From: Chryseobacterium paludis
Lineage (GTDB): Bacteria; Bacteroidota; Bacteroidia; Flavobacteriales; Weeksellaceae
Length of the DNA stretch: 64,000 nucleotides
NCBI RefSeq assembly: GCF_025403485.1
Contig: NZ_CP099966.1
Coordinates: forward strand, 3,075,001-3,139,000
Reading direction: 5' to 3'
Shown: positions 1-64,000 of the stretch, piece after piece
Numbering within the stretch: the first letter of the stretch is position 1
Layout of the letters: each line of letters begins with the position of its first letter
Notes under the pieces: model-generated
The model's input: only the letters and a program-made list of their open reading frames with translations
Database searches by the model: none
Told to the model about the DNA's origin: nothing
Made by a program: the position numbers and the translations under genes

Positions 1-1318
1 CGACTAACCCTCAGCTGATTAGCATGGCTGAGGAAACCTTAGTCTTTCGGTGAGGGGGTTTCTCGCCCCTTTATCGTTACTTATGCCTACATTTTCTTTT
101 CTGTACGCTCCACAATGGCTCGCGCCACTGCTTCTGTGCAAACAGAATGCTCCCCTACCAGATGTACATAAGTACAAATCCATAGCTTCGGTAATATGTT
201 TATGCCCGATTATTATCCATGCCGGACCGCTCGACTAGTGAGCTGTTACGCACTCTTTAAATGAATGGCTGCTTCCAAGCCAACATCCTAGCTGTCAATG
301 CAGTCCAACCGCGTTGCTTCAACTTAACATATATTTGGGGACCTTAGCTGTTGGTCTGGGTTCTTTCCCTCTCGGACATGGACCTTAGCACCCATGCCCT
401 CACTGCCGTAGAACATTTATTAGCATTCGGAGTTTGTCAGGAATTGGTAGGCGATGAAACCCCCGCATCCAATCAGTAGCTCTACCTCTAATAAACTTAT
501 ATACGACGCTGCACCTAAATGCATTTCGGGGAGTACGAGCTATCTCCCAGTTTGATTGGCCTTTCACCCCTACCCACAGGTCATCCGAAGACTTTTCAAC
601 GTCAACCGGTTCGGTCCTCCACTCTGTGTTACCAGAGCTTCAACCTGCCCATGGGTAGATCACAAGGTTTCGCGTCTAATCCTACTAACTATACGCCCTA
701 TTCAGACTCGCTTTCGCTCCGGCTCCGGACCTGAAGTCCTTAACCTCGCTAGTAAAATTAACTCGTAGGCTCATTATGCAAAAGGCACGCCGTCACCCAA
801 CATGTGGGCTCCGACCGCTTGTAGGCGTACGGTTTCAGGTTCTATTTCACCCTTCTATTCGAAGTGCTTTTCACCTTTCCTTCACAGTACTTGTTCACTA
901 TCGGTCTTTCAGGAGTATTTAGCCTTGGAGGATGGTCCCCCCATATTCAGACAGGATTTCACGTGTCCCGCCCTACTCATTTATCATCAAAATATACCTT
1001 TCAAATACGGGGCTATCACCCTCTATGGCTGTTCTTTCCAGAACATTCTTTTAAATATATAAAGACTTTTGGGCTAATCCGCGTTCGCTCGCCACTACTT
1101 ACGGAATCTCTTCGATTTCTTTTCCTCCGGGTACTTAGATGTTTCAGTTCTCCGGGTTTGCTCCTCTTACGAGGTGACTGGTCTTCAACCAGCCGGGTTG
1201 CCCCATTCGGACATCTCGGGATCAATTCGTGTGTGCCAATCCCCCGAGCTTTTCGCAGCTTACCACGTCCTTCGTCGCCTCTGAAAGCCTAGGCATCCGC
1301 CATACGCCCTTAACGATT
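1..1318 (-). rRNA. rrl: 23S ribosomal RNA, 5' portion (3' part outside window)
   Basis: The reverse complement near 1318 begins with the conserved 23S 5' region: a GTTAAGGGCGTATGGCGGATGCC-like start followed by the TCAGAGGCGACGAAGGACG block. About 1.3 kb of recognisable 23S sequence follows to the window edge, so roughly the 3' half of the gene, and any 5S gene, lies outside. It is the third element of a 16S-Ile-Ala-23S operon transcribed leftward. The exact 5' end is set by similarity to E. coli and may be off by a few bases. Open frames inside this stretch are artefacts. Confidence 0.95.
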
Positions 1319-1530
1319 TCTTTCCTAATTATTAATTAGTTCAGTATTTTTTGCTCAGCATTGCTGCCAAGCTATTTTTTGTAAACTCAAACGCTTAATT
1401 GCGCTCGGTTTTCTCTTTGTGATATTTTTACCGTTAATGTCAATGATCTTAATGTCTTTCTGCTTGTCTGATGAATGAATATTTGTTTTGGCTCTATTCA
1501 TTATACTTTTAAATCAGACTCACAAAACTG

Positions 1531-1604
1531 TGGAGAATAAGGGAGTCGAACCCTTGACCTCCTGCGTGCAAGGCAGGCGCTCTAGCCAGCTGAGCTAATT
1601 CCCC
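1531..1604 (-). tRNA. tRNA-Ala (TGC)
   Basis: The reverse complement folds as a standard cloverleaf. The acceptor stem is GGGGAAT paired with ATTCTCC, the D arm includes TAGCTCAGCTGG, the anticodon loop carries TGC, and the T arm is AAGGG-TTCGACT-CCCTT. The discriminator base is A and CCA is not encoded. It lies in the 16S-23S spacer after tRNA-Ile, the common arrangement in this phylum. Confidence 0.96.
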
Positions 1605-1692
1605 CTCTAGTCAGACTTCAGATTACAGATTACAGATCCCAGAATTAAATCTGATCCCTACCATCTATTATCTTCCCGTCTTTTTCAATTAG

Positions 1693-1766
1693 TAGTCTCG
1701 GGCAGGCTCGAACTGCCGACCTCTACATTATCAGTGTAGCGCTCTAACCAGCTGAGCTACGAGACT
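1693..1766 (-). tRNA. tRNA-Ile (GAT)
   Basis: The reverse complement has the acceptor stem AGTCTCG paired with CGAGACT, the D arm TAGCTCAGCTGGTTAGAGC, the anticodon GAT in the loop CTGATAA, and the T arm GGCAG-TTCGAGC-CTGCC. The discriminator is A and CCA is not encoded. It is the first tRNA in the 16S-23S spacer, 88 bp upstream of tRNA-Ala in transcription order. Confidence 0.96.
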
Positions 1767-1984
1767 GTCTTGTTAGACTTTTAGATTAAAGACTCCAGAT
1801 ATCAGACCTCATTGTCTTTCTTCTTTTATCTTTCATCTTGCCTCTCTTCCCTATACTAATTTCTAGTGGGTTTTGTATTTTTATATATATAATCAACCAA
1901 ATAAAAAACTAAAGCATACTTTAAGTAAGTACATGATACACTTAAGTATCTTTAATTTTGTTTATCGTCCCGAAAGACGCTCTA

Positions 1985-3502
<1,518 letters not shown>

Positions 3503-3642
3503 TGTTTGTCTGACTCACTCAAAGTTATTTTACGCTTTAGTTTTTCCTTACTTGGTTGTTATATTATTTTTCAATGATCTCTCTTCTTCCGCTTTATACC
3601 GTAGCCTCATTTTCTGTCGTTTGGGCTACTGATTTGCGAGTG

Positions 3643-3674
3643 CAAAAGTAAATGTTTTTTTTGATGTGACCAAA
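3643..3674 (-). promoter_or_regulatory. rRNA operon promoter, proximal
   Basis: On the minus strand this reads TTTG (3674-3671), 20 bp, then TACTTTTG (3650-3643). It matches the Bacteroidetes primary sigma consensus TTTG / TAnnTTTG. It lies about 140 bp upstream of the 16S start and is the last of three similar elements. Confidence 0.72.
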
Positions 3675-3768
3675 TTTTTCCGAAAGAAAATTTAAAGTTT
3701 TTTTAGTAACCTTAACCTCCATATCTTATTCAATCTCATACTCTCCTGCGCTCCCTTAATTGGGACTG

Positions 3769-3798
3769 CAAAGATACAAACTTTTATCAATTATCAAA
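3769..3798 (-). promoter_or_regulatory. rRNA operon promoter, middle
   Basis: On the minus strand this reads TTTG (3798-3795), 18 bp, then TATCTTTG (3776-3769), a good fit to the Bacteroidetes -33/-7 consensus. It lies about 120 bp upstream of the proximal element. Confidence 0.72.
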
Positions 3799-3880
3799 AT
3801 AAAATATTATTTATTTTTCTAACCTTCAGTCCTATTTACTTATCGTCTGCGCTACCTACTATCTCTCGTTTTCAGTGGGG

Positions 3881-3913
3881 CAAAAGTACATCTTATTAAC
3901 ACTACAATCCAAA
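3881..3913 (-). promoter_or_regulatory. rRNA operon promoter, distal
   Basis: On the minus strand this reads TTTG (3913-3910), 21 bp, then TACTTTTG (3888-3881). It is the outermost of three tandem promoter-like elements upstream of the 16S gene and lies about 110 bp from the middle one. The preceding 3914-4270 stretch is AT-rich with no gene that I can see. Confidence 0.65.
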
Positions 3914-4270
3914 CTTATTTAACATAAAATTTACTTTTAATTCATATTTACTTTTAACTCCCTGAATTACAAGAACTAAAATTTTAACCCTATTTGCAAA
4001 GAACTGCCATACTGAGCTTGGGAATTAAGTAAAACCCAGTAGGCAGCAGGAGTCAGGTAAGAAAAATTAATGCTATAAAAGAAAAACAGAAGGTTTCGAG
4101 AGGGGAAATGGGAAAATTTCATTCAGAAATTAAAAAGAAATATTTTAAAAAGGCATATAGTAACAATGAATTGTTCTTCTAGTATACTATATAATAGATA
4201 TAGTATTGAAAATTCTTTACTCTGTACTACTAGCTTGTTTCTATTAAGTGTACTGAGAACCGGCCAATCA
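3914..4270. other. Intergenic region upstream of the rRNA promoters
   Basis: This is AT-rich, non-coding sequence between the rRNA promoters and the terminator of the next minus-strand operon. I see no convincing gene or RNA. It may contain upstream activating sequence for the rRNA promoters, but I see no specific motif. Confidence 0.5.
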
Positions 4271-4304
4271 TAAATAAACCCCGAACTGAGCCGGGGTTTA
4301 TTTA
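4271..4304 (-). terminator. Hairpin terminator after the rfbD operon
   Basis: A 13-bp perfect stem (4271-4283 with 4292-4304, core AAACCCCG/CGGGGTTT) has an 8-base loop and A/T-rich flanks. It lies just past the stop codon at 4340 of the minus-strand gene and before the rRNA promoter region, so it should separate the two units. It is nearly symmetrical and could act in both directions. Confidence 0.72.
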
Positions 4305-4339
4305 TCTAACCTCTAAGAAAGAGGCTTATGAATTTTTTA

Positions 4340-5023
4340 TTACTCTTTATCTAGTTTAATATAAATAAGACTTAAAAATTCTGCAAATGATTTCTCTAAT
4401 CCTACAATATCTCCTGACTTTAAATTTAAACCACCTACTCCAGTATTATCTGATCTTACTTTTAAAGCAGATACTTGAAAATACTGATTTGTTTCGTTTG
4501 CTTTGGGTTGTACTTTAATGGTAGAACCTAAGAGTTTTTTAGTAGATATTGTATAAAGATCTCCCGGTACTGTTTTTATTATGAAAAAAGACCTCGGAGA
4601 CAAGGTATAATCCTTCTTATTGACACTTATTCTTTGTTCTTTATCTGACGAAGCAAATAAATACAAATATCCTGTTTGTGAAATGAACTTTTCTTTGGGT
4701 AAATAGTACAAGCTCAATTTGTAATTGGAAGGGTTAAAAGCCTGCGGAGATCCATCCACATTTTCAAAGGGTTTTATCGAAATTGCATTTGCCCCTATTT
4801 CTTTTGCTTTTTTAAATATTAAAGAAAAAGTGCCTGCATCATCTTTTGAAAAACCCTGTACTTCAACTTCCCCTAAGTATTGAGCATCTTTTATTTCCTC
4901 ATTTATTTTAAATAAAAATTTATCTGTGTTATCGCTTGTCTTTTCAACTTTAGTTAAGTATACATTCTGTGCACTAAAAAACTGAAGCAGTAAAAGAAAA
5001 ATAAAAGTTAAAAGGTTTCTCAT
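4340..5023 (-). CDS. Hypothetical secreted protein
   Basis: This is a 227-residue protein with an N-terminal signal peptide (hydrophobic LLTFIFLLLLQFFSA, then AQN). I chose the start at 5023, not the longer frame from 5080, because it places the signal peptide at the N-terminus and follows rfbD by only 11 bp. The body has the pattern GEVEVQGFSKDDAGTFSLIF followed by IGANAISIKPF. This resembles small Bacteroidetes envelope proteins that gauge heavy-handed 'increased' gene annotation poorly, so I assign no family. It is the last gene of a thioesterase-rfbD-hypothetical operon. Function is not recognised. Confidence 0.8.
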   Translation of the reverse strand: MRNLLTFIFLLLLQFFSAQNVYLTKVEKTSDNTDKFLFKINEEIKDAQYLGEVEVQGFSKDDAGTFSLIFKKAKEIGANAISIKPFENVDGSPQAFNPSNYKLSLYYLPKEKFISQTGYLYLFASSDKEQRISVNKKDYTLSPRSFFIIKTVPGDLYTISTKKLLGSTIKVQPKANETNQYFQVSALKVRSDNTGVGGLNLKSGDIVGLEKSFAEFLSLIYIKLDKE

Positions 5024-5034
5024 ATCGTGTTTTA

Positions 5035-5895
5035 TTATTGTAAAAGAATATTTACACATTCTTCCAGGCTGTTTTCCCAATGTTTTGGTTCTATTTTATA
5101 CACTTCTTCTATCTTGTCTAAACACATAGTACTTCTTTTTGGCCTTTTCGCAGGCGTTGGATACTGTTCTGTGGTAAGAGAATTTAATTTGATTGAAGAT
5201 TTAGAAAACTCAGCAATCTTTTTTGCAAATTCATACCATGTCGTCTCAGGATAATTTGAAAAATGAAAAATTCCAAAATTTAACTGAGGGTTTCTAACAA
5301 TATCCATAATAGCCTCTGCTAAATCATTGGCATTTGTTGGCTGTCCAAATTGATCAGCTACAATTCCCAGTTCGTCTTTTTGTGAAAATAAATTCAGCAT
5401 TGTTTTCACAAAGTTCTTATTAAACTCTGAATATAGCCAAGAGGTTCTTAGAATAATTGTTTTTGGATTGATCTCCATTGCTAATTCTTCCCCTTTCAAT
5501 TTAGATTCTCCATATACTCCGATTGGATTTGTAAAATCATCTTCAGAATAACATAAATTCGTTTCTCCATCAAATACATAATCAGTAGAAACATGGATTA
5601 GAACGGCCTTATGATCGTAACATGCCTGAGCGAGATAAGCAACCCCATCAGCATTGACAGCAAAAGCCTTTTCTTTTTCTTTTTCGGCAAGATCTACAGC
5701 AGTGTATGCTGAAGCATTAATACAAAAGTCTGGTTTGCTATCATAAAAGAAAGCTTCAACCTGCCCTTCATTAGTAACATCTAAAGTTTGAGAGTCTGTG
5801 AAAATAAATTCATAATCACTTTCAAAATCCGGAGCAATTTTCTTAATACAATTCCCCAGTTGACCGTTACTTCCAATAACAACTATTTTTTTCAT
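5035..5895 (-). CDS. rfbD: dTDP-4-dehydrorhamnose reductase (RmlD/RfbD)
   Basis: This 286-residue protein belongs to the extended short-chain dehydrogenase family. It has an N-terminal NAD(P)-binding loop GSNGQLG (residues 8-14), an INASAYTAVD segment, STDYVFDG, and a catalytic YxxxK (YGESK, near residue 127). It would reduce dTDP-4-keto-L-rhamnose to dTDP-L-rhamnose in nucleotide sugar synthesis for surface polysaccharide, in the cytoplasm. The length is normal for the family. Its ATG overlaps the upstream thioesterase stop by one base (TAATG), which implies translational coupling. The other dTDP-rhamnose genes are not in this window. Confidence 0.93.
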   Translation of the reverse strand: MKKIVVIGSNGQLGNCIKKIAPDFESDYEFIFTDSQTLDVTNEGQVEAFFYDSKPDFCINASAYTAVDLAEKEKEKAFAVNADGVAYLAQACYDHKAVLIHVSTDYVFDGETNLCYSEDDFTNPIGVYGESKLKGEELAMEINPKTIILRTSWLYSEFNKNFVKTMLNLFSQKDELGIVADQFGQPTNANDLAEAIMDIVRNPQLNFGIFHFSNYPETTWYEFAKKIAEFSKSSIKLNSLTTEQYPTPAKRPKRSTMCLDKIEEVYKIEPKHWENSLEECVNILLQ

Positions 5896-6380
5896 TATGA
5901 ATTTTTTGCGTTTTGAGATCTTAAAAACTTAACTCTTGATTGAAAATCTTTCTGTTCTAAATCAACATAGAATTTATGGAAAATTTCTTTAACATCTTCA
6001 GGATGTATGTCAGACTTTCTTGTTTTAACATTAAAATAAATAACAGTAACCCATAAAACAGCATGAATTGTATTTTCGTCAAGACTCTTCATTAATATTT
6101 CAACTTTAGCAGTTCTATCCTGTATATCGATCGTCTTGCTGCTTATTACAACCTGAGTATTGTATCGCACTTCTCTTAAGTATGCTATTTCGTTTTGTAT
6201 GGCAATCCAGGTACAACCAGTTTTCTTTGTATATTCTTCATAGGTAAAACCATAAAATGTTTCCACATGATCTTCTCTGGCATTAAACATATAATCCAAA
6301 TATTTAACATTATTCAAATGCCCTATTGGATCGCAATCGCTGAATCTAACTTTGACCGTGGTTGATACTTCTTTTTCCAT
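5895..6380 (-). CDS. Acyl-CoA thioesterase, hotdog fold (YbgC/4HBT type)
   Basis: The 161-residue protein begins with the typical 4HBT signature, KVRFSDCDPIGHLNNVKYLDY, in which the Asp of DCDPxGH and the following NNxxYLxY segment are characteristic. It is likely a cytoplasmic thioesterase acting on acyl-CoA or acyl-ACP; the substrate cannot be read from sequence. It is the first gene of the short operon with rfbD and overlaps rfbD by one base. There is no obvious functional link to rhamnose synthesis. Confidence 0.88.
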   Translation of the reverse strand: MEKEVSTTVKVRFSDCDPIGHLNNVKYLDYMFNAREDHVETFYGFTYEEYTKKTGCTWIAIQNEIAYLREVRYNTQVVISSKTIDIQDRTAKVEILMKSLDENTIHAVLWVTVIYFNVKTRKSDIHPEDVKEIFHKFYVDLEQKDFQSRVKFLRSQNAKNS

Positions 6381-6390
6381 TTGGCAAAAA

Positions 6391-6419
6391 TAAAAAAACC
6401 ACCCCTAAAAGAGGTGGTT
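6391..6419 (-). terminator. Rho-independent terminator after ompH
   Basis: On the minus strand, stem AACCACC pairs with GGTGGTT around a 9-base loop and is followed by TTTTTTTAT. It lies 30 bp past the ompH stop codon. It closes the porG-uppS-bamA-ompH-ompH block and separates it from the thioesterase gene. Confidence 0.85.
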
Positions 6420-6449
6420 AGTTTTATAAATGTTTGTTAATTTGTTAAA

Positions 6450-6953
6450 TTATTGAACACCTAATTCTTTTTTTACTGCTGGAGTAGCATCTGGACCTCC
6501 TTTGTAAACAAACGCAGAAGAGTTTGCATCCATGATAAAGTCATATCCGTTAGCTTTAGCAACTTTAGATACAGCTTCGTTAAGTTTTTTCTCAATAGGT
6601 TCATAAGCAAGATCTTGTTTAGCAACAAAATCTTTTTGAGCTTTATCGTTCATTTGCTGAATTTCTTCTTGCATTTTAGCTAATTCACCTTCTCTAGCTT
6701 TGTTTTCGTCGGCAGTTTTCTTAGGAGCCTCTTCAGAATATTGCTTTAATTTAGCTTGTCCTGCATCTGCTTTCTTTTTGATCTCTGCTTGCTTAGTATC
6801 TAAGAAAGTCTTTAAATCAGCATCTGCCTTTTTCTTTTCAGGCATTGCATTAAGAACACCTATAACATCTAAAGTAGCAATTTTTTGAGCTTTCGCCATA
6901 CCTACAGATACAACCATCATTACTGCTGCAAATAATACACTTAATTTTTTCAT
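6450..6953 (-). CDS. OmpH/Skp-family periplasmic chaperone, copy 2
   Basis: This 167-residue protein has a signal peptide ending in GMAKA-QK and the Skp/OmpH pattern: a short beta strand (IATLDVIGVLNAMPE), a long charged alpha-helical coiled-coil region (about residues 40-120), and a final FIMDANSSAFVYKGG strand. Skp proteins are trimeric chaperones that carry unfolded outer membrane proteins across the periplasm to the Bam complex. It lies 66 bp after a second OmpH-like gene and downstream of bamA, the classic setting. A terminator follows directly. Confidence 0.92.
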   Translation of the reverse strand: MKKLSVLFAAVMMVVSVGMAKAQKIATLDVIGVLNAMPEKKKADADLKTFLDTKQAEIKKKADAGQAKLKQYSEEAPKKTADENKAREGELAKMQEEIQQMNDKAQKDFVAKQDLAYEPIEKKLNEAVSKVAKANGYDFIMDANSSAFVYKGGPDATPAVKKELGVQ

Positions 6954-7019
6954 AATTGGTAAATAAATAATTTAATTTGTTTTTAGATTTTTAATTTCAG
7001 TAAAAGTTAATTATAAAGA

Positions 7020-7580
7020 TTACTTTTTACTTCTCGTATTAGTTTTTTCTTTTTTTTCTGTTGAAGTTCCTTTCAACAATATTGTTAATACTTTATCTGT
7101 ATAATCATACCTTGGTAGTAGGAAAATAACATTATTATTATTGCTTTTATCAAGAACTATGCCCAATCCATTTTTCTCAGACATTGTTTTAACAGCGCCC
7201 CATATTTGATCCTGAAAAGGTTCAACGAGGTTAGATCTCAATTTTGTAATTTCTCCATTAGTCCCAAAACGTAAACTTGTAGTGGTTTTAATGTTTTTAT
7301 CCAGATCCATTACTTCCTTCTCTCTTAATTTCAACTGATCCCCTACCAATAAAACTCTTTCATTTTCAAAGGCAGATCTTTTCTTTTCATATTCAGAATT
7401 TAAATTCTGAAGTTCTGATTGCCAAGTATCAATCTGCGAGTTTAATCTTGCTTCAGCTTCTTTATATTGTGGAAGCTTATTTAAGATATATTCTGTATCA
7501 ACAACTCCAATTTTTTGGGCATTGCTAAAACCGAAAAGCAAAAATAATACAAATGTGAAAATGATTTTAAAGTTTTTCAT
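7020..7580 (-). CDS. OmpH/Skp-family periplasmic chaperone, copy 1
   Basis: This 186-residue protein has a signal peptide (IIFTFVLFLLFGFSNA-QK), the strand IGVVDTEYILNKLPQY, a long coiled-coil helix region (about residues 40-120), and a C-terminal GLGIVLDKSNNNNVIF strand. A basic Lys/Arg-rich tail follows. I chose the start at 7580, not the longer frame, because it yields the signal peptide and lies 8 bp after the bamA stop. It should act with BamA in outer membrane protein assembly. The two copies differ enough to have distinct clients or roles. Confidence 0.91.
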   Translation of the reverse strand: MKNFKIIFTFVLFLLFGFSNAQKIGVVDTEYILNKLPQYKEAEARLNSQIDTWQSELQNLNSEYEKKRSAFENERVLLVGDQLKLREKEVMDLDKNIKTTTSLRFGTNGEITKLRSNLVEPFQDQIWGAVKTMSEKNGLGIVLDKSNNNNVIFLLPRYDYTDKVLTILLKGTSTEKKEKTNTRSKK

Positions 7581-7588
7581 ATCGTGAA

Positions 7589-10144
7589 TTATAATGATTG
7601 GTTCATCAAGAAGTGTGTCTTCCAACCTGAAGGCTCTGATCCATTAATTGGTTTATCAAATCCATAAGCAAAGTCAAATCCAATTAAACCAAATGCTCCC
7701 ATATAAACTCTTACCCCTACCCCTACTGATCTCTTAAGTTGGAATGGATTGTAGTTACCCCATGAATTCCAAACATTACCTCCTTCCGCAAAAGTTAAAG
7801 CATAAATTTTAGCTGTCTGATTCAATGAGATCGGATATCTTAACTCTAGAGTAAATCTGTTATAAATTGTACCCCCTCCTTGAGGAGTAATATCTCCTTG
7901 GCTAGGATCTCCACCATAACTAGAGGCATTTTCATACCCTCGTAATGGAATTAATTCTCTACCATCATATCGTCCTCCAAAAAGTCCGGTACCTCCCATA
8001 TAGAATCTTTCAAAAGGTGGTGCTCCCAATTGTTTGTTATACCCATCCATGAACCCCATTTCTGCAGAAGATCTAAGTACAAGTTTTCCAGCAATTTCGT
8101 TATAAACGTCAGCTTTGAATTTTATCTTATAAAATTCCATCCATTTATACTTATCCGTTGGAGTCATTGTAGCATAATTCTTATTCGTAAACAATGAATA
8201 AGGTGGAGTGAACTTTCCTGAAAGTTCGATATTAGAACCCATTGTAGGGAATATAGGATCAATACCAGCAGAGTTTCTGCTTAACCCTATATTTAAACTT
8301 AAGTTATTTGCAGTTCCATAGTTTTCTTGGGTTCCACCAAAATCAAATGGATAGTTCTTAAAATCATATTTCTGATATTGGATACCAGTATACAAAGAGA
8401 AATAGTCATCTGGCCATTTAAGTAATCTATTCAAACCAACAGAAGCTGAGAAAATATTCAATCTTGAAGCATCAGTACTCGTACTCGTAATAGATGTGCT
8501 ATATCTAACAATTGAATTATTAATACTTACAGAAAGTGCTGTAGGCTTTGTTCCAAATAACCAAGGTTCAGTAAATGAAACTCCATAATTCTGGAAATAC
8601 TGTCCAGCTTGAGCCTGAATAGACAATGTCTGCCCATCTCCCTGTGGTACAGGTCTGAAATCTTTAAACTTCAGGAAATTCTTTAGTGAGAAGTTATTAA
8701 ACGTTAGCCCCAAGGTTCCAATAAAACTATTTCCACCATAACCGGCTTGTAATTGTACTTGTGATGATCCTTTTTCAACTAATTTCCAATTAACATCTAC
8801 AGTATTATCTTGTTGGTTAGGCTGAATATCCTGACCAATTTGTTGTGGATCAAAGAAAGACATCCCTGCTAAATCGAAGTAGGTTCTTTTGATTTCAGTT
8901 TTCTTAAATAACTCTCCAGGTTTTGTTCTTAACGCTCTAAGGATAACATGGTCATGGGTCGTTGTATTTCCCTGCCATGTAACTCTATTCCAAGTTGCCT
9001 GCTCTCCTTCATTTACCCTAATTTCCAAATTAATAGAATCACCTGAAACAGATTTTTCAACTGGAGTTACATTAGAAAATAGGTAACCGTTATTCATATA
9101 TACCGATTTGATATCTGAATCATCTTCTTTACCACCATCTTCACCAACCTTTTTGTTGAAACCTACAGCATCGTAAATATCTCCCTTCTTGTACCCTAAG
9201 AGTCTTTGTAAATATTCAGTAGAGTATACCGTGTTACCAGTGAAAGTAACATCTCCTATATAGTACTTTTTACCTTCTTTTAATTTTACGTTAATTTCGT
9301 AATTATTTCTTTTATTTCTCCAAACAGAATCAGATACAATAGTTGCATCTCTATATCCTAAAGAGTTATAATAGCTTATTAAACTTTGTTTGTCCTCTTG
9401 ATATTTATCTTCAATGAATTTTGAAGATTTTAAAATACCACCGATACCAAATCTTTTTTGTTTCGTTTCCTTAAAGGCTTTATTTCTAAGCTTAGCATCA
9501 CTCACACTTTCGTTTCCTTCGAACTCAATGTGATCGATCTTTACTCTTTTACCTTTTTCTACATTTATCGTCCAATCTACTAGAGCAGGGTCATTTGCAT
9601 TTACTTTATCCTGAATGGATATTTTTGCATCTGCAAACCCTTTTTTAATATAATCTTTTGGGATATTTGTTTTAAGGCTTGAAACTAAATTTTGTGTAAT
9701 TTTTGTTCCTGGCTTAAGGTTATTATCTTTCGCCATTTTTTCACTTTTAGATTTGCCAATTCCCCTTCCGGAAAATTTAACTTCTCCAAGCTCTTTTAAG
9801 TCCTGCAAGTAAAATTTCAAAACTACCGTTTCTCCTTCAATACTTTGAACGTAAACCTCTACTTCAGAAAATGATTGAGTATCCCAAAGCTTTTTGATAG
9901 CATTGCTAACTTTTTGCCCGGGGATATCTACACTTTCTCCTTTAGATAATCCTGTAAATCTTAAGATTTGTGCAGGTGTATACTTTTTAACCCCATCTAC
10001 AACAATGTCTTTAAGAACGTAGGTTCCTGCTTGGTTTTCTGCATGCACAGGGTTATTCACTTTTGTGCTATCCTGTGGAGTTACCTGTCCATAAAAATGT
10101 GCAGAAGCAACAAACATGATGATGGGTAATAGTCTAAACTTCAT
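7589..10144 (-). CDS. bamA: Outer membrane protein assembly factor BamA
   Basis: This 851-residue Omp85 protein has a signal peptide (to about residue 19), a run of POTRA domains (about 45-430; recurring patterns such as VKIDHIEFEGNESVSDAKL and YYIGDVTFTGNTVYSTEYL), and a C-terminal 16-strand barrel (about 470-851). It contains the conserved barrel motifs FERFYMGG and GLFGG.YDGRELIPLRGY. It inserts beta-barrel proteins into the outer membrane. It lies 29 bp downstream of uppS and 8 bp upstream of ompH copy 1. The last residue is Leu, not the Phe common in outer membrane proteins. Confidence 0.96.
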   Translation of the reverse strand: MKFRLLPIIMFVASAHFYGQVTPQDSTKVNNPVHAENQAGTYVLKDIVVDGVKKYTPAQILRFTGLSKGESVDIPGQKVSNAIKKLWDTQSFSEVEVYVQSIEGETVVLKFYLQDLKELGEVKFSGRGIGKSKSEKMAKDNNLKPGTKITQNLVSSLKTNIPKDYIKKGFADAKISIQDKVNANDPALVDWTINVEKGKRVKIDHIEFEGNESVSDAKLRNKAFKETKQKRFGIGGILKSSKFIEDKYQEDKQSLISYYNSLGYRDATIVSDSVWRNKRNNYEINVKLKEGKKYYIGDVTFTGNTVYSTEYLQRLLGYKKGDIYDAVGFNKKVGEDGGKEDDSDIKSVYMNNGYLFSNVTPVEKSVSGDSINLEIRVNEGEQATWNRVTWQGNTTTHDHVILRALRTKPGELFKKTEIKRTYFDLAGMSFFDPQQIGQDIQPNQQDNTVDVNWKLVEKGSSQVQLQAGYGGNSFIGTLGLTFNNFSLKNFLKFKDFRPVPQGDGQTLSIQAQAGQYFQNYGVSFTEPWLFGTKPTALSVSINNSIVRYSTSITSTSTDASRLNIFSASVGLNRLLKWPDDYFSLYTGIQYQKYDFKNYPFDFGGTQENYGTANNLSLNIGLSRNSAGIDPIFPTMGSNIELSGKFTPPYSLFTNKNYATMTPTDKYKWMEFYKIKFKADVYNEIAGKLVLRSSAEMGFMDGYNKQLGAPPFERFYMGGTGLFGGRYDGRELIPLRGYENASSYGGDPSQGDITPQGGGTIYNRFTLELRYPISLNQTAKIYALTFAEGGNVWNSWGNYNPFQLKRSVGVGVRVYMGAFGLIGFDFAYGFDKPINGSEPSGWKTHFLMNQSL

Positions 10145-10173
10145 TTTATCGTAGTCTTTCTTTTCTTAAAATT

Positions 10174-10923
10174 TTACTGGATTTTTATTTGTTCGCCGGT
10201 TAGGCCATATCGTCTTTCTTTGTTTTGATAATCTACAATACATTGAAAGAAAATATCTTTTGTAAAGTCTGGCCATAGAACATTTAAAAACTGCAGTTCT
10301 GCATAGGCGATCTGCCAAAGGAGGAAATTGCTAATTCTTGTTTCACCGCTAGTTCTTATAAGTAAATCCACTGGTGGAAAATCCTTTGTATAAAGATAGT
10401 TTTCAAATAATTTCTCATCGATATTCTCTACGTCTACCTTTCCTTCTTTTACATCGGAACTTATATTTTTCACGGCATTCAGTATCTCATTTTGAGAGCC
10501 ATAGCTTATTGCTAGTACTAAATTTCCTTTTGTGTTTTCTTTTGTTAATTCTACCACTTTAAGCAATTGCTCTTTTACAAGTGATGGCAGTTTTTCTAAA
10601 TTACCAATAACATGCATTCTTAAGCCTTTACTGAAAATCTCCTCAGCCTCTAACAATAATGTTTCTGTAAGTAAATTCATTAAAGTATTCACTTCATTAG
10701 AAGGGCGATTCCAGTTTTCCGAAGAAAAGGTATACAATGTTAAATATGGGATATCAATCTCATTACAAGCATTAATTGCATTTCTTACTGCATTAATTGC
10801 ATTTTTGTGGCCAAAAGTTCTTTCTTCGCCACGAGATTTGGCCCATCTTCCGTTACCATCCATAATGATAGCAACATGCTTTGGTAAATTCTCTGAATTT
10901 ATTTTATCTTTAATCAACGACAT
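10174..10923 (-). CDS. uppS: Isoprenyl transferase / undecaprenyl diphosphate synthase
   Basis: The 249-residue protein carries the family signature HVAIIMDGNGRWAKSRG with the catalytic Asp at residue 22, the FGHKNA segment, YTFSSENWNRP, and the C-terminal RTSGETRISNFLLWQIAYAEL block. It extends farnesyl diphosphate with isopentenyl diphosphate to C55, the lipid carrier for peptidoglycan and polysaccharide. It lies 5 bp downstream of porG and directly upstream of bamA, an arrangement also known in Porphyromonas. Confidence 0.96.
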   Translation of the reverse strand: MSLIKDKINSENLPKHVAIIMDGNGRWAKSRGEERTFGHKNAINAVRNAINACNEIDIPYLTLYTFSSENWNRPSNEVNTLMNLLTETLLLEAEEIFSKGLRMHVIGNLEKLPSLVKEQLLKVVELTKENTKGNLVLAISYGSQNEILNAVKNISSDVKEGKVDVENIDEKLFENYLYTKDFPPVDLLIRTSGETRISNFLLWQIAYAELQFLNVLWPDFTKDIFFQCIVDYQNKERRYGLTGEQIKIQ

Positions 10924-10928
10924 ATTAA

Positions 10929-11822
10929 TTACTCACAATAACATGGAGGTCTACCAAAGGAGAATGTAAGACCTAAACTAAAGGTATTCATCCAGTCTTT
11001 GGATTTAGTGTCTCCAATATTCCTATCTCTAATAAATGCAGTCTCTCTTTCTTTAGAAACAGCGTAATAATCTCCGGTTTGTAATAAAGACCCTCCGGTG
11101 GCAGGGTTTAAAATGTCTCCATTATAAGTAGATACTACATCTTTAGCCACTACTTTACTATGATCTAACTGATCTGTTAATGTATATCTAAATGTAGCTT
11201 CTGCAAATATTGCCCAGCTATGATTAAACTTATATTTCAATCCTACTCCAAAAGGAATGTGCATTGTTACTTTTTTGCCAAGTGAATATTCAGCTTTTGT
11301 TGTAAAGTCCATTTCATTAATTGGAGCTTGAGCCACACCATCTGCATCTCTTTTAAAATCATTAACAAGAGTAGCTTTAGGGGCGTCAAACATTAAACCT
11401 CCAATTCCTCCAAAGATATATGGACTTACCATACTTATCTGCTCATTATTCACAGGAAAAAAATTATATTCAAACATTAAACTAGCTTCATATACATTAT
11501 TTTTCCCAAATGAGTTTCTGTTTCTTCTATAATCTTCTTTTGCTGCTTTATCACTAAACTGAACCTGATTATATCCTAAATCTAATCTAACAGTTTGATA
11601 GGGGTTAAAATTAAATCTATATAGAATACCTCCATAAAATGGAACTCCCCAATCTGATGCTCTGCTTAAATCCAACGGCTTTTGTAAAATATAACTCGTA
11701 CTTCCTATATCACCCACTAGGTTACTCATACCTAGACGAACTCCCAATTCGTTTCTTTGTGCTTTCACACTCACCAATGTTCCAAGGACGGCAAGGAAGC
11801 TAAATAATAATTTTTTATTCAT
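10929..11822 (-). CDS. porG: PorG-like type IX secretion outer membrane protein (DUF6089 type)
   Basis: This 297-residue protein has a signal peptide (LLFSFLAVLGTLVSVKA-QR) and an outer membrane beta-barrel body beginning ELGVRLGMSNLVGDIGST, ending in the strand FSLGLTFSFG. I chose the start at 11822 because it gives the signal peptide. The position just upstream of uppS-bamA-ompH matches the P. gingivalis locus that contains porG, a component of the type IX secretion apparatus. Family assignment rests on this synteny plus the barrel pattern. Two type IX cargo proteins are encoded elsewhere in the window. A -7-like TATATTTG lies 43 bp upstream (11872-11865) but I see no -33 match. Confidence 0.82.
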   Translation of the reverse strand: MNKKLLFSFLAVLGTLVSVKAQRNELGVRLGMSNLVGDIGSTSYILQKPLDLSRASDWGVPFYGGILYRFNFNPYQTVRLDLGYNQVQFSDKAAKEDYRRNRNSFGKNNVYEASLMFEYNFFPVNNEQISMVSPYIFGGIGGLMFDAPKATLVNDFKRDADGVAQAPINEMDFTTKAEYSLGKKVTMHIPFGVGLKYKFNHSWAIFAEATFRYTLTDQLDHSKVVAKDVVSTYNGDILNPATGGSLLQTGDYYAVSKERETAFIRDRNIGDTKSKDWMNTFSLGLTFSFGRPPCYCE

Positions 11823-12004
11823 AAAAGAATATGGATTTATGGTTATTTTAAAATTTAATTTTTGCAAATATAAAACATTTTTATATTAATGATATTCTTA
11901 ATGTTTAGTTAAAAACAAACAAAAAAACATAATTTGTTATAAAGTAAACGACAAAGTGCCGAAAATATTCTTTTTTTAATAGATTCAATAAATCTGATCT
12001 ACAA

Positions 12005-12028
12005 TAAACCCCCATTAAATGAGGGTTC
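12005..12028 (-). terminator. Probable terminator after the exopolysaccharide operon
   Basis: On the minus strand, AACCCTCATT pairs with AATGGGGGTT around a minimal loop, 8 bp after the tyrosine kinase stop codon. The following sequence is TTTATTG, not a long T run, so this is moderate evidence. Confidence 0.5.
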
Positions 12029-12034
12029 AATGTA

Positions 12035-14518
12035 TTATTTTTTATTAAATATGGTTTGTACCTTATTTCTTATTTTTATTAATAGTGGTTCTTTATAATT
12101 TTTATCTTCATCAAAATATCCGTACCCGTATCCATAACCATATCCATATCCGTATCCTTGCTTTATGATGTAATCGTTATAAACAAGACCTAAATTCTCA
12201 ATTTCATTATTATGGTATTTTTCTGTAATCATCTTAAGCATATATTTCTCTGTATATTCATGACGAACCACATAGATATTGGTGTCCGAATATTTCATCA
12301 ATTCATAAGAATCCGCCACAAGGCCTACAGGAGGGGAATCTATTATAATAAAATCATATATATTCTTGAGTTCTTCAATAAATTTAATATTCTTATTACT
12401 CATCAATAATTCAGATGGATTAGGTGGAATAGGTCCGGAAGTAGCAACATCCAGATTAGGAATATTTGTTTTATTAATAATTTGATCAATAGAAACTTCA
12501 CCAGTTAAATAATTTGAAATTCCATATTTATTATCAATCTTAAAATCCCCAAAGATCTTTGGTTTTCTTAAGTCCATTCCTAATAAAATAGTTTTTTTAT
12601 CACTTAGTCCAAGAACCGATGCAAGATTAATTGAAACATAAGTTTTACCTTCTCCACCAATAGACGACGTAATAAGCACTACCTTGCTTTTCTCATTTTC
12701 TCCGGATAGGAATCTCATATTTGCTCTTATCCCTCTAAATGCCTCCGAAACTGAAGATTTTGGCTGATCCAAAACAGTAAGCATATTTTCGTTGTTATTG
12801 TTACCTACCACTCCAAGTAGTGGAATTTTGGTTGCACTCAGTAATTCTTTAATATTTCTTACTTTATTGTCTAACAATTCTCCAATCAAGATAAATAATA
12901 AAGGCAGGAGTAATAACCCACCCATAATAAGAAGCTTAGTTCCTTTTATATTGGGTCCGATCGGAGATTGTCCCACATTTTTTGCAGGGTCAATCACAGA
13001 GATATCAGACTGATTGGTTGCCATTCTCATTTTAGTTTCATTCTGTCTTCCAAGTAAACTATTATAGGTAGCTTCAATCATATTATATCCCCTTTCTGCA
13101 TCTAAATATCTTCTTTCTTTTTCAGGGTAAGCTTCAAGATCAGCATTAGCATCAGATACCTGCCTATTAATTTTATTGATCTCAATATTATATCCGTTAT
13201 AATAGGTATTTAAAGAATTGGAAGAGCTTAGTTTGGCATCGCTGATAAGCCTGTTGATTTCTTTCATAGGCTCCGAATTCGGTGTATAAATTGTCGCCAT
13301 CTCTCTTCTTTTAAGATACAATGCTTTCAGTTCGGAGACGGATGCTGAGAACATTCCATCATCAAAACCTGCGGCACTCGTGCTGATCATTTTATCAAAG
13401 TTCTGTGTCTCCAGAGTATTCTTGATCGTATTAAGAGAGCTTATTTTGCTCGTTAAGTCTGCTTTTTTAGCTTCTAAATCTTTGATCTTCGTTAAAGATT
13501 TTTCATCCCTATCTTTAATATCATATAATTTTTCTGAAGTTTTCAGGTAATTAAGAACGTTCGCACTCGAATCCAGTTTTTTTCTTATTCCTGTAAGATT
13601 ATCCTGCAGATAGGTATCCGTATTTTTATCTACCGTAATTTTATCCAACAATCTTTTCTTCTGTAATTCACTTACAGATTTATTCAAAAAGTTAACTGTT
13701 CCGTTTAGATTAAGACCCGTTTTGGTAATAATCATAATTGAGTTGATTTCTTTGTCAAATTCAACTCCGATAGTAGAAACAATACCATTAACAGACTGAT
13801 TTACTGTACTAAGGTTAACGATAATATTTTCTAGTTTTATACTTGGAGTCCCAGGATTCTGAAGTAATCTAAACTTTAAATTTGGAGCCGTAAACCACTC
13901 GCCTACTTTTATTATTTTATTTGCTGGCTTTTTGTAACCTTTAATATTTTGAAAACCTTCCAATTCGTAATTATACAAATTTGTTGATTCACCTTTTTCC
14001 GGTAGTATGACTTCGTATGTATTACCACTTTTAGGAATAAAAGTGATCGGATAATCCATCTGCTGTAGATGTTTCTTATCTATTTGTACAAAAACCGGTG
14101 AATCATCTTTATCGAGGTATGTAGATTTAATAGAACCTTTAGTTGAGTAATTTACAAATAGGTCTAATTCTTTGACTAAAAATTCATTGTGAGATCTCGA
14201 CAAAAGCATTTTCTTCAAATAAATTCCATCTTGATTCCCTCCCTGTCCCCAAATAAAGTTAATTGATTGATTGGGCGTAAAATAGCTCGATGTATTATTG
14301 GAAACACTTAAGGATAGGTTTGAAGCGTAAATATTTTGTGCGTAATATTTCCCATACATCCAAGAGATACAATACCCAATTAATAGCATCAGAACAAACC
14401 AATACCAATTTTTTAATATTCTTCTTAAAAAATGTTCAATATCAAATAACTCAAAAGATCCGCTTTTGTCTTTTTGAGAATTATTTTTCTCAACAGTAGT
14501 TTCTTTTCCTGGAATCAT
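12035..14518 (-). CDS. Exopolysaccharide chain-length / bacterial tyrosine kinase (Wzc-like)
   Basis: The 827-residue protein is a one-piece BY-kinase. An N-terminal Wzz-type segment has a first membrane helix (about residues 38-57), a long periplasmic region with coiled coil, and a second helix (about 527-547). The cytoplasmic kinase follows, with Walker A SSIGGEGKT (near 618), Walker A' LLGMDLRKP (near 643) and Walker B FIIIDSPP (near 721). The tail carries seven consecutive Gly-Tyr pairs (residues 788-801), the expected autophosphorylation cluster. It should control chain length and export with the Wza-like lipoprotein encoded 4 bp upstream. No matching tyrosine phosphatase is in the window. 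Confidence 0.94.
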   Translation of the reverse strand: MIPGKETTVEKNNSQKDKSGSFELFDIEHFLRRILKNWYWFVLMLLIGYCISWMYGKYYAQNIYASNLSLSVSNNTSSYFTPNQSINFIWGQGGNQDGIYLKKMLLSRSHNEFLVKELDLFVNYSTKGSIKSTYLDKDDSPVFVQIDKKHLQQMDYPITFIPKSGNTYEVILPEKGESTNLYNYELEGFQNIKGYKKPANKIIKVGEWFTAPNLKFRLLQNPGTPSIKLENIIVNLSTVNQSVNGIVSTIGVEFDKEINSIMIITKTGLNLNGTVNFLNKSVSELQKKRLLDKITVDKNTDTYLQDNLTGIRKKLDSSANVLNYLKTSEKLYDIKDRDEKSLTKIKDLEAKKADLTSKISSLNTIKNTLETQNFDKMISTSAAGFDDGMFSASVSELKALYLKRREMATIYTPNSEPMKEINRLISDAKLSSSNSLNTYYNGYNIEINKINRQVSDANADLEAYPEKERRYLDAERGYNMIEATYNSLLGRQNETKMRMATNQSDISVIDPAKNVGQSPIGPNIKGTKLLIMGGLLLLPLLFILIGELLDNKVRNIKELLSATKIPLLGVVGNNNNENMLTVLDQPKSSVSEAFRGIRANMRFLSGENEKSKVVLITSSIGGEGKTYVSINLASVLGLSDKKTILLGMDLRKPKIFGDFKIDNKYGISNYLTGEVSIDQIINKTNIPNLDVATSGPIPPNPSELLMSNKNIKFIEELKNIYDFIIIDSPPVGLVADSYELMKYSDTNIYVVRHEYTEKYMLKMITEKYHNNEIENLGLVYNDYIIKQGYGYGYGYGYGYGYFDEDKNYKEPLLIKIRNKVQTIFNKK
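12116..12157 (-). repeat. Hexanucleotide coding repeat (seven Gly-Tyr codons pairs)
   Basis: Seven tandem GGN-TAY units encode the tyrosine cluster at the end of the kinase. The third positions vary slightly (GGA/GGT/GGG, TAC/TAT), but the hexamer array is regular, so gain or loss of units by slippage would stay in frame. Confidence 0.9.
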
Positions 14519-14522
14519 GATA

Positions 14523-15389
14523 TTAAAGTCTTGTTAGGATTAAATAAACTGACAACGCTGTAGTAATCAACGAAATCCCTGTTGTTATTGTTTGTACCGG
14601 GTCTTTACCCAATCCATTCAAGCTTTTTCCTCTTGTATTAAGATAAATTTCATCACCATTTTGTACATAGTAGTACGGCGAGTTCATTACATCTTCACGG
14701 GTTAGATCTATTTTGGCAATTTTGATTCCTTCCGGCAGCTTTCGATGAATAACCACCATTTTTCTGTCTACACTTTTATTTAGCCCGCCATTGATTGCCA
14801 AAGCCTCAGTGATTGTAAGTGTATTTTTATGAGTTACTTTCTCTCCAGTAATACCAACTGCTTCGGTATCTCCAAGAATGTAATATGTAATCCCATCTGT
14901 ATTTAATCTTACCTGTGATTTTCCATCCTGAAAATTTTCATTTACTTTTTCCTGAATTTCTTTGGTAATTTCTTCAATAGTTCGTCCTTCTGCCTTGATG
15001 TATCCAATTCCAAAAACATTAATTTCTCCGTTCGAATCTACTTTCAATCCGTTAAAATAGAAATTGGTATTCCCACCACCATTACTTCCAGTACGTCCTA
15101 AAGTAGCTGCGGCATTAGCATTAACACCTGGAGCGACTGTGCTTCCTGAGGTATTTAGCGTAGAATAAAACTGTGCGGCATCCCCTTTAGGTGTTGTTAC
15201 AATATTCAGATTTAATATATCGTTTTTTGTGATCCTGTAAACAGGAATATTGTAAGGAACAAGGCCTTCTTCATTAATCACAAGATTTTCATTGGGCTGC
15301 ATATATCTTACATCTTTTTTTGTAATACAAGATGTAATAAAAAAAGGCAGTATTAAAAAGAGGGATAGATATTTAAAATTTCTTATCAT
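14523..15389 (-). CDS. Polysaccharide export lipoprotein (Wza-like)
   Basis: The 288-residue protein has a lipoprotein signal (FFITSC, lipobox Cys near residue 21), a Poly_export domain (NDILNLNIVTTP onward) and an SLBB-type segment (TYYILGDTEAVGITGEKV). A hydrophobic C-terminal helix (ITTGISLITTALSVYLIL) is compatible with an outer membrane helix as in Wza. An Asn/Gly-rich insert occurs at about residues 75-110. I placed the start on the ATG at 15389, as the longer frame begins with TTG. It would form the outer membrane exit for exopolysaccharide, paired with the kinase downstream. A TATTTTTG -7-like element lies at 15414-15407. Confidence 0.91.
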   Translation of the reverse strand: MIRNFKYLSLFLILPFFITSCITKKDVRYMQPNENLVINEEGLVPYNIPVYRITKNDILNLNIVTTPKGDAAQFYSTLNTSGSTVAPGVNANAAATLGRTGSNGGGNTNFYFNGLKVDSNGEINVFGIGYIKAEGRTIEEITKEIQEKVNENFQDGKSQVRLNTDGITYYILGDTEAVGITGEKVTHKNTLTITEALAINGGLNKSVDRKMVVIHRKLPEGIKIAKIDLTREDVMNSPYYYVQNGDEIYLNTRGKSLNGLGKDPVQTITTGISLITTALSVYLILTRL

Positions 15390-15426
15390 AATCAAATGTT
15401 GTTCTACAAAAATAAAAATTTAATCG

Positions 15427-16545
15427 TTACTTCCTATTATTTCTCACGCTATAAATAAAATCGGGCAAATAAGCACCAGTAAAGCCTAATACGACAATAA
15501 TCAGTAGCAAAAGGTTTACATTTAAATGTCTAAACCAGTAAGCAATTGTTACTATAAATAAATAATAGACTACTATATAAAATCCAGACCTCCTATGCGT
15601 CAAATTGAGTCTTAGTAGCTTATGGTGTATATGATTTTTATCTGCGTCAAATGGTGATTTCTTATTCCATAGTCTAACAATAATCACATTCAATGTGTCC
15701 ACTATGGGTAAAATTAATATAGCAACGGCTATAGCTGGTGCAGATTGTAAATGATATCTTGGCACTTCCGGGAGTTTCTTATCAATAAATATATCAATAA
15801 AACAGATACTTGTGAATGCAAGCAAAAATCCGAGTAACATGGATCCGGTATCTCCCATAAATATTTTATTGGTCCTGTAATTAGAAAGATTATAATATAA
15901 AAATGCTAAAACAGCTCCAATTATTACTACTGACAATACAACCAAAGGGTAATTGTATTCGCCTAATCTATAATAGCTTATACCAAATAAAGCACTGCAT
16001 ATTACTGAATATCCTCCCGCCAGACCATCAATCCCATCGATCAGGTTGAACGCATTAATAAGAATGATAAAAGTTATAATACTAAAGATAATACTTACTG
16101 CATATTCTAATTCGTAAATACCAAAAATACCAAATAAACTTCTTATTCTGATATCTGAACCTGTAACAATAAGGGCTGATACAATAATTTGTGCAACCAG
16201 TTTTTTATAAGCCCTCATTACAACAATGTCATCCATTACCCCGATATACAGGAGAATAAGCAAAGATGCAAATAGAAATTTGTAAAGATCAAATAGTTCA
16301 TATGCAAAAACAGAAGTACAGATTCCAATGGAGTAGAAAATAGCAATTCCGCCAAGATTTGGAATTTTTCTCAGATGAGAACTTCTCACACCTGGCTCAT
16401 CCATAAGATTTTTTCTTCTGGATATTTTAATAATTGTAGGGATGGAGAAAAACGTGATTAAAAAAGAGAATAAGAAGCCTAATCCTATTTTCACGTAAAA
16501 AATAGAAATATCCATCTCGCTTAAGAACAATTCAAAATTCTTCAT
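15427..16545 (-). CDS. Undecaprenyl-phosphate glycosyl-1-phosphate transferase (WecA/MraY family)
   Basis: The 372-residue polytopic protein (about 10-11 membrane helices) has the family landmarks: GVRSSHLRKIPNLGGIAIF near the N-terminus, the Asp pair in GVMDDIVVMRAYKK, NAFNLIDGIDGLAGG, FMGDTGSMLLGF, and the HIHHKLLR His motif. It transfers a sugar-1-phosphate to undecaprenyl phosphate to start polysaccharide assembly, in the inner membrane. It lies 37 bp upstream of the export lipoprotein gene. An internal ATG at codon 11 is an alternative start. Confidence 0.92.
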   Translation of the reverse strand: MKNFELFLSEMDISIFYVKIGLGFLFSFLITFFSIPTIIKISRRKNLMDEPGVRSSHLRKIPNLGGIAIFYSIGICTSVFAYELFDLYKFLFASLLILLYIGVMDDIVVMRAYKKLVAQIIVSALIVTGSDIRIRSLFGIFGIYELEYAVSIIFSIITFIILINAFNLIDGIDGLAGGYSVICSALFGISYYRLGEYNYPLVVLSVVIIGAVLAFLYYNLSNYRTNKIFMGDTGSMLLGFLLAFTSICFIDIFIDKKLPEVPRYHLQSAPAIAVAILILPIVDTLNVIIVRLWNKKSPFDADKNHIHHKLLRLNLTHRRSGFYIVVYYLFIVTIAYWFRHLNVNLLLLIIVVLGFTGAYLPDFIYSVRNNRK

Positions 16546-16654
16546 TTTTTTCTGGTTAAGTACATTACATTCTCGGCAAGAATTATTACAAGCCCGTTCT
16601 AAAATATAGCACGGAATTTTTAATACATCGAAACGGTAGTACTTACATTTGTGT

Positions 16655-17659
16655 TTACATCAATTTTCTTATCAATCTTTTTTGTCCTGCAAAAAATAAC
16701 AGATAAAATAACTTTTTTTTCAGTGGCAAATATAAAATATAATTCTTACCAAAACGACTATAGTACAATATATCTTTAATTTTAATGTCTCTTTTAAGTA
16801 TGAAAAGCTTTAACTGGTCAGCCATTTTATAAAAAGTATCGGTACTTTTAACGAACGCCAGATAAGCTAAAAATGTGTACACTCCTTCCAGGATCTGAAA
16901 GTTTTTCAACTCCTTCCTCTTTGTTGAATATTGGGATTTCTCAAATGCAGACTCAACATCACTCACTGCTTTTAAGATATCTAATCCTTTTTCTGTATGT
17001 GTTTTACTGATCGAATCTGTCCGTTCCAGATATTGATAATGGAAATTTTGAGTCTGTGCCAATATCCTACACTCCAGTAGAAGCTGCGGAATAAGCTGGA
17101 TATCTTCGAAATGAATTCCTTTTTTAAATCTTTTCTGAGCAAAAAGTTCTTTTTTAAATAATTTATTACAGGCAAAATAACTTAGATCCGAAAAAACTGA
17201 AAAGTGATCTTCCAATATAATTTTTTCAGGCATATTGGGAATTTGTGTCAGCTTTTGTGTAATATTTCCATTCTCATCTACTTTTTGAATGTTACAAATT
17301 ACCATTTCAGCATTGTGTCTTTCTGCTAAATACAACATTTCTTCAAACATTGTTTTTTTAACATAATCGTCACTATCTACAAAGCCTATATATTCGCCTG
17401 TTGCTTTATTAAGTCCAAAATTACGGGCATCACTTAAACCACCATTCTCTTTTTGATAGGCTTTTAATTTTTCTGGAAATTTCTTAACGTATTCTTGAAT
17501 AATTTCTTCAGAATGATCTTTACTACCATCATTTACAATGATAACTTCAATGTTTTGAAGAGTCTGACTAACTAAAGAAGTAAGGCACTTTGCTAAATAA
17601 TTTTCAACATTATAAACAGGGACTATGATAGAAACTTTTGGGGGAACAAGATTTGTCAT
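16655..17659 (-). CDS. Family 2 glycosyltransferase
   Basis: The 334-residue protein opens with the GT-A fold signature VSIIVPVYNVENYLAKCL, then VIIVNDGSKDHS, NGGLSDARN, and the DXD-type metal-binding GFVDSDDYV. The C-terminal part is basic and moderately hydrophobic. It would transfer a sugar from a nucleotide donor to a growing polysaccharide or lipid acceptor; the sugar cannot be told. It starts 3 bp after the arginase-like gene and lies 110 bp upstream of the exopolysaccharide genes. Confidence 0.92.
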   Translation of the reverse strand: MTNLVPPKVSIIVPVYNVENYLAKCLTSLVSQTLQNIEVIIVNDGSKDHSEEIIQEYVKKFPEKLKAYQKENGGLSDARNFGLNKATGEYIGFVDSDDYVKKTMFEEMLYLAERHNAEMVICNIQKVDENGNITQKLTQIPNMPEKIILEDHFSVFSDLSYFACNKLFKKELFAQKRFKKGIHFEDIQLIPQLLLECRILAQTQNFHYQYLERTDSISKTHTEKGLDILKAVSDVESAFEKSQYSTKRKELKNFQILEGVYTFLAYLAFVKSTDTFYKMADQLKLFILKRDIKIKDILYYSRFGKNYILYLPLKKKLFYLLFFAGQKRLIRKLM

Positions 17660-17662
17660 ATA

Positions 17663-18733
17663 TTAAATTTTCGTCAGTCTTGCATTTAACCAGCCTTTTT
17701 TTGCTTCATCAAAATCTTTTCTTGAACATGGAATACAATTATCAATGTTTTCATCATCCCCAAAATACCATAAATTACTAAATGTATCTCTTTTAAAAGC
17801 ATACTGATGATCATCAATAAGGACGTAAAACATTTCGTAATGCCTTTCTTTTGGGTGTGAATTCTGAATGTTGATTCCTTCGATCAGATACCAGATCATT
17901 TGTGCTAAAAGCTGGTGATTGAGCTGATTTTCTGAGTATATATTATAATTAAAAATCCCAACAGATTTCAAATTTTCGCTCAAACCAATTTCCTTCATAT
18001 AAGCACATATCTCTCTCCTGTTTAATCCATTTACCTGAGGGTTCATTGAAAAAGGATCAGTAAAACTTTCGATAGCATCACAATTTACAGTAACTAAATC
18101 TGCTTTTCTAAAGAAGGGCTCTGTTTTTTCGGTAGTATTCATCATCTCCGCTAAGCGAATAATATCAAACTCAACTTCTTTGATTAATTTTACAGAGTCC
18201 ATTTCATTCAAATGCTTCTGATACCCCAAATGATGATAATTTTTAATTGAGAAATTTTTAGCGCCTAAGATTTTACTCAAAAAAGTATGTTCATTGATAC
18301 TCTCTCCTTGCTTAAGAGAAATTATATTACTGATTTGTGTGTAGTTAATATTTTTCTGATGAAAATTTAACCCCGAAAATAAGGAAAAAGCGAAATCATT
18401 CGACCCTCCTATAATTACTGGAATTGCTCTTTTATAATGACATGCAGATAGCACTTCCTGTAAGATATAATGAGAATCCTGAACTGATTTACCAGAAACA
18501 AGATCTCCCAGATCTATCAACGGGATTTCAAAATCTAATTGAGAAAGTTTATAAAACTCTTTTCTTATTGCTGTAAAATCCTGCACCTCCGCTTCACCGT
18601 TCGCTCCTCTGTAATCAGAAACAAACAAGAGAACAATGCTGTCTTCTTTTATTTCCTTCTTGATCTGATTTCCGATCTGCCAGCTTTCTGTTTTGAAATT
18701 TCTTGGTGAAATGATAAAATCTTCAAAATCCAT
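17663..18733 (-). CDS. Arginase/formimidoylglutamase-family protein, metal ligands apparently lost
   Basis: The 356-residue protein has the ureohydrolase layout: early FVSDYRGANGE, IPLIDLGDLVSG, PVIIGGSNDFAFSLF in place of the GGDHS segment, TQISNIISLKQG in place of DAHxD, and VTVNCDAIESF in place of SxDxDxxDP. So most of the six His/Asp manganese ligands of arginases are not where expected. Bacteroidetes genomes commonly carry such proteins annotated as formimidoylglutamase, often near type IX or topoisomerase genes. The fold is likely; catalytic activity is doubtful. It is in an operon with the downstream glycosyltransferase. Confidence 0.82.
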   Translation of the reverse strand: MDFEDFIISPRNFKTESWQIGNQIKKEIKEDSIVLLFVSDYRGANGEAEVQDFTAIRKEFYKLSQLDFEIPLIDLGDLVSGKSVQDSHYILQEVLSACHYKRAIPVIIGGSNDFAFSLFSGLNFHQKNINYTQISNIISLKQGESINEHTFLSKILGAKNFSIKNYHHLGYQKHLNEMDSVKLIKEVEFDIIRLAEMMNTTEKTEPFFRKADLVTVNCDAIESFTDPFSMNPQVNGLNRREICAYMKEIGLSENLKSVGIFNYNIYSENQLNHQLLAQMIWYLIEGINIQNSHPKERHYEMFYVLIDDHQYAFKRDTFSNLWYFGDDENIDNCIPCSRKDFDEAKKGWLNARLTKI

Positions 18734-19113
18734 TTATGTAATTAATCTAAATTATTTTACTTCTATAATATTCCATTCAACTTTCCAAATTCCAAATTCA
18801 ACATTCATATTTTTGAATAAACATAAGGAAATCTTGATTTGTTACTCTTACGTAATAGATGTTTATAAGCTTTTTTTGCAATTAATATTTTTAATATACA
18901 GTTTCTAACTTTGCTTTTCACTTCATAATAAATCTATCACCTGAAAATAAATATATTCGTCTTAACCTTACGGGTAAACTAAATATCATATTTTGTAGCT
19001 TCCCTGATAAAGTAACATAATTTCTAATTTGTAATCTTTTTCATCAAAATATATTTCTCACAAACATACAAAAAACCTCATCAAGTAAAAACCTCGAAGC
19101 ACATTTGTGCATG
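18734..19113. other. Intergenic region, no gene seen
   Basis: This AT-rich stretch lies between the arginase-like gene start and the next operon's terminator. It should hold the promoter of the arginase-like/glycosyltransferase operon, but I find no clean TTTG/TAnnTTTG pair on the minus strand. A TAACTTTG occurs on the plus strand (18906-18913) without a gene behind it. No RNA gene is recognised. Confidence 0.5.
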
Positions 19114-19142
19114 AAAAAACCGTTAACACACCATATTAACGG
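19114..19142 (-). terminator. Rho-independent terminator after the glycosidase-like gene
   Basis: On the minus strand, CCGTTAA pairs with TTAACGG around a 9-base loop and is followed by TTTTTT. It lies about 50 bp after the stop codon at 19194. Confidence 0.88.
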
Positions 19143-19193
19143 CTCCATATATCACATTAGCATTACTGCTTTTTTTAGACTTCTTTTTGATTG

Positions 19194-20306
19194 TTATAAC
19201 AATTTTTCCTCTTTAATCCTGGAGCTTACAATTTCAAATATGAAAGAAGTTGAAGTTTCAAATTTCCCACCTTGTGTTGCGCCCACTAAAAATTTAGGTG
19301 TTTCCCCGTCTTTATCCATCAAAAGCATAGGACGTTCCAATCTCCCAAATCGGTTTAAGTTTTTTGGCGGGGTAGGCTCCTGAATATAATGTTGCATATT
19401 GAGATAAGCAATTTCCGGTTGTGACCAATGAAGTCCGTCTATTGTTGTTAAATGTAAACCATACTCATGATTGAAAAACCCCATATCACGTGCTATCATA
19501 TGATATTTTCCGTTTTGTTTCCAGACAAAAGCATCTTCCAACTGCACATTATTAGGTAATGATGAGAAATCAATTACAGGATTTGAAGACACCTTTTCGT
19601 AAGGTCCCATTGGAGAATCAGCCTTTGCTAATCCATATTTTCTATTACCTCGTATGGAACCTTTTTGAGTTTCATATTCCTGAGTATTCCATGATTTATA
19701 AAACAGCCAATATTTACCATCATTCCCTTTTACAAAAGCAGGATTTGTAGTACAATGATCATCCCAGGAACCTTTTTCACCGGGAAGAAGTAAAGGATGT
19801 TCGGGTCTGGCCCAATCTCCGTCGAGATTTTTTGAAGTAGCAAGTCCTATTCTTTTAGTATTTGTTTTACCATTTGAATTCCCCATAAAGAACAAATAAT
19901 ATTGACCTTCTATTTCTTTGACCAAAGGATTGTGGCAAGTCGTTGCATCCCAAAATTCACCACCTCTTGGAGCCAAAACAACTTGTTTGTGCTGGAATTC
20001 AGCAAAAGGAGAATCCGCTTCTGCACGGCAAATTTCAGAACTATTTAGCCAACCACCCATTCCTTTTTCTTTTTTCCATCTGGAATAAAAAAGATGAACT
20101 TTTCCATCTTTACCCCAAATTGGACAACTGCACCAAATATAATATCCTTCCAAAGAAAATGATCGCCCGATTGGTTTTAAACTGAAATAGGGCTGGTTAG
20201 AAAAATCAGATAAATCTGTAAATGACGAACCCAAAACCATAGCCAAGATTCCCAATGCTGAAGTTTGTAAAAAATCTCTACGTGTGATATTTTTGCAATC
20301 GCTCAT
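19194..20306 (-). CDS. Glycoside hydrolase-like five-bladed beta-propeller protein, Tat-exported
   Basis: The 370-residue protein has a twin-arginine signal (TRRDFLQTSALGILAMVLGSS). The body has repeating propeller motifs seen in GH43/GH32/GH117-type enzymes: DGKVHLFYSRW, GQYYLFFMGNSNG, DGKYWLFYKSW, NGKYHMIARDMG, each followed by an Asp/Ser-rich turn. It probably cleaves or binds a glycan in the periplasm or outside. The exact family and substrate cannot be told. It stands alone between two terminators, downstream of topA's terminator on the opposite side. Confidence 0.8.
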   Translation of the reverse strand: MSDCKNITRRDFLQTSALGILAMVLGSSFTDLSDFSNQPYFSLKPIGRSFSLEGYYIWCSCPIWGKDGKVHLFYSRWKKEKGMGGWLNSSEICRAEADSPFAEFQHKQVVLAPRGGEFWDATTCHNPLVKEIEGQYYLFFMGNSNGKTNTKRIGLATSKNLDGDWARPEHPLLLPGEKGSWDDHCTTNPAFVKGNDGKYWLFYKSWNTQEYETQKGSIRGNRKYGLAKADSPMGPYEKVSSNPVIDFSSLPNNVQLEDAFVWKQNGKYHMIARDMGFFNHEYGLHLTTIDGLHWSQPEIAYLNMQHYIQEPTPPKNLNRFGRLERPMLLMDKDGETPKFLVGATQGGKFETSTSFIFEIVSSRIKEEKLL

Positions 20307-20400
20307 GCTGTCTATTTAACAGCTAATTTAATACAACCATTTAAATAGAGTATCCCGTACTTTGATGGTTTATTCTTTCTTTTGAAATAATCATTAAAAT

Positions 20401-20433
20401 AAAAAAGGCACGGATTACGAATCCGTGCCTTTA
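20401..20433 (-). terminator. Rho-independent terminator after topA
   Basis: A 13-bp perfect stem (AAAGGCACGGATT with AATCCGTGCCTTT, 3-base loop) lies 17 bp after the topA stop. On the minus strand the stem is followed by a T-rich run. Confidence 0.9.
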
Positions 20434-20449
20434 AATATCTTCGAGCAAT

Positions 20450-23011
20450 TTATTTCTTTTTAGCAACTGTTTTCTTTGCAGCCGGTAATTTTTTTGTTGT
20501 CGTTGTTTTTTTCGCAGCGGGTTTCTTTTTTTCTGCAAAAGCTTTAGGATCCTGATCTGTAATCCATTTTTTCACCTCATCTAAAGAAATTTCTTTCAAA
20601 TCTTCAGCATCATATTTTGTATCATCTTTTTTCTTTGGTATTTTGAACATTGCTTTTCCAAATTTAATAAATGGACCCCATCTACCATTTTCAAGAGATA
20701 TTTTTTCTTTTTCCCACTGCTGAATATATCTATTTGCTTCCTTTTCTAATTTAGCATCAATTAATTCGTTAATATCACTTTGAGAAAGATTATCAAAATC
20801 ATATTTCTTAGGAACATTCACAAAGATGCTTTGATATTTAATGAAAGGCCCAAACCTTCCTGTTCCCTTTGTTACAGGCTCTCCTTTATAAGTAGCAATC
20901 GGAGCATCTGCTTTTTTCTTTTCTCCAATAATTTCTTCCGCCCGGTTTTGATCTACAGAAAGTGGATCTTCACCTTTTGGAATACTGATATAAGTTTCAC
21001 CCCATTTTACATAAGGTCCAAACCTACCAACACCTACAGAAACAGTCTGATCCTCAAAATCTTTTAAATCAAAAGGTAATTTAAATAGTTCCAATGCATC
21101 TTCAAGACTAATTGTCGCAATATTCTGACCACTCATCAACGATGCGAAAGTAGGCTTTTCCTCATCTTCGGTTTCACCGATCTGAATCATTGCCCCAAAT
21201 CTTCCGATCCTTGCATGAACGTTCTTACCTGTTTTAGGATCAATTCCTAATAATCTATCTCCATTAGCACGGTCTGCATTTTCTTCGACATCTGCAATTC
21301 TAGGGTGGAATTTGGAATAGAAATCGATCATCATTTCTTTCCACTTTTGTTCTCCATTAGCAATCTCATCAAAGCTTTCCTCCACTCTCGCGGTAAACCC
21401 ATAATCTAAGATTTCTTTGAAATGATCGATCAGGAAGTCATTTACAACTTCTCCAATATCTGTGGGAACAAATTTATTTTTATCGCCACCAAACTTTTCA
21501 TCAAGTATTACTTTTTTGATCTTGTCTTTAACCAAGGTCATTTTTACTACTTCACGCGTTTGTGGTTCTATTTCACGTTTATCAACATATTCACGATTTT
21601 GAATAGTTTGAATTGTTGGTGCATACGTTGAAGGACGGCCAATTCCTAATTCTTCAAGTTTTCTTACCAATCCTGCTTCTGTATACCTTGCACTAGGTCT
21701 AGTGAATTTCTCAGTTGCATTAATTGTTTTATAGCTTAAAATTTCTCCTACTTTTACTTTCGGAAGTAATTTCTCATTGTTTTCTTCATCTTCCTCTTCG
21801 GTTTTCACAATGCCATAGGCCTTTAAGAAACCATCAAAAATAATAACCTCACCTTGTGCTTCAAAATTCTGAGGCAGAACAGGATTTCCTATTTCAATAA
21901 CTGTTTTCTCTATCTTGGCATTTGCCATTTGAGAAGCTAGTGTTCTTCTATATATTAACTGATAAAGCTTGTTTAATTGTGCATCCCCAATACTTTTAAC
22001 AGCGAAGTCGGTTGGACGAATTGCTTCGTGAGCCTCCTGTGCTGATGCTGATTTAGTGGTATAATTTCTTGGAGAAGAATATGCTGCTCCATATTCCGAT
22101 ACAATCTGCTTTTTGGAACCTTCAATTGCTTCCTGAGAAAGATTTACTGAGTCGGTTCTCATATAGGTAATGTACCCTTCTTCATATAGTCTTTGTGCAA
22201 GACGCATTGTATTGGTTACATTATATCCTAATCTTGATGATGCTTCCTGTTGCAATGTAGAAGTCGTAAAAGGAGCCGAAGCAGTGCGTGTTCCGGGTTT
22301 TGTTTCAACATTCAGAACTTTAAATTCCGTAGTCTTAGCTTTTTCAAGGAATTTTTCAGCTTCATCTTCTTTTTCAAAATCCTTTTTAAGTTTTGCAGCA
22401 ATTTCCTGGTCTCCACTATTTAAGAAAATTCCGTCCAGCTTAAAACTTGCTTTAGGAGTAAATACTCGTATTTCTTTTTCTCTTTCAACAACTAATCTCA
22501 CAGCAACCGATTGAACTCTTCCTGCAGATAATCCTGGTTTTACTTTCTTCCAAAGAACCGGAGACATTTCAAAACCTACGATCCTATCCAAAACTCTTCT
22601 TGCCTGTTGTGCATTTACTAAATTTTGGTCGATATCTCTTGGATTTTCAATGGCCTTTAGAATCGCATTTTTAGTAATTTCGTGGAAAACAATTCGTTTT
22701 CTGTTTTCCGGTTTTAATTTTAATTCATCTGCCAAATGCCATGCTATAGCCTCACCTTCACGGTCTTCATCGGAAGCTAGCCAAACTATTTCAGCTTTCT
22801 TTACGGCAGATTTTAATTCTGTTACCAATTTCTTCTTGTCAGCAGAAACTTCGTAATCAGGACTGAAGGTCTCAAGGTCAATACCCATTCCTTTTTTAGG
22901 TAAATCACGGATGTGACCGAAGCTGGATTTTACTTCGAAATCTTTTCCTAAATATTTCTGAATAGTTTTTGCTTTGGCCGGGGACTCTACGATTACTAAA
23001 TTTTTCGACAT
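20450..23011 (-). CDS. topA: DNA topoisomerase I (type IA)
   Basis: The 853-residue protein starts with the Toprim domain (NLVIVESPAKAKTIQKYLG; acidic DEDREGEAIAWHL segment). It has the catalytic-Tyr motif YITYMRTDS (near residue 284) and the DNA-binding QEAHEAIRPTD and IGRPSTYAPTI blocks. Three or four Toprim C-terminal repeats (patterns such as GRFGPYVKWGE, GRFGPFIKYQS, GRWGPFIKFGK) replace zinc fingers. The tail (about the last 35 residues) is almost all Lys, Ala and Thr. It relaxes negative supercoils by single-strand cleavage. A -7-like TACTTTTG lies at 23032-23025. Confidence 0.97.
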   Translation of the reverse strand: MSKNLVIVESPAKAKTIQKYLGKDFEVKSSFGHIRDLPKKGMGIDLETFSPDYEVSADKKKLVTELKSAVKKAEIVWLASDEDREGEAIAWHLADELKLKPENRKRIVFHEITKNAILKAIENPRDIDQNLVNAQQARRVLDRIVGFEMSPVLWKKVKPGLSAGRVQSVAVRLVVEREKEIRVFTPKASFKLDGIFLNSGDQEIAAKLKKDFEKEDEAEKFLEKAKTTEFKVLNVETKPGTRTASAPFTTSTLQQEASSRLGYNVTNTMRLAQRLYEEGYITYMRTDSVNLSQEAIEGSKKQIVSEYGAAYSSPRNYTTKSASAQEAHEAIRPTDFAVKSIGDAQLNKLYQLIYRRTLASQMANAKIEKTVIEIGNPVLPQNFEAQGEVIIFDGFLKAYGIVKTEEEDEENNEKLLPKVKVGEILSYKTINATEKFTRPSARYTEAGLVRKLEELGIGRPSTYAPTIQTIQNREYVDKREIEPQTREVVKMTLVKDKIKKVILDEKFGGDKNKFVPTDIGEVVNDFLIDHFKEILDYGFTARVEESFDEIANGEQKWKEMMIDFYSKFHPRIADVEENADRANGDRLLGIDPKTGKNVHARIGRFGAMIQIGETEDEEKPTFASLMSGQNIATISLEDALELFKLPFDLKDFEDQTVSVGVGRFGPYVKWGETYISIPKGEDPLSVDQNRAEEIIGEKKKADAPIATYKGEPVTKGTGRFGPFIKYQSIFVNVPKKYDFDNLSQSDINELIDAKLEKEANRYIQQWEKEKISLENGRWGPFIKFGKAMFKIPKKKDDTKYDAEDLKEISLDEVKKWITDQDPKAFAEKKKPAAKKTTTTKKLPAAKKTVAKKK

Positions 23012-23217
23012 TCTAAAATTTTTGCAAAAGTAAAGCTTTTTTATTAGATAGGTTTTGTTACATCTGTTTAATTTAAAAACCGGATCACCTTAAAGAAGTT
23101 CATTTTGGGGGTTTTAGACTTTTTAAACTGATTATTTTGCTGAAATTATTGCATTCAAAATGACTTTATAGAATTTTTCTTCTATCATTATAAGATCGAT
23201 AAATAATAGCATAATCA

Positions 23218-23251
23218 AAAAAAGCTGCTCCTAAAATGAAACAGCTTTTTT
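23218..23251 (-). terminator. Terminator after the duplicated cargo protein gene
   Basis: On the minus strand, AAAAAGCTG pairs with CAGCTTTTT around a loop of about 14 bases and ends in a T run. It lies 20 bp past the stop codon at 23272. Confidence 0.78.
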
Positions 23252-23271
23252 ATTTTAAATAATATAGATAA

Positions 23272-26200
23272 CTATTCTTTAATAATTTTAATAAAACTAT
23301 CTGAATTATTAATTCTCATTAAATATGCCCCAGCAATCAATGATGAAAGATCGGTCTTCCCATCTAAAAATTTACCTGATTTCACTAACTGTCCGGACAT
23401 ATTATATATTTGATAATAGTAACCCTCATTATTATTTGATGCCTTAATGTGCAATTCATTTTTTATAGGATTAGGATATACGGAAACTCTTTCTTTAGCT
23501 AATATACCTTCAGCTTCATTTTCACTTAAAACAGTGGCCGCTTTTGTAACTGGCGAAGATGTAATCTGAAGCTTTGGAACGACCCCTTCTTCATTTCCAT
23601 TTTCATCATATTTGATTTTTACACAACGGCAGCTCATTCCAAAATAAGGATCATTATTATCATGAAAAGTAATCATACGATTTGCACTTGAAGCTGCATC
23701 AAATAAAATACTAATTGGTCTCCCTATGTAGTTAGATACTAAAGCTCCTGTCCAAATTCCGGGATATTGAAAATTAAGCACATTGTAAGTCCCCTGTGCA
23801 GACTGATTTCCAGTCACACTCCTAAATCCTCTACTACCGGAATTGGGGTAATTTCCAGTATTGTAAGCGTAGTGGTTAAAAGTATATCCGATGGTTGAAG
23901 TGGTGCTCGGATTTCTAACCCTCACCCCTAAATAATCATTAACGATACTATATTGAGTAGCTACATTTTTATCTTTTTTATACCAGGGTGTCATTCCAAA
24001 ATCCTTACCCGATACAATGGCAACACCAGAAACATCTGGAATTCTCCAACCTGCAGGACAGGGGTCGAATACGGACTTCTGACCTCCTCTTCCCCATCTA
24101 TCTGCTCCCAGATTAGGTTCAGTTGATAACCAGTCTGTCCCATTGGTATAGTTGGGTACACTACTGTTGTAAGGAGCAAAAGTACTTGGAACCATATATA
24201 CAAGAGGATTCCTTACAGAATAAGATAAAACCTTTGCAATTTTATCGGATGTTTTATCTGTGTCTAATAAATTAACATTAGCCGCATAACTATTATAAGG
24301 TACTATATAATTTCCTGAAATATTATTGTAGTTTGCAGCGGTAAGAGTAGTATAGCCGACAGCTCCACTAGCTGATACATTTCCCAAAAATACATTGTAA
24401 GAAGTTCTATTATCAGCATTTTGGAATGTAGGAATGGGATCTTTTCTTCCCCATTGATAATGTAATCCTGTAGATGCCCTTATTTTTGTCAACTCAGCAG
24501 AAGTTGGGGTAAGATTATTGACTACTGTTGGAAATGCATCAATTGCTCCTAAGTTTCTATCCATAAATTCTGTCTGTAAGATCACATCTGCTTTATCTAC
24601 ATAATTGATATAGTTGGTCACATTTCCAACAGGTAATTCTGTAGTATATATACGACTGTTAATAGGAGTATCCGTGACCCATATATGCCAGCTCCAATAA
24701 ACAGGATTAGTAATTGCACCATTATGTAGGGTAATTACAGCATTTCCACTTTGATTAGGATTAATAACAACTAAAATTTTCGTGTTGCTTAAATCACTTA
24801 AAGATCCTGGAGTAGAATTAGCAATCGTTACATTACTGATCAGATTACTATTGGTTGTCCAAAGTACATTGCCTTTCAGGTTATTAAAATTAGCAGGGCT
24901 TAAAATATCATGATTATTAAGAATCTGACTCTGAACTGAGAACGCTTTACTAACAGGAATTTCAATAGTGGATACTGCATTAGTTTTTACTATCTGATAA
25001 GTATTAGGATTATCAATTCCTTCTCGGTACTCATCAGTAACATTTAAAAACTCAGTTGGAAAATCGTAACTATCGACAAGATATAAAGGATCTTTTATAC
25101 ATCTACAGCCATTAGCCTCAGAGGTATTCATGCTTGCTAATGGCATATATTGGAATCTCCCTTTTACGGTGGGGAAATTTGAATCAGGAACATCGGCCTG
25201 CCCTTTATCTGGAATCATAAATAGCCCCCTTGCAATGGTAGCTGGCGTTGTATCAAATTGTCTGGCCATAGTTGCCGTCCATATACTTGTATGATGCTGA
25301 TCTGCATATTGACCAGCCTGCATATTTATAGCAATCTGACCGGTTCCTGGAAATATTCCCATATCATATCCACCTGTATCTGACAAATCAAATGCAATAT
25401 TCGGATATAATTTAATACCCTGCATAAAGAGAGGCATACTTGAATCAGTGGGTTTTATAATATGATAACCATTGGATTCAAAAATATTTTTTGCCATATT
25501 GGTTCTGGTACCAAAAGGCGAGAAATCAATTCTGATATCATCGGTATAACTTGCCGAGGCCTGGTTAGCAACCAAAGCAGAGGGAATTCTCCAGCCATTT
25601 GGACATGGGTCATAAGAGGACTTATCTCGATAAGGCTGTGCTGCAGCATCAGTATTATAGTTTGTATTTAGTTTGCCCTGTGAATTATCAGACCATAAAT
25701 TAAGTTCTGTAAGCTGACTATCTTTAAAATTAGATGACTTCCCAAACCAGTTAACCATTAGATTAGTATTGTTATTATAATATGCGGGACCAGAATTATC
25801 ATCTTTATTTACATAGATAAGACTAAGTGGATTTCTTACCGCAAGTCTGATATTGTTCTTAACCTCAGCATCTGACAGTAATACAAATTTTCTAAGATCA
25901 TCAATTTTAATAGCATTAGTAAAGTTTTTAGCACCACGATGTCTAACTCTCCCAATGGAACCTGACACTTCATAAAAATCATTACCTCTGTATACAAGGG
26001 GAGGTATTGGGTCTTTTCTTCCCCATTGATATAAAAGACCTCCATTTCTATTCCATTCTGTACCGGTTATAGTTCCGCTTACGGAGCCTAAATCCCTATC
26101 CATCCACCTCCAGTCCGAATCTGGAATAGCTTCAATAGTTCCATCATTCTTTTCTCTTGTTATACCTTCAAAACTTTTGTACGATGACCCATTTGTTGGA

Positions 26201-26778
26201 TCATCGGTAACCCATATATGCCAGGACCAAAAAATATCACCATTTACTTTAAAAGCAATCACTGCATTTCCCTCTTTTGCTTTATTTATCGGAACTTTAA
26301 TTTTTGCATTCTGTCCAGAATCTACTACTTCTAAGGAATAACTGTCTTCACTAATGATCAATCCGGGAACATCCTCCCATAATATATCGGCTGTAAGCTT
26401 TCCATCAGGAATACCTCCGCTTCCGATATATTTGTCGCTTTCCCACATAGCATATGCTTTTCTGACTGGTATAAGGAGTCCTCCATAATTTTGACTAGGA
26501 TCAAAAATATAACTATTAGGAGCTTTTGTCCAATCAACAACAGCTTTTCTGGCTTCAGATCCATTTTTATCCTTTTCCGATGAAAAGGGTCTTAAATGGT
26601 CTTGTGTTTTATTTTTATTGATGTTCTGTGAAATCGTAATTAAGGAGTCATTACTTTTAGTATAATGACTGAAAGACTTTTGAATATTTCTTCCAAATCC
26701 TGAACCGGTACCAGAATAAGCACTAATTGATACAAGGCAAAAAATTGCCATTAAATTTTTGAATACTATATTTTTCAT
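23272..26778 (-). CDS. Large secreted protein with two repeated modules and a type IX sorting domain
   Basis: The 1168-residue protein has a signal peptide (FKNLMAIFCLVSISAYS) and a C-terminal type A sorting domain (VSVYPNPIKNELHIKAS to FIKIIKE). Between them, two modules of about 500 residues share motifs in the same order: WSWHIWVTD, MDRxLG, YQWGRKDPIP, SVRNPL or AVRNPL, DPCPxGWRIP, and a Cys-rich CRC(V/I)K ending. This pattern resembles the Fibrobacter-type major paralogous domain found in many Bacteroidetes surface proteins; that match is from memory. The start at 26778 gives the signal peptide. It would be exported by the type IX system; the substrate or role is unknown. Confidence 0.86.
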   Translation of the reverse strand: MKNIVFKNLMAIFCLVSISAYSGTGSGFGRNIQKSFSHYTKSNDSLITISQNINKNKTQDHLRPFSSEKDKNGSEARKAVVDWTKAPNSYIFDPSQNYGGLLIPVRKAYAMWESDKYIGSGGIPDGKLTADILWEDVPGLIISEDSYSLEVVDSGQNAKIKVPINKAKEGNAVIAFKVNGDIFWSWHIWVTDDPTNGSSYKSFEGITREKNDGTIEAIPDSDWRWMDRDLGSVSGTITGTEWNRNGGLLYQWGRKDPIPPLVYRGNDFYEVSGSIGRVRHRGAKNFTNAIKIDDLRKFVLLSDAEVKNNIRLAVRNPLSLIYVNKDDNSGPAYYNNNTNLMVNWFGKSSNFKDSQLTELNLWSDNSQGKLNTNYNTDAAAQPYRDKSSYDPCPNGWRIPSALVANQASASYTDDIRIDFSPFGTRTNMAKNIFESNGYHIIKPTDSSMPLFMQGIKLYPNIAFDLSDTGGYDMGIFPGTGQIAINMQAGQYADQHHTSIWTATMARQFDTTPATIARGLFMIPDKGQADVPDSNFPTVKGRFQYMPLASMNTSEANGCRCIKDPLYLVDSYDFPTEFLNVTDEYREGIDNPNTYQIVKTNAVSTIEIPVSKAFSVQSQILNNHDILSPANFNNLKGNVLWTTNSNLISNVTIANSTPGSLSDLSNTKILVVINPNQSGNAVITLHNGAITNPVYWSWHIWVTDTPINSRIYTTELPVGNVTNYINYVDKADVILQTEFMDRNLGAIDAFPTVVNNLTPTSAELTKIRASTGLHYQWGRKDPIPTFQNADNRTSYNVFLGNVSASGAVGYTTLTAANYNNISGNYIVPYNSYAANVNLLDTDKTSDKIAKVLSYSVRNPLVYMVPSTFAPYNSSVPNYTNGTDWLSTEPNLGADRWGRGGQKSVFDPCPAGWRIPDVSGVAIVSGKDFGMTPWYKKDKNVATQYSIVNDYLGVRVRNPSTTSTIGYTFNHYAYNTGNYPNSGSRGFRSVTGNQSAQGTYNVLNFQYPGIWTGALVSNYIGRPISILFDAASSANRMITFHDNNDPYFGMSCRCVKIKYDENGNEEGVVPKLQITSSPVTKAATVLSENEAEGILAKERVSVYPNPIKNELHIKASNNNEGYYYQIYNMSGQLVKSGKFLDGKTDLSSLIAGAYLMRINNSDSFIKIIKE

Positions 26779-27043
26779 ATCCTTAGCTTTGGTGTTATTA
26801 CAGCAATACAAATCTTAAGCCCTCATCAACAAATAGTGATTTATATTACTAATAATGATTTAATAGAATTATTATAATGTAAACAACACAATCCTAAAGC
26901 ATTATATGTAAATATTTCATTTCTGAACCCGGACGGCGCAAAACTACAATTTTATATTAGGAAATTGTAAATAAGTTGTGTAAATTTTTATAAATAATAA
27001 AATCAAATACCCCCATACAGTAACCTTAGGGCATGAATTCATT

Positions 27044-27075
27044 AAAAAAGACGAAACATAATGCTTCGTCTTTTT
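27044..27075 (-). terminator. Terminator after the EpsG-like gene
   Basis: On the minus strand, AAAAAGACGAA pairs with TTCGTCTTTTT around an 8- to 9-base loop. It lies 20 bp after the stop at 27096. It is almost symmetrical, so it could work in either direction. Confidence 0.82.
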
Positions 27076-27095
27076 ATTAATATTGTAGAGCTAAA

Positions 27096-28235
27096 TTAAG
27101 GTAGAATATGGTTTTTGTAAAGATCAATGGTAAACCTTCCACCAATAATATTTCTGAAACTGGAGAATACCACGAAGTTGAATATCGTTAACGCAATAAT
27201 AAATGAATAGATCATTTTTTTTGTATTGTCAGAAACCACATACATTGCGTTGGGAATCAGCACAAAGGAGAAGCCAATAAATGCGCCTGCCAATCTTGAT
27301 GAAAATATAGGATTATTTCTAAATATAAAATAAAGACAAATTCCAATTACTGCATAATTTCTATGGTATTCGTAGTATGGATATTTCTCTTTCATTGGAG
27401 TATCAAAAACAAACAAAAAGAATGTCAGGATCGCCATCAGGGCTTCAGGAATACCAAAGCCTCCATTCAGCCTTTGAGCGGTCTCGTCCACATATCCGTT
27501 AAAGCCTTCTACCAGCATACTGTCTGAAGCAATATTACTTAAAAAATCACCAAATACCTTATAGACCTCAAATGGAGATAAAAATATTGATCCTATAATT
27601 AATGCAAGCATGACTGTTTTATTCAATGGCACCCTTGCAAGCCAGTACATTGGTAAAAATATATAACATACATTGTGGATACCGGAAGCTATAAAGACAA
27701 ACAACAAATAGTGCCACAGCTTCCTTTCTTTAATATATCTGATCGCAAAATAAATAATAAAGGTTCCTAAATTCTGTCGGATTTGCCCACTTTCTCCAAT
27801 GAAGAAATTGGGGATAAACATAAACAATGTAAAAGTGAATGGATAAAAAGTATTGTCCTCAGTGTATTTGATCTTAAAAAAGATAGCAAAAATCGCTATT
27901 ACCAAAGTCAACATATAGAATGGAGCATTGAATACATTGAGTAATATTTTATTGATCAATGCATATAACCATTCTATATCTACATTTTCAGAGCCTTCGA
28001 TATGCAGGGCCTTCAAAAAAATACTCCAATAATCTTTTGTGTCTGAATAAATATAAATCCCTTTATAACTCCCATAATCCGGACCTACACTATCTCGAAG
28101 TCCAGCAATTATTATTAGATAAATACCTAAAAACCAAAACCATTTCTTGTCTACCTTATTTCCAAAAACCTCTTGAACGCTAAAAAATAGCATATAGATA
28201 ATGGCAATTATATAATATGGGTGTAATAAACTCAT
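27096..28235 (-). CDS. EpsG-family membrane protein (polysaccharide polymerase-like)
   Basis: The 379-residue polytopic protein has about 10 membrane helices and EpsG landmarks: AGLRDSVGPDYGSYKGIY after the first helices and GESGQIRQNLGTFIIYFA in the middle, where the Arg-Gln pair follows a hydrophobic run. EpsG-like proteins are presumed Wzy-type polymerases in exopolysaccharide loci. It overlaps the upstream membrane protein gene by 4 bp (ATGA), so the two are co-translated and probably work together. It is separated from the exopolysaccharide genes at 12-18 kb. Confidence 0.84.
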   Translation of the reverse strand: MSLLHPYYIIAIIYMLFFSVQEVFGNKVDKKWFWFLGIYLIIIAGLRDSVGPDYGSYKGIYIYSDTKDYWSIFLKALHIEGSENVDIEWLYALINKILLNVFNAPFYMLTLVIAIFAIFFKIKYTEDNTFYPFTFTLFMFIPNFFIGESGQIRQNLGTFIIYFAIRYIKERKLWHYLLFVFIASGIHNVCYIFLPMYWLARVPLNKTVMLALIIGSIFLSPFEVYKVFGDFLSNIASDSMLVEGFNGYVDETAQRLNGGFGIPEALMAILTFFLFVFDTPMKEKYPYYEYHRNYAVIGICLYFIFRNNPIFSSRLAGAFIGFSFVLIPNAMYVVSDNTKKMIYSFIIALTIFNFVVFSSFRNIIGGRFTIDLYKNHILP

Positions 28236-29239
28236 GCTTGATTCAGATCATTATTAAATTGGTGATACGCAACTACAATTCCAGTAAGAATCAACGGCAG
28301 GAAAAGTCTAACCTCCCAATAAAGCCCAACCATAGTTATCATCATAAGATAAGGCAGGGAAAAAAAGAGATACTTTTTAAAAACAGCCCTATTCTCAATT
28401 GAAATACACAGCTTGTACATAAAATAGAGTACAATACATCCAAATAGTAATCCTGCTAAATTAAAAGGGCTTTCAAAGTTTCTATTAATATAAAAGCCTT
28501 CAACAAAAGTTGTTTCCTGAACAATCATTAATCTCAACCCTAAGTAAGGGATCAAAAAAGCCACTACAAGAGGGATCGTTTTCCAGATAAATTTAAAGTT
28601 TCTTTTCTTAAGGTCATCAACATTTATAAAAAGTGCTGCAAAAAAAGCAATATTTAAGCAGGCCGTTTCTCTCACAAATGTTGATAAAAAAATAACAGCA
28701 ATTAAAATATAGAAATAGGCAGATTTATGCGTATGTAGGTATTTCAGTGTTAGATAAACACCTGATAAATAACAAAAAAGCGCCATCATATCGCAATTAG
28801 TAGGTGCGTACTGTGTAATTACGATAAAGAAAACTGCAAGCAAATGGATTATTCTTCTTACATTAATATTCAAAAGAGGCCCTATCGATTTCAACTTGAG
28901 AATAAAATTAAAAACAATAGAAGAAAGAACAAAGAAAAAGCTATTCATTAAAAAAAGGCCATGATAAAATGCAGTTCCGTTCTTTAAAAGAAATTTGCGA
29001 AAAAAATCTAAATAATTATTAATAATGTATCCTACGGTATCTGTAAGGTATAAACTAAGATAATTAGGGATTACCCTATAAGCATATACAGATGAGAATA
29101 GATAATCGGGGGGCTCTGGCGCTGTCTTCAGTCTTGTATAAGAAGACTCAAATCCATAATAGGACATCGAAAACAGCAATAGCGGAAGTATTATTGTAAA
29201 TAAAAATCCGTTCATTTTTTCATCAAATATTTTCAACAT
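28232..29239 (-). CDS. Polytopic membrane protein of unknown function
   Basis: The 335-residue protein has about 9-10 hydrophobic helices. After the first helix comes a loop with YRVIPNYLSLYLTD, and in the middle the segment STFVRETACLN follows a helix, a layout reminiscent of GT-C glycosyltransferases or polysaccharide polymerases. No family is recognised with confidence. The 4-bp overlap with the EpsG-like gene suggests a two-component membrane step in glycan synthesis. A -7-like TACTTTTG lies upstream at 29311-29304, but the -33 site is TTTA rather than TTTG. Confidence 0.75.
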   Translation of the reverse strand: MLKIFDEKMNGFLFTIILPLLLFSMSYYGFESSYTRLKTAPEPPDYLFSSVYAYRVIPNYLSLYLTDTVGYIINNYLDFFRKFLLKNGTAFYHGLFLMNSFFFVLSSIVFNFILKLKSIGPLLNINVRRIIHLLAVFFIVITQYAPTNCDMMALFCYLSGVYLTLKYLHTHKSAYFYILIAVIFLSTFVRETACLNIAFFAALFINVDDLKKRNFKFIWKTIPLVVAFLIPYLGLRLMIVQETTFVEGFYINRNFESPFNLAGLLFGCIVLYFMYKLCISIENRAVFKKYLFFSLPYLMMITMVGLYWEVRLFLPLILTGIVVAYHQFNNDLNQA

Positions 29240-29375
29240 ATCAAAACAGCTTTTTATTAGGAATAATTTTGTTTTAAAATATATTATTAATAGGGAACAT
29301 TTGCAAAAGTATAAGTTTTTTTCATTTTACCTAAACATTTTATTGATTTTCAGACAAAACTTAAGCGGTAAAAGT

Positions 29376-29405
29376 TTTGAACTAATACTTAAAAAATTAA
29401 ATTTG
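29376..29405 (+). promoter_or_regulatory. Promoter of the flexirubin plus-strand arm
   Basis: TTTG (29376-29379), 18 bp, then TAAATTTG (29398-29405) matches the Bacteroidetes consensus. It lies 21 bp before the ATG of the MMPL fusion gene, giving a very short leader. Confidence 0.78.
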
Positions 29406-29426
29406 CAAACTTGATTTTTTAACGTG

Positions 29427-32400
29427 ATGCATCGTTTTTTTATATTTCTATATTATTTAATTTCTAAAAACAAACTCCTTTCTGTATTATTTACAGTAGG
29501 GATTACCCTTGTATGCTTATTTTTTGCATCAAAAATAAATTTTGAGGAAGACATTAATCAGATTATTCCCAAAAGTGAAAAATCTGATCTGACCGCAAAA
29601 ATTCTTAAGCAACTCAATTTTTCTGACAAAATTATTGTTATAATAGAAAATAAATCTTCTGATGATAATTTCCAATTGTCCGAAACAGCAAATAGCTTTT
29701 TAGATAAGCTCTCGCCCCTGGAAAAATATATAGGAGCTATTCAGGGAAAAGTAAATGATAATGAAATCTCTGAAACTTTTGATTTTGTAAATCAAAACTT
29801 ACCTTTATTTTTAGATGAGAACGATTATAAGGAAATCACCAGAAAACTGCAAAAAGACAGTATTGCAAAGCAGGTAGAAAGCAACTATGTCTCATTAGTC
29901 TCTCCTACGAGTCTTGTTACTAAAGAATTTATAAAAAAAGATCCACTGGGCATTACTTTTCTGGGCCTTAAAAAACTAAATACACTTAACATCAGTAAAG
30001 ATTTTAAACTTGAAGATAATTATATTGTTACCAGAGGCGGCAAAAATCTCTTACTCTTCATTGATCCTAAAAATAAAAGTAATGACACTAAAAACAATGA
30101 ATTTTTTGTTGATGAACTTAATAAAATAAAAGATGATGTCAATAAAGAGTTTAAGGAAAAAACAGAAATAAGTTATTTTGGTTCTCCTGTGATTGCCGTA
30201 GCCAATGCCCAGCAGATAAAAAAAGACATCCAGAATACGGTGATGATTTCTATGACTGTTCTTTTGATCTTATTAATTTATTATTTCCGAAATTTTTTCA
30301 CCCCTATTATCGTTTTCCTTCCAACTGTATTTTCAGTTCTGCTTGCCCTGCTCATATTATATTTTATTAAGGACAAAATTTCCGCCATTTCTTTAAGTGT
30401 AGGAGCAATTTTAATTGGGATCACAATTGATTATGCCCTGCATATTCTTACCCACTACAAACATAACAATAATATTGAAGAGCTTTATAAAGAGATCACT
30501 CAACCCATCATTTTGAGTAGTGCTACCACTGCTGTTTCTTTTCTTTGTCTGATCTTTGTAAGATCGGAAGCACTGAAAGATTTGGGATTGTTTGCTTCAA
30601 TTACAGTAATGCTTTCTTCGATTTCAGCATTAATTATTGTTCCCCAGCTTTACCACCCGAAGGAAAAATCTGGAAAAACAAGTACTAATTTCATTGATAA
30701 GATTGGTTCTTATCCTTATGAAAAAAACAAACCACTGATCATTGGATGTTCTTTGGTAATTATTGCCTGTTTATTTGGATTCCGCCATGTAGGCTTTAAT
30801 GAAGACATTGGAGATTTAAACTATATTCCTAAAGATCTTAAAATAAGTGAAGCTAAGCTACAAAAGCTTTCGGATATTACTTCAAAATCAATTTATACTA
30901 TTTCTTATGGAAATTCTGAAGAAGAGTCATTAACAAGAAATACCCAATTGAATCAGTTTCTGGAAAAAGAAAAAAAAGAAGGAAAGATTTTAAGCTATAA
31001 TTCTTTGGGAAATGTCGTATTATCTAAAAAAGACCAGCAAAAAAAGATCGAAAACTGGAAGAAATTCTGGGATAGCAATAAAAAAAGCCAAACGGTTTCT
31101 GAATTGATCACCAATGGAAATAAATTTGGATTCAACAATTCAGCTTTCGGACAATTTACTGATCTTTTAAATAAAAACTATTCAACTTTAAGTTTACAGG
31201 ATTACGAAAAGATAAAAGCACTACAGGTTTCTGAATTTCTCAGTAATGAAAAAGGCTTTTATACTATTTCAAATGTTGTAAAGCTTGATGAAAGTAAAAG
31301 AGACGCATTCATAAAAGATGTAGAAAAGAAACATGATGCTCTGGCTATTGACCGCCAGCAAATGAATGAAAACTTTCTTGGTTTGCTGAAAAGGGATTTC
31401 AACACTTTGATCAATTATTCTTTATTGGCCATCATTCTTACGATCATTGTATTTTTCAGAAACTTTGAATTAACTGTTCTCACCATGTTTCCCATTGTAT
31501 TAACAGGAATTGTGACAGCGGGAATTTTATATTTCCTGGGATTGGAGCTTAATATTTTCAGCACAGTAGTGTGTACTCTAATATTTGGGGTTGGGGATGA
31601 TTTCAGTATATTCCTAACCAAGGCAATGCAAAAGGAACATACAACAGGGAAAAATGAACTCCCTACCTATAGAATCTCAATTATTCTGGCTGTCTTTACA
31701 ACCATCTTATCTATAGGTTCACTGATTTTTGCAAAACATCCAGCTTTACATTCTTTAGCATTGGTCGCTCTCATAGGAATGTTTTCTGTAATCATTATTA
31801 CTTCAACGCTCTACCCATTCTGGTTTAGATTTTTAATCATTAACAGAGCAAAAAAAGGACTTTCTCCTATTACATTCAGATTATTCTTACACTCCGTTGT
31901 ATCATTTATCTACTATGGTTTGGGAGGATTCCTTTTCTCTCTGTTCGGAACTGTTTTTGTGAAGAACACCAAAGGGAATACACTGAGGTATATCAAAATA
32001 TTTATTGCTAAATTTTTAACATCAGTTTTATACAGTAATCCTTTTGTAAAGAAAAGAGTGATAAAAAACCCTAAAGAGAATTTCAGCAAACCGGCAATTA
32101 TCATCGCGAATCACACTTCTTTCCTAGATACGTTAGCTCTTGCAATGACTAATTACAAGATCATATACTTAGTAAATGATTGGGTTTACAATTCACCTGT
32201 TTTTGGAAGACTTGTAAAAGCATTAGGCTTTTACCCTGTATCCCAGGGTATAGAAAATGGAATAGATAAGTTGCGGGAAAAAGTACAGCAGGGATATTCT
32301 TTAGTTGTTTTTCCAGAAGCCGAGCGTTCTTATACCAATAATATCAATAGATTTCACAAAGGTGCTTTTTATCTTTCAGAGCAACTGGATTTAGATATTC

Positions 32401-33092
32401 TTCCAATGTATATTCATGGGAACTCTGAAGTATTACCAAAAGGAGATTTTATCATTTATGACGGAAGTATTACAGTAAAAATAGGAGAACGTATCCTTAA
32501 AGAAGATAATCGATTTGGAGACACTTATTCGGAAAGAACGAAAAAGATCAACGCCTATTTTAGAGTGGAGTTTGCAAAACTCAGAAGTGAGCTTGAGGAT
32601 GAAAATTATTTTAAAAAGAAATTGTTTTTAAGTTTTTTATACAAAGAAAATGATATTGTAAAACAGCTTAAAAAAGATTTCACCATCAAAAAGTCGGCAT
32701 ACTTTGAGTTGAATAAGTACATTCCGAAAGATGCAACGATCATTCATATCGCGGATGACTATGGTCAGACTGATATTCTACTGACCCTTCAGGAGGCAAA
32801 CCGGAAAATATTCAGTTTTATACATGATACTGAAAAAAGAGAAATTGCCGAACAGAATTATCTGTTAAAAAGAAGGAAAATTAATTATGTAAAAGACTTT
32901 TCAGAGATTAATAAAAAGGCTGGTATGCTTTTAGTATCTAATGAAAACTATGATCTGGGTAATCTTGCACAGCTTCCTGAAGTGATCATCTTTTTTAATA
33001 TAAAAAATATATTGTTTGAAAACAGTGAATATCATTCGTATTTTAGTTCAGAATCAATTAAAATATATAAGAAATTAACAGATAAATTATAA
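29427..33092 (+). CDS. MMPL-family exporter fused to a PlsC-type acyltransferase and a C-terminal Rossmann-like domain
   Basis: This 1221-residue protein begins as an RND/MMPL permease (first helix at about residues 13-33; a periplasmic domain; helix bundles at about 270-410 and 660-790 with ITIDYALHIL and FGVGDDFSIFL). It continues as a lysophospholipid acyltransferase (NHTSFLD, HX4D motif near 894; FPEAERS near 962). It ends with a domain near 1085-1221 that starts IIHIADDYGQTDILL, like a degenerate methyltransferase nucleotide loop. Start: ATG at 29427; a GTG lies one codon upstream. It is first in the flexirubin arm and probably exports or acylates the lipid-linked pigment. Known flexirubin loci carry a similar gene. 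Confidence 0.88.
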   Translation: MHRFFIFLYYLISKNKLLSVLFTVGITLVCLFFASKINFEEDINQIIPKSEKSDLTAKILKQLNFSDKIIVIIENKSSDDNFQLSETANSFLDKLSPLEKYIGAIQGKVNDNEISETFDFVNQNLPLFLDENDYKEITRKLQKDSIAKQVESNYVSLVSPTSLVTKEFIKKDPLGITFLGLKKLNTLNISKDFKLEDNYIVTRGGKNLLLFIDPKNKSNDTKNNEFFVDELNKIKDDVNKEFKEKTEISYFGSPVIAVANAQQIKKDIQNTVMISMTVLLILLIYYFRNFFTPIIVFLPTVFSVLLALLILYFIKDKISAISLSVGAILIGITIDYALHILTHYKHNNNIEELYKEITQPIILSSATTAVSFLCLIFVRSEALKDLGLFASITVMLSSISALIIVPQLYHPKEKSGKTSTNFIDKIGSYPYEKNKPLIIGCSLVIIACLFGFRHVGFNEDIGDLNYIPKDLKISEAKLQKLSDITSKSIYTISYGNSEEESLTRNTQLNQFLEKEKKEGKILSYNSLGNVVLSKKDQQKKIENWKKFWDSNKKSQTVSELITNGNKFGFNNSAFGQFTDLLNKNYSTLSLQDYEKIKALQVSEFLSNEKGFYTISNVVKLDESKRDAFIKDVEKKHDALAIDRQQMNENFLGLLKRDFNTLINYSLLAIILTIIVFFRNFELTVLTMFPIVLTGIVTAGILYFLGLELNIFSTVVCTLIFGVGDDFSIFLTKAMQKEHTTGKNELPTYRISIILAVFTTILSIGSLIFAKHPALHSLALVALIGMFSVIIITSTLYPFWFRFLIINRAKKGLSPITFRLFLHSVVSFIYYGLGGFLFSLFGTVFVKNTKGNTLRYIKIFIAKFLTSVLYSNPFVKKRVIKNPKENFSKPAIIIANHTSFLDTLALAMTNYKIIYLVNDWVYNSPVFGRLVKALGFYPVSQGIENGIDKLREKVQQGYSLVVFPEAERSYTNNINRFHKGAFYLSEQLDLDILPMYIHGNSEVLPKGDFIIYDGSITVKIGERILKEDNRFGDTYSERTKKINAYFRVEFAKLRSELEDENYFKKKLFLSFLYKENDIVKQLKKDFTIKKSAYFELNKYIPKDATIIHIADDYGQTDILLTLQEANRKIFSFIHDTEKREIAEQNYLLKRRKINYVKDFSEINKKAGMLLVSNENYDLGNLAQLPEVIIFFNIKNILFENSEYHSYFSSESIKIYKKLTDKL

Positions 33093-33117
33093 AAGTATAT
33101 TTTTGTAATCAATAAAA

Positions 33118-34038
33118 ATGTCCATGCAGAAGAACATACTTGTCTTATACTATACACAAACGGGTCAATTAGAGGATATTGTAAAAAATATCGCTCAGCC
33201 TTTCGAGGATAAAAAGGACGACTACAACGTTACTTATTATAATATCCAACTTAAGGAGGACTTCCCTTTTCCATGGCCTGGTGATGTTTTCTTTAACACG
33301 TTTCCAGAGTCCTATTTACAGATTCCCAGAGAAATACTTCCACCTCCGGAAGAAGTTCTGAATAAAAAATATGATCTGATCATTTTTGGATATCAGGTTT
33401 GGTACCTGACACCTTCTATTCCGATAATTTCTTTCTTAAAAAGTGGCTATGCCGAAAATATTCTAAGAGACACTCCCGTAGTTACAGTTTCAGGTACCCG
33501 GAATATGTGGATGCTATCTCAGGAAAAGCTTAAAGTGTATTTAAAGAACCTAAATGCAAAACTAGTCGGAAACATTGCATTGGTAGACAGACATGATAAT
33601 TATACCAGTGTTCTAACTATTTTACGATGGCTGACAACCGGAAAGAAAGAAAAATCAGGGATGTTGCCAGCAGCAGGAGTTTCAGATGAAGAAATTGCCG
33701 GAGCTGGAAAGTATGGCGCAATTATTAAAAGACATTTTGATAACAATCATTATGAAAATCTTCAGCCAGAGCTAGTCAAAAATGGCGCTGTAGAAATCAG
33801 ACCTTTCCTGGTTAGGGTGGAAAAAGTGGGTAACAAAATCTTCACTGTATGGTCTAATCTAATAATCAAGAAAAAAGAGAGGCGACCATTGCTGATAAAA
33901 TTCTTTAAGGTATATTTGATGGCTGCAATATGGATTATTTCCCCTATTGTTTTGGTATTTCACATACTATTAGCACCAATTTTAAGATCTAAAAGACGAA
34001 AAGAAAAAAAATATTTACAAGGAATAAATTTAAAATAA
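33118..34038 (+). CDS. darA: DarA, dialkylresorcinol aromatising enzyme (flavodoxin-like)
   Basis: The 306-residue protein starts like a flavodoxin (ILVLYYTQTGQLEDIV, phosphate loop) and continues YDLIIFGYQVWYLTPSIPI, typical of FMN-binding folds. The C-terminal part has a hydrophobic helix (LMAAIWIISPIVLVFHILLAP, about residues 265-285), suggesting membrane association. DarA works with DarB: DarB condenses two beta-keto acyl chains to a cyclohexanedione and DarA oxidises it to the dialkylresorcinol. darB follows after 3 bp. A TATTTTTG lies at 33098-33105 but I see no -33 site. It is placed as darA by size, fold and the adjacent darB. Confidence 0.9.
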   Translation: MSMQKNILVLYYTQTGQLEDIVKNIAQPFEDKKDDYNVTYYNIQLKEDFPFPWPGDVFFNTFPESYLQIPREILPPPEEVLNKKYDLIIFGYQVWYLTPSIPIISFLKSGYAENILRDTPVVTVSGTRNMWMLSQEKLKVYLKNLNAKLVGNIALVDRHDNYTSVLTILRWLTTGKKEKSGMLPAAGVSDEEIAGAGKYGAIIKRHFDNNHYENLQPELVKNGAVEIRPFLVRVEKVGNKIFTVWSNLIIKKKERRPLLIKFFKVYLMAAIWIISPIVLVFHILLAPILRSKRRKEKKYLQGINLK

Positions 34039-34041
34039 GAG

Positions 34042-35181
34042 ATGAACGACGTATTTATAACCAAAGCTTCAACATACTTGCCAAATGAACCGGTTTCTAA
34101 TGATGAAATGGAAAGTTATCTTGGTCTGGTAAATGACACTCCTTCTAAGGCGAGAGCTTTAATTTTAAGAAATAACCAAATTAAAACAAGATATTACGCA
34201 TTGGATAAAAATGGGAAACCTACTCATACCAACGCTCAAATTACAGCAAAAGCTGTGGAAGGACTTTTCGATGAAAACTTCACAAAAGATGATATGCAAT
34301 TGTTGTCTTGTGGAACGACTTCTGCCGATCAGATTCAGCCTTCACATTCTTCTATGGTACATGGTGAACTGAACATAGGAAAATCTATCGAAATAAATAC
34401 GTCAACAGGACTTTGTAATTCAGGGATGAATGCTTTTAATTATGGATTTCTTTCTGTGAAAGCAGGTGTTCGGGATAATGCCGTTTGCGTAGGTTCTGAA
34501 AGATTCTCAGCTTGGATGACTGCAGATAAATTTAATCATGAAGCGGAAAATCTAAAATTACTGGAAGAAAGACCTATCATCGCATTTAAAAGAGAGTTTC
34601 TCAGATGGATGCTTTCCGATGGTGCCGGAGCTTTATTATTAGAAAATAAACCAAGAGAAAACAGTGTTTCTTTAAAAATAGAATTCATCGATTTTTATTC
34701 TTACGCTCATGAGATTGAAGCTTGCATGTATTCAGGTTGCGAAAAACAAGAAGATGGTAGTTTAAAATCTTGGGCAGATTATCCTTCTGATGAATGGCTA
34801 AAGCAATCTCTTTTTGCATTGAAACAAGATACAAAGCTTTTAGATCAATATATTTTAGTAAAAGGAGCAGAAAGTTTAAGAGCTTCTTTTGATAAGCATC
34901 AATTGGATCCTGACAAAATTGACCATGTTTTAGCACATATCTCTTCAGGCTATTTCAAAGATGGATTAAAAGAAGAGTTTGCTAAAAAAGGAATGGATTT
35001 CCCTTGGGAAAAATGGTATTATAACCTTTCCGAAGTTGGAAATATTGGAGCAGGTTCTATTTTTATTGCTTTGGAGGAATTAATGAATTCCGGAAAACTT
35101 AAAAAGGGTGAAAAAGTGCTTCTTTGTGTTCCTGAAAGTGGAAGATTTGCTTATTCTTGTGCATTATTAACTGTTTGCTAA
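34042..35181 (+). CDS. darB: DarB, ketosynthase III-like dialkylresorcinol synthase
   Basis: The 379-residue protein has the KAS III triad in order: Cys in TSTGLCNSGMNAF (near residue 125), His in VLAHISSGYF, and Asn in EVGNIGAGS. DarB enzymes form the C-C bonds of the dialkylresorcinol ring from two acyl thioesters in the cytoplasm. The stop codon overlaps the next start by one base (TAATG), so it is coupled to the hotdog gene that follows. The partner DarA gene is 3 bp upstream. Confidence 0.92.
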   Translation: MNDVFITKASTYLPNEPVSNDEMESYLGLVNDTPSKARALILRNNQIKTRYYALDKNGKPTHTNAQITAKAVEGLFDENFTKDDMQLLSCGTTSADQIQPSHSSMVHGELNIGKSIEINTSTGLCNSGMNAFNYGFLSVKAGVRDNAVCVGSERFSAWMTADKFNHEAENLKLLEERPIIAFKREFLRWMLSDGAGALLLENKPRENSVSLKIEFIDFYSYAHEIEACMYSGCEKQEDGSLKSWADYPSDEWLKQSLFALKQDTKLLDQYILVKGAESLRASFDKHQLDPDKIDHVLAHISSGYFKDGLKEEFAKKGMDFPWEKWYYNLSEVGNIGAGSIFIALEELMNSGKLKKGEKVLLCVPESGRFAYSCALLTVC

Positions 35182-35612
35182 TGGAAATCAATCTACCAAC
35201 ATCAAATAAGGATTTTGTGGAGAGTCTTATTCCACAGAGATTTCCTTTTGTAATGGTGAATGAACTTTCTGAATATTCTGAAAACCATTTAATTTCAGGA
35301 TTTGTTATCAAGGAGGAAAATATTTTTGTTCAGGACGGTATTTTTCAGGCGTCAGGATTAATAGAGCATCAGGCTCAAAGTGTAGCTTTACACACCGGAT
35401 ATAAATATTACCTATTGGGGAAAGAAGCTCCAACCGGTTACATCGGTGCCATTAAATCTTTTGAAGCTGAAGCATTACCAAAAGTTGGAGATCTATTAAA
35501 AACAGAAGTGACTATTCTTAATGAAGTGATGGGAGTGACACTAGTCAATAGCATTACCAGGTTGAATAATGTTATCATAGCAAGTTCTCAAATGAAAACT
35601 GTTGTAAAATAA
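35181..35612 (+). CDS. Hotdog-fold protein, 3-hydroxyacyl-ACP dehydratase-like (ApeP type)
   Basis: The 143-residue protein contains LIPQRFPFVMVNEL near the start and SGLIEHQAQSVALHTGY in the middle helix, as in FabZ/ApeP-type hotdog proteins of aryl polyene clusters. I chose the ATG at 35181, one base into the darB stop, not the longer frame. It likely handles beta-hydroxy acyl-ACP intermediates of the polyene or of the resorcinol side chains. A second, diverged copy follows after 5 bp. Confidence 0.83.
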   Translation: MEINLPTSNKDFVESLIPQRFPFVMVNELSEYSENHLISGFVIKEENIFVQDGIFQASGLIEHQAQSVALHTGYKYYLLGKEAPTGYIGAIKSFEAEALPKVGDLLKTEVTILNEVMGVTLVNSITRLNNVIIASSQMKTVVK

Positions 35613-35617
35613 TTTTA

Positions 35618-36058
35618 ATGAAAATTAAGGAAGAAAACATCATCAATATCCATCATTTTTTACCTCATCGTGAGCCAATGCTTATGGTAGATTACATTTT
35701 GGAGTTGACCAAAGAGAACGTCATTACTTCCTTTCAAATAACAACAGATAATATTTTTGTTCATAATAATGAATTTGTAGAAGCCGGATTAATTGAAAAT
35801 TCAGCACAAACCTGTTCATCTATTGTCGGACAAAGTTTTTTTGAAGGTCCGGATCCAGAAACAAAGGTGATTGGTTTTATAACGAACATCAAAAAGATTG
35901 AAATTTTTTCATTACCGAAAGTAGGTGATACCATTATCTCAAAAGCATCACTTATTTCTCAATATGAAAACATTTGTAATATTTTTTGTGAAACTTATAA
36001 TAATGACGAATTATTGATAAGAGCTGAAATCAATTTGTTTATTCAAAAAGTACAATAA
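35618..36058 (+). CDS. Second hotdog-fold dehydratase-like protein
   Basis: The 146-residue protein mirrors the preceding gene product: HHFLPHREPMLMVDYIL, then EAGLIENSAQTCSSIVG and a SLPKVGDTI strand. The two copies could form a heterodimer, as is common for ApeI/ApeP-like pairs. The central helix has Glu-Asn in place of Glu-His seen in its neighbour, so only one may be catalytic. It is tightly packed in the operon. Confidence 0.8.
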   Translation: MKIKEENIINIHHFLPHREPMLMVDYILELTKENVITSFQITTDNIFVHNNEFVEAGLIENSAQTCSSIVGQSFFEGPDPETKVIGFITNIKKIEIFSLPKVGDTIISKASLISQYENICNIFCETYNNDELLIRAEINLFIQKVQ

Positions 36059-36069
36059 TAAAGTAAAGG

Positions 36070-36474
36070 ATGAAAAAGCAAGATCTCCCACAAGATGAAA
36101 GTAATCTGAAATCAGCGAACATGACCGAGGTAGTATATGTTACTGATGAAAATGATAATTATACAACAGCCAACAGCATTGGCTGGGAAGCGAAGAAATT
36201 GGCTTTAGACGAATCTATGGCTCTCATTAATGAGAGAATAGAAGAAGCCAGACAAAATGTTGCTGATCAAATAGCAAGTCCTATTATTTATTTTATGGAA
36301 TTAAATAAAATGGACCTGAGTGTACTTTCTGCCTACGTTGGAATATGGCAATGGCGGGTAAAAAGACATACTAAACCAAAAGTATTTAAAACACTAAGTG
36401 ATACTGTGCTGAAAAAATATGCTGATGCATTTGAAATCACAGTATCGGAATTAAAGAATTTCGATGGAAAATAA
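36070..36474 (+). CDS. Small hypothetical protein with a helix-turn-helix-like C-terminus
   Basis: This 134-residue protein has a polar N-terminus, then a helical middle (ALINERIEEARQNVADQIA) and a C-terminal segment LSVLSAYVGIWQWRVKRHTKP...LKKYADAFEITVSELKNF. The C-terminus has the spacing of an XRE-type helix-turn-helix with its final stabilising helix. No signal peptide. It lies 11 bp after the second hotdog gene, inside the pigment operon. Possible roles are local regulation or a structural part of the pathway; I cannot decide. Confidence 0.65.
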   Translation: MKKQDLPQDESNLKSANMTEVVYVTDENDNYTTANSIGWEAKKLALDESMALINERIEEARQNVADQIASPIIYFMELNKMDLSVLSAYVGIWQWRVKRHTKPKVFKTLSDTVLKKYADAFEITVSELKNFDGK

Positions 36475-36537
36475 TGAAATGAAGCATAAACTTTATGTGT
36501 AATTCCATCTGACCAAGAAATCGTAAAAAATGTACAG

Positions 36538-37533
36538 ATGAAATTGAATTTTGAACACCATCAAACTGCCCATTGCGAAAACGGTGTTGCCTCTAATTTA
36601 TTACTCTACAAAGGTATAAAACTAAGTGAACCTATGATTTTTGGAATAGGTTCAGGGTTATTTTTTGTGTATTTGCCTTTCTTAAAAGTAAATTTTGCAC
36701 CTGGTTTTAGCTATCGCCCAATGCCCGGAGCTATTTTCAGTAAGGCAGCAAAAAGATTGGGTATTAAAATTAAAAGACAAAAGTTTTCTAATCCTAAAGA
36801 TGCACAATTAGCATTAGAAAAGAACTTACAAAATAATATTCCCACCGGACTTCAGGTTGGGGTTTTTAATCTCACTTATTTTCCGGAAGAGTACAAATTC
36901 CATTTCAATGCTCATAATCTGGTAGTTTATGGAAAAGAGGATGGGAAGTTCTTAATCAGTGATCCTGTTATGAATTATGTAACGACCCTTTCTGAGGCAG
37001 AGCTTGAAAAAGTAAGATATGCGAAAGGGGCATTACCTCCAAAAGGTCATATGTACTACCCTGTTTATATTCCTGAAAACATAAATGTAGAAGAGGCGAT
37101 AAAAAAAGGAATAAAAGATACCTGTAAAAATATGCTTGCTCCCGTTCCTCTTATTGGAGTAAGGGCCATGAGATGGGTGGCGAAAAGCATTCCAAAATGG
37201 GCCGATAAAAAAGGAACGAAAGTTACCAATCACTATCTGGGACAGTTAATAAGAATGCAGGAAGAGATAGGAACCGGAGGCGGAGGTTTCAGGTTTATTT
37301 ATGGTGCATTTTTGCAGGAAGCAGCAGAGATTCTTAAAAACGATCAATTAAGGGAACTCTCAAAAGAAATTACTGCAATCGGAGATCTTTGGCGTGACTT
37401 TGCAGTGGATATTGCCCGGGTTTATAAGAACAGAAATTCGAAAAGCAATATTTATCAGGAGCTTTCAAAATCAATGCTACATATTGCGGACCTGGAAGAA
37501 GCTTTCTATAAAAAATTAAGAAAAGCGATCTAA
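36538..37533 (+). CDS. BtrH-like acyltransferase (BtrH N-terminal domain plus DUF4872)
   Basis: The 331-residue protein starts HHQTAHCENGVASNLL, where the Cys is the presumed nucleophile of the papain/C39-like BtrH fold. The matching His (FNAHNLVVYG) and Asp (FLISDPV) follow at about residues 127 and 140. The C-terminal half is helical (DUF4872-like). BtrH moves an acyl group from an acyl carrier protein to an amine in butirosin synthesis. Here it could move the aryl polyene acyl group from ACP to the resorcinol hydroxyl, making the flexirubin ester; that is inference. It ends 1 bp before the ABC transporter gene. Confidence 0.84.
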   Translation: MKLNFEHHQTAHCENGVASNLLLYKGIKLSEPMIFGIGSGLFFVYLPFLKVNFAPGFSYRPMPGAIFSKAAKRLGIKIKRQKFSNPKDAQLALEKNLQNNIPTGLQVGVFNLTYFPEEYKFHFNAHNLVVYGKEDGKFLISDPVMNYVTTLSEAELEKVRYAKGALPPKGHMYYPVYIPENINVEEAIKKGIKDTCKNMLAPVPLIGVRAMRWVAKSIPKWADKKGTKVTNHYLGQLIRMQEEIGTGGGGFRFIYGAFLQEAAEILKNDQLRELSKEITAIGDLWRDFAVDIARVYKNRNSKSNIYQELSKSMLHIADLEEAFYKKLRKAI

Positions 37534-37534
37534 C

Positions 37535-38293
37535 ATGGCAGACCATATTATTGAGATTAAAAATCTATATAAAAAGTATAAGCATGCAGAAGAATTTTCT
37601 GTAAATGACATCTCATTGAATATTGAAAAAAATGAGATCTACGGAATATTAGGGCCAAACGGAGCTGGTAAGACAACTTTGATTTCTATGCTTTCAGGAT
37701 TGATAAAACCAACATCAGGGCAATTTAAAATCAATGGTCTATCTCCTCAAAAAGACAGCTTTAAAATAAAACAGATTATTGGTATTGTTCCACAGGAATA
37801 TGCACTTTATCCTACTCTTACGGCTAAAGAAAATCTGATGTTTTTCGGAAGTTTATATGGTTTAAAACATAAAAAACTTCATAAAGCCATTGATGAATCA
37901 TTAGAATTAATGGGTTTGTCAAAGTTTGCAGATAAAAAAGTAGAGCAATTTTCGGGAGGAATGAAGCGTCGTTGCAATCTTATTGCCGGAACTCTACACA
38001 ATCCAAAAGTACTTTTCCTGGATGAACCAACAGTGGGTGTTGATGTTCAGTCTAAAAAAGTAATCATCGATTTCCTTCAGGAACTCAATAAAAATGGAAC
38101 CTGCATTATTTACACTTCCCATCACCTTTCTGAAGCGGAAGAATTTTGTACAAAGATTGCGATTATAGATAAAGGGAAAATCCACGCTGTCGGAACCCCG
38201 GAAGAACTCGTATCACAAATATCCAGTGCTGAAAACCTGGAAGATGTTTTTATTTCATTAACCGGAAAAGAATTAAGAGATGTTGTTGTATAA
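37535..38293 (+). CDS. ABC transporter ATP-binding protein
   Basis: The 252-residue protein has the complete ABC set: Walker A GPNGAGKTT, Q-loop VPQEYALYP, signature FSGGMKRR, Walker B VLFLDEP and the switch His (TSHHLSEAEE). It overlaps the permease gene by 14 bp. Together they form an ABC-2 type exporter, here probably for a pigment precursor or lipid. Confidence 0.95.
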   Translation: MADHIIEIKNLYKKYKHAEEFSVNDISLNIEKNEIYGILGPNGAGKTTLISMLSGLIKPTSGQFKINGLSPQKDSFKIKQIIGIVPQEYALYPTLTAKENLMFFGSLYGLKHKKLHKAIDESLELMGLSKFADKKVEQFSGGMKRRCNLIAGTLHNPKVLFLDEPTVGVDVQSKKVIIDFLQELNKNGTCIIYTSHHLSEAEEFCTKIAIIDKGKIHAVGTPEELVSQISSAENLEDVFISLTGKELRDVVV

Positions 38294-39548
38294 ATTGTGG
38301 CGAAGCTTTGTAAAAGAAATTCTTTTATTAAAAAGAGATATCGGAGGTATCGTCATTATTTTTGTAATGCCTTTATTGTTGATTGTAACAATCACCTTAA
38401 TTCAGGATTCTACATTTAAAAATCTTGAAGGTTCAAAAATCCCTATTATTTTCATTGATCAGGATAAATCTGAAGTTTCCCAAAATATAAAAAAGGAGCT
38501 TGAAAACAGTAAAACTTTCCAGTTACTAACGAATTACGATGAAAAATCTGCTCAGGATGCCGTTTTTTCAGGAAAGTATCAGATGGCTATTGTTATTCCT
38601 AAAAACTTAACAAAAGATCTAAATTCCAATATCGAATCTAAGGTTCAGACCATTGTCAGCTCTTTTGGATTAGAAGCGGATTCTGCATCTATTAAAAAAC
38701 ACGTTTCAAAAGCTAAAGAAATTCATTTGTATTTTGATCCAGCTACCAATGCGGGTTTCAAAAACTCAGTAATGAATTCTGTAAATAAAATGGTTTTTGA
38801 GATTGAAAACAAAAAGATATACAAAGCTTTTCAGGATCAATTAGGAACCACCGAAAACATGGCGGAAAACCAAAATCTGATCAGCTTTAAGGAAATCACA
38901 CCCTCAAAAGGAAATGTCGAAATCATTCCGAATTCTGTTCAGCATAATGTTCCTGCCTGGACACTTTTTGCAATCTTCTTCATTGTAGTTCCTCTTTCTA
39001 TTAATTTAGTTAAAGAAAAAAGCCAGGGCACAAGCGTAAGAGCCAGAGTGAGTCCTACTCCCTATTACATTCATATTTTGGGCAAAACATGCACTTACCT
39101 TATCATCTGTATGATACAGTTCTTACTCATGGTAGCAGTTGGAATGTATCTTTTCCCTTATATGGATCTGCCGGCTTTTGATGTTTCAGGAAAAATGTTT
39201 CATCTTATTATTGTAACATTATTTGCTGGATTGGCAGCTATTGGTTTTGGTGTTTTATTGGGAACAATTGCCAACACTCAGGAACAGTCTGCCCCTTTTG
39301 GCGCCACTTCTGTTGTCGTATTAGCGGCCATAGGAGGAATTTGGGTTCCTGTTTTTCTGATGCCTGAATTCATGCAGCATGTTGCAAAGTTCTCCCCTAT
39401 GAACTGGGGATTAAATGCTTATTATGATATTATTCTAAGAAATAGTGGAGTTACTGATATAGCTAAAGAACTCATTTTATTATTTTTATTTTATATCGCA
39501 ATGGTCACAATTTCTATTTTTTACGAAAGGAAACAAAATGCAGTCTAA
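38280..39548 (+). CDS. ABC-2 type transporter permease
   Basis: The 422-residue protein has one helix near residues 20-40, a large extracytoplasmic loop (about 45-230), and five to six helices in the C-terminal half (WTLFAIFFIVVPLSINLV, LIVTLFAGLAAIGFGVLLG, VVVLAAIGGIWVPVFLMPEFM). This is the YhgE/Pip-like layout of ABC-2 exporters. It is encoded with overlaps on both sides and pairs with the ATPase just upstream. Confidence 0.92.
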   Translation: MLLYKLWRSFVKEILLLKRDIGGIVIIFVMPLLLIVTITLIQDSTFKNLEGSKIPIIFIDQDKSEVSQNIKKELENSKTFQLLTNYDEKSAQDAVFSGKYQMAIVIPKNLTKDLNSNIESKVQTIVSSFGLEADSASIKKHVSKAKEIHLYFDPATNAGFKNSVMNSVNKMVFEIENKKIYKAFQDQLGTTENMAENQNLISFKEITPSKGNVEIIPNSVQHNVPAWTLFAIFFIVVPLSINLVKEKSQGTSVRARVSPTPYYIHILGKTCTYLIICMIQFLLMVAVGMYLFPYMDLPAFDVSGKMFHLIIVTLFAGLAAIGFGVLLGTIANTQEQSAPFGATSVVVLAAIGGIWVPVFLMPEFMQHVAKFSPMNWGLNAYYDIILRNSGVTDIAKELILLFLFYIAMVTISIFYERKQNAV

Positions 39549-39966
39549 AGAAAAAAACATTAGCGTTTCTGAGGAAATCAGAGTAAGATTCAATGAAACA
39601 GATCCTTTAGGAATTGTCTGGCACGGGCATTATATTGTCTATTTTGAGGATGGAAGAGAAGCATTTGGAAGAGAACATGGACTGTCTTATCTGGATATTC
39701 AGGAAGCGGGTTACTTAACTCCTATCGTCAAAAGTACTTGTGAGCATTTTCTACCTTTAAAATATGGAGAAACTTTCAGGATCGAAACTACCTTCGTTAA
39801 TTCAGTTGCAGCAAAATTAATTTTCAAATATGAATTGTTTAACCATGAAAATAAACTGGTTTGCAGTGGTGAGACCATTCAGGTGTTTTTAGATTCTGAT
39901 GGGAATTTATGTCTGTATAATCCAGTGTTTTTTCAGAACTGGAAGGATAAAATGGGACTTTTATGA
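39538..39966 (+). CDS. Acyl-CoA/ACP thioesterase, 4HBT hotdog family
   Basis: The 142-residue protein has the classic YbgC-type motif VRFNETDPLGIVWHGHYIVYFEDGRE, with the catalytic-type Asp and the xxYxxYFE pattern. It overlaps the permease by 11 bp and the next ketosynthase by 4 bp. Within an aryl polyene set, a thioesterase could release or edit stalled acyl-ACP. Confidence 0.9.
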   Translation: MQSKEKNISVSEEIRVRFNETDPLGIVWHGHYIVYFEDGREAFGREHGLSYLDIQEAGYLTPIVKSTCEHFLPLKYGETFRIETTFVNSVAAKLIFKYELFNHENKLVCSGETIQVFLDSDGNLCLYNPVFFQNWKDKMGLL

Positions 39967-41096
39967 TGAAAGAAATCTATATTACAGACTATAACTGTGT
40001 CACTCCACTTGGAATGAATGTAACGGATAATTGGAATGCTCTACTACAAAACCAATCTGGAGTAGCACTGCACAAAATTATTAAAAATCAGGAGGCTTTT
40101 TATGCTTCAATACTAGATACAGAAAAATTAGAAGAAGCATTTAATAAGAACTTTTCCGATCAAAATTTTACGAGATTAGAAAAAATGTTTTTGTTATGCC
40201 TAAAACCTTTGGTTGAAAAACATAACATTACACATGATACTGCTTTTATTTTGTCTACTACAAAGGGGAATATCAGTTTACTGAAAAATCAATCTTCTTT
40301 ACCGGAAGGAGTTTTCCTTTCTGCATTAGCGCAAAAAATTGCTGATTTTTTTGGATTTAAAACTAAACCCATTGTAGTTTCTAACGCTTGTGTTTCCGGA
40401 GTAATGGCTCTTGCTGTTGCTAAAAATTTAATTCAAGCTGGGAAATATAAAGATGCTTTTGTCATCGCTGGAGATGAAATCACTGAATTTGTAATTTCAG
40501 GTTTCAATTCTTTTCAGGCTATAGGAGCAGAACCTTGCAAACCATATGATAAAAACCGTAACGGAATAAATATTGGTGAAGCAACAGCTGCAGCTTATAT
40601 TACAGGAGAGAAAACTGAAAACGAAAAATTTAGGTTTAAAGTTACAGGAGATTCTGCTATCAATGATGCCAATCATATTTCTGGCCCATCAAGAACTGGA
40701 GACGGATTGTATGCAAGTATTAAAAATGCAATGACAGAAGCTAAAGTGAGTGCAAACGACATTGACTTTATTTCTGCACATGGAACGGCAACATTATATA
40801 ATGATGAAATGGAGGCTATTGCATTTAACAGAATGGGATTACAGAATACACCTTTAAATAGTATGAAAGGATTCTATGGACATTGCTTAGGGGCGTCCGG
40901 TTTATTAGAAAGCATTATTTCTATGGAGAGTGCTCAACACAGCATTCTGATTCCGTCTAAAAATTTTGAAGAAATGGGAGTTTCCCTACCTTTGAATATT
41001 ATAGAAGAAAAGCAACCTGCAACCATCAAATATATTTTGAAAACGGCGTCTGGCTTTGGAGGTTGTAATGCAGCAATTGTCTTAGAAAAATGTTAA
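39963..41096 (+). CDS. Beta-ketoacyl-ACP synthase (aryl polyene type)
   Basis: The 377-residue protein has the full KAS I/II triad: Cys in [13 protein letters not shown] (near residue 141), His in [12 protein letters not shown], and His in [11 protein letters not shown]. It should extend an ACP-bound polyene chain by two carbons. The double ATG (39963 and 39966) leaves the start uncertain by one codon; both overlap the thioesterase stop. The partial ketosynthase-like gene follows. Confidence 0.92.
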
Positions 41097-41107
41097 ACCC
41101 GGAAAAA

Positions 41108-41647
41108 ATGAAGAAAGACGCTACTTGTACTATAGAAAATTCAACCATCACGGTTAACGGAAATATTATTTTTGAAAGCAGGGATACAGCATTCCAGGAG
41201 TTTGCAAAAGAAGCTTATAAAAGTCTTGATATGAATTATCCCAAATTTCATAAAATGGACTCCTTAAGCAAATTGGCTTTTTTGTCTGCTGAAATGCTGT
41301 TGAAAGATCGGGACAACAATGGTACTGCATTGGTTTTTGCTAATAAATCCTCCAGCCTAGATACTGATTTTAAATATCAGGACAGCATTAACTCTGAGAA
41401 TAACTACTTTCCAAGTCCGGCTGTTTTTGTTTATACGCTACCCAATATCTGCGTAGGGGAGATAAGTATCAGACATCAAATGCAAACTGAAAATGCTTTT
41501 TTTGTTTTGGACGAATTTGACGAAAAATTTTTAACCGATTATGCCACCCAAATCTTACAGACTAAAAAGGCAGAAAAGGTATTATGTGGCTGGGTAGAAC
41601 TATATCAGGAAAGTTATAAAGCTTTTGTATATTTGCTAACCTTGTGA
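41108..41647 (+). CDS. Partial ketosynthase-like protein (no active-site set)
   Basis: The 179-residue protein resembles only the N-terminal half of a thiolase-fold ketosynthase: [11 protein letters not shown], then [22 protein letters not shown] where the nucleophile region should be. I see no catalytic His motifs. Similar short proteins occur in aryl polyene and flexirubin clusters beside a full ketosynthase. An alternative ATG at 41090 overlaps the preceding stop. It may be a helper or pseudo-subunit. Confidence 0.72.
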
Positions 41648-41734
41648 AAAAAATAAAAATGTAACAGTCTAGCAATGTAACAATCCAATAAAGAAAATAC
41701 GAATTGGTGCATTCTACACTACAATTAATATATT

Positions 41735-41992
41735 ATGGAAAATTTAAAATCAGAATTAAAACACAAAATCATAGAAGTTCTTAACCTTGAAGACATTTCA
41801 GTGGAGGAAATCAAAGACACAGATCCATTATTTGGAGGGGGATTAGGACTGGACTCTATTGATGCTTTAGAGCTGATTGTTCTTCTTGACAAAGACTACG
41901 GAATAAAATTAGCTGATCCAAAGAAAGGAAAAGAAATTTTTCAATCGATCGATACGATGGCAAAATTCATCGAAGAAAACAGAACAAAATAA
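41735..41992 (+). CDS. Acyl carrier protein
   Basis: The 85-residue acidic protein has the phosphopantetheine attachment motif GLGLDSIDALEL, with Ser41 as the modified residue. It is flanked by ketosynthase genes, 3 bp upstream of the next one. It would carry the growing polyene or alkyl chain. It differs from the second ACP at 60.9 kb. Confidence 0.93.
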   Translation: MENLKSELKHKIIEVLNLEDISVEEIKDTDPLFGGGLGLDSIDALELIVLLDKDYGIKLADPKKGKEIFQSIDTMAKFIEENRTK

Positions 41993-41995
41993 TTA

Positions 41996-43195
41996 ATGGG
42001 TCATAAAATTGCCATAACAGGAATGGGCATTATTTCTTCTATCGGTAACAATGTAGAAGAAAATTTCACCTCTTTACAATCTGGTAAGCATGGTATTTCA
42101 GATATTCAGTTATTTGAGACCCGTCATGCCGGAAAAATAAAAACGGGTGAAATAAAACGTTCTAATGAAGAACTTGTACAACAGCTTCAATTAAATGAAG
42201 ACAACAATGTAACAAGAACCTCTTTATTAGGAATGGTTGCTGCAAAAGAAGCTGTAGAAAGTGCTGGGATTTCAGATATTAATGCCTACAAAACAGGTTT
42301 CATCTCTTCCACAAGTGTAGGAGGAATGGATATCACCGAAAAATATTTCTATAACTACGAAGACTTTCCTGAAAAGCAAAAATATATCGATTCTCATGAT
42401 GCAGGAAATTCCTCATTAGCAATTGCAGACTTTCTGGGTCTGAAAGGAATGGTTTCTACCATCAGTACAGCTTGCTCTTCGGCAGCTAACGCGATTATGA
42501 TGGGAGCAAAACTTATTAAAAATGGGGTTTTGGATCGGGTGATTGTCGGTGGAACAGATTCACTTTCAAAGTTTACTCTGAACGGATTTAATACCCTGAT
42601 GATCCTCACTGATTCCTATAACACTCCTTTCGATCAAAATAGAAAAGGATTAAATTTAGGTGAGGCTGCCGCTTTTCTGGTACTGGAATCCGACGAATTA
42701 GTAAAAAAGGAAAATAAAAAAGTGCTGGCTTACCTTTCCGGATATGGAAATGCAAATGATGCTCATCATCAAACCGCGTCTTCAGAAAATGGACAGGGAG
42801 CATACTTAGCAATGCAACAGGCATTACATGTTTCCAAACTTCAACAAGAACAGATTGATTATATTAATGTTCATGGAACGGCAACCCCCAATAATGACCT
42901 GTCAGAAGGAATTGCTATGATCCGGATTTTTGGAGAAGGAAACGTCCCTGAATTTAGTTCTACAAAGGCATTCACAGGGCATACCCTGGCTGCCGCTGCA
43001 GGAATTGAGGCCGTGTATTCTATTCTGGCTATGCAACACAGCCTTATTTTTCCAAATTTGAACTTCAAAAATAAAATGGAAGAATTTGATTTAACTCCGG
43101 TCACAGAGCTTAAGAAGAAAAACATCGATCATGTGCTGTCCAATTCATTTGGGTTTGGAGGAAACTGTTCAACCTTAATCTTCTCAAAATCATGA
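41996..43195 (+). CDS. Beta-ketoacyl-ACP synthase II-like
   Basis: The 399-residue protein has Cys in STISTACSSAANAIM (near residue 159), His in NVHGTATPNND, and His in KAFTGHTLAAAAGIE, so it should be an active elongating ketosynthase. Its stop overlaps the next gene by 4 bp; that gene encodes a related protein without the Cys. The pair looks like a ketosynthase/chain-length factor heterodimer. Confidence 0.93.
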   Translation: MGHKIAITGMGIISSIGNNVEENFTSLQSGKHGISDIQLFETRHAGKIKTGEIKRSNEELVQQLQLNEDNNVTRTSLLGMVAAKEAVESAGISDINAYKTGFISSTSVGGMDITEKYFYNYEDFPEKQKYIDSHDAGNSSLAIADFLGLKGMVSTISTACSSAANAIMMGAKLIKNGVLDRVIVGGTDSLSKFTLNGFNTLMILTDSYNTPFDQNRKGLNLGEAAAFLVLESDELVKKENKKVLAYLSGYGNANDAHHQTASSENGQGAYLAMQQALHVSKLQQEQIDYINVHGTATPNNDLSEGIAMIRIFGEGNVPEFSSTKAFTGHTLAAAAGIEAVYSILAMQHSLIFPNLNFKNKMEEFDLTPVTELKKKNIDHVLSNSFGFGGNCSTLIFSKS

Positions 43196-44253
43196 AAGTA
43201 GTTTACATCAATAGTGCTTCATGTATTTCTGTTCAGGATACTTTAAACGAAAATTTTTTCTATAATCTGAAACCTGAAAATTCAACTCAGATTGTAAAAA
43301 CAATTGAACCCAATTACAAAGAGTTCATTCCTCCTGCTATGATCAGGAGAATGTCTAAAACAGTAAAGATGAGCTCAGTAGCTTCTCAGCACGCATTAAA
43401 AGAGGCTGGAATTGAAAAGCCAGATGCTATCATTGTAGGTACAGGGATGGGGTGCTCCCAGGATTCTGAAAAGTTTTTAAAAAACGTGATCGACAATCAG
43501 GAAGAGTTTTTAACACCTACCTATTTTATTCAATCAACTCATAATACAGTCGCGGGCCAAATTGCTTTAGCTCTGCAATGCCATGCTTATAATTTCACTT
43601 ATGTGAATACTTCTTCATCCTTAGAATTTTCTCTTTTGGACGCTAAACTCCAAATACTGGATGATGAAGCAGAAAATGTTTTAGTAGGTTCTACGGATGA
43701 ACAGACGGAAAGAACGATGGAGCTTTATAAACTCCATAACATCATTAAGAAAACTGAGGATCTACCTCTCGATTTTTTAAACTCACAAACTCAAGGTGTA
43801 ATCTGGGGTGAAGGTTCTAGCTTTTTTGTTATTGGTAAAAACCAGACGGAAAATTCATATGCTCAGGTTAAGGACATTCAAATTATTAATACCTTAGAGG
43901 AAAATGAGGTTCAACGATTTATTGAAAACTTTCTGACGAAAAATAACTTAACCCATAAAGATATTGATGCTGTTATTCTTGGACTCAGTGGAGATCAGAA
44001 ATCAGATATTTATTATAAAAAAGCAATGGATGTATTTCCAGAATCTGCATTATTATATTATAAACATTTGAGTGGAGAATTTAATACGGCCAGTGGTTTT
44101 TCGACATTTATGGCTTGCCATATCCTCAAAAATCAACATATTCCGGAAGTAATGAAGATTCAACCGGTAAAAAAAGATCATATTAAAAATATCCTCTTAT
44201 ACAATCATCTTTTAGGAGACGATCACAGTTTGGTACTATTGGGAAAAGTTTAG
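43192..44253 (+). CDS. Chain-length factor-like ketosynthase homologue
   Basis: The 353-residue protein has the thiolase fold but reads FTYVNTSSSLEFSLL where active ketosynthases have the catalytic Cys (near residue 140). The usual HGTxT motif is also absent. This is the pattern of chain-length factors that pair with an active ketosynthase, here the gene it overlaps by 4 bp. It would set polyene length. Confidence 0.84.
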   Translation: MKVVYINSASCISVQDTLNENFFYNLKPENSTQIVKTIEPNYKEFIPPAMIRRMSKTVKMSSVASQHALKEAGIEKPDAIIVGTGMGCSQDSEKFLKNVIDNQEEFLTPTYFIQSTHNTVAGQIALALQCHAYNFTYVNTSSSLEFSLLDAKLQILDDEAENVLVGSTDEQTERTMELYKLHNIIKKTEDLPLDFLNSQTQGVIWGEGSSFFVIGKNQTENSYAQVKDIQIINTLEENEVQRFIENFLTKNNLTHKDIDAVILGLSGDQKSDIYYKKAMDVFPESALLYYKHLSGEFNTASGFSTFMACHILKNQHIPEVMKIQPVKKDHIKNILLYNHLLGDDHSLVLLGKV

Positions 44254-44352
44254 TCTGGCTGAAACACAAAATTGATATTCAAAGATTAATCTAGATTTCA
44301 CGTTTCACTCTGAATAACATCAATATAAAATACAAATCTAAAAATATAAAAG

Positions 44353-45108
44353 GTGAAACATTATCCATTTATCCTATTTTATCTTTTCTGTAATGTGTTT
44401 ATATATGCGTTTCACGGGAGTTTCTGGGTCTATATATTTTGTTTCCTGGCTTTTTCGGCTGTTGTTGTCTGGGGGTCATTTGATATTCAATTAGGATATT
44501 TCGTAAACAGCATTACCCATAAAAGAACAAGAATAAAAGAAATTGCTCTTACTTTTGATGACGGACCGACAGAATTCACTCCCAGATTTTTAGATTTACT
44601 TCAGGAACATCAGATAAAAGCGACTTTTTTCTGCATTGGAAAACAGATTGAAAAATACCCAGAAACCTTTCAAAGAATTATTGCTGAAGGCCATTGTATT
44701 GGAAATCACACCTACTCACATTCTAATTCAACGGGGTTTTTATCTACTGTAAAAATGATCGAAGAGATCAAAAAGTGTGATGAAGCAATTGCTTTGGCGG
44801 GAAATAGGATGACCTATTTATATAGGCCTCCATTTGGAGTTACCAACCCATCAATAGCAAAGGCTATCAAAAGAACTGGTAAAAAAAGTATTGGATGGAA
44901 TATCCGCTCTTTAGATACGGTGATTGATGACAAAAAGAAGATCTACAAAAGAATTACTGGAAAAATAAAACCCGGTGGCATTATTCTTCTCCATGATACT
45001 TCTGAAAAGACTTATAACGTTTTGGTAGATTTATTGCTATTTTTGAAGGATAAAAAGTATTCAACTTTTACCATCGATTCAATTATAAAATCAAAGAAAA
45101 ATGATTAA
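44353..45108 (+). CDS. Polysaccharide deacetylase-like protein, membrane-anchored
   Basis: The 251-residue protein starts with two hydrophobic segments (about residues 5-22 and 24-42), then a NodB-type domain: LTFDDGPT, the metal-binding HTYSHS, RPPFG, and a final ILLHD. A GTG at 44353 is the likely start because no ATG precedes the membrane helices. It would remove N- or O-acyl groups in the envelope. Its link to pigment is by operon context only; it overlaps the next gene by 8 bp. Confidence 0.86.
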   Translation: MKHYPFILFYLFCNVFIYAFHGSFWVYIFCFLAFSAVVVWGSFDIQLGYFVNSITHKRTRIKEIALTFDDGPTEFTPRFLDLLQEHQIKATFFCIGKQIEKYPETFQRIIAEGHCIGNHTYSHSNSTGFLSTVKMIEEIKKCDEAIALAGNRMTYLYRPPFGVTNPSIAKAIKRTGKKSIGWNIRSLDTVIDDKKKIYKRITGKIKPGGIILLHDTSEKTYNVLVDLLLFLKDKKYSTFTIDSIIKSKKND

Positions 45109-45727
45109 ACATATTGCTTTCGGAGCATTTTTATTAGTTTCCAGTTTCTTTTTTGCACAAAATACGGCAATGACAGGATCTGAGGCAAAAGCATTTGTAA
45201 CGAAAGTATCTTCAGAAACTCAGCAAATCAAAACATTGCAGAGTGATTTTACACAAACAAAAAAAATGGACTTTTTAGATAAAAACATTGTTACTTATGG
45301 TAAAATGTCTCTAAAATCTCCGAATATGCTTAGCTGGAAATATACAAAGCCTTATCAGTACAGTATTGTTTTTAAAGAAAATAAAATCTTTATCAATGAT
45401 CAGGGAAAGAAATCCTCTGTTGATGCAAAAAGTAAAACTTTCGAAAAAATCAATAAATTAATTGTAGGCAGCTCTAACGGAAAAATGTTTACTGATCCTG
45501 AATTTACAGTAACTTACTTTAAAAGTACCAATTATAATATCGCGAAGTTTACTCCCAAATCTGCTCAGTTATTAAAATATATCAGACAGATCGAGCTGTA
45601 TTTCCCTAAAAACGAATCTACTGTTGCACAGGTTAATATGTTGGAAGCATCTGGGGATACTACGAATATTGTTTTCAAAAACACGAAGATCAATGCGCCG
45701 ATTTCTGCTTCAGAGTTTTCTCTATAG
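45101..45727 (+). CDS. LolA-like outer membrane lipoprotein carrier
   Basis: The 208-residue protein has a signal peptide (HIAFGAFLLVSSFFFA-QN). The body follows LolA: IKTLQSDFTQTKKM, YGKMSLKSPNMLSWKYTKPYQY, and the strand VVFKEN-type hairpin. LolA-like proteins shuttle lipids or lipoproteins across the periplasm. In aryl polyene clusters such proteins are typical, together with an MMPL exporter (first gene of this arm) and a lipoprotein (next gene). Confidence 0.87.
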   Translation: MIKHIAFGAFLLVSSFFFAQNTAMTGSEAKAFVTKVSSETQQIKTLQSDFTQTKKMDFLDKNIVTYGKMSLKSPNMLSWKYTKPYQYSIVFKENKIFINDQGKKSSVDAKSKTFEKINKLIVGSSNGKMFTDPEFTVTYFKSTNYNIAKFTPKSAQLLKYIRQIELYFPKNESTVAQVNMLEASGDTTNIVFKNTKINAPISASEFSL

Positions 45728-46328
45728 TATTCTTTTTTTATTGTTTATATCCTGTAAAACCTATCAGCTTACAGATGTAAAAACGATTCCTAATTCCGAG
45801 AAAGAAATTGAAAACTTATACTTTTCTTCTAAAGAAGATTACGTCTATAAATGTCAGATCGATATTTATAAGAACCATATCAGTGGAATTTTGATTGTTA
45901 AAAAAATAAGTAAAACAAAGCACCGTGTTGCATTAACTTCAGATTTTGGAAATAAACTTATCGATTTTGAAATCTCTGATCAGGATTTCAAGATTAATTA
46001 TATCATTCCTGATTTAGATAAAAAAATCGTTAAAAATTTTTTACGAAATGATTTCCAGCAACTTTTGAAACAGAAATATCCTGTAAGTGAAAGTTTCGAA
46101 AATACCAATTCAAGGATTTATCTTTCTCAGACGGATGATAAAAAGTATTATCTGTTCTTTAATAAAGAAAATGGTTTACTCAGTCAGATCATGTTTACTA
46201 AGAATAATAAACCAAAAATCGATTTTAGTTTTGAGGCAAAAAAACATATATTCGCGGATAGTATAAATCTTCAACACAAAGATTTTAAGATCAATATAAA
46301 GCTATTTCAAATAACAGAAACCGAGTAA
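45693..46328 (+). CDS. Pigment-cluster lipoprotein
   Basis: The 211-residue protein has a lipoprotein signal (FLYSILFLLFISC) that I used to choose the start at 45693, which overlaps the LolA-like gene by 35 bp in another frame. The rest is a beta-rich domain (HRVALTSDFGNKLIDFEI). It resembles LolB-like partners by context: an outer membrane acceptor for the carrier encoded upstream. No motif decides the function. Confidence 0.78.
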   Translation: MRRFLLQSFLYSILFLLFISCKTYQLTDVKTIPNSEKEIENLYFSSKEDYVYKCQIDIYKNHISGILIVKKISKTKHRVALTSDFGNKLIDFEISDQDFKINYIIPDLDKKIVKNFLRNDFQQLLKQKYPVSESFENTNSRIYLSQTDDKKYYLFFNKENGLLSQIMFTKNNKPKIDFSFEAKKHIFADSINLQHKDFKINIKLFQITETE

Positions 46329-46331
46329 AAA

Positions 46332-46712
46332 ATGCAGACCATTCTTACAGACTTTTACACCTTACAATCTTACGAGAAAGCTGAAAACGGAAGTTTCATT
46401 GCAAACATTACGTTAAACAAGGATCACGATATTTTCAAAGGCCATTTTCCAGGAAATCCGGTAACTCCCGGAGTATGTATGATGCAGATTGTAAAGGAAC
46501 TTACTGAAGAGTTTACGGGTTTAAAATTATTTTTAAAAACGGCTTCCAATGTGAAGTTTATGGCGATCATTAATCCGTTTGAAACTCCAGATCTGATGGT
46601 ACAATTGGACATCAATGAAACCGAAGACGAGGTTAAAGTAAAAAATACAACTTTATTTGGCGAGACAATTGCATTAAAAATGTCAGTTAATTATAAAAGA
46701 CAAACTTTATGA
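46332..46712 (+). CDS. FabZ-like 3-hydroxyacyl-ACP dehydratase
   Basis: The 126-residue hotdog protein has the FabZ core FKGHFPGNPVTPGVCMMQ with the catalytic His at residue 38. The usual Glu on the following helix is not obvious (the segment reads QIVKELTEEF). It would dehydrate beta-hydroxyacyl-ACP to make the conjugated double bonds. It overlaps the next gene by 4 bp. Confidence 0.89.
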   Translation: MQTILTDFYTLQSYEKAENGSFIANITLNKDHDIFKGHFPGNPVTPGVCMMQIVKELTEEFTGLKLFLKTASNVKFMAIINPFETPDLMVQLDINETEDEVKVKNTTLFGETIALKMSVNYKRQTL

Positions 46713-47194
46713 AACTGATCTTATCATTGGTAACAGCTTTTCTTTTTTTCTTTCAATCTTCAGATTTAGAGGCCTTAAGAAATAGCTATGCGAAAGCAAA
46801 TCAATCCAACGCCAATATACAGGCTTTCATCAGTGTGGCTGAAAAACAGTCTTCATCAGATCCTATCATTTCTGGTTATAAAGCAGCAGCACAAATCATG
46901 GCAGCTAAAGTAACCACGGAAAAAGGAAAGAGGAAATCATTTGTAAAAACAGGGGCAACAAGTCTTGAAAGTATTATAAAAAGTAATCCTAATAACATTG
47001 AATTAAGAGTGATCCGCTTAAGTGTTCAGGAAAACATTCCTAAAATCGTTGGATATCATTCCAGTTTAAAAGATGATAAAGCATTCATTTTGAGCAACTA
47101 CAGCAAACAAAGTTCGGCTTTAAAAAGCTATGTTCAGAAATTTGCAGCACAGTCTAAAACTTTTACCTCTGCAGAAAAAGCTTCGCTAAAATAA
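46709..47194 (+). CDS. Small exported protein of the flexirubin arm, unknown function
   Basis: The 161-residue protein begins with a hydrophobic segment (LILSLVTAFLFFFQS) that looks like a signal peptide or anchor. The rest is helical and basic (AAAQIMAAKVTTEKGKRKS). I recognise no family. The 4-bp overlap with the dehydratase and the 4-bp gap to the glycosyltransferase place it firmly in the operon. Confidence 0.72.
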   Translation: MKLILSLVTAFLFFFQSSDLEALRNSYAKANQSNANIQAFISVAEKQSSSDPIISGYKAAAQIMAAKVTTEKGKRKSFVKTGATSLESIIKSNPNNIELRVIRLSVQENIPKIVGYHSSLKDDKAFILSNYSKQSSALKSYVQKFAAQSKTFTSAEKASLK

Positions 47195-47198
47195 AACA

Positions 47199-48371
47199 AT
47201 GACCCTTCCTGAAGTACAAAATGCAATTTCCGAAAAGAAAATTTGTATTTTAATTCCCACATACAACAATGAAAAAACTCTAAACAGAGTTATTGATGGA
47301 GTATTGGGCTATACCCCTGATATTATTGTCGTTAACGACGGCTCTACCGACTCTACGACTCAAATATTAAACAGTTATCCCGAGATCACGATCATCTCAT
47401 TACAAGAAAACAAAGGAAAAGGAAATGGTTTAAAAACAGGATTCAGAAAGGCAAAACAATTAGGCTATCGTTATGCTATAACCATAGATTCTGATGGGCA
47501 ACATTACCCTGATGATATTCCGGTTTTTGTTGAAGCCCTAATGAATGAGAAGGAAGATGTTTTATTGATCGGTAATCGAAATATGTCTCAGAACGGTATT
47601 CCAAAGAAAAGCAGTTTTGGAAATCGTTTCTCTAATTTTTGGTTTTGGTTTGAAACAGGCATTAAATTAGAAGATACCCAATCTGGATATCGTTTGTATC
47701 CTTTGCTCAAAATTCCTAAAAAATATTTTACCCCAAAATTTGAATTTGAAATTGAGATCATAGTCAGATCAGCCTGGAGAAACATTCCCGTTAAAAACGT
47801 TCCCGTTAAGGTATTGTATGATCCAGCAGAAAGGGTTTCACATTTCAGACCCTTTAAGGATTTCACAAGAATAAGTATCTTAAACACTATTCTTGTCAGC
47901 ATCACTTTAATATATATTATACCAAGAAACTTTATCAATAATTTCAGAAAGAAAAGTTTTAAAAGATTCATCAAAGAGGATGTTCTGGAGAGTGCGGGCA
48001 CCAATCGTATTAAGGCATTTTCTGTTGCAATGGGTGTTTTTATAGGACTATCTCCTTTTTGGGGATTTCAGACCCTATTGGTTATTTCACTGTCTGTTCT
48101 TTTTAAATTGAACAAGGTATTAGCCTTCGTTGCATCTAATGTTAGTTTACCACCTTTTATTCCATTTATTATTGCAGCTTCATTATTTATAGGAGCCCCT
48201 TTTGTGCATGGAGACAGTAATATCCTAAATCAGGAATTAAATTTTGATTTAATAAAGAATAATCTGCTTCAATATGTGATCGGAAGTATCATTTTAGCGA
48301 CAACAATGTCTGTGCTTTCAGGAGTAGCTGTTTTCCTTTTCTTGAATAAATTTGATCCGGAAAAAGACTAA
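47199..48371 (+). CDS. Family 2 glycosyltransferase fused to DUF2062
   Basis: The 390-residue protein has a GT-A domain (ICILIPTYNNEKTL, VVNDGSTDST, ITIDSDGQHYPDDI; about residues 10-220), as in dolichyl-phosphate-mannose-synthase-like enzymes. A C-terminal DUF2062 membrane domain follows (VAMGVFIGLSPFWGFQTLL; about 265-385, 3-4 helices). It is the last gene of the plus-strand arm. It may add a sugar to a lipid carrier or to the pigment; flexirubins are not usually glycosylated, so the role is open. Confidence 0.88.
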   Translation: MTLPEVQNAISEKKICILIPTYNNEKTLNRVIDGVLGYTPDIIVVNDGSTDSTTQILNSYPEITIISLQENKGKGNGLKTGFRKAKQLGYRYAITIDSDGQHYPDDIPVFVEALMNEKEDVLLIGNRNMSQNGIPKKSSFGNRFSNFWFWFETGIKLEDTQSGYRLYPLLKIPKKYFTPKFEFEIEIIVRSAWRNIPVKNVPVKVLYDPAERVSHFRPFKDFTRISILNTILVSITLIYIIPRNFINNFRKKSFKRFIKEDVLESAGTNRIKAFSVAMGVFIGLSPFWGFQTLLVISLSVLFKLNKVLAFVASNVSLPPFIPFIIAASLFIGAPFVHGDSNILNQELNFDLIKNNLLQYVIGSIILATTMSVLSGVAVFLFLNKFDPEKD

Positions 48372-48381
48372 TTCTTTAATC

Positions 48382-48414
48382 AAAAAAAACTGCAAAGCCT
48401 TTCGACCTTGCAGT
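48382..48414 (-). terminator. Terminator after the FG-GAP protein gene
   Basis: On the minus strand, ACTGCAA pairs with TTGCAGT around a loop and is followed by TTTTTTTT. It lies 27 bp past the stop at 48442. On the plus strand the stem lacks a T run, so it is a weaker stop for the converging pigment operon. Confidence 0.8.
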
Positions 48415-48441
48415 AAATAGTTATTATTAACTGATCATCTT

Positions 48442-50454
48442 CTATTTTTTCGTCACTTTCTGAGAATATGTTTTACCATTCTTATCAATTAAAACAAGTA
48501 TGTAAACACCTGAAGTTAATTGTTTAATTGAAATTGAATTTCTTTCTACCTTTGTCTGTAAAGCAATTCTACCACTTAATTCGTACAATTTTGCCTCTAC
48601 CGGGCTAAAATCATTTTTAGATTTAAAGTTGATCATATCTTCACTTGGATTTGGATAAACAGTAAATAAATCCTCTGTATTCTGAACTTCTTTTACACCC
48701 AGATGTGTTCCTTCAACAACATGCAATGTTGTATTGGGTGTCACATTATATAGGGTATCAACCAAACCTGAAGGCCATTTTATAACGACTTTCGTAATGG
48801 CACTTGCCTGACCAATTCCGAAATGGGTATTCAATGTATTCATATTCTGGAATCCTACACCACTTTGTACATCACGAATTTGTTTTCCCCAGGCACCATA
48901 GATCTCTACTCTTGTACCAATTCCATTTCTGTTACTCTGAGTTCCTTGTAATGTTACCTTTAGCCATTTATTGGTGTTTCCATCGTTCATCATAACCGTA
49001 TTGCCATTTTGGATATCTAAAAAACCATCGTTATTAAGGTCTCCAATTGGTCTGTTATCATAATCTAAACTATAGGGAGTAAGATTGGGAGTAAATTTAA
49101 ATCCTCCATCGCCAAACATAATTGTATTACCTGCCCCCAGAACGTCAAGAAATCCGTCATTATCAAAATCGTACGCAACGTATTCTCTGCTTAAGCTATT
49201 AACAACATCATATCCCGAACCTATAGAAACATCTGTAAAAGTTCCATTGCCATTATTTTTCATTACTTTACTGAGACCATTAGCAATTGAATTTATTCCT
49301 ACGACAGCGTCCATCCAACCGTCATTATTAAAATCTCCCCAAGCTGAAGACCATGTCTGCGTCGGGTTGGCCATATTTGCAGCAACAGCAACATTCGTGA
49401 AAGTTCCATTACCATTATTCCTAAGCAATTCATCTATATTTCCACCAGGCCCAGAGCCCCCACCACTGCATTTTGCAATATACATATCCATATCTCCATC
49501 ATTATCATAATCGATCCAGATAGAGCCGTAGTTTCCTCCTGAAGGAAAATCGCCTAATCCTCCCTGATTATGGTTCATATTCGTCCCATCATTTATATAA
49601 AATCTGTTTGGGGCATTGTCATCACATACAAAAGCATCTAGTTTGCCATCTTTATTAATATCTATAAAGTTTGTACGCTGTGTTAAAAATGACTGAGGTT
49701 TTCTATCAGAAGTATATCCTGTTCCATCAGCATTAGCTTTTACAAAAGCAATTCCACTCCCTGAACCATAGATCAGATCATTAAAACCATTATTATCATA
49801 ATCTCCGGCAGCAATACTCCAGGTAGGTTGTACTACCGTATTGGGAATTGTATAAGTAACATTACTAAATCCACCTCCCGATTGTTGATAGGAGATCACC
49901 ATTTGGGTATTATTTACAACAGATACAATATCATCCAAATAATCGCCATTCATATCAACTATACAGTGATTAAAGTTTCCCGCTACACTTACTGGTAGGG
50001 CTGTAAACGAAAGTCTATTGATCACAGGTGCTGTTTCAACTACTGTAAAATTAAAACCTGAGCTAGACCATCTGTTATCAAAGACAATATAATATGTAGT
50101 TCCTGCCAATGCTGTAAAAGAAACCTGTGACGAATTTCCTGAAAAATCATCATTCGCTGTTACACAGGTTAATGCTCCACAACTTCCTTTATATACCATC
50201 AGCCTCGTATCTGTATTTTGTCCTGCAATTACTGTAGAAACGGTAATGGTCTTATCTTGGACAGGGATATATTTGTACCATAATCCTGCAGTTCCAGGGC
50301 TTCCTAAAGAGCATGCTGTGGTAGGAGCCGTCCCAGTAATACTCGGTGCAGTATGTGTTCCAAGGGTAAGGTTCACTGCAGAAGCACACGTTAATTGTGC
50401 TATTCCCCATGTTATATTGAATAATAAAACAAAAAAGGATAAATTTTTTCTCAT
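48442..50454 (-). CDS. FG-GAP/VCBS repeat protein with ASPIC/UnbV segment and type IX sorting domain
   Basis: The 670-residue protein has a signal peptide, an N-terminal beta domain (about 20-140), then FG-GAP calcium-binding repeats with D-x-D-x-D/N loops (DYDNNGFNDLIYG, DINKDGKLDAFVCD, DYDNDGDMDMYIA, DFNNDGWMDAVVG, DFDNDGFLDVLG; about 150-490). An ASPIC/UnbV-type segment (NRNGIGTRVEIYG, VVIKWPSGLVD) is followed by a C-terminal type A sorting domain (FTVYPNPSEDMINFKS). It should be exported by the type IX system. It lies 28 bp downstream of the diheme cytochrome gene. Confidence 0.92.
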   Translation of the reverse strand: MRKNLSFFVLLFNITWGIAQLTCASAVNLTLGTHTAPSITGTAPTTACSLGSPGTAGLWYKYIPVQDKTITVSTVIAGQNTDTRLMVYKGSCGALTCVTANDDFSGNSSQVSFTALAGTTYYIVFDNRWSSSGFNFTVVETAPVINRLSFTALPVSVAGNFNHCIVDMNGDYLDDIVSVVNNTQMVISYQQSGGGFSNVTYTIPNTVVQPTWSIAAGDYDNNGFNDLIYGSGSGIAFVKANADGTGYTSDRKPQSFLTQRTNFIDINKDGKLDAFVCDDNAPNRFYINDGTNMNHNQGGLGDFPSGGNYGSIWIDYDNDGDMDMYIAKCSGGGSGPGGNIDELLRNNGNGTFTNVAVAANMANPTQTWSSAWGDFNNDGWMDAVVGINSIANGLSKVMKNNGNGTFTDVSIGSGYDVVNSLSREYVAYDFDNDGFLDVLGAGNTIMFGDGGFKFTPNLTPYSLDYDNRPIGDLNNDGFLDIQNGNTVMMNDGNTNKWLKVTLQGTQSNRNGIGTRVEIYGAWGKQIRDVQSGVGFQNMNTLNTHFGIGQASAITKVVIKWPSGLVDTLYNVTPNTTLHVVEGTHLGVKEVQNTEDLFTVYPNPSEDMINFKSKNDFSPVEAKLYELSGRIALQTKVERNSISIKQLTSGVYILVLIDKNGKTYSQKVTKK

Positions 50455-50482
50455 ATTTTCTTCATTTTAGTTGTTATTAATT

Positions 50483-51577
50483 TTACGGACAGTTTTGATT
50501 CAGGGAATTAATCCACTGATTTAGGAGTGCCACTCCCTCATCATGTACTATAGTTCTTCCTAATAAGGGCATTCTGTTGCTTTCATTTACAGAATTGAGT
50601 CTAAAACTCATAACCGATTTATTGTGGTTTCCGGGAGTTATAATTTTTTGTAGTGACGCATCGATAGGTTCATCAGCCAATACACAAACACCCATATTTG
50701 TTAAGTTTGTTGTTTTACTAAAGCTTAATCTGATAGCACGATAATCACAACGTGCATTCTGCTGATGACAGTGCGCACAATTGGCATCTAAATAGGACCG
50801 TAATCGGATGTCTATAGGCTTGCTCGTATCTTTATAATTAACGGTGGAAACAATATTAGAGGGATAGCTAACCAAATAACCTTCATCCACTAATTTTTGC
50901 AGTTGATTTTTAACTCCGCCGGAGTAGCTATAGGCTGTATTAAGATTTTGCGGCTTCACACCAATAGGAATTGGTTTATTATCTAATTTATGGCAAGCAT
51001 AACATTCTGACTCAGATGGTATTCTGTAATCAATTGTCATGACGTCATTATTTTCTTTTTTGAAGGTTAAATTTTTAGAGCTACCACTTGTAAAATCAGT
51101 TCCCGTAACTAAATTAGCTTCAGTCTGGTCATCATTCCACAAGTATTCCGCAAACACCCAGCCACTTGATTTTCTAATCATTAGTCGAGTTTCAAGTATC
51201 TTCGTTGTATTGTTGGGCTGTACTGTATTATAATAAAAACTTTTTATTAAAACAGTTCCCACAGGAAAGTTCAGTGTCTTATCGTCCGCATCGAAAGTAG
51301 CTTTTACTCCATCGGGCATCCAGATAAATCTCTTTTTTAAAGCGTAATCCGTGAAAAGTGAGCTCGCAGGTTCATAAGGTATTACCTTATTAGATGGGGT
51401 TAAATTTTTTAAGTCTCCGGTGAAGAAAGAATAGGTAGATAATTTAGCATAAGGAACTGCATTAATATCAAAATTAACAAAAGAACTTTCGCCCGGTACT
51501 CCTTCTATTCTATCATCATTTTTACAAGAAAATAGTACAATTAAACATAAGAGAGATAAAAAGTAGATTTTTTTCAT
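50483..51577 (-). CDS. Diheme c-type cytochrome lipoprotein (SO2930/TIGR03806-like)
   Basis: The 364-residue protein has a lipoprotein signal (SLLCLIVLFSCK) and two CxxCH heme sites (CYACH near residue 190, CAHCH near 267). Flanking motifs such as FIWMPDGVKATFDADD and DYRIPSESECYACH fit the SO2930 family, as I recall it. It would carry electrons or sense redox state in the periplasm or at the surface. It is the first gene of a two-gene operon with the FG-GAP protein. Confidence 0.86.
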   Translation of the reverse strand: MKKIYFLSLLCLIVLFSCKNDDRIEGVPGESSFVNFDINAVPYAKLSTYSFFTGDLKNLTPSNKVIPYEPASSLFTDYALKKRFIWMPDGVKATFDADDKTLNFPVGTVLIKSFYYNTVQPNNTTKILETRLMIRKSSGWVFAEYLWNDDQTEANLVTGTDFTSGSSKNLTFKKENNDVMTIDYRIPSESECYACHKLDNKPIPIGVKPQNLNTAYSYSGGVKNQLQKLVDEGYLVSYPSNIVSTVNYKDTSKPIDIRLRSYLDANCAHCHQQNARCDYRAIRLSFSKTTNLTNMGVCVLADEPIDASLQKIITPGNHNKSVMSFRLNSVNESNRMPLLGRTIVHDEGVALLNQWINSLNQNCP

Positions 51578-51967
51578 TCATTCAATAATTTTAGATAACG
51601 AATATAAATAATAAAGCGATATATCGCCAAATATTTTGCATCTAAAAAAGCAAATCAATTAAAATAAAACAACAAAACCTACCAAATAAGATGAATTTAC
51701 CAACAAAACATACACGAAGATCTAAAAAAAGCAATTATAAAAAAATGTTAAAAAATAAATAAATATTAAAAAAGCATATTAAAAGTAGATTATAATATTT
51801 AACCTTTTCAGTTTATTTTTAACATAAATTAGAATTATTTTGTAAATTAGTAACAGACTAGAGAAATAAGTTCTTTGTAGTATAAATATCGTTTCCAGTA
51901 AGGCGTACAATGAATTTAGTTGGCTTCATTTTTGCAATTTTATGATAAAAAATATTAAAATTATGGC
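51578..51967. other. Divergent intergenic region
   Basis: This AT-rich 390-bp stretch lies between the cytochrome operon (minus) and the TPR gene (plus). It must hold both promoters, but I find no full TTTG/TAnnTTTG match on either strand; CATTTTTG about 25 bp before the TPR gene is the nearest -7-like sequence. No small gene is visible. Confidence 0.5.
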
Positions 51968-53401
51968 ATGTGTCTATTGTTAAAGGTAAAATATAAGGGA
52001 TTATTTCAGTGGCTTTTAATAATTTCAGTTTTAGTTTTTCTGAACGGTTGTAATAAAAAGAATAATATTACTTACATAAACCTTGCTTTAAACAAAAGTG
52101 ACAGACTTAGATTAGAGGGAAAAAAGGAAGAGGTCATATCTGTGAATAATGAAATAATCAAAGTTTCAAAAGAAGAAAATTATAAAAAAGGAGAAGCTTT
52201 AGCATATATAAATCTTTCAAATATTTTTGGAACCATTGGAAATTATAAATTAAGCCAACATTATTTAAAATTAGCTGAAAAAATAGCTTTCAGAATCAAC
52301 GATGACTTTGTCTATACCAGATTATACCATGAATATGGGCAAATGAATTATGTCATAGGATTGATATCAACCGCTTTAAAGTACAATTCTAAAGCGATCT
52401 ATTATGGTAACAAATTAGATGAAAAAGGATGGCTGTTAGGGAATATATATGACCAGAGAGCTGATTTTCTGCTTGATAAAAATAAAGATTCTGCCTTCAT
52501 CTACTATCATAAAGGATTTGATGTAGATCCTTCTGCTCTTAATAGTGCGTTAATAGGTAATTATCATCTACGACAGACCAATAATCTGGATTCCGCTTCA
52601 TTTTATATTAATAATGCACTCATACTATTAAAAAAGAAAGATAATTTAACAACCCGACCTGGTATTATTTACTTTTATTATGCTGAATTGTGTTTTAAAC
52701 AAAAAGATTATACAAAGGCTTTAGAGTTTTATGAGAAATCTCTTGTAATCTTAAAGAAGACAAGAAGAATTAATAAACTGCCTGAAGTCTATCAAAAAGT
52801 TGCATTAACGTATAAAAAACTTAATCAATTTGAAAAAGAGAATGAGTATTTAACAAAATATAATCAACTGAATGACAGCTTAAATAAATCCGGAAATGAA
52901 GCAATAGACATTTCAACGAGCGAAGCAATAGAAAATAATAACTCTTCGATTACTAAACACTCTACACTCTATCTTATCATATTTCTTTCTATTCTGGGAG
53001 TAATTATTATCTTATTTTTCAAATACCCTAAAAAACAAAAAAATAAAGATTCTTCTGTTCCTATATCGGAAGAAAAAACCTCAGAAATAAGGAGCACCAT
53101 ACCTGATGAATATTTTACTGAGTTGCTTAGTCTGGCAAAAAATAATGATATTAAGTTTCTCAATAGATTTGAGGAGACCCATCCTACATTCTTTCAAAAC
53201 CTTTTCAAACATAATTCTCAACTGACAAGATCAGAATTATCATTATGTGGAATGATCCTACTGGGTCTTTCTTCAAAAGATATTGCTGATTTTTCATTTA
53301 TGCAACATCGGTCAGTACAGATTAAAAAAGGAAGATTAAGGAAAAAACTCAATATTTCTTCTGATGTTAATTTATATAATTTCTTTAAAACTTTAACCTA
53401 G
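51968..53401 (+). CDS. TPR sensor lipoprotein with C-terminal LuxR-like helix-turn-helix
   Basis: The 477-residue protein starts with a hydrophobic signal ending FLNGC, a possible lipobox (Cys near residue 28). It then has tetratricopeptide repeats (about 35-310; YINLSNIFGTIGNYKLSQHY, YYAELCFKQKDYTKALEFYEKSL), a membrane helix (STLYLIIFLSILGVIIILFF, about 330-350) and a cytoplasmic C-terminus. The C-terminus has a GerE-like helix-turn-helix (LTRSELSLCGMILLGLSSKDIADF, then RSVQIKKGRLRKKL). Such Bacteroidetes proteins are membrane-bound one-piece regulators: the TPR part senses, the C-terminus binds DNA. The targets are unknown. Confidence 0.87.
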   Translation: MCLLLKVKYKGLFQWLLIISVLVFLNGCNKKNNITYINLALNKSDRLRLEGKKEEVISVNNEIIKVSKEENYKKGEALAYINLSNIFGTIGNYKLSQHYLKLAEKIAFRINDDFVYTRLYHEYGQMNYVIGLISTALKYNSKAIYYGNKLDEKGWLLGNIYDQRADFLLDKNKDSAFIYYHKGFDVDPSALNSALIGNYHLRQTNNLDSASFYINNALILLKKKDNLTTRPGIIYFYYAELCFKQKDYTKALEFYEKSLVILKKTRRINKLPEVYQKVALTYKKLNQFEKENEYLTKYNQLNDSLNKSGNEAIDISTSEAIENNNSSITKHSTLYLIIFLSILGVIIILFFKYPKKQKNKDSSVPISEEKTSEIRSTIPDEYFTELLSLAKNNDIKFLNRFEETHPTFFQNLFKHNSQLTRSELSLCGMILLGLSSKDIADFSFMQHRSVQIKKGRLRKKLNISSDVNLYNFFKTLT

Positions 53402-53615
53402 TTTATCAGCTACTTAATTATTACATAGAAACTGAAGTAAAATTTACAAGCTATTAATTAGTTAATAGTTGAAAAGCTCTAGCTGGAAAGTATAATAGCT
53501 TTTTTAAGTTATCTACTTCATGCAAAGAATTAATTTGAGATAAATAGACCTAAAATTTGTCAAAGACACTTGAAGTTGGACTTAAGATCATTTTTATAAC
53601 ACTTTTTTCATCATT
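53402..53615. other. Intergenic region after the TPR gene
   Basis: This holds a small inverted repeat CTATTAA-4-TTAATAG (53451-53468) and a possible terminator hairpin AAAAGCT/AGCTTTTTT (53472-53505, 18-base loop). The rest is AT-rich and non-coding. The conserved hexamer array begins at 53616. Confidence 0.45.
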
Positions 53616-53643
53616 GATGTATTTACGTTGTATCTCTGTTGTA
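53616..53643 (+). promoter_or_regulatory. Three-hexamer operator, copy 1
   Basis: GATGTA (53616-53621), GTTGTA (53627-53632) and GTTGTA (53638-53643) are spaced exactly 11 bp apart, about one helical turn. Three bases later comes a run of eight T and GCA that contains the -33 TTTG. The same array occurs at 55219. This looks like the site of an activator or repressor. Confidence 0.72.
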
Positions 53644-53651
53644 CACTTTTT

Positions 53652-53682
53652 TTTGCAGTATTTATCCATGTAAATACATTTG
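53652..53682 (+). promoter_or_regulatory. Promoter downstream of operator copy 1
   Basis: TTTG (53652-53655), 19 bp, then TACATTTG (53675-53682) is a near-ideal Bacteroidetes promoter. Transcription would start near 53689, leaving a leader of about 250 bases before the helix-turn-helix gene at 53938. Confidence 0.76.
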
Positions 53683-53937
53683 CATATATAACAATACCCC
53701 AAAAACTTTAATGTCCAAAAATTAAAACTATTTGGATATCAACCCATAATAAAATGGATATAATGAACTGTCGGAGATTTTAATGTGAAGATAAAGTCAT
53801 AAAATATAAAATCTTTCTTTTCATTTAATCTATTAAGTAATAGGAAAATATAAATACAAGCGGGAAAATACAAACAATAATGATAATATTTAACAGTACT
53901 TTATTTTGAAAAAATACTAGCATTAAAATAAAAGCGT

Positions 53938-54405
53938 ATGCACAATTTTAAAAATATTCATATCGGAAAAACAGTTGAAACAAAGGTTATAGAAAGAAAC
54001 ATAGAGATATCTCGCCTTTGTAATTATTTTAAATGCAAAGAAAACGAAATCCATGTAATGTTTAGTTCAAAAAGCCTGGACGCAGAAGTCCTTTTAAAAT
54101 GGAGTAAGCTTTTAGACTATGATTTTTTCAGATTTTACAGCCAACATCTGATATTGTACGCACCACAGGAAAATGCAAGTTATAACAACCAGATAAATAA
54201 AAAATCTTCTCTTCCAGAGTTTCGCAAAAACATCTATACAAAGGAAATTATAGACTCCATATTAGAAATGATAAAAAAAGGAAAGAAAAGTAAAGCTCAA
54301 GTGATAGAACAGTATAGAATACCGAAAACTACCCTATATAAATGGATTGAAAAATATACTAACGAACAACCTAATGAACTTATAATTAAAAATAAACTCA
54401 AATAA
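53938..54405 (+). CDS. Helix-turn-helix protein with a transposase-like C-terminus (first of pair)
   Basis: The 155-residue protein has two parts. The N-terminus (about residues 6-75; IHIGKTVETKVIERNIEISRL, then LLKWSKLLDYDFFRFYSQHL) looks like an XRE-type DNA-binding fold. The C-terminus (about 105-145; SILEMIKKGKKSKAQVIEQY, then IPKTTLYKWIEKYTNEQ) resembles the helix-turn-helix of IS3-type transposase OrfA. No recombinase domain or terminal repeats are present. I recall similar short proteins, often in pairs, in Chryseobacterium genomes with no known role. A strong promoter with three hexamers lies upstream. Confidence 0.78.
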   Translation: MHNFKNIHIGKTVETKVIERNIEISRLCNYFKCKENEIHVMFSSKSLDAEVLLKWSKLLDYDFFRFYSQHLILYAPQENASYNNQINKKSSLPEFRKNIYTKEIIDSILEMIKKGKKSKAQVIEQYRIPKTTLYKWIEKYTNEQPNELIIKNKLK

Positions 54406-54537
54406 TGGATCTACTTGTAGAAGGATGCAAATTCTTTAGTTAAGATTCACGACCTATATCAAATGGTTTACCACAGGTAAATTTTACGTATTGTATTCGG
54501 TAGTAACAAGATGTTCGAATTATTAATAAAAAAACAG

Positions 54538-54861
54538 ATGAAATCAAAATCAGTAAACTATAAAAAAATATATGAAGATATTCTTAATGAGAAGTTTCCT
54601 GACAAAATATTGGATTGCATGAGTATTTTAAATAAAAAAAAATTAACTGTTCTGGACGTAATAGAACTCAACAAAAAAATTTTCGGAAAAGAAAACCTGG
54701 TATCTGAATCACAGAATAAAAGGTTTCGTTCCTACAATAAATCCGATATTCTTATGATCCTTGACTATCAGAAAAAGCACAACCTGAATAACACCCAGAT
54801 GGCAATACAATTCGGGTTAAGCCGTACCACTATAGCCTATTGGAAAAAACTGTTTTTATGA
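54538..54861 (+). CDS. Small helix-turn-helix protein (second of pair)
   Basis: The 107-residue protein has a charged N-terminus (VNYKKIYEDILNEKFPDKI), a middle helix region, and a C-terminal helix-turn-helix (SDILMILDYQKKHNLNNTQMAIQFGLSRTTIAYWKKLF). The C-terminus is again transposase-like. I chose the second ATG (54538) over 54511 because the sequence pattern begins there. It lies 132 bp after the first helix-turn-helix gene and is followed by a strong terminator, so the two form a cassette. Confidence 0.75.
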   Translation: MKSKSVNYKKIYEDILNEKFPDKILDCMSILNKKKLTVLDVIELNKKIFGKENLVSESQNKRFRSYNKSDILMILDYQKKHNLNNTQMAIQFGLSRTTIAYWKKLFL

Positions 54862-54926
54862 AAAAAACGAAACATTAAATCAAAAAATACCTTCAACCAT
54901 AGATTAATAAATAATTGAACAATTAT

Positions 54927-54962
54927 AATAAGTATCAAACTAAGTTTGATACTTATTTTTTC
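54927..54962 (+). terminator. Rho-independent terminator after the helix-turn-helix pair
   Basis: A 14-bp perfect stem (AATAAGTATCAAAC with GTTTGATACTTATT) has a 3-base loop and ends in a T run. It lies 65 bp after the second gene. Confidence 0.85.
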
Positions 54963-55218
54963 TCTAAAAAAACAAAAATTGAATCAAAAACAACATAATA
55001 TTTATTCAAATAAAAAGTCTGATGAAGGAACAATATGAATGAAAATAAATTTAAAAAATGAATTAATGTTCCCTTCTTTTTATTTATTAGAATGATAAAC
55101 AAGATACAAAATACTTAATAAAGAGAAAATTACCATCTAAAAACGGTAGGCTAAAGACGTGATTGCTCAATGAAATCAAATTAGAAAAACAAGGCCTACA
55201 CAGTGCTGAACAAGGGTC
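54963..55218. other. AT-rich intergenic region
   Basis: There is no convincing gene here. A frame beginning at 55163 overlaps the promoter below and has no family features. The region leads into operator copy 2. Confidence 0.5.
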
Positions 55219-55246
55219 GATGTACTTGTGTTGTACCTATGTTGTA
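55219..55246 (+). promoter_or_regulatory. Three-hexamer operator, copy 2
   Basis: GATGTA (55219-55224), GTTGTA (55230-55235) and GTTGTA (55241-55246) repeat at 11-bp spacing, in the same order as copy 1. Four bases later a run of eight T and GCA contains the -33 TTTG. The spacer bases differ from copy 1, so only the hexamers and T run are conserved. Confidence 0.72.
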
Positions 55247-55255
55247 TATATTTTT

Positions 55256-55286
55256 TTTGCAAAACTTATAAATGGAAATATTTTTG
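55256..55286 (+). promoter_or_regulatory. Promoter downstream of operator copy 2
   Basis: TTTG (55256-55259), 19 bp, then TATTTTTG (55279-55286). The spacing equals that of copy 1. Transcription would start near 55293, about 320 bases before the small secreted protein gene. Confidence 0.76.
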
Positions 55287-55612
55287 CACCACTAAAAACA
55301 CAGGTTAATTACAATAATGATCAATTACAAATAATTAAAAAAATTAGGCCAAAAACACATTGCTTTTATGATAAAATGGATTTTTTGACAACACAAATTC
55401 CTTTAAAAACACAAATTCAATCATAATAAGATGTTACAACATACAAATTCATTAAACATAATAAATTGTTTTTGGCTCTTTTTTTAATCCTTCATTGATC
55501 ATTCTTAAAGAAATTTCTAAGGTCTAAATATGACAGTAACTCCTTTTGAGTTGCTGGAAATAAATTACAATTAGAAAATTTTACAATATCAATAATTTAT
55601 AAATTCACACGT
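55287..55612 (+). other. Long leader of the small secreted protein gene
   Basis: About 320 bases of AT-rich sequence separate the promoter from the ATG. A hairpin with a 9-bp stem (CAGTAACTC/GAGTTGCTG, 55534-55556, 5-base loop, one G-T pair) lies 57 bp before the start. It may be a regulated leader or simply spacer; no known riboswitch is recognised. Confidence 0.45.
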
Positions 55613-56020
55613 ATGAAAAAACAAATTTTAGTAATGACAATATTACTTGCTTCTTTTAGTTATGCCCAAGAAGTTGGTCCAAAAGCACTAGGTTCAGATA
55701 GAGATAAGCATGGCTGCATAGGCTCAGCAGGTTATACATACTCACAAATCAAAAAAGATTGTATCAGACTTTTTGAACAAAAGGTACTGTTAAAAGAAGC
55801 TAATCCTAAAGGAAGTTATACATCAAATGCAGCTGTAGTTTTCAGTGAAGACCATAAAAAAGCCGAAATCTTTCTCCCTACATCTAAAGGAAGTGTCATA
55901 CTTTCCAGAACAACATCATATAAAAACACAACCGTTTATAAAAAAGGAGGACTCACACTTATTAAAGATAAAGACAATTATACTCTAACGAGATCTAAAA
56001 AAATAATATATAGTCTATAG
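55613..56020 (+). CDS. Small secreted protein with two conserved cysteines
   Basis: The 135-residue protein has a signal peptide (ILVMTILLASFSYA-QE). The mature part begins with DRDKHGCIGSAGYTYSQIKKDCIRLFE, where the two Cys lie 13 residues apart and could form a disulfide. The rest is beta-rich and basic. The GCIGSAGYT...CIRLFE pattern recurs in small exported proteins of several bacteria, as I recall; no function is known to me. It stands alone behind operator copy 2. Confidence 0.82.
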   Translation: MKKQILVMTILLASFSYAQEVGPKALGSDRDKHGCIGSAGYTYSQIKKDCIRLFEQKVLLKEANPKGSYTSNAAVVFSEDHKKAEIFLPTSKGSVILSRTTSYKNTTVYKKGGLTLIKDKDNYTLTRSKKIIYSL

Positions 56021-56057
56021 AAGTAATAATAAGCACCTTCATAATAGATTTTTTTAA

Positions 56058-56093
56058 GAGAGATTATAACATTATTCTGTTATAATCTCTTTT
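56058..56093 (+). terminator. Terminator after the small secreted protein gene
   Basis: A 12-bp stem (AGAGATTATAAC with GTTATAATCTCT, 8-base loop) is followed by TTT. It lies 38 bp after the stop. Confidence 0.78.
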
Positions 56094-56152
56094 GCATAAT
56101 ACAGATAGTTTTCTGAATATCATATAAAAATTAAAATACTATTGTAATGATC

Positions 56153-56518
56153 TTACTTAAATACAACACCTGAAAATAGCAAAACACTAAGTATAACCGT
56201 AATAAATATTGCAATAATGACCAATACCATTTGCGTTATAGCATAAGTTTTAGCCTTATCTTCTTCTTTAATTTCAAATGAATAATTGATCTTATCCGGT
56301 CTTTTAAGAATCCACCAAATAAATAATAAAAGTATTAAATTGAGTAAAATCGGAAAAAAAAGAAACATTTTATTCCCAAATCCATCTGTATTTTTTCCAT
56401 ACCCATGAATTGGAATAACCTCAGGAATTGAACCATATTTACTCAACAAATAACAGATGTAGCAAAATATAATGATGAACGGGATACTGAACAATATTTT
56501 AATTTTCTTTGAAATCAT
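56153..56518 (-). CDS. DUF1648-like small membrane protein
   Basis: The 121-residue protein has three helices and the DUF1648-type segment PEVIPIHGYGKNTDGFGNK after the first helix. It overlaps the C45 gene by 4 bp, so it is the last gene of the minus-strand arm. Function is unknown. Confidence 0.78.
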   Translation of the reverse strand: MISKKIKILFSIPFIIIFCYICYLLSKYGSIPEVIPIHGYGKNTDGFGNKMFLFFPILLNLILLLFIWWILKRPDKINYSFEIKEEDKAKTYAITQMVLVIIAIFITVILSVLLFSGVVFK

Positions 56519-58176
56519 TTTATCTTTTTAAGTGTCTTTTTAAGATATTTCTGAACATTCTCTTTATCAGGAACAGTGGTAATCTCTTTCGTCAGAGCTT
56601 TCTCAAATTCTATTTTTGCTTTCGTATATTCTTTTTCCTTAAAATAATATTTTCCGGATTGATAATAAACCAACCAAAAATTAGGATTTAAGGATTGGTA
56701 ATAAGAAAGAAAATCTTCTGTTAAAACCATTTTTTTACTGTTCAAAGCATCACTAATTTCCGAATTCATCATTTTGTACGTTTCATAATTTTCAAACTCT
56801 TCTGAATCCACAAAAGGATCTTTTGCAATATTAAATTGAGAAGCAGCTAGTTCTCCAGAAACCAATCGATCTTTAGAAAAGATCTTATTTAAATCATAGC
56901 ATACAAACTCTCCTAATTGATATGGATTTGAGGAAACCCATACCAGCTTCTTTTGTGGCGAAAATATAACTGCGTGATGAGCTAACAGCTGATTAATTGC
57001 CTTTTCATTTCCATAACCAATTTTCTCACCTTTCAGACCTGACCTATCTCTCAGAATAGAAGCCATTTTTTCGGGATTTAATTTCTTATTCCCCTGAAAG
57101 AGCTCCTGAAGTTTTTCATAACGGTATTCGGAGTGACTTTCAACGATATGTTTCTGATTTTTCCTATCATTTTTATACGCTTCTGACTGAAAATGGTTTG
57201 TGCAAAAAATGCTGCTTGAATTCTGAACTTTAAAGACTCCAAAATTAGTAGGTGAAACTTCTATAATAACCGCTTTTTTATCATTTGCACTTCCCACAAG
57301 TATCGATTCGGATACAAATACTTTTCTTTTTTTTGCAATAGTAATTGCCTCATCAATATTTTTAGCGTATTGCAAAATCTCCCTCGTAACGAGAGAAATC
57401 GGGGTTTTGGCAGTTAATGGAATTTTGGATTTTCCTGCATTAATTGTTACAGTAATACCTTCTTTATTCATTCCGGAGACTACCCCTATCATTCCCGGCC
57501 AACTTACAGACATATAAGGAATACCTTCTTCAGGCTCTACAAATTCTATAAGTTTATTTTTAGCAAAATCGTCCCCAACGTAAAAATCAAAATTTCTACC
57601 AATTAACAAATCTCCATCTTCTGTATTTTCATTCCAAACCGCTAATGAGCTGCATCCTACCATAGCCAGATCCTGCATTGCATGACCAATGTCGTGTGCC
57701 CCATGTAAATATAAACTGCGCAAATACCGTGGTGCAATAAAATTATATTGATCAGAGGAATACCTTGATAAGCCATATAACTCAGCCTGGTAATCTTCTC
57801 TTACATTTAAGTACATTTTCCTGTTGTACCATTTCAGAAAACCGCGTAATAATTTTTGTTTGAACTTCGACGGAACAAAACCTTCCACTTTAGAAAAGAA
57901 AATAGCTTCCTGTTTTTGCATTAAATCCTGGGTAAGCGCTCCATTATTATAACCCAGTTGAAGCGCGTTTCCTTTGATATATAATTCCCAAAGCTGTTGT
58001 TTGTTTTTGGTTAAATAATTTTGATTATACCTAAAAGTCGAATCGTTGATTTTATTAACAATTGGGATTTCTAAAGGGTATTGTTTTATTTCCGGAAGAT
58101 GATGAATTGATTTTCTTATGCCACAAGAAATAAGGTTAAGAATGAAGAAAAGATAGATCAACACCCTTTGAGTCAT
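56515..58176 (-). CDS. C45-family autoproteolytic acyltransferase/hydrolase lipoprotein
   Basis: The 553-residue protein has a lipoprotein signal (VLIYLFFILNLISC) and the C45/penicillin acyltransferase-like core: DIGHAMQDLAMVGCSSLAVWNE with the presumed N-terminal nucleophile Cys near residue 172, then LLIGRNFDFYVGDDF and VTINAGKSKIPL. A short TPR-like C-terminus follows (YYQSGKYYFKEKEYTKAKIEFEKAL). I chose 58176 because it places the signal first; an ATG at 58275 would overlap the oxidoreductase by 14 bp. It could form or cleave the flexirubin ester or an amide, at the envelope. Confidence 0.85.
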   Translation of the reverse strand: MTQRVLIYLFFILNLISCGIRKSIHHLPEIKQYPLEIPIVNKINDSTFRYNQNYLTKNKQQLWELYIKGNALQLGYNNGALTQDLMQKQEAIFFSKVEGFVPSKFKQKLLRGFLKWYNRKMYLNVREDYQAELYGLSRYSSDQYNFIAPRYLRSLYLHGAHDIGHAMQDLAMVGCSSLAVWNENTEDGDLLIGRNFDFYVGDDFAKNKLIEFVEPEEGIPYMSVSWPGMIGVVSGMNKEGITVTINAGKSKIPLTAKTPISLVTREILQYAKNIDEAITIAKKRKVFVSESILVGSANDKKAVIIEVSPTNFGVFKVQNSSSIFCTNHFQSEAYKNDRKNQKHIVESHSEYRYEKLQELFQGNKKLNPEKMASILRDRSGLKGEKIGYGNEKAINQLLAHHAVIFSPQKKLVWVSSNPYQLGEFVCYDLNKIFSKDRLVSGELAASQFNIAKDPFVDSEEFENYETYKMMNSEISDALNSKKMVLTEDFLSYYQSLNPNFWLVYYQSGKYYFKEKEYTKAKIEFEKALTKEITTVPDKENVQKYLKKTLKKIK

Positions 58177-58261
58177 CTCATTTCTAAGAAAAGAAAAATC
58201 TACTCTCGTGGGTTTATATTCCTCACTCCATTTGATCCCCATCAGAATGATAGATCTGATA

Positions 58262-59800
58262 CTATTTTTCTTCATTACTATTCTTAATCATTTGCGTTAA
58301 ACGCTCGTTAATAACGTCTTTTCCCAAGATCTCAGCACAGGTGCTGAATGCACCGATCGTACATCCAAGAATGCCATGCATATTCACCGACTGTCCGGTT
58401 AAAAATAGATTATCAACCTTGGTTCGTGGTGAAACCATTGTTTTTAAGGGGTTATCAGAACTTTTTGCATACCCATACATATTCCCATCAAAGCTTCCGA
58501 TATAATCACGATATGAAAGTGGTGAGGAAGTATGAATATTCGTAATGAATTTTCTCAGATCAGGAATTTTCTTTTCTAAGGCATCAATCATTTTATGAGC
58601 TCTTTCTAATTTAAACTCATCATAGTCTTTTCCTCGTTCATGCTCATCTACTACAGTATTTACCGTTTTCTGCCAGGTTTTCACCTCATCGAAATCCATA
58701 TAGGAAATAATTGTTAAGCTTTCTGCAAATTCAGCAGCATGCTTTGAGGGCGTTGATGTAAGCATATATACTTCCGGCCAGCTTTCTTTTTCGTAGCGAT
58801 AAGCTTTCCACACATGGTCTTCAGAAGAATAATGGTAAATATTATGATTGAAATAAGGAATACTATTGGGTTTTAAAACCAAATATACACTAAAACATGA
58901 TGAAACCGGCTCCCAACTCAAAACCCTGTTCAGAAAGGATTTTCTCAATCTTTTCTCAGTTATTAGTTTAAGCGTCGAACGAATTTCTATATTGGAAATA
59001 AATTTTTTAGCGGCATACTCTTTTCCTGACTTAGTTTTTACTGCTATAAGAGCATTTTTATCGTTAAAAACCATTTCAGATACATCTGCATGTTTATGAA
59101 CTTCTGCACCATATTCCCGGAGTTTTCGGATAAGTAATTTAGAAATCTGGCTTCCACCTCTTACACATTTATAAGCACTTTGAATACACGAATTAACAGT
59201 AAGTGCGTGAACATAAAAAGGGGTGTGTTCGGAATCCCCACCATATAGAAAATTAGATCCCAATAAAACAGACTGCAGTTTTTTATCCGAAGTAATGGAT
59301 TCTATAAATCTCCTGGTATTAAGGTGAAGAATCTCCTCGTTGTAATTATCTTCTCCTGTTACATTATATCTTGGAAAATGGTTGCATACATACTGAACTC
59401 CTTCACAATATCTCTCCAGATTTTCTTTTTCGTTTGGAAAAAATTGAGATAATTGCAATACAAAATTATCATATCCTTGGGCATGGGGATATTCCTGTTC
59501 ATCACCATTAAAAGTAATTTTATCAAATCCATCCCGTTCCATCTGATGGATTTCCAGATCATCCATTATCTCCAGATATGAAAAGTATTGATGTAAATTC
59601 TGCCCCTTTGAAAGGCCTCCCAGATAATGAACTCCTGTATCAAAAATCAGTTTATCACGTGAAAAGGTTTGTAAATTGCCTCCGTATTGATTGTTTTTTT
59701 CCAATACACATACTCTCAAGCCTTCTTTCGCTAAAATCAGTGCCGAAACAAGCCCCCCTAATCCGCTACCGATTACAAGTATGTCGTATTCTTTTTTCAA
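58262..59800 (-). CDS. FAD-dependent oxidoreductase, phytoene desaturase/retinol saturase-like
   Basis: The 512-residue protein starts with a dinucleotide-binding motif (ILVIGSGLGGLVSALILAKEG, then VLEKNNQYGGNLQTF). A C-terminal FAD-binding segment (NLFLTGQSVNMHGILGCTIGA) is typical of CrtI/CrtISO-like enzymes. It could desaturate or isomerise a conjugated chain. The start is TTG at 59800; no ATG lies near. It overlaps the C45 gene's longer start. Confidence 0.89.
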   Translation of the reverse strand: MKKEYDILVIGSGLGGLVSALILAKEGLRVCVLEKNNQYGGNLQTFSRDKLIFDTGVHYLGGLSKGQNLHQYFSYLEIMDDLEIHQMERDGFDKITFNGDEQEYPHAQGYDNFVLQLSQFFPNEKENLERYCEGVQYVCNHFPRYNVTGEDNYNEEILHLNTRRFIESITSDKKLQSVLLGSNFLYGGDSEHTPFYVHALTVNSCIQSAYKCVRGGSQISKLLIRKLREYGAEVHKHADVSEMVFNDKNALIAVKTKSGKEYAAKKFISNIEIRSTLKLITEKRLRKSFLNRVLSWEPVSSCFSVYLVLKPNSIPYFNHNIYHYSSEDHVWKAYRYEKESWPEVYMLTSTPSKHAAEFAESLTIISYMDFDEVKTWQKTVNTVVDEHERGKDYDEFKLERAHKMIDALEKKIPDLRKFITNIHTSSPLSYRDYIGSFDGNMYGYAKSSDNPLKTMVSPRTKVDNLFLTGQSVNMHGILGCTIGAFSTCAEILGKDVINERLTQMIKNSNEEK

Positions 59801-59940
59801 AGGAAATTGTGTTATTAGATCATTTTAAAATTAGGCTCGATCAGATATTATCATCTTTGAAGATTAGAAACCTTATTTTTAAAATTGACATTGATAAGTT
59901 GAGTTTATTGTTAGTTTTTATGCCTTAAAAGTATAGAAAA

Positions 59941-60822
59941 TTAATTAATATCATCCCAGAAATCGAAATAATTAAACCATTGAAGAGGATATTTCGCCAG
60001 CATAGATTCCAGATTCTGTACATATGAGTTCAACAATCCCTGGGCATCTCGTTTTTTTACCTGTGCTACTCGTGCATAAAGGTGATAATGTAGATTTTTT
60101 TCTTTCATTACATAAACGTACACAACAGGAACGCCCAGCCTGGAAGCTATAAGAAATGGACCAGCAGGAAATTTTGCGCTTTTTCCTAATAATTTTGTCT
60201 CGAGAAACTTTGAACCTTCGAAATAACGATCTCCCGTAAAGCAAATCAACTCGTTATTGGACAAAGCCGTATTGATATCAAAAATATGGGACATATCGTC
60301 TTTAACATAGATAAACTTGATATTACTCTTTTTAACAGCAACGCTATCCATATATTCTTTGATCACTGTAACTTCCTGATCTGTTGTCACTAAATTGATC
60401 TGACAATCAAAATCTATATCTGCAAAAAAATGTTCTGCAATTTCAAAGTTTCCGATATGAGCACTGATTAGAACACCTCCTTTTTTCTCGTTAAGAAGAT
60501 CTTTAAGATTTTGAATTCCATCAAATTCATAGGTAAACCGTTCTCTCAATCCTACTGAGATCGCGGTCTTATCAATTAAAACCTTTCCGAAAATAAAATA
60601 ACTTTTAAATATAGAAATCTTAGATTTCCAGAAGCTGTAATTTAATCTTTTGTTGAAATAATAATAGATGTATCGATTACTCTTTTTTAGAAACAGAAAG
60701 TAATAGGTGGCTACAAAATAAAGCACAAAATACGAACTTCTAATGCCGATATTTCTAATACAGTAGACGAATATTTTATATCCTAATATTGTCCCTTTAG
60801 ACTTACCTTTCCATTTGTTCAT
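59941..60822 (-). CDS. LpxL/HtrB-like acyltransferase
   Basis: The 293-residue protein has an N-terminal hydrophobic region and the HX4E-type motif SAHIGNFEIAEHF (His near residue 122), then FTGDRYFEGSKF, KFPAGPFLIASRLGVPVV and the ending PLQWFNYFDFW, all typical of the lipid A late acyltransferase family. In aryl polyene clusters such an enzyme transfers acyl groups to a lipid anchor. It lies between the ACP gene and the oxidoreductase. Confidence 0.9.
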   Translation of the reverse strand: MNKWKGKSKGTILGYKIFVYCIRNIGIRSSYFVLYFVATYYFLFLKKSNRYIYYYFNKRLNYSFWKSKISIFKSYFIFGKVLIDKTAISVGLRERFTYEFDGIQNLKDLLNEKKGGVLISAHIGNFEIAEHFFADIDFDCQINLVTTDQEVTVIKEYMDSVAVKKSNIKFIYVKDDMSHIFDINTALSNNELICFTGDRYFEGSKFLETKLLGKSAKFPAGPFLIASRLGVPVVYVYVMKEKNLHYHLYARVAQVKKRDAQGLLNSYVQNLESMLAKYPLQWFNYFDFWDDIN

Positions 60823-60882
60823 CCTTTATCCGTAAAGTTTATCGTGGAATTTTATAATAAAAAATAAAGTTCAGTCAAATAA

Positions 60883-61137
60883 TTATGCGTTTTTATTAGT
60901 GATTTTATCTTCAATAGTCGTATAAAAATCATCAAATGTGATCATCTTTTTAAAGTCGGCCTCACCTAGTTTCACTCCGAAATTGGCTTCAATAATGACC
61001 ACCATGTCAATATAATCCAGACTGTCTAAACCTAAAGTTGTTTTAAGGTTAGCGTCATTTTGTATGTCGTCGCTATCAACCTCAAATTCATTCACTAAAA
61101 AATCATTAACGATAGCAACAATTTTTTCTCTTTCCAT
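60883..61137 (-). CDS. Acyl carrier protein, second copy
   Basis: The 84-residue protein has the phosphopantetheine site TLGLDSLDYIDM with Ser39. I placed the start at 61137, which avoids overlap with the ketosynthase gene upstream (4-bp gap). It is distinct in sequence from the ACP at 41.7 kb, so the arms may use separate carriers. Confidence 0.92.
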   Translation of the reverse strand: MEREKIVAIVNDFLVNEFEVDSDDIQNDANLKTTLGLDSLDYIDMVVIIEANFGVKLGEADFKKMITFDDFYTTIEDKITNKNA

Positions 61138-61141
61138 GTTT

Positions 61142-62362
61142 TTAATCAAATTTTTTAACAATTAATGCGGAATTGGTTCCCCCAAATCCGAAAGAATTTG
61201 ACAAAAATACGTCAATTTTTTGATTTTTTGTTTTGGATACTAAATTTATCCTTCTTGCTTCTTCATCAGGATTCTCCAGATTGATATTTGGTGCCACGAA
61301 ATCATTCTGCATCATCAATACCGAATAGACCACCTCACTGGCTCCTGCCATCCAGCATTCATGCCCAGTCATCGACTTTGTAGAACTTACAGGAACATTT
61401 TCTCCAAAAATTTCATAAATCGCTCTCGCTTCGTTGGCATCCCCTATTGGAGTGGAAGTTGCATGAGCATTAATATAATCTATATCATTTGCATTTAATC
61501 CGGATTGTTTTAATGCTCTGCTCATTGCTAAAGCCGGGCCATCCACATTGGGAGTAGAAATATGCCCACCGTTTGAAGAAAATCCATATCCTATAATTTC
61601 GCCCAAAATAGGAACTCCCCTTCTCTGCGCGGATTCTAAACTTTCCACAATTAAAGTGGCAGCTCCTCCGCTTGGTATTAATCCATCTCTTGCTGAATCA
61701 AATGGCCTTGATGCTTTTTCAGGTTCATCTTCCCTTGCTGAAAAGACGCCCAATCCATCAAAACTTGCCATTGAATACTTATTGGTTTCCTGTGCTCCAC
61801 CACATACGATCATATCCTGCAAACCACCTTTAATCATCAAATAAGCCAATCCTAAAGAATGTGATCCACTTGCACAGGCTGCACTAATGGTAAGATTGAT
61901 CCCTTTCAGTTTAAAAATAGTAGAAAGATTCATTGTTACTGTAGAGTTCATAGATTTGAAAATCGCACCCGAACCCATTAATGTGGTATCTTTTTTTTCT
62001 CTTGCAATATCAATAGCTTCAACGACTGCCTGAGAAACACTATCATTGCCATATAAGATCCCAACTTCATTATGATCAAGAAAATCTTCATCTACCAGAG
62101 CCTGTTTTAATGCATCAACTGTAGCCAGGTAAGCATATTCGCTTTCTTCTCCCATGCTTACACGCTGTCTCCTATTGAGAAGACCCTTCAATTCAGGCTT
62201 TGGCACACGCCCTGTTAATCCAGACCTGTATCCAAAATCTTTTCTTTCCTGCTCAAGGACAATACCGGATTTTCCTTGATATAGGGATTCCTTCACCTCT
62301 TCCAAAGAAGTTCCGATGCAAGAATAAATTCCCATTCCGGTAATCACAACCCTATTTTCCAT
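61142..62362 (-). CDS. Beta-ketoacyl-ACP synthase (FabF/FabB-like)
   Basis: The 406-residue protein carries Cys in LTISAACASGSHSLGLAY (near residue 161), His in YINAHATSTPIGDANEA, and His in KSMTGHECWMAGASE, so it should be active. It would extend the aryl polyene chain with the ACP encoded just downstream and FabG encoded upstream. Confidence 0.94.
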   Translation of the reverse strand: MENRVVITGMGIYSCIGTSLEEVKESLYQGKSGIVLEQERKDFGYRSGLTGRVPKPELKGLLNRRQRVSMGEESEYAYLATVDALKQALVDEDFLDHNEVGILYGNDSVSQAVVEAIDIAREKKDTTLMGSGAIFKSMNSTVTMNLSTIFKLKGINLTISAACASGSHSLGLAYLMIKGGLQDMIVCGGAQETNKYSMASFDGLGVFSAREDEPEKASRPFDSARDGLIPSGGAATLIVESLESAQRRGVPILGEIIGYGFSSNGGHISTPNVDGPALAMSRALKQSGLNANDIDYINAHATSTPIGDANEARAIYEIFGENVPVSSTKSMTGHECWMAGASEVVYSVLMMQNDFVAPNINLENPDEEARRINLVSKTKNQKIDVFLSNSFGFGGTNSALIVKKFD

Positions 62363-62379
62363 CTTACTTATAATATTGA

Positions 62380-63111
62380 TTATGAGTAAATACCTCCATT
62401 AATATTAATCACTTCTCCTGTAATGTAGGAGGATTTTCTAGAAGCTAAAAATGCAACCAGATCAGCAACCTCTTCTGCTTCTCCAAATCTGTTGGCAGGA
62501 ATCATTGCTTTCAATTCATCTTCATTAAAATCCTGTGTCATATCTGTTCTGATAAATCCAGGGGCAACCGCGTTTACTGTGATATTTCTTTTAGCCACTT
62601 CTTGCGCAAGTGCTTTCGTAGCTCCTACCAAGGCTCCTTTTGCTGCAGAATAATTGGTTTGTCCCGCTGTTCCTTTAACTCCGGAAACGGAAACCATATT
62701 AATAATTCTGCCATATTTATTACGCAACAATTTTTGAATAAAAAAATTCGTCACGTTGAAAAAGCCATTTAAACTTGTATTGATCACACTATTCCAATCT
62801 TCATGTTTCATCCACATAAATAAACCATCTCTTGTAATACCAGCGTTATTTACAATAACCTCAACCAACGCGTCAACATTATTTTCCTGCCACTCTCCTA
62901 ACACTTTAAGGGTTTCTTCTGCATTCCCAACATCAAACTTAAGTATTTCTCCTGTAGCACCAAGCTCTTCAACTTTAGCCAGTGTTTCTTTGGCTGCCAC
63001 TTCATTTGAAGTGTAGTTGATCAGTATATGATAGTTTTTTTCTTCAGCCAGTTTTATACAAATAGCTCTTCCAATACCTCTTGAGCCACCTGTTACAATT
63101 GCACATTTCAT
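62380..63111 (-). CDS. fabG: 3-oxoacyl-ACP reductase (FabG-type)
   Basis: The 243-residue protein is a short-chain dehydrogenase: AIVTGGSRGIGRAI, NNAGITRDGLF, catalytic NMVSVSG and YSAAKGALVG (Tyr near residue 153), and GFIRTDM. I chose the start at 63111 because it gives the standard N-terminus. It reduces beta-keto groups with NADPH during polyene chain growth. It lies 56 bp downstream of the ammonia-lyase gene. It may be a pathway-specific copy, so the symbol is by family. Confidence 0.92.
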   Translation of the reverse strand: MKCAIVTGGSRGIGRAICIKLAEEKNYHILINYTSNEVAAKETLAKVEELGATGEILKFDVGNAEETLKVLGEWQENNVDALVEVIVNNAGITRDGLFMWMKHEDWNSVINTSLNGFFNVTNFFIQKLLRNKYGRIINMVSVSGVKGTAGQTNYSAAKGALVGATKALAQEVAKRNITVNAVAPGFIRTDMTQDFNEDELKAMIPANRFGEAEEVADLVAFLASRKSSYITGEVININGGIYS

Positions 63112-63167
63112 GTGTTTAGTTTTTAATATTTCCCCCTTAGTAATAGACAATTTATTATAGCCGATGG

Positions 63168-64000
63168 TTACATTGTCTTTAAATATTTTCTTACTTCCTC
63201 AAGATAAGGATACATTACCATATCATCCGAGAAAGCTGGTATAATTTTTCTTATATCATCATACAAGTTCTTTGTAGCAGATGAAACCTTATCCTGAAAA
63301 CCTAAATATTCAATAGCCTGAACGATGGTAATCGCTTCTATGCTCAATACTTCAAAAGCATTTTCAATCACTTTCCTGCAAACAACAGCCGCATTGGTTC
63401 CCATACTTACAATATCCTGATTATCATTATTATTAGGGATACTGTGAACATACATAGAGTTGGACAACATCTGGCTTTCAGCGGTAGTTGAAGTTGCCGT
63501 AAACTGCACTCCCTGCATTCCAAAATTAAATCCTAATTTACCCAAATTTACAAAAGGAGGTAAAATTTCATTGATCTTTGAATTCAAAAGATAATTCAAT
63601 TGTCTTTCTGCAAGCATCGTTAATTTTGTAACCACCAATTTCAGCTTATCCATCTCCAAAGAGATATAGTCTCCATGAAAGTTTCCACCATGATAAACAT
63701 GTTTGTCTTCAACATTGATGATCGGGTTATCATTAGCCGAATTGATCTCATTTTCAAGAACCTTTTCTGTATACTCTAAAGTATCCAATACTGGACCTAG
63801 GATCTGAGGAACACATCTTAATGAATAATATTCCTGAACTTTTTCTTTAAATACCTTCTCCTGTTCTTCAAAGTGAGTATATAAATGATCTTCTCTTTTT
63901 CTGATCAACTTGCTGTCAGATAAATGAGCACGCATTTTTTCGGCAATCTTCTGCTGACCATAATGCCTTTTTGTCCCATTTAATACTTCTGAGAAATGAT
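63168..64000 (-). CDS. Aromatic amino acid ammonia-lyase (HAL/TAL family), C-terminal part
   Basis: At least 277 codons are open to the window edge; the methionine at 63935 is internal because the frame continues upstream without a stop. Family motifs present are EVLNGTKRHYGQQKIAEKMR, CVPQILGPVLDTLEYTE, NSANDNPII, GGNFHGDYISLEMDKLKL and NNNDNQDIVSMG. The MIO-forming Ala-Ser-Gly lies outside. In flexirubin and aryl polyene synthesis a tyrosine ammonia-lyase supplies 4-coumarate as the starter; F. johnsoniae has a well-known enzyme of this kind. Substrate choice cannot be read from this part. Confidence 0.9.
   Translation of the reverse strand, partial: HFSEVLNGTKRHYGQQKIAEKMRAHLSDSKLIRKREDHLYTHFEEQEKVFKEKVQEYYSLRCVPQILGPVLDTLEYTEKVLENEINSANDNPIINVEDKHVYHGGNFHGDYISLEMDKLKLVVTKLTMLAERQLNYLLNSKINEILPPFVNLGKLGFNFGMQGVQFTATSTTAESQMLSNSMYVHSIPNNNDNQDIVSMGTNAAVVCRKVIENAFEVLSIEAITIVQAIEYLGFQDKVSSATKNLYDDIRKIIPAFSDDMVMYPYLEEVRKYLKTM

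Follow-up and report, generated by a model that had tools for sequence, protein, structure and literature searches.

Two triple-hexamer arrays in the genome of Chryseobacterium paludis are very probably tandem binding sites of the regulator encoded beside them, a TPR-TM-GerE protein (positions 51968 to 53401) and putative activator of a helix-turn-helix (HTH) gene pair and of a gene for a small secreted cysteine protein. Judged from sequence comparison, the arrays appear to exemplify a more general code among Chryseobacterium-like bacteria: many regulators of this type lie beside repeats at 11-bp spacing, and the letters of the repeats track the DNA-reading helix. The window, i.e., the whole stretch of 64,000 nucleotides that was analyzed, covers positions 3075001 to 3139000 of the 5.05-Mb genome; positions given below are those of the window, and all features lie on its plus strand.

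Arrays and promoters in the window

The gene order is the TPR/LuxR-like gene, array 1 with promoter 1, HTH1 (53938 to 54405), HTH2 (54511 to 54861), array 2 with promoter 2, and the secreted cysteine protein gene (55613 to 56020). Direct reading located GATGTA-N5-GTTGTA-N5-GTTGTA at 53616 to 53643 and at 55219 to 55246, followed by CAC after array 1 and TATA after array 2 and then, in both, by T8 and GCA. The triple arrays, T8 tracts, and TTTG-19 bp-TAnnTTTG promoters described in the first-pass annotation are all present. The T8 tracts (53647 to 53655 and 55251 to 55259), which also conform to the family T-run profile, end in the −33 TTTG of each promoter. Promoter 1 (53652 to 53682) reads TTTG-19 bp-TACATTTG, with its −7 box at 53675 to 53682 and a predicted start at ∼53687; promoter 2 (55256 to 55286) reads TTTG-19 bp-TATTTTTG, with its −7 box at 55279 to 55286 and a predicted start at ∼55291. 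The Bacteroidota sigma-A promoter has a −7 box TAnnTTTG, placed at −12 to −5 in the available part of PMC9723704, and both window promoters are predicted from sequence to be of this type.

Family-wide, the repeated unit is a heptamer, TGNNRTA, every 11 bp. Array 1 (53615 to 53643) accordingly reads TGATGTA, CGTTGTA, TGTTGTA and array 2 (55218 to 55246) CGATGTA, TGTTGTA, TGTTGTA, each with one copy starting in CG (CGTTGTA and CGATGTA, respectively). The equal spacing claimed earlier holds within the promoters (TTTG-19 bp-TAnnTTTG in both), but the distance from the last half-site to the start of the −7 box is 32 bp for array 1 and 33 bp for array 2, so that array-promoter spacing is nearly, not exactly, equal. 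The two promoters are 77% alike over about 70 bp, a likeness that could partly reflect promoter duplication. When ≤3 mismatches were allowed, the triple matched twice in the window, against 0.11 matches expected, and 1 of 100 shuffles reached 2; a chance origin of the arrays is unlikely.

The exact pair GTTGTAN5GTTGTA occurs in the whole genome only in the two window arrays. With ≤1 mismatch the pair was not enriched (37 matches versus 39 for the reversed pattern), which leaves the exact pair and the triple as the informative patterns. Across the genus, GNTGTA-N5-GNTGTA-N5-GNTGTA was found at 23 places in 11 of 173 genomes, while the reversed pattern was found at 3; the array is thus neither randomly placed nor confined to this genome. 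A stricter pattern that included the T-tract gave 15 rows, equal to 12 distinct places, in 7 of 173 genomes (reversed pattern, 3 matches).

The regulator and the genes beside the arrays

The TPR-TM-GerE regulator (477 amino acids; recognition helix FMQHRSVQIKKGRLRK) is predicted from Pfam, an AlphaFold2 model, and hydrophobicity to cross the membrane once, with a TPR sensor domain that is probably periplasmic and a LuxR/NarL-type DNA-binding domain that would be cytoplasmic. Its Pfam matches above cut-off are TPR_12 and GerE (PF00196; 26.7 bits versus a cut-off of 23.5), and 28 of 38 aligned relatives match GerE at an E value of ≤0.001. A hydrophobic segment is predicted at residues 333 to 351, between the sensor and the DNA-binding domain, and in 101 of 102 family proteins such a predicted segment starts 90 to 190 residues before the C terminus; against the proposal, a crude scan found an N-terminal hydrophobic segment in only 58 of 102. 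The AlphaFold2 model (38 sequences; mean pLDDT, 87; pTM, 0.63) has a superhelix of TPR helices at about residues 33 to 300, a long helix at 288 to 352 that holds the membrane segment, and a C-terminal part consisting of a low-confidence linker and a helical bundle at 380 to 476. The best 50 matches among solved structures are mostly TPR proteins, including Rap peptide receptors (E value of about 2e-4), and include no LuxR-type domain. Pfam gave no receiver domain at an E value of ≤1, and the protein is therefore not a NarL-type response regulator. NCBIfam gave only below-cut-off matches, among others the BT3442 family and FimS; the one paper found to mention BT3442 concerns, by its listing, a MACPF protein.

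Named homologues of the regulator are nearly all from Chryseobacterium among the matches listed (120 of 213), under names such as LuxR C-terminal-related, tetratricopeptide repeat, and hypothetical proteins. Such regulators number 1 to 17 in each of 20 of the 24 genomes sampled (E value, 1e-20), and in a wider search 15 of 60 genomes and 8 of 33 genera, its own included, contained a homologue at an E value of 1e-15 or better. Within the species the regulator-array module may be accessory, since G164 (same species, 97% complete) has neither a close TPR-LuxR homologue (best, 31%) nor arrays.

The proposed target of array 1, HTH1 (155 amino acids), matches HTH_7 just above its cut-off, and HTH2 (116 amino acids) matches HTH_28 below its cut-off; HTH2 adjoins HTH1 in most of 30 HTH1 loci. 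HTH1/HTH2 pairs are multicopy, with 6 HTH1 matches in the genome of C. paludis and 1 to 20 in each of 35 genomes of the same genus. The proposed target of array 2 is a protein of 135 amino acids with an N-terminal signal-like segment (by eye) and with no Pfam match at an E value of ≤1 and no NCBIfam match at ≤0.01. In several genomes, inspection by eye showed the arms GAGGGGC...GCCCCTC, separated by about 50 bases, in the 5′ leaders of such secreted-protein genes (loci L193 and L195 and relatives); they may form a regulatory stem or belong to a small RNA.

Three sets of 30 loci, chosen by the secreted protein, HTH1, and HTH2, were scored for a TPR-LuxR gene within 1.5 kb. Among secreted-protein loci, TGNNRTA arrays were present in 7 of 7 with and 1 of 22 without TPR-LuxR (Fisher P = 5e-6, a value that overstates independence, because 6 of the 7 positive loci look mutually orthologous). 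The window's own locus was left out of this count, because its regulator lies beyond 1.5 kb, and the single array match without TPR-LuxR looks like chance. Among HTH1 loci, arrays were present in 4 of 6 with TPR-LuxR and 0 of 24 without (P = 5e-4), leaving 26 of 30 with no array within 1.5 kb. HTH2 loci had arrays in 2 of 2 with TPR-LuxR, against which stand 3 of 28 without; two of these exceptions (G010 and G023) have a TPR-LuxR gene 1.5 to 2 kb away, and the third (G012:C12) has a match to the C-terminal part of TPR-LuxR about 1.6 kb away.

A natural deletion distinguishes the two arrays. The locus in the related genome G012 retains the regulator (89% DNA and 90% protein identity) and the secreted gene (89% DNA identity), whose product, an 84% homologue, adjoins array and regulator there, and has lost the HTH pair. 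Array 2 is preserved in all 18 hexamer bases, together with T8G and the TAnnTTTG box (TACCTTTG), and its spacers have changed. In the syntenic remnant of array 1, 5 of 18 hexamer bases have changed and both promoter boxes are broken (one case, judged by eye). Flank identity is similar (74% over 418 bp and 77% over 254 bp). Selection on an array plus its target would give this pattern.

That one regulator acts at both sites from one DNA face, as first suggested, is supported by inference; of the candidates named at the time, the TPR/LuxR-like protein at 51968 is favored over the HTH pair. In the alternative reading, the pair would, by autoregulation, bind the array of its own promoter and also that of the secreted gene. 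It consists of small HTH proteins, it adjoins array 1, and HTH genes in L077, L201, and L313 are likewise preceded by arrays. Nevertheless, G012 keeps array 2 with no pair at the locus, although other HTH1 copies exist in that genome, all 24 HTH1 loci without TPR-LuxR within 1.5 kb lack an array, and the exact hexamer pair is restricted to the window locus despite the six HTH1 matches of the genome. Control by the pair is very unlikely. The paralogous pairs of the same genome (L173, L174, and L175) have no upstream lag-11 GNTGTA pair, and the sole GNTGTA-pair match, in L173, falls inside a long open frame.

We propose instead that, upon a signal, the membrane-held GerE domain of the TPR-TM-GerE regulator would bind two or three half-sites, one helical turn apart on one DNA face, directly upstream of the −33 box. 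RNA polymerase would be recruited and would start at TAnnTTTG, with transcription of the HTH pair and the secreted cysteine protein as the predicted result.

Period and promoter geometry across the family

The 11-bp period is a property of the regulator's family. An array-biased set of loci (TGTA spacing) was replaced by 55 loci picked by TPR-LuxR homology, which represent part of the homology matches (L193 to L196 were also matches in the secreted-protein search) and are not independent of one another in the counts that follow. In noncoding DNA of these loci, identical 6-mers occurred 192 times at lag 11 and 38 to 97 times at each remaining lag between 7 and 30, while 20 control stretches from the same genome set showed no lag-11 peak (26 versus 5 to 38). 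TGNNRTA pairs numbered 59 at lag 11 (31 with the same NN) versus 1 to 9 (0 to 1) at other lags, with none at lag 11 in the controls. Clustering of the proteins at 50% identity left a lag-11 pair in 15 of 33 clusters (12 with the same NN), versus 0 to 6 (0 to 2) at other lags. Against the proposal, 18 of 33 clusters have no such pair within 2.5 kb, some of these showing variant repeats, and the 55% orthologues in L190 to L192 lack a TGTTGTA array, L190 and L191 having the variant repeat GTAGCTA. In the wider family search, a TGNNRTA pair was found in 7 of 27 loci, and L270, L277, L279, and L288, from other genera, have the same array-promoter layout, with TAnnTTTG or a near match.

Promoter position was profiled over 103 distinct arrays, including those of array-chosen loci. 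A T5 run begins mostly 4 to 8 nucleotides past the last half-site, and an exact TAnnTTTG starts at +33 in 18 arrays, +34 in 3, +35 in 2, and any other position in at most 2 (the window arrays have it at +32 and +33). If the box occupies −12 to −5, as in the available part of PMC9723704, the last half-site ends near −45. This geometry bears on the alternative that the array is a repressor site or a DNA-bending element. The sites do abut the −33 box and T-tract, as such an element might, but the preferred offset upstream of the core promoter, with the −7 box left free, fits an activator, and the 11-bp direct repeat of ComA serves type II activation in the available part of PMC4797271. Repression or bending is therefore unlikely, and activation by the TPR-TM-GerE regulator is preferred. 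Transposon ends or attachment sites were considered because arrays can come in direct pairs 1 to 3 kb apart; they were rejected, as arrays keep a preferred distance from the promoter.

Elsewhere in the C. paludis genome (L170:2058-5434, at about 742 to 745 kb), a TPR-LuxR paralogue pair adjoins the array TGTTATATCTATGTAATA; downstream of that array is the gene for a secreted M4 protease of the thermolysin type, which carries a type IX secretion tail. Secreted proteins with a VGINT-like start are frequent beside arrays and regulators (L069, L075, L077, L078, L169, and L209), and three of these VGINT-like proteins gave no Pfam match.

Half-site letters and recognition helices

The sequence of a half-site correlates with the recognition helix of the neighboring regulator. 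Helices of the type H(R/K)SVQQKK or similar accompany TGTAGTA or TGTGGTA arrays, HRSVQ(I/T/N)KK mostly TG(A/T/C)TGTA, QPQS(I/V)Q TGTAATA or TGTCATA, RTVESKK TGCAGTA, RGIETKR TGAAGTA, and RA(V/I)QIRK TGTGATA. The relationship is not one-to-one, as TGTAGTA also occurs with VRA(V/I)xTK helices. A single genus-wide regulator with one site was rejected, since half-sites differ by paralogue. From 101 regulators (array-chosen ones included), 51 regulator-array pairs were retained after shared arrays were collapsed, and 22 of them below 60% identity. In these 22, the Mantel correlation with the site was 0.333 for the helix (P = 0.0002) and 0.353 for the TPR part, and the partial value for the helix given the TPR part was 0.19 (P = 0.007); at 80% thinning (n = 33), the TPR part gave 0.470 and the helix partial 0.138 (P = 0.03), partial Mantel tests being prone to over-optimistic results. 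Because the TPR part correlates too and a partial helix value remains, the signal reflects in part shared ancestry and in part the helix itself. The helix IKKGRLRK is common to two clades with about 29% identity (L070 and L313), both with TGTTGTA arrays, which suggests convergence.

TPR-LuxR genes do not accompany every array. By our own reading of the stretches, a homologue lies ≤6 kb from 13 of the 23 triple arrays in the genus; against this, 10 have no TPR-LuxR gene in the surrounding stretch (two in G123:C8, two overlapping in a tandem repeat of G083, one each in G159, G134, and G018, and three in G023), of which four, those of G023 and G018, are on a short contig or near a contig end. The stricter pattern added six places: a TPR-LuxR gene adjoins the array in G178 near 1.51 Mb, is present in G067 with an open frame that stops before the GerE part, and is represented in G178 near 2.60 Mb by a paralogue whose helix is of a different class and which lies about 2 kb off, while G178 near 1.12 Mb, G027, and G019 have none within 16 kb. 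In G178, two loci (L312 and L314) have TGTTGTA arrays at a distance from the gene for the IKKGRLRK-type regulator, which hints that some targets lie in trans.

In another alternative, a different regulator, e.g., a NarL-type response regulator encoded elsewhere, would read the arrays, and the TPR-LuxR gene would be only a co-regulated neighbor. NarL-type proteins have the same DNA-binding fold, and in G123:C8 (L071:5339-8383) a pair of GATGTA-type arrays adjoins an apparent histidine kinase and NarL-type response regulator with no TPR-LuxR gene. Such a reading is nonetheless improbable given that half-site letters associate with the recognition helix of the neighboring TPR-LuxR protein and that close TPR-LuxR homologue and arrays are absent together from the nearly complete G164. 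Recognition by the TPR-TM-GerE regulator itself remains the preferred explanation.

A literature search (titles and abstract openings) found no paper on 11-bp arrays with TPR-LuxR regulators, but partial parallels exist. MalT of Escherichia coli combines a LuxR-type domain, a TPR-like sensor, and direct-repeat boxes in a soluble ATPase-type (STAND) protein; unlike MalT, the regulator has no STAND module by Pfam. ComA of Bacillus subtilis, in the available part of PMC4797271, binds the direct repeat TTGCGG-5 nt-TTGCGG through a GerE/NarL/LuxR-type domain and resembles the present case in its hexamer-5 nt-hexamer layout, 11-bp period, and promoter activation. The window arrays would work like this site, with similar elements in direct orientation at an 11-bp period beside a core promoter, without the regulator being a member of that system. 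In contrast to ComA, arrays of the present family have two to four units, and half-sites appear to differ among paralogues. In addition to the direct repeat, ComA recognizes an inverted one, and it is not known to be a TPR protein of the membrane. The NarL/NarP heptamer TACYYMT resembles TAYNNCA, the reverse complement of TGNNRTA, but NarL is a two-component response regulator, for which the available part of PMC4886647 does not describe an 11-bp tandem code. The LuxR regulators of Eggerthella lenta likewise form a large paralogous membrane set encoded near the genes that they control; according to the available part of PMC9734109, which gives no binding-site code, their sensor consists of 10 to 12 membrane helices, in place of the TPR domain and one membrane helix found here. 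The 10 to 12 N-terminal helices of this Coriobacteriia family are absent from the regulator, which has one inner segment and an N-terminal hydrophobic segment.

On the preferred reading, the regulators form a large set of paralogues. Members that differ in helix class tend to have different half-sites beside their presumed targets, which would be HTH genes and neighboring genes for secreted or surface proteins. More tentatively, and with the odds somewhat against it, Chryseobacterium-like genomes might often hold several insulated private channels, each with a periplasmic TPR receptor, a membrane helix, and a GerE domain, its own half-site, and its own secreted or surface targets. Some of the TPR receptors may sense the secreted products themselves or peptides, the TPR fold also matching the Rap peptide receptors. 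Because half-site letters covary with a few residues of the recognition helix, this family would then offer a naturally occurring code for DNA recognition by GerE domains. For a regulator family whose listed names are generic, the proposal supplies a candidate binding site, a promoter layout, and candidate target genes. If this is correct, targets of many such regulators would be predictable from sequence, and the many diverged regulator-site pairs would provide a natural data set on how the GerE domain chooses its DNA.
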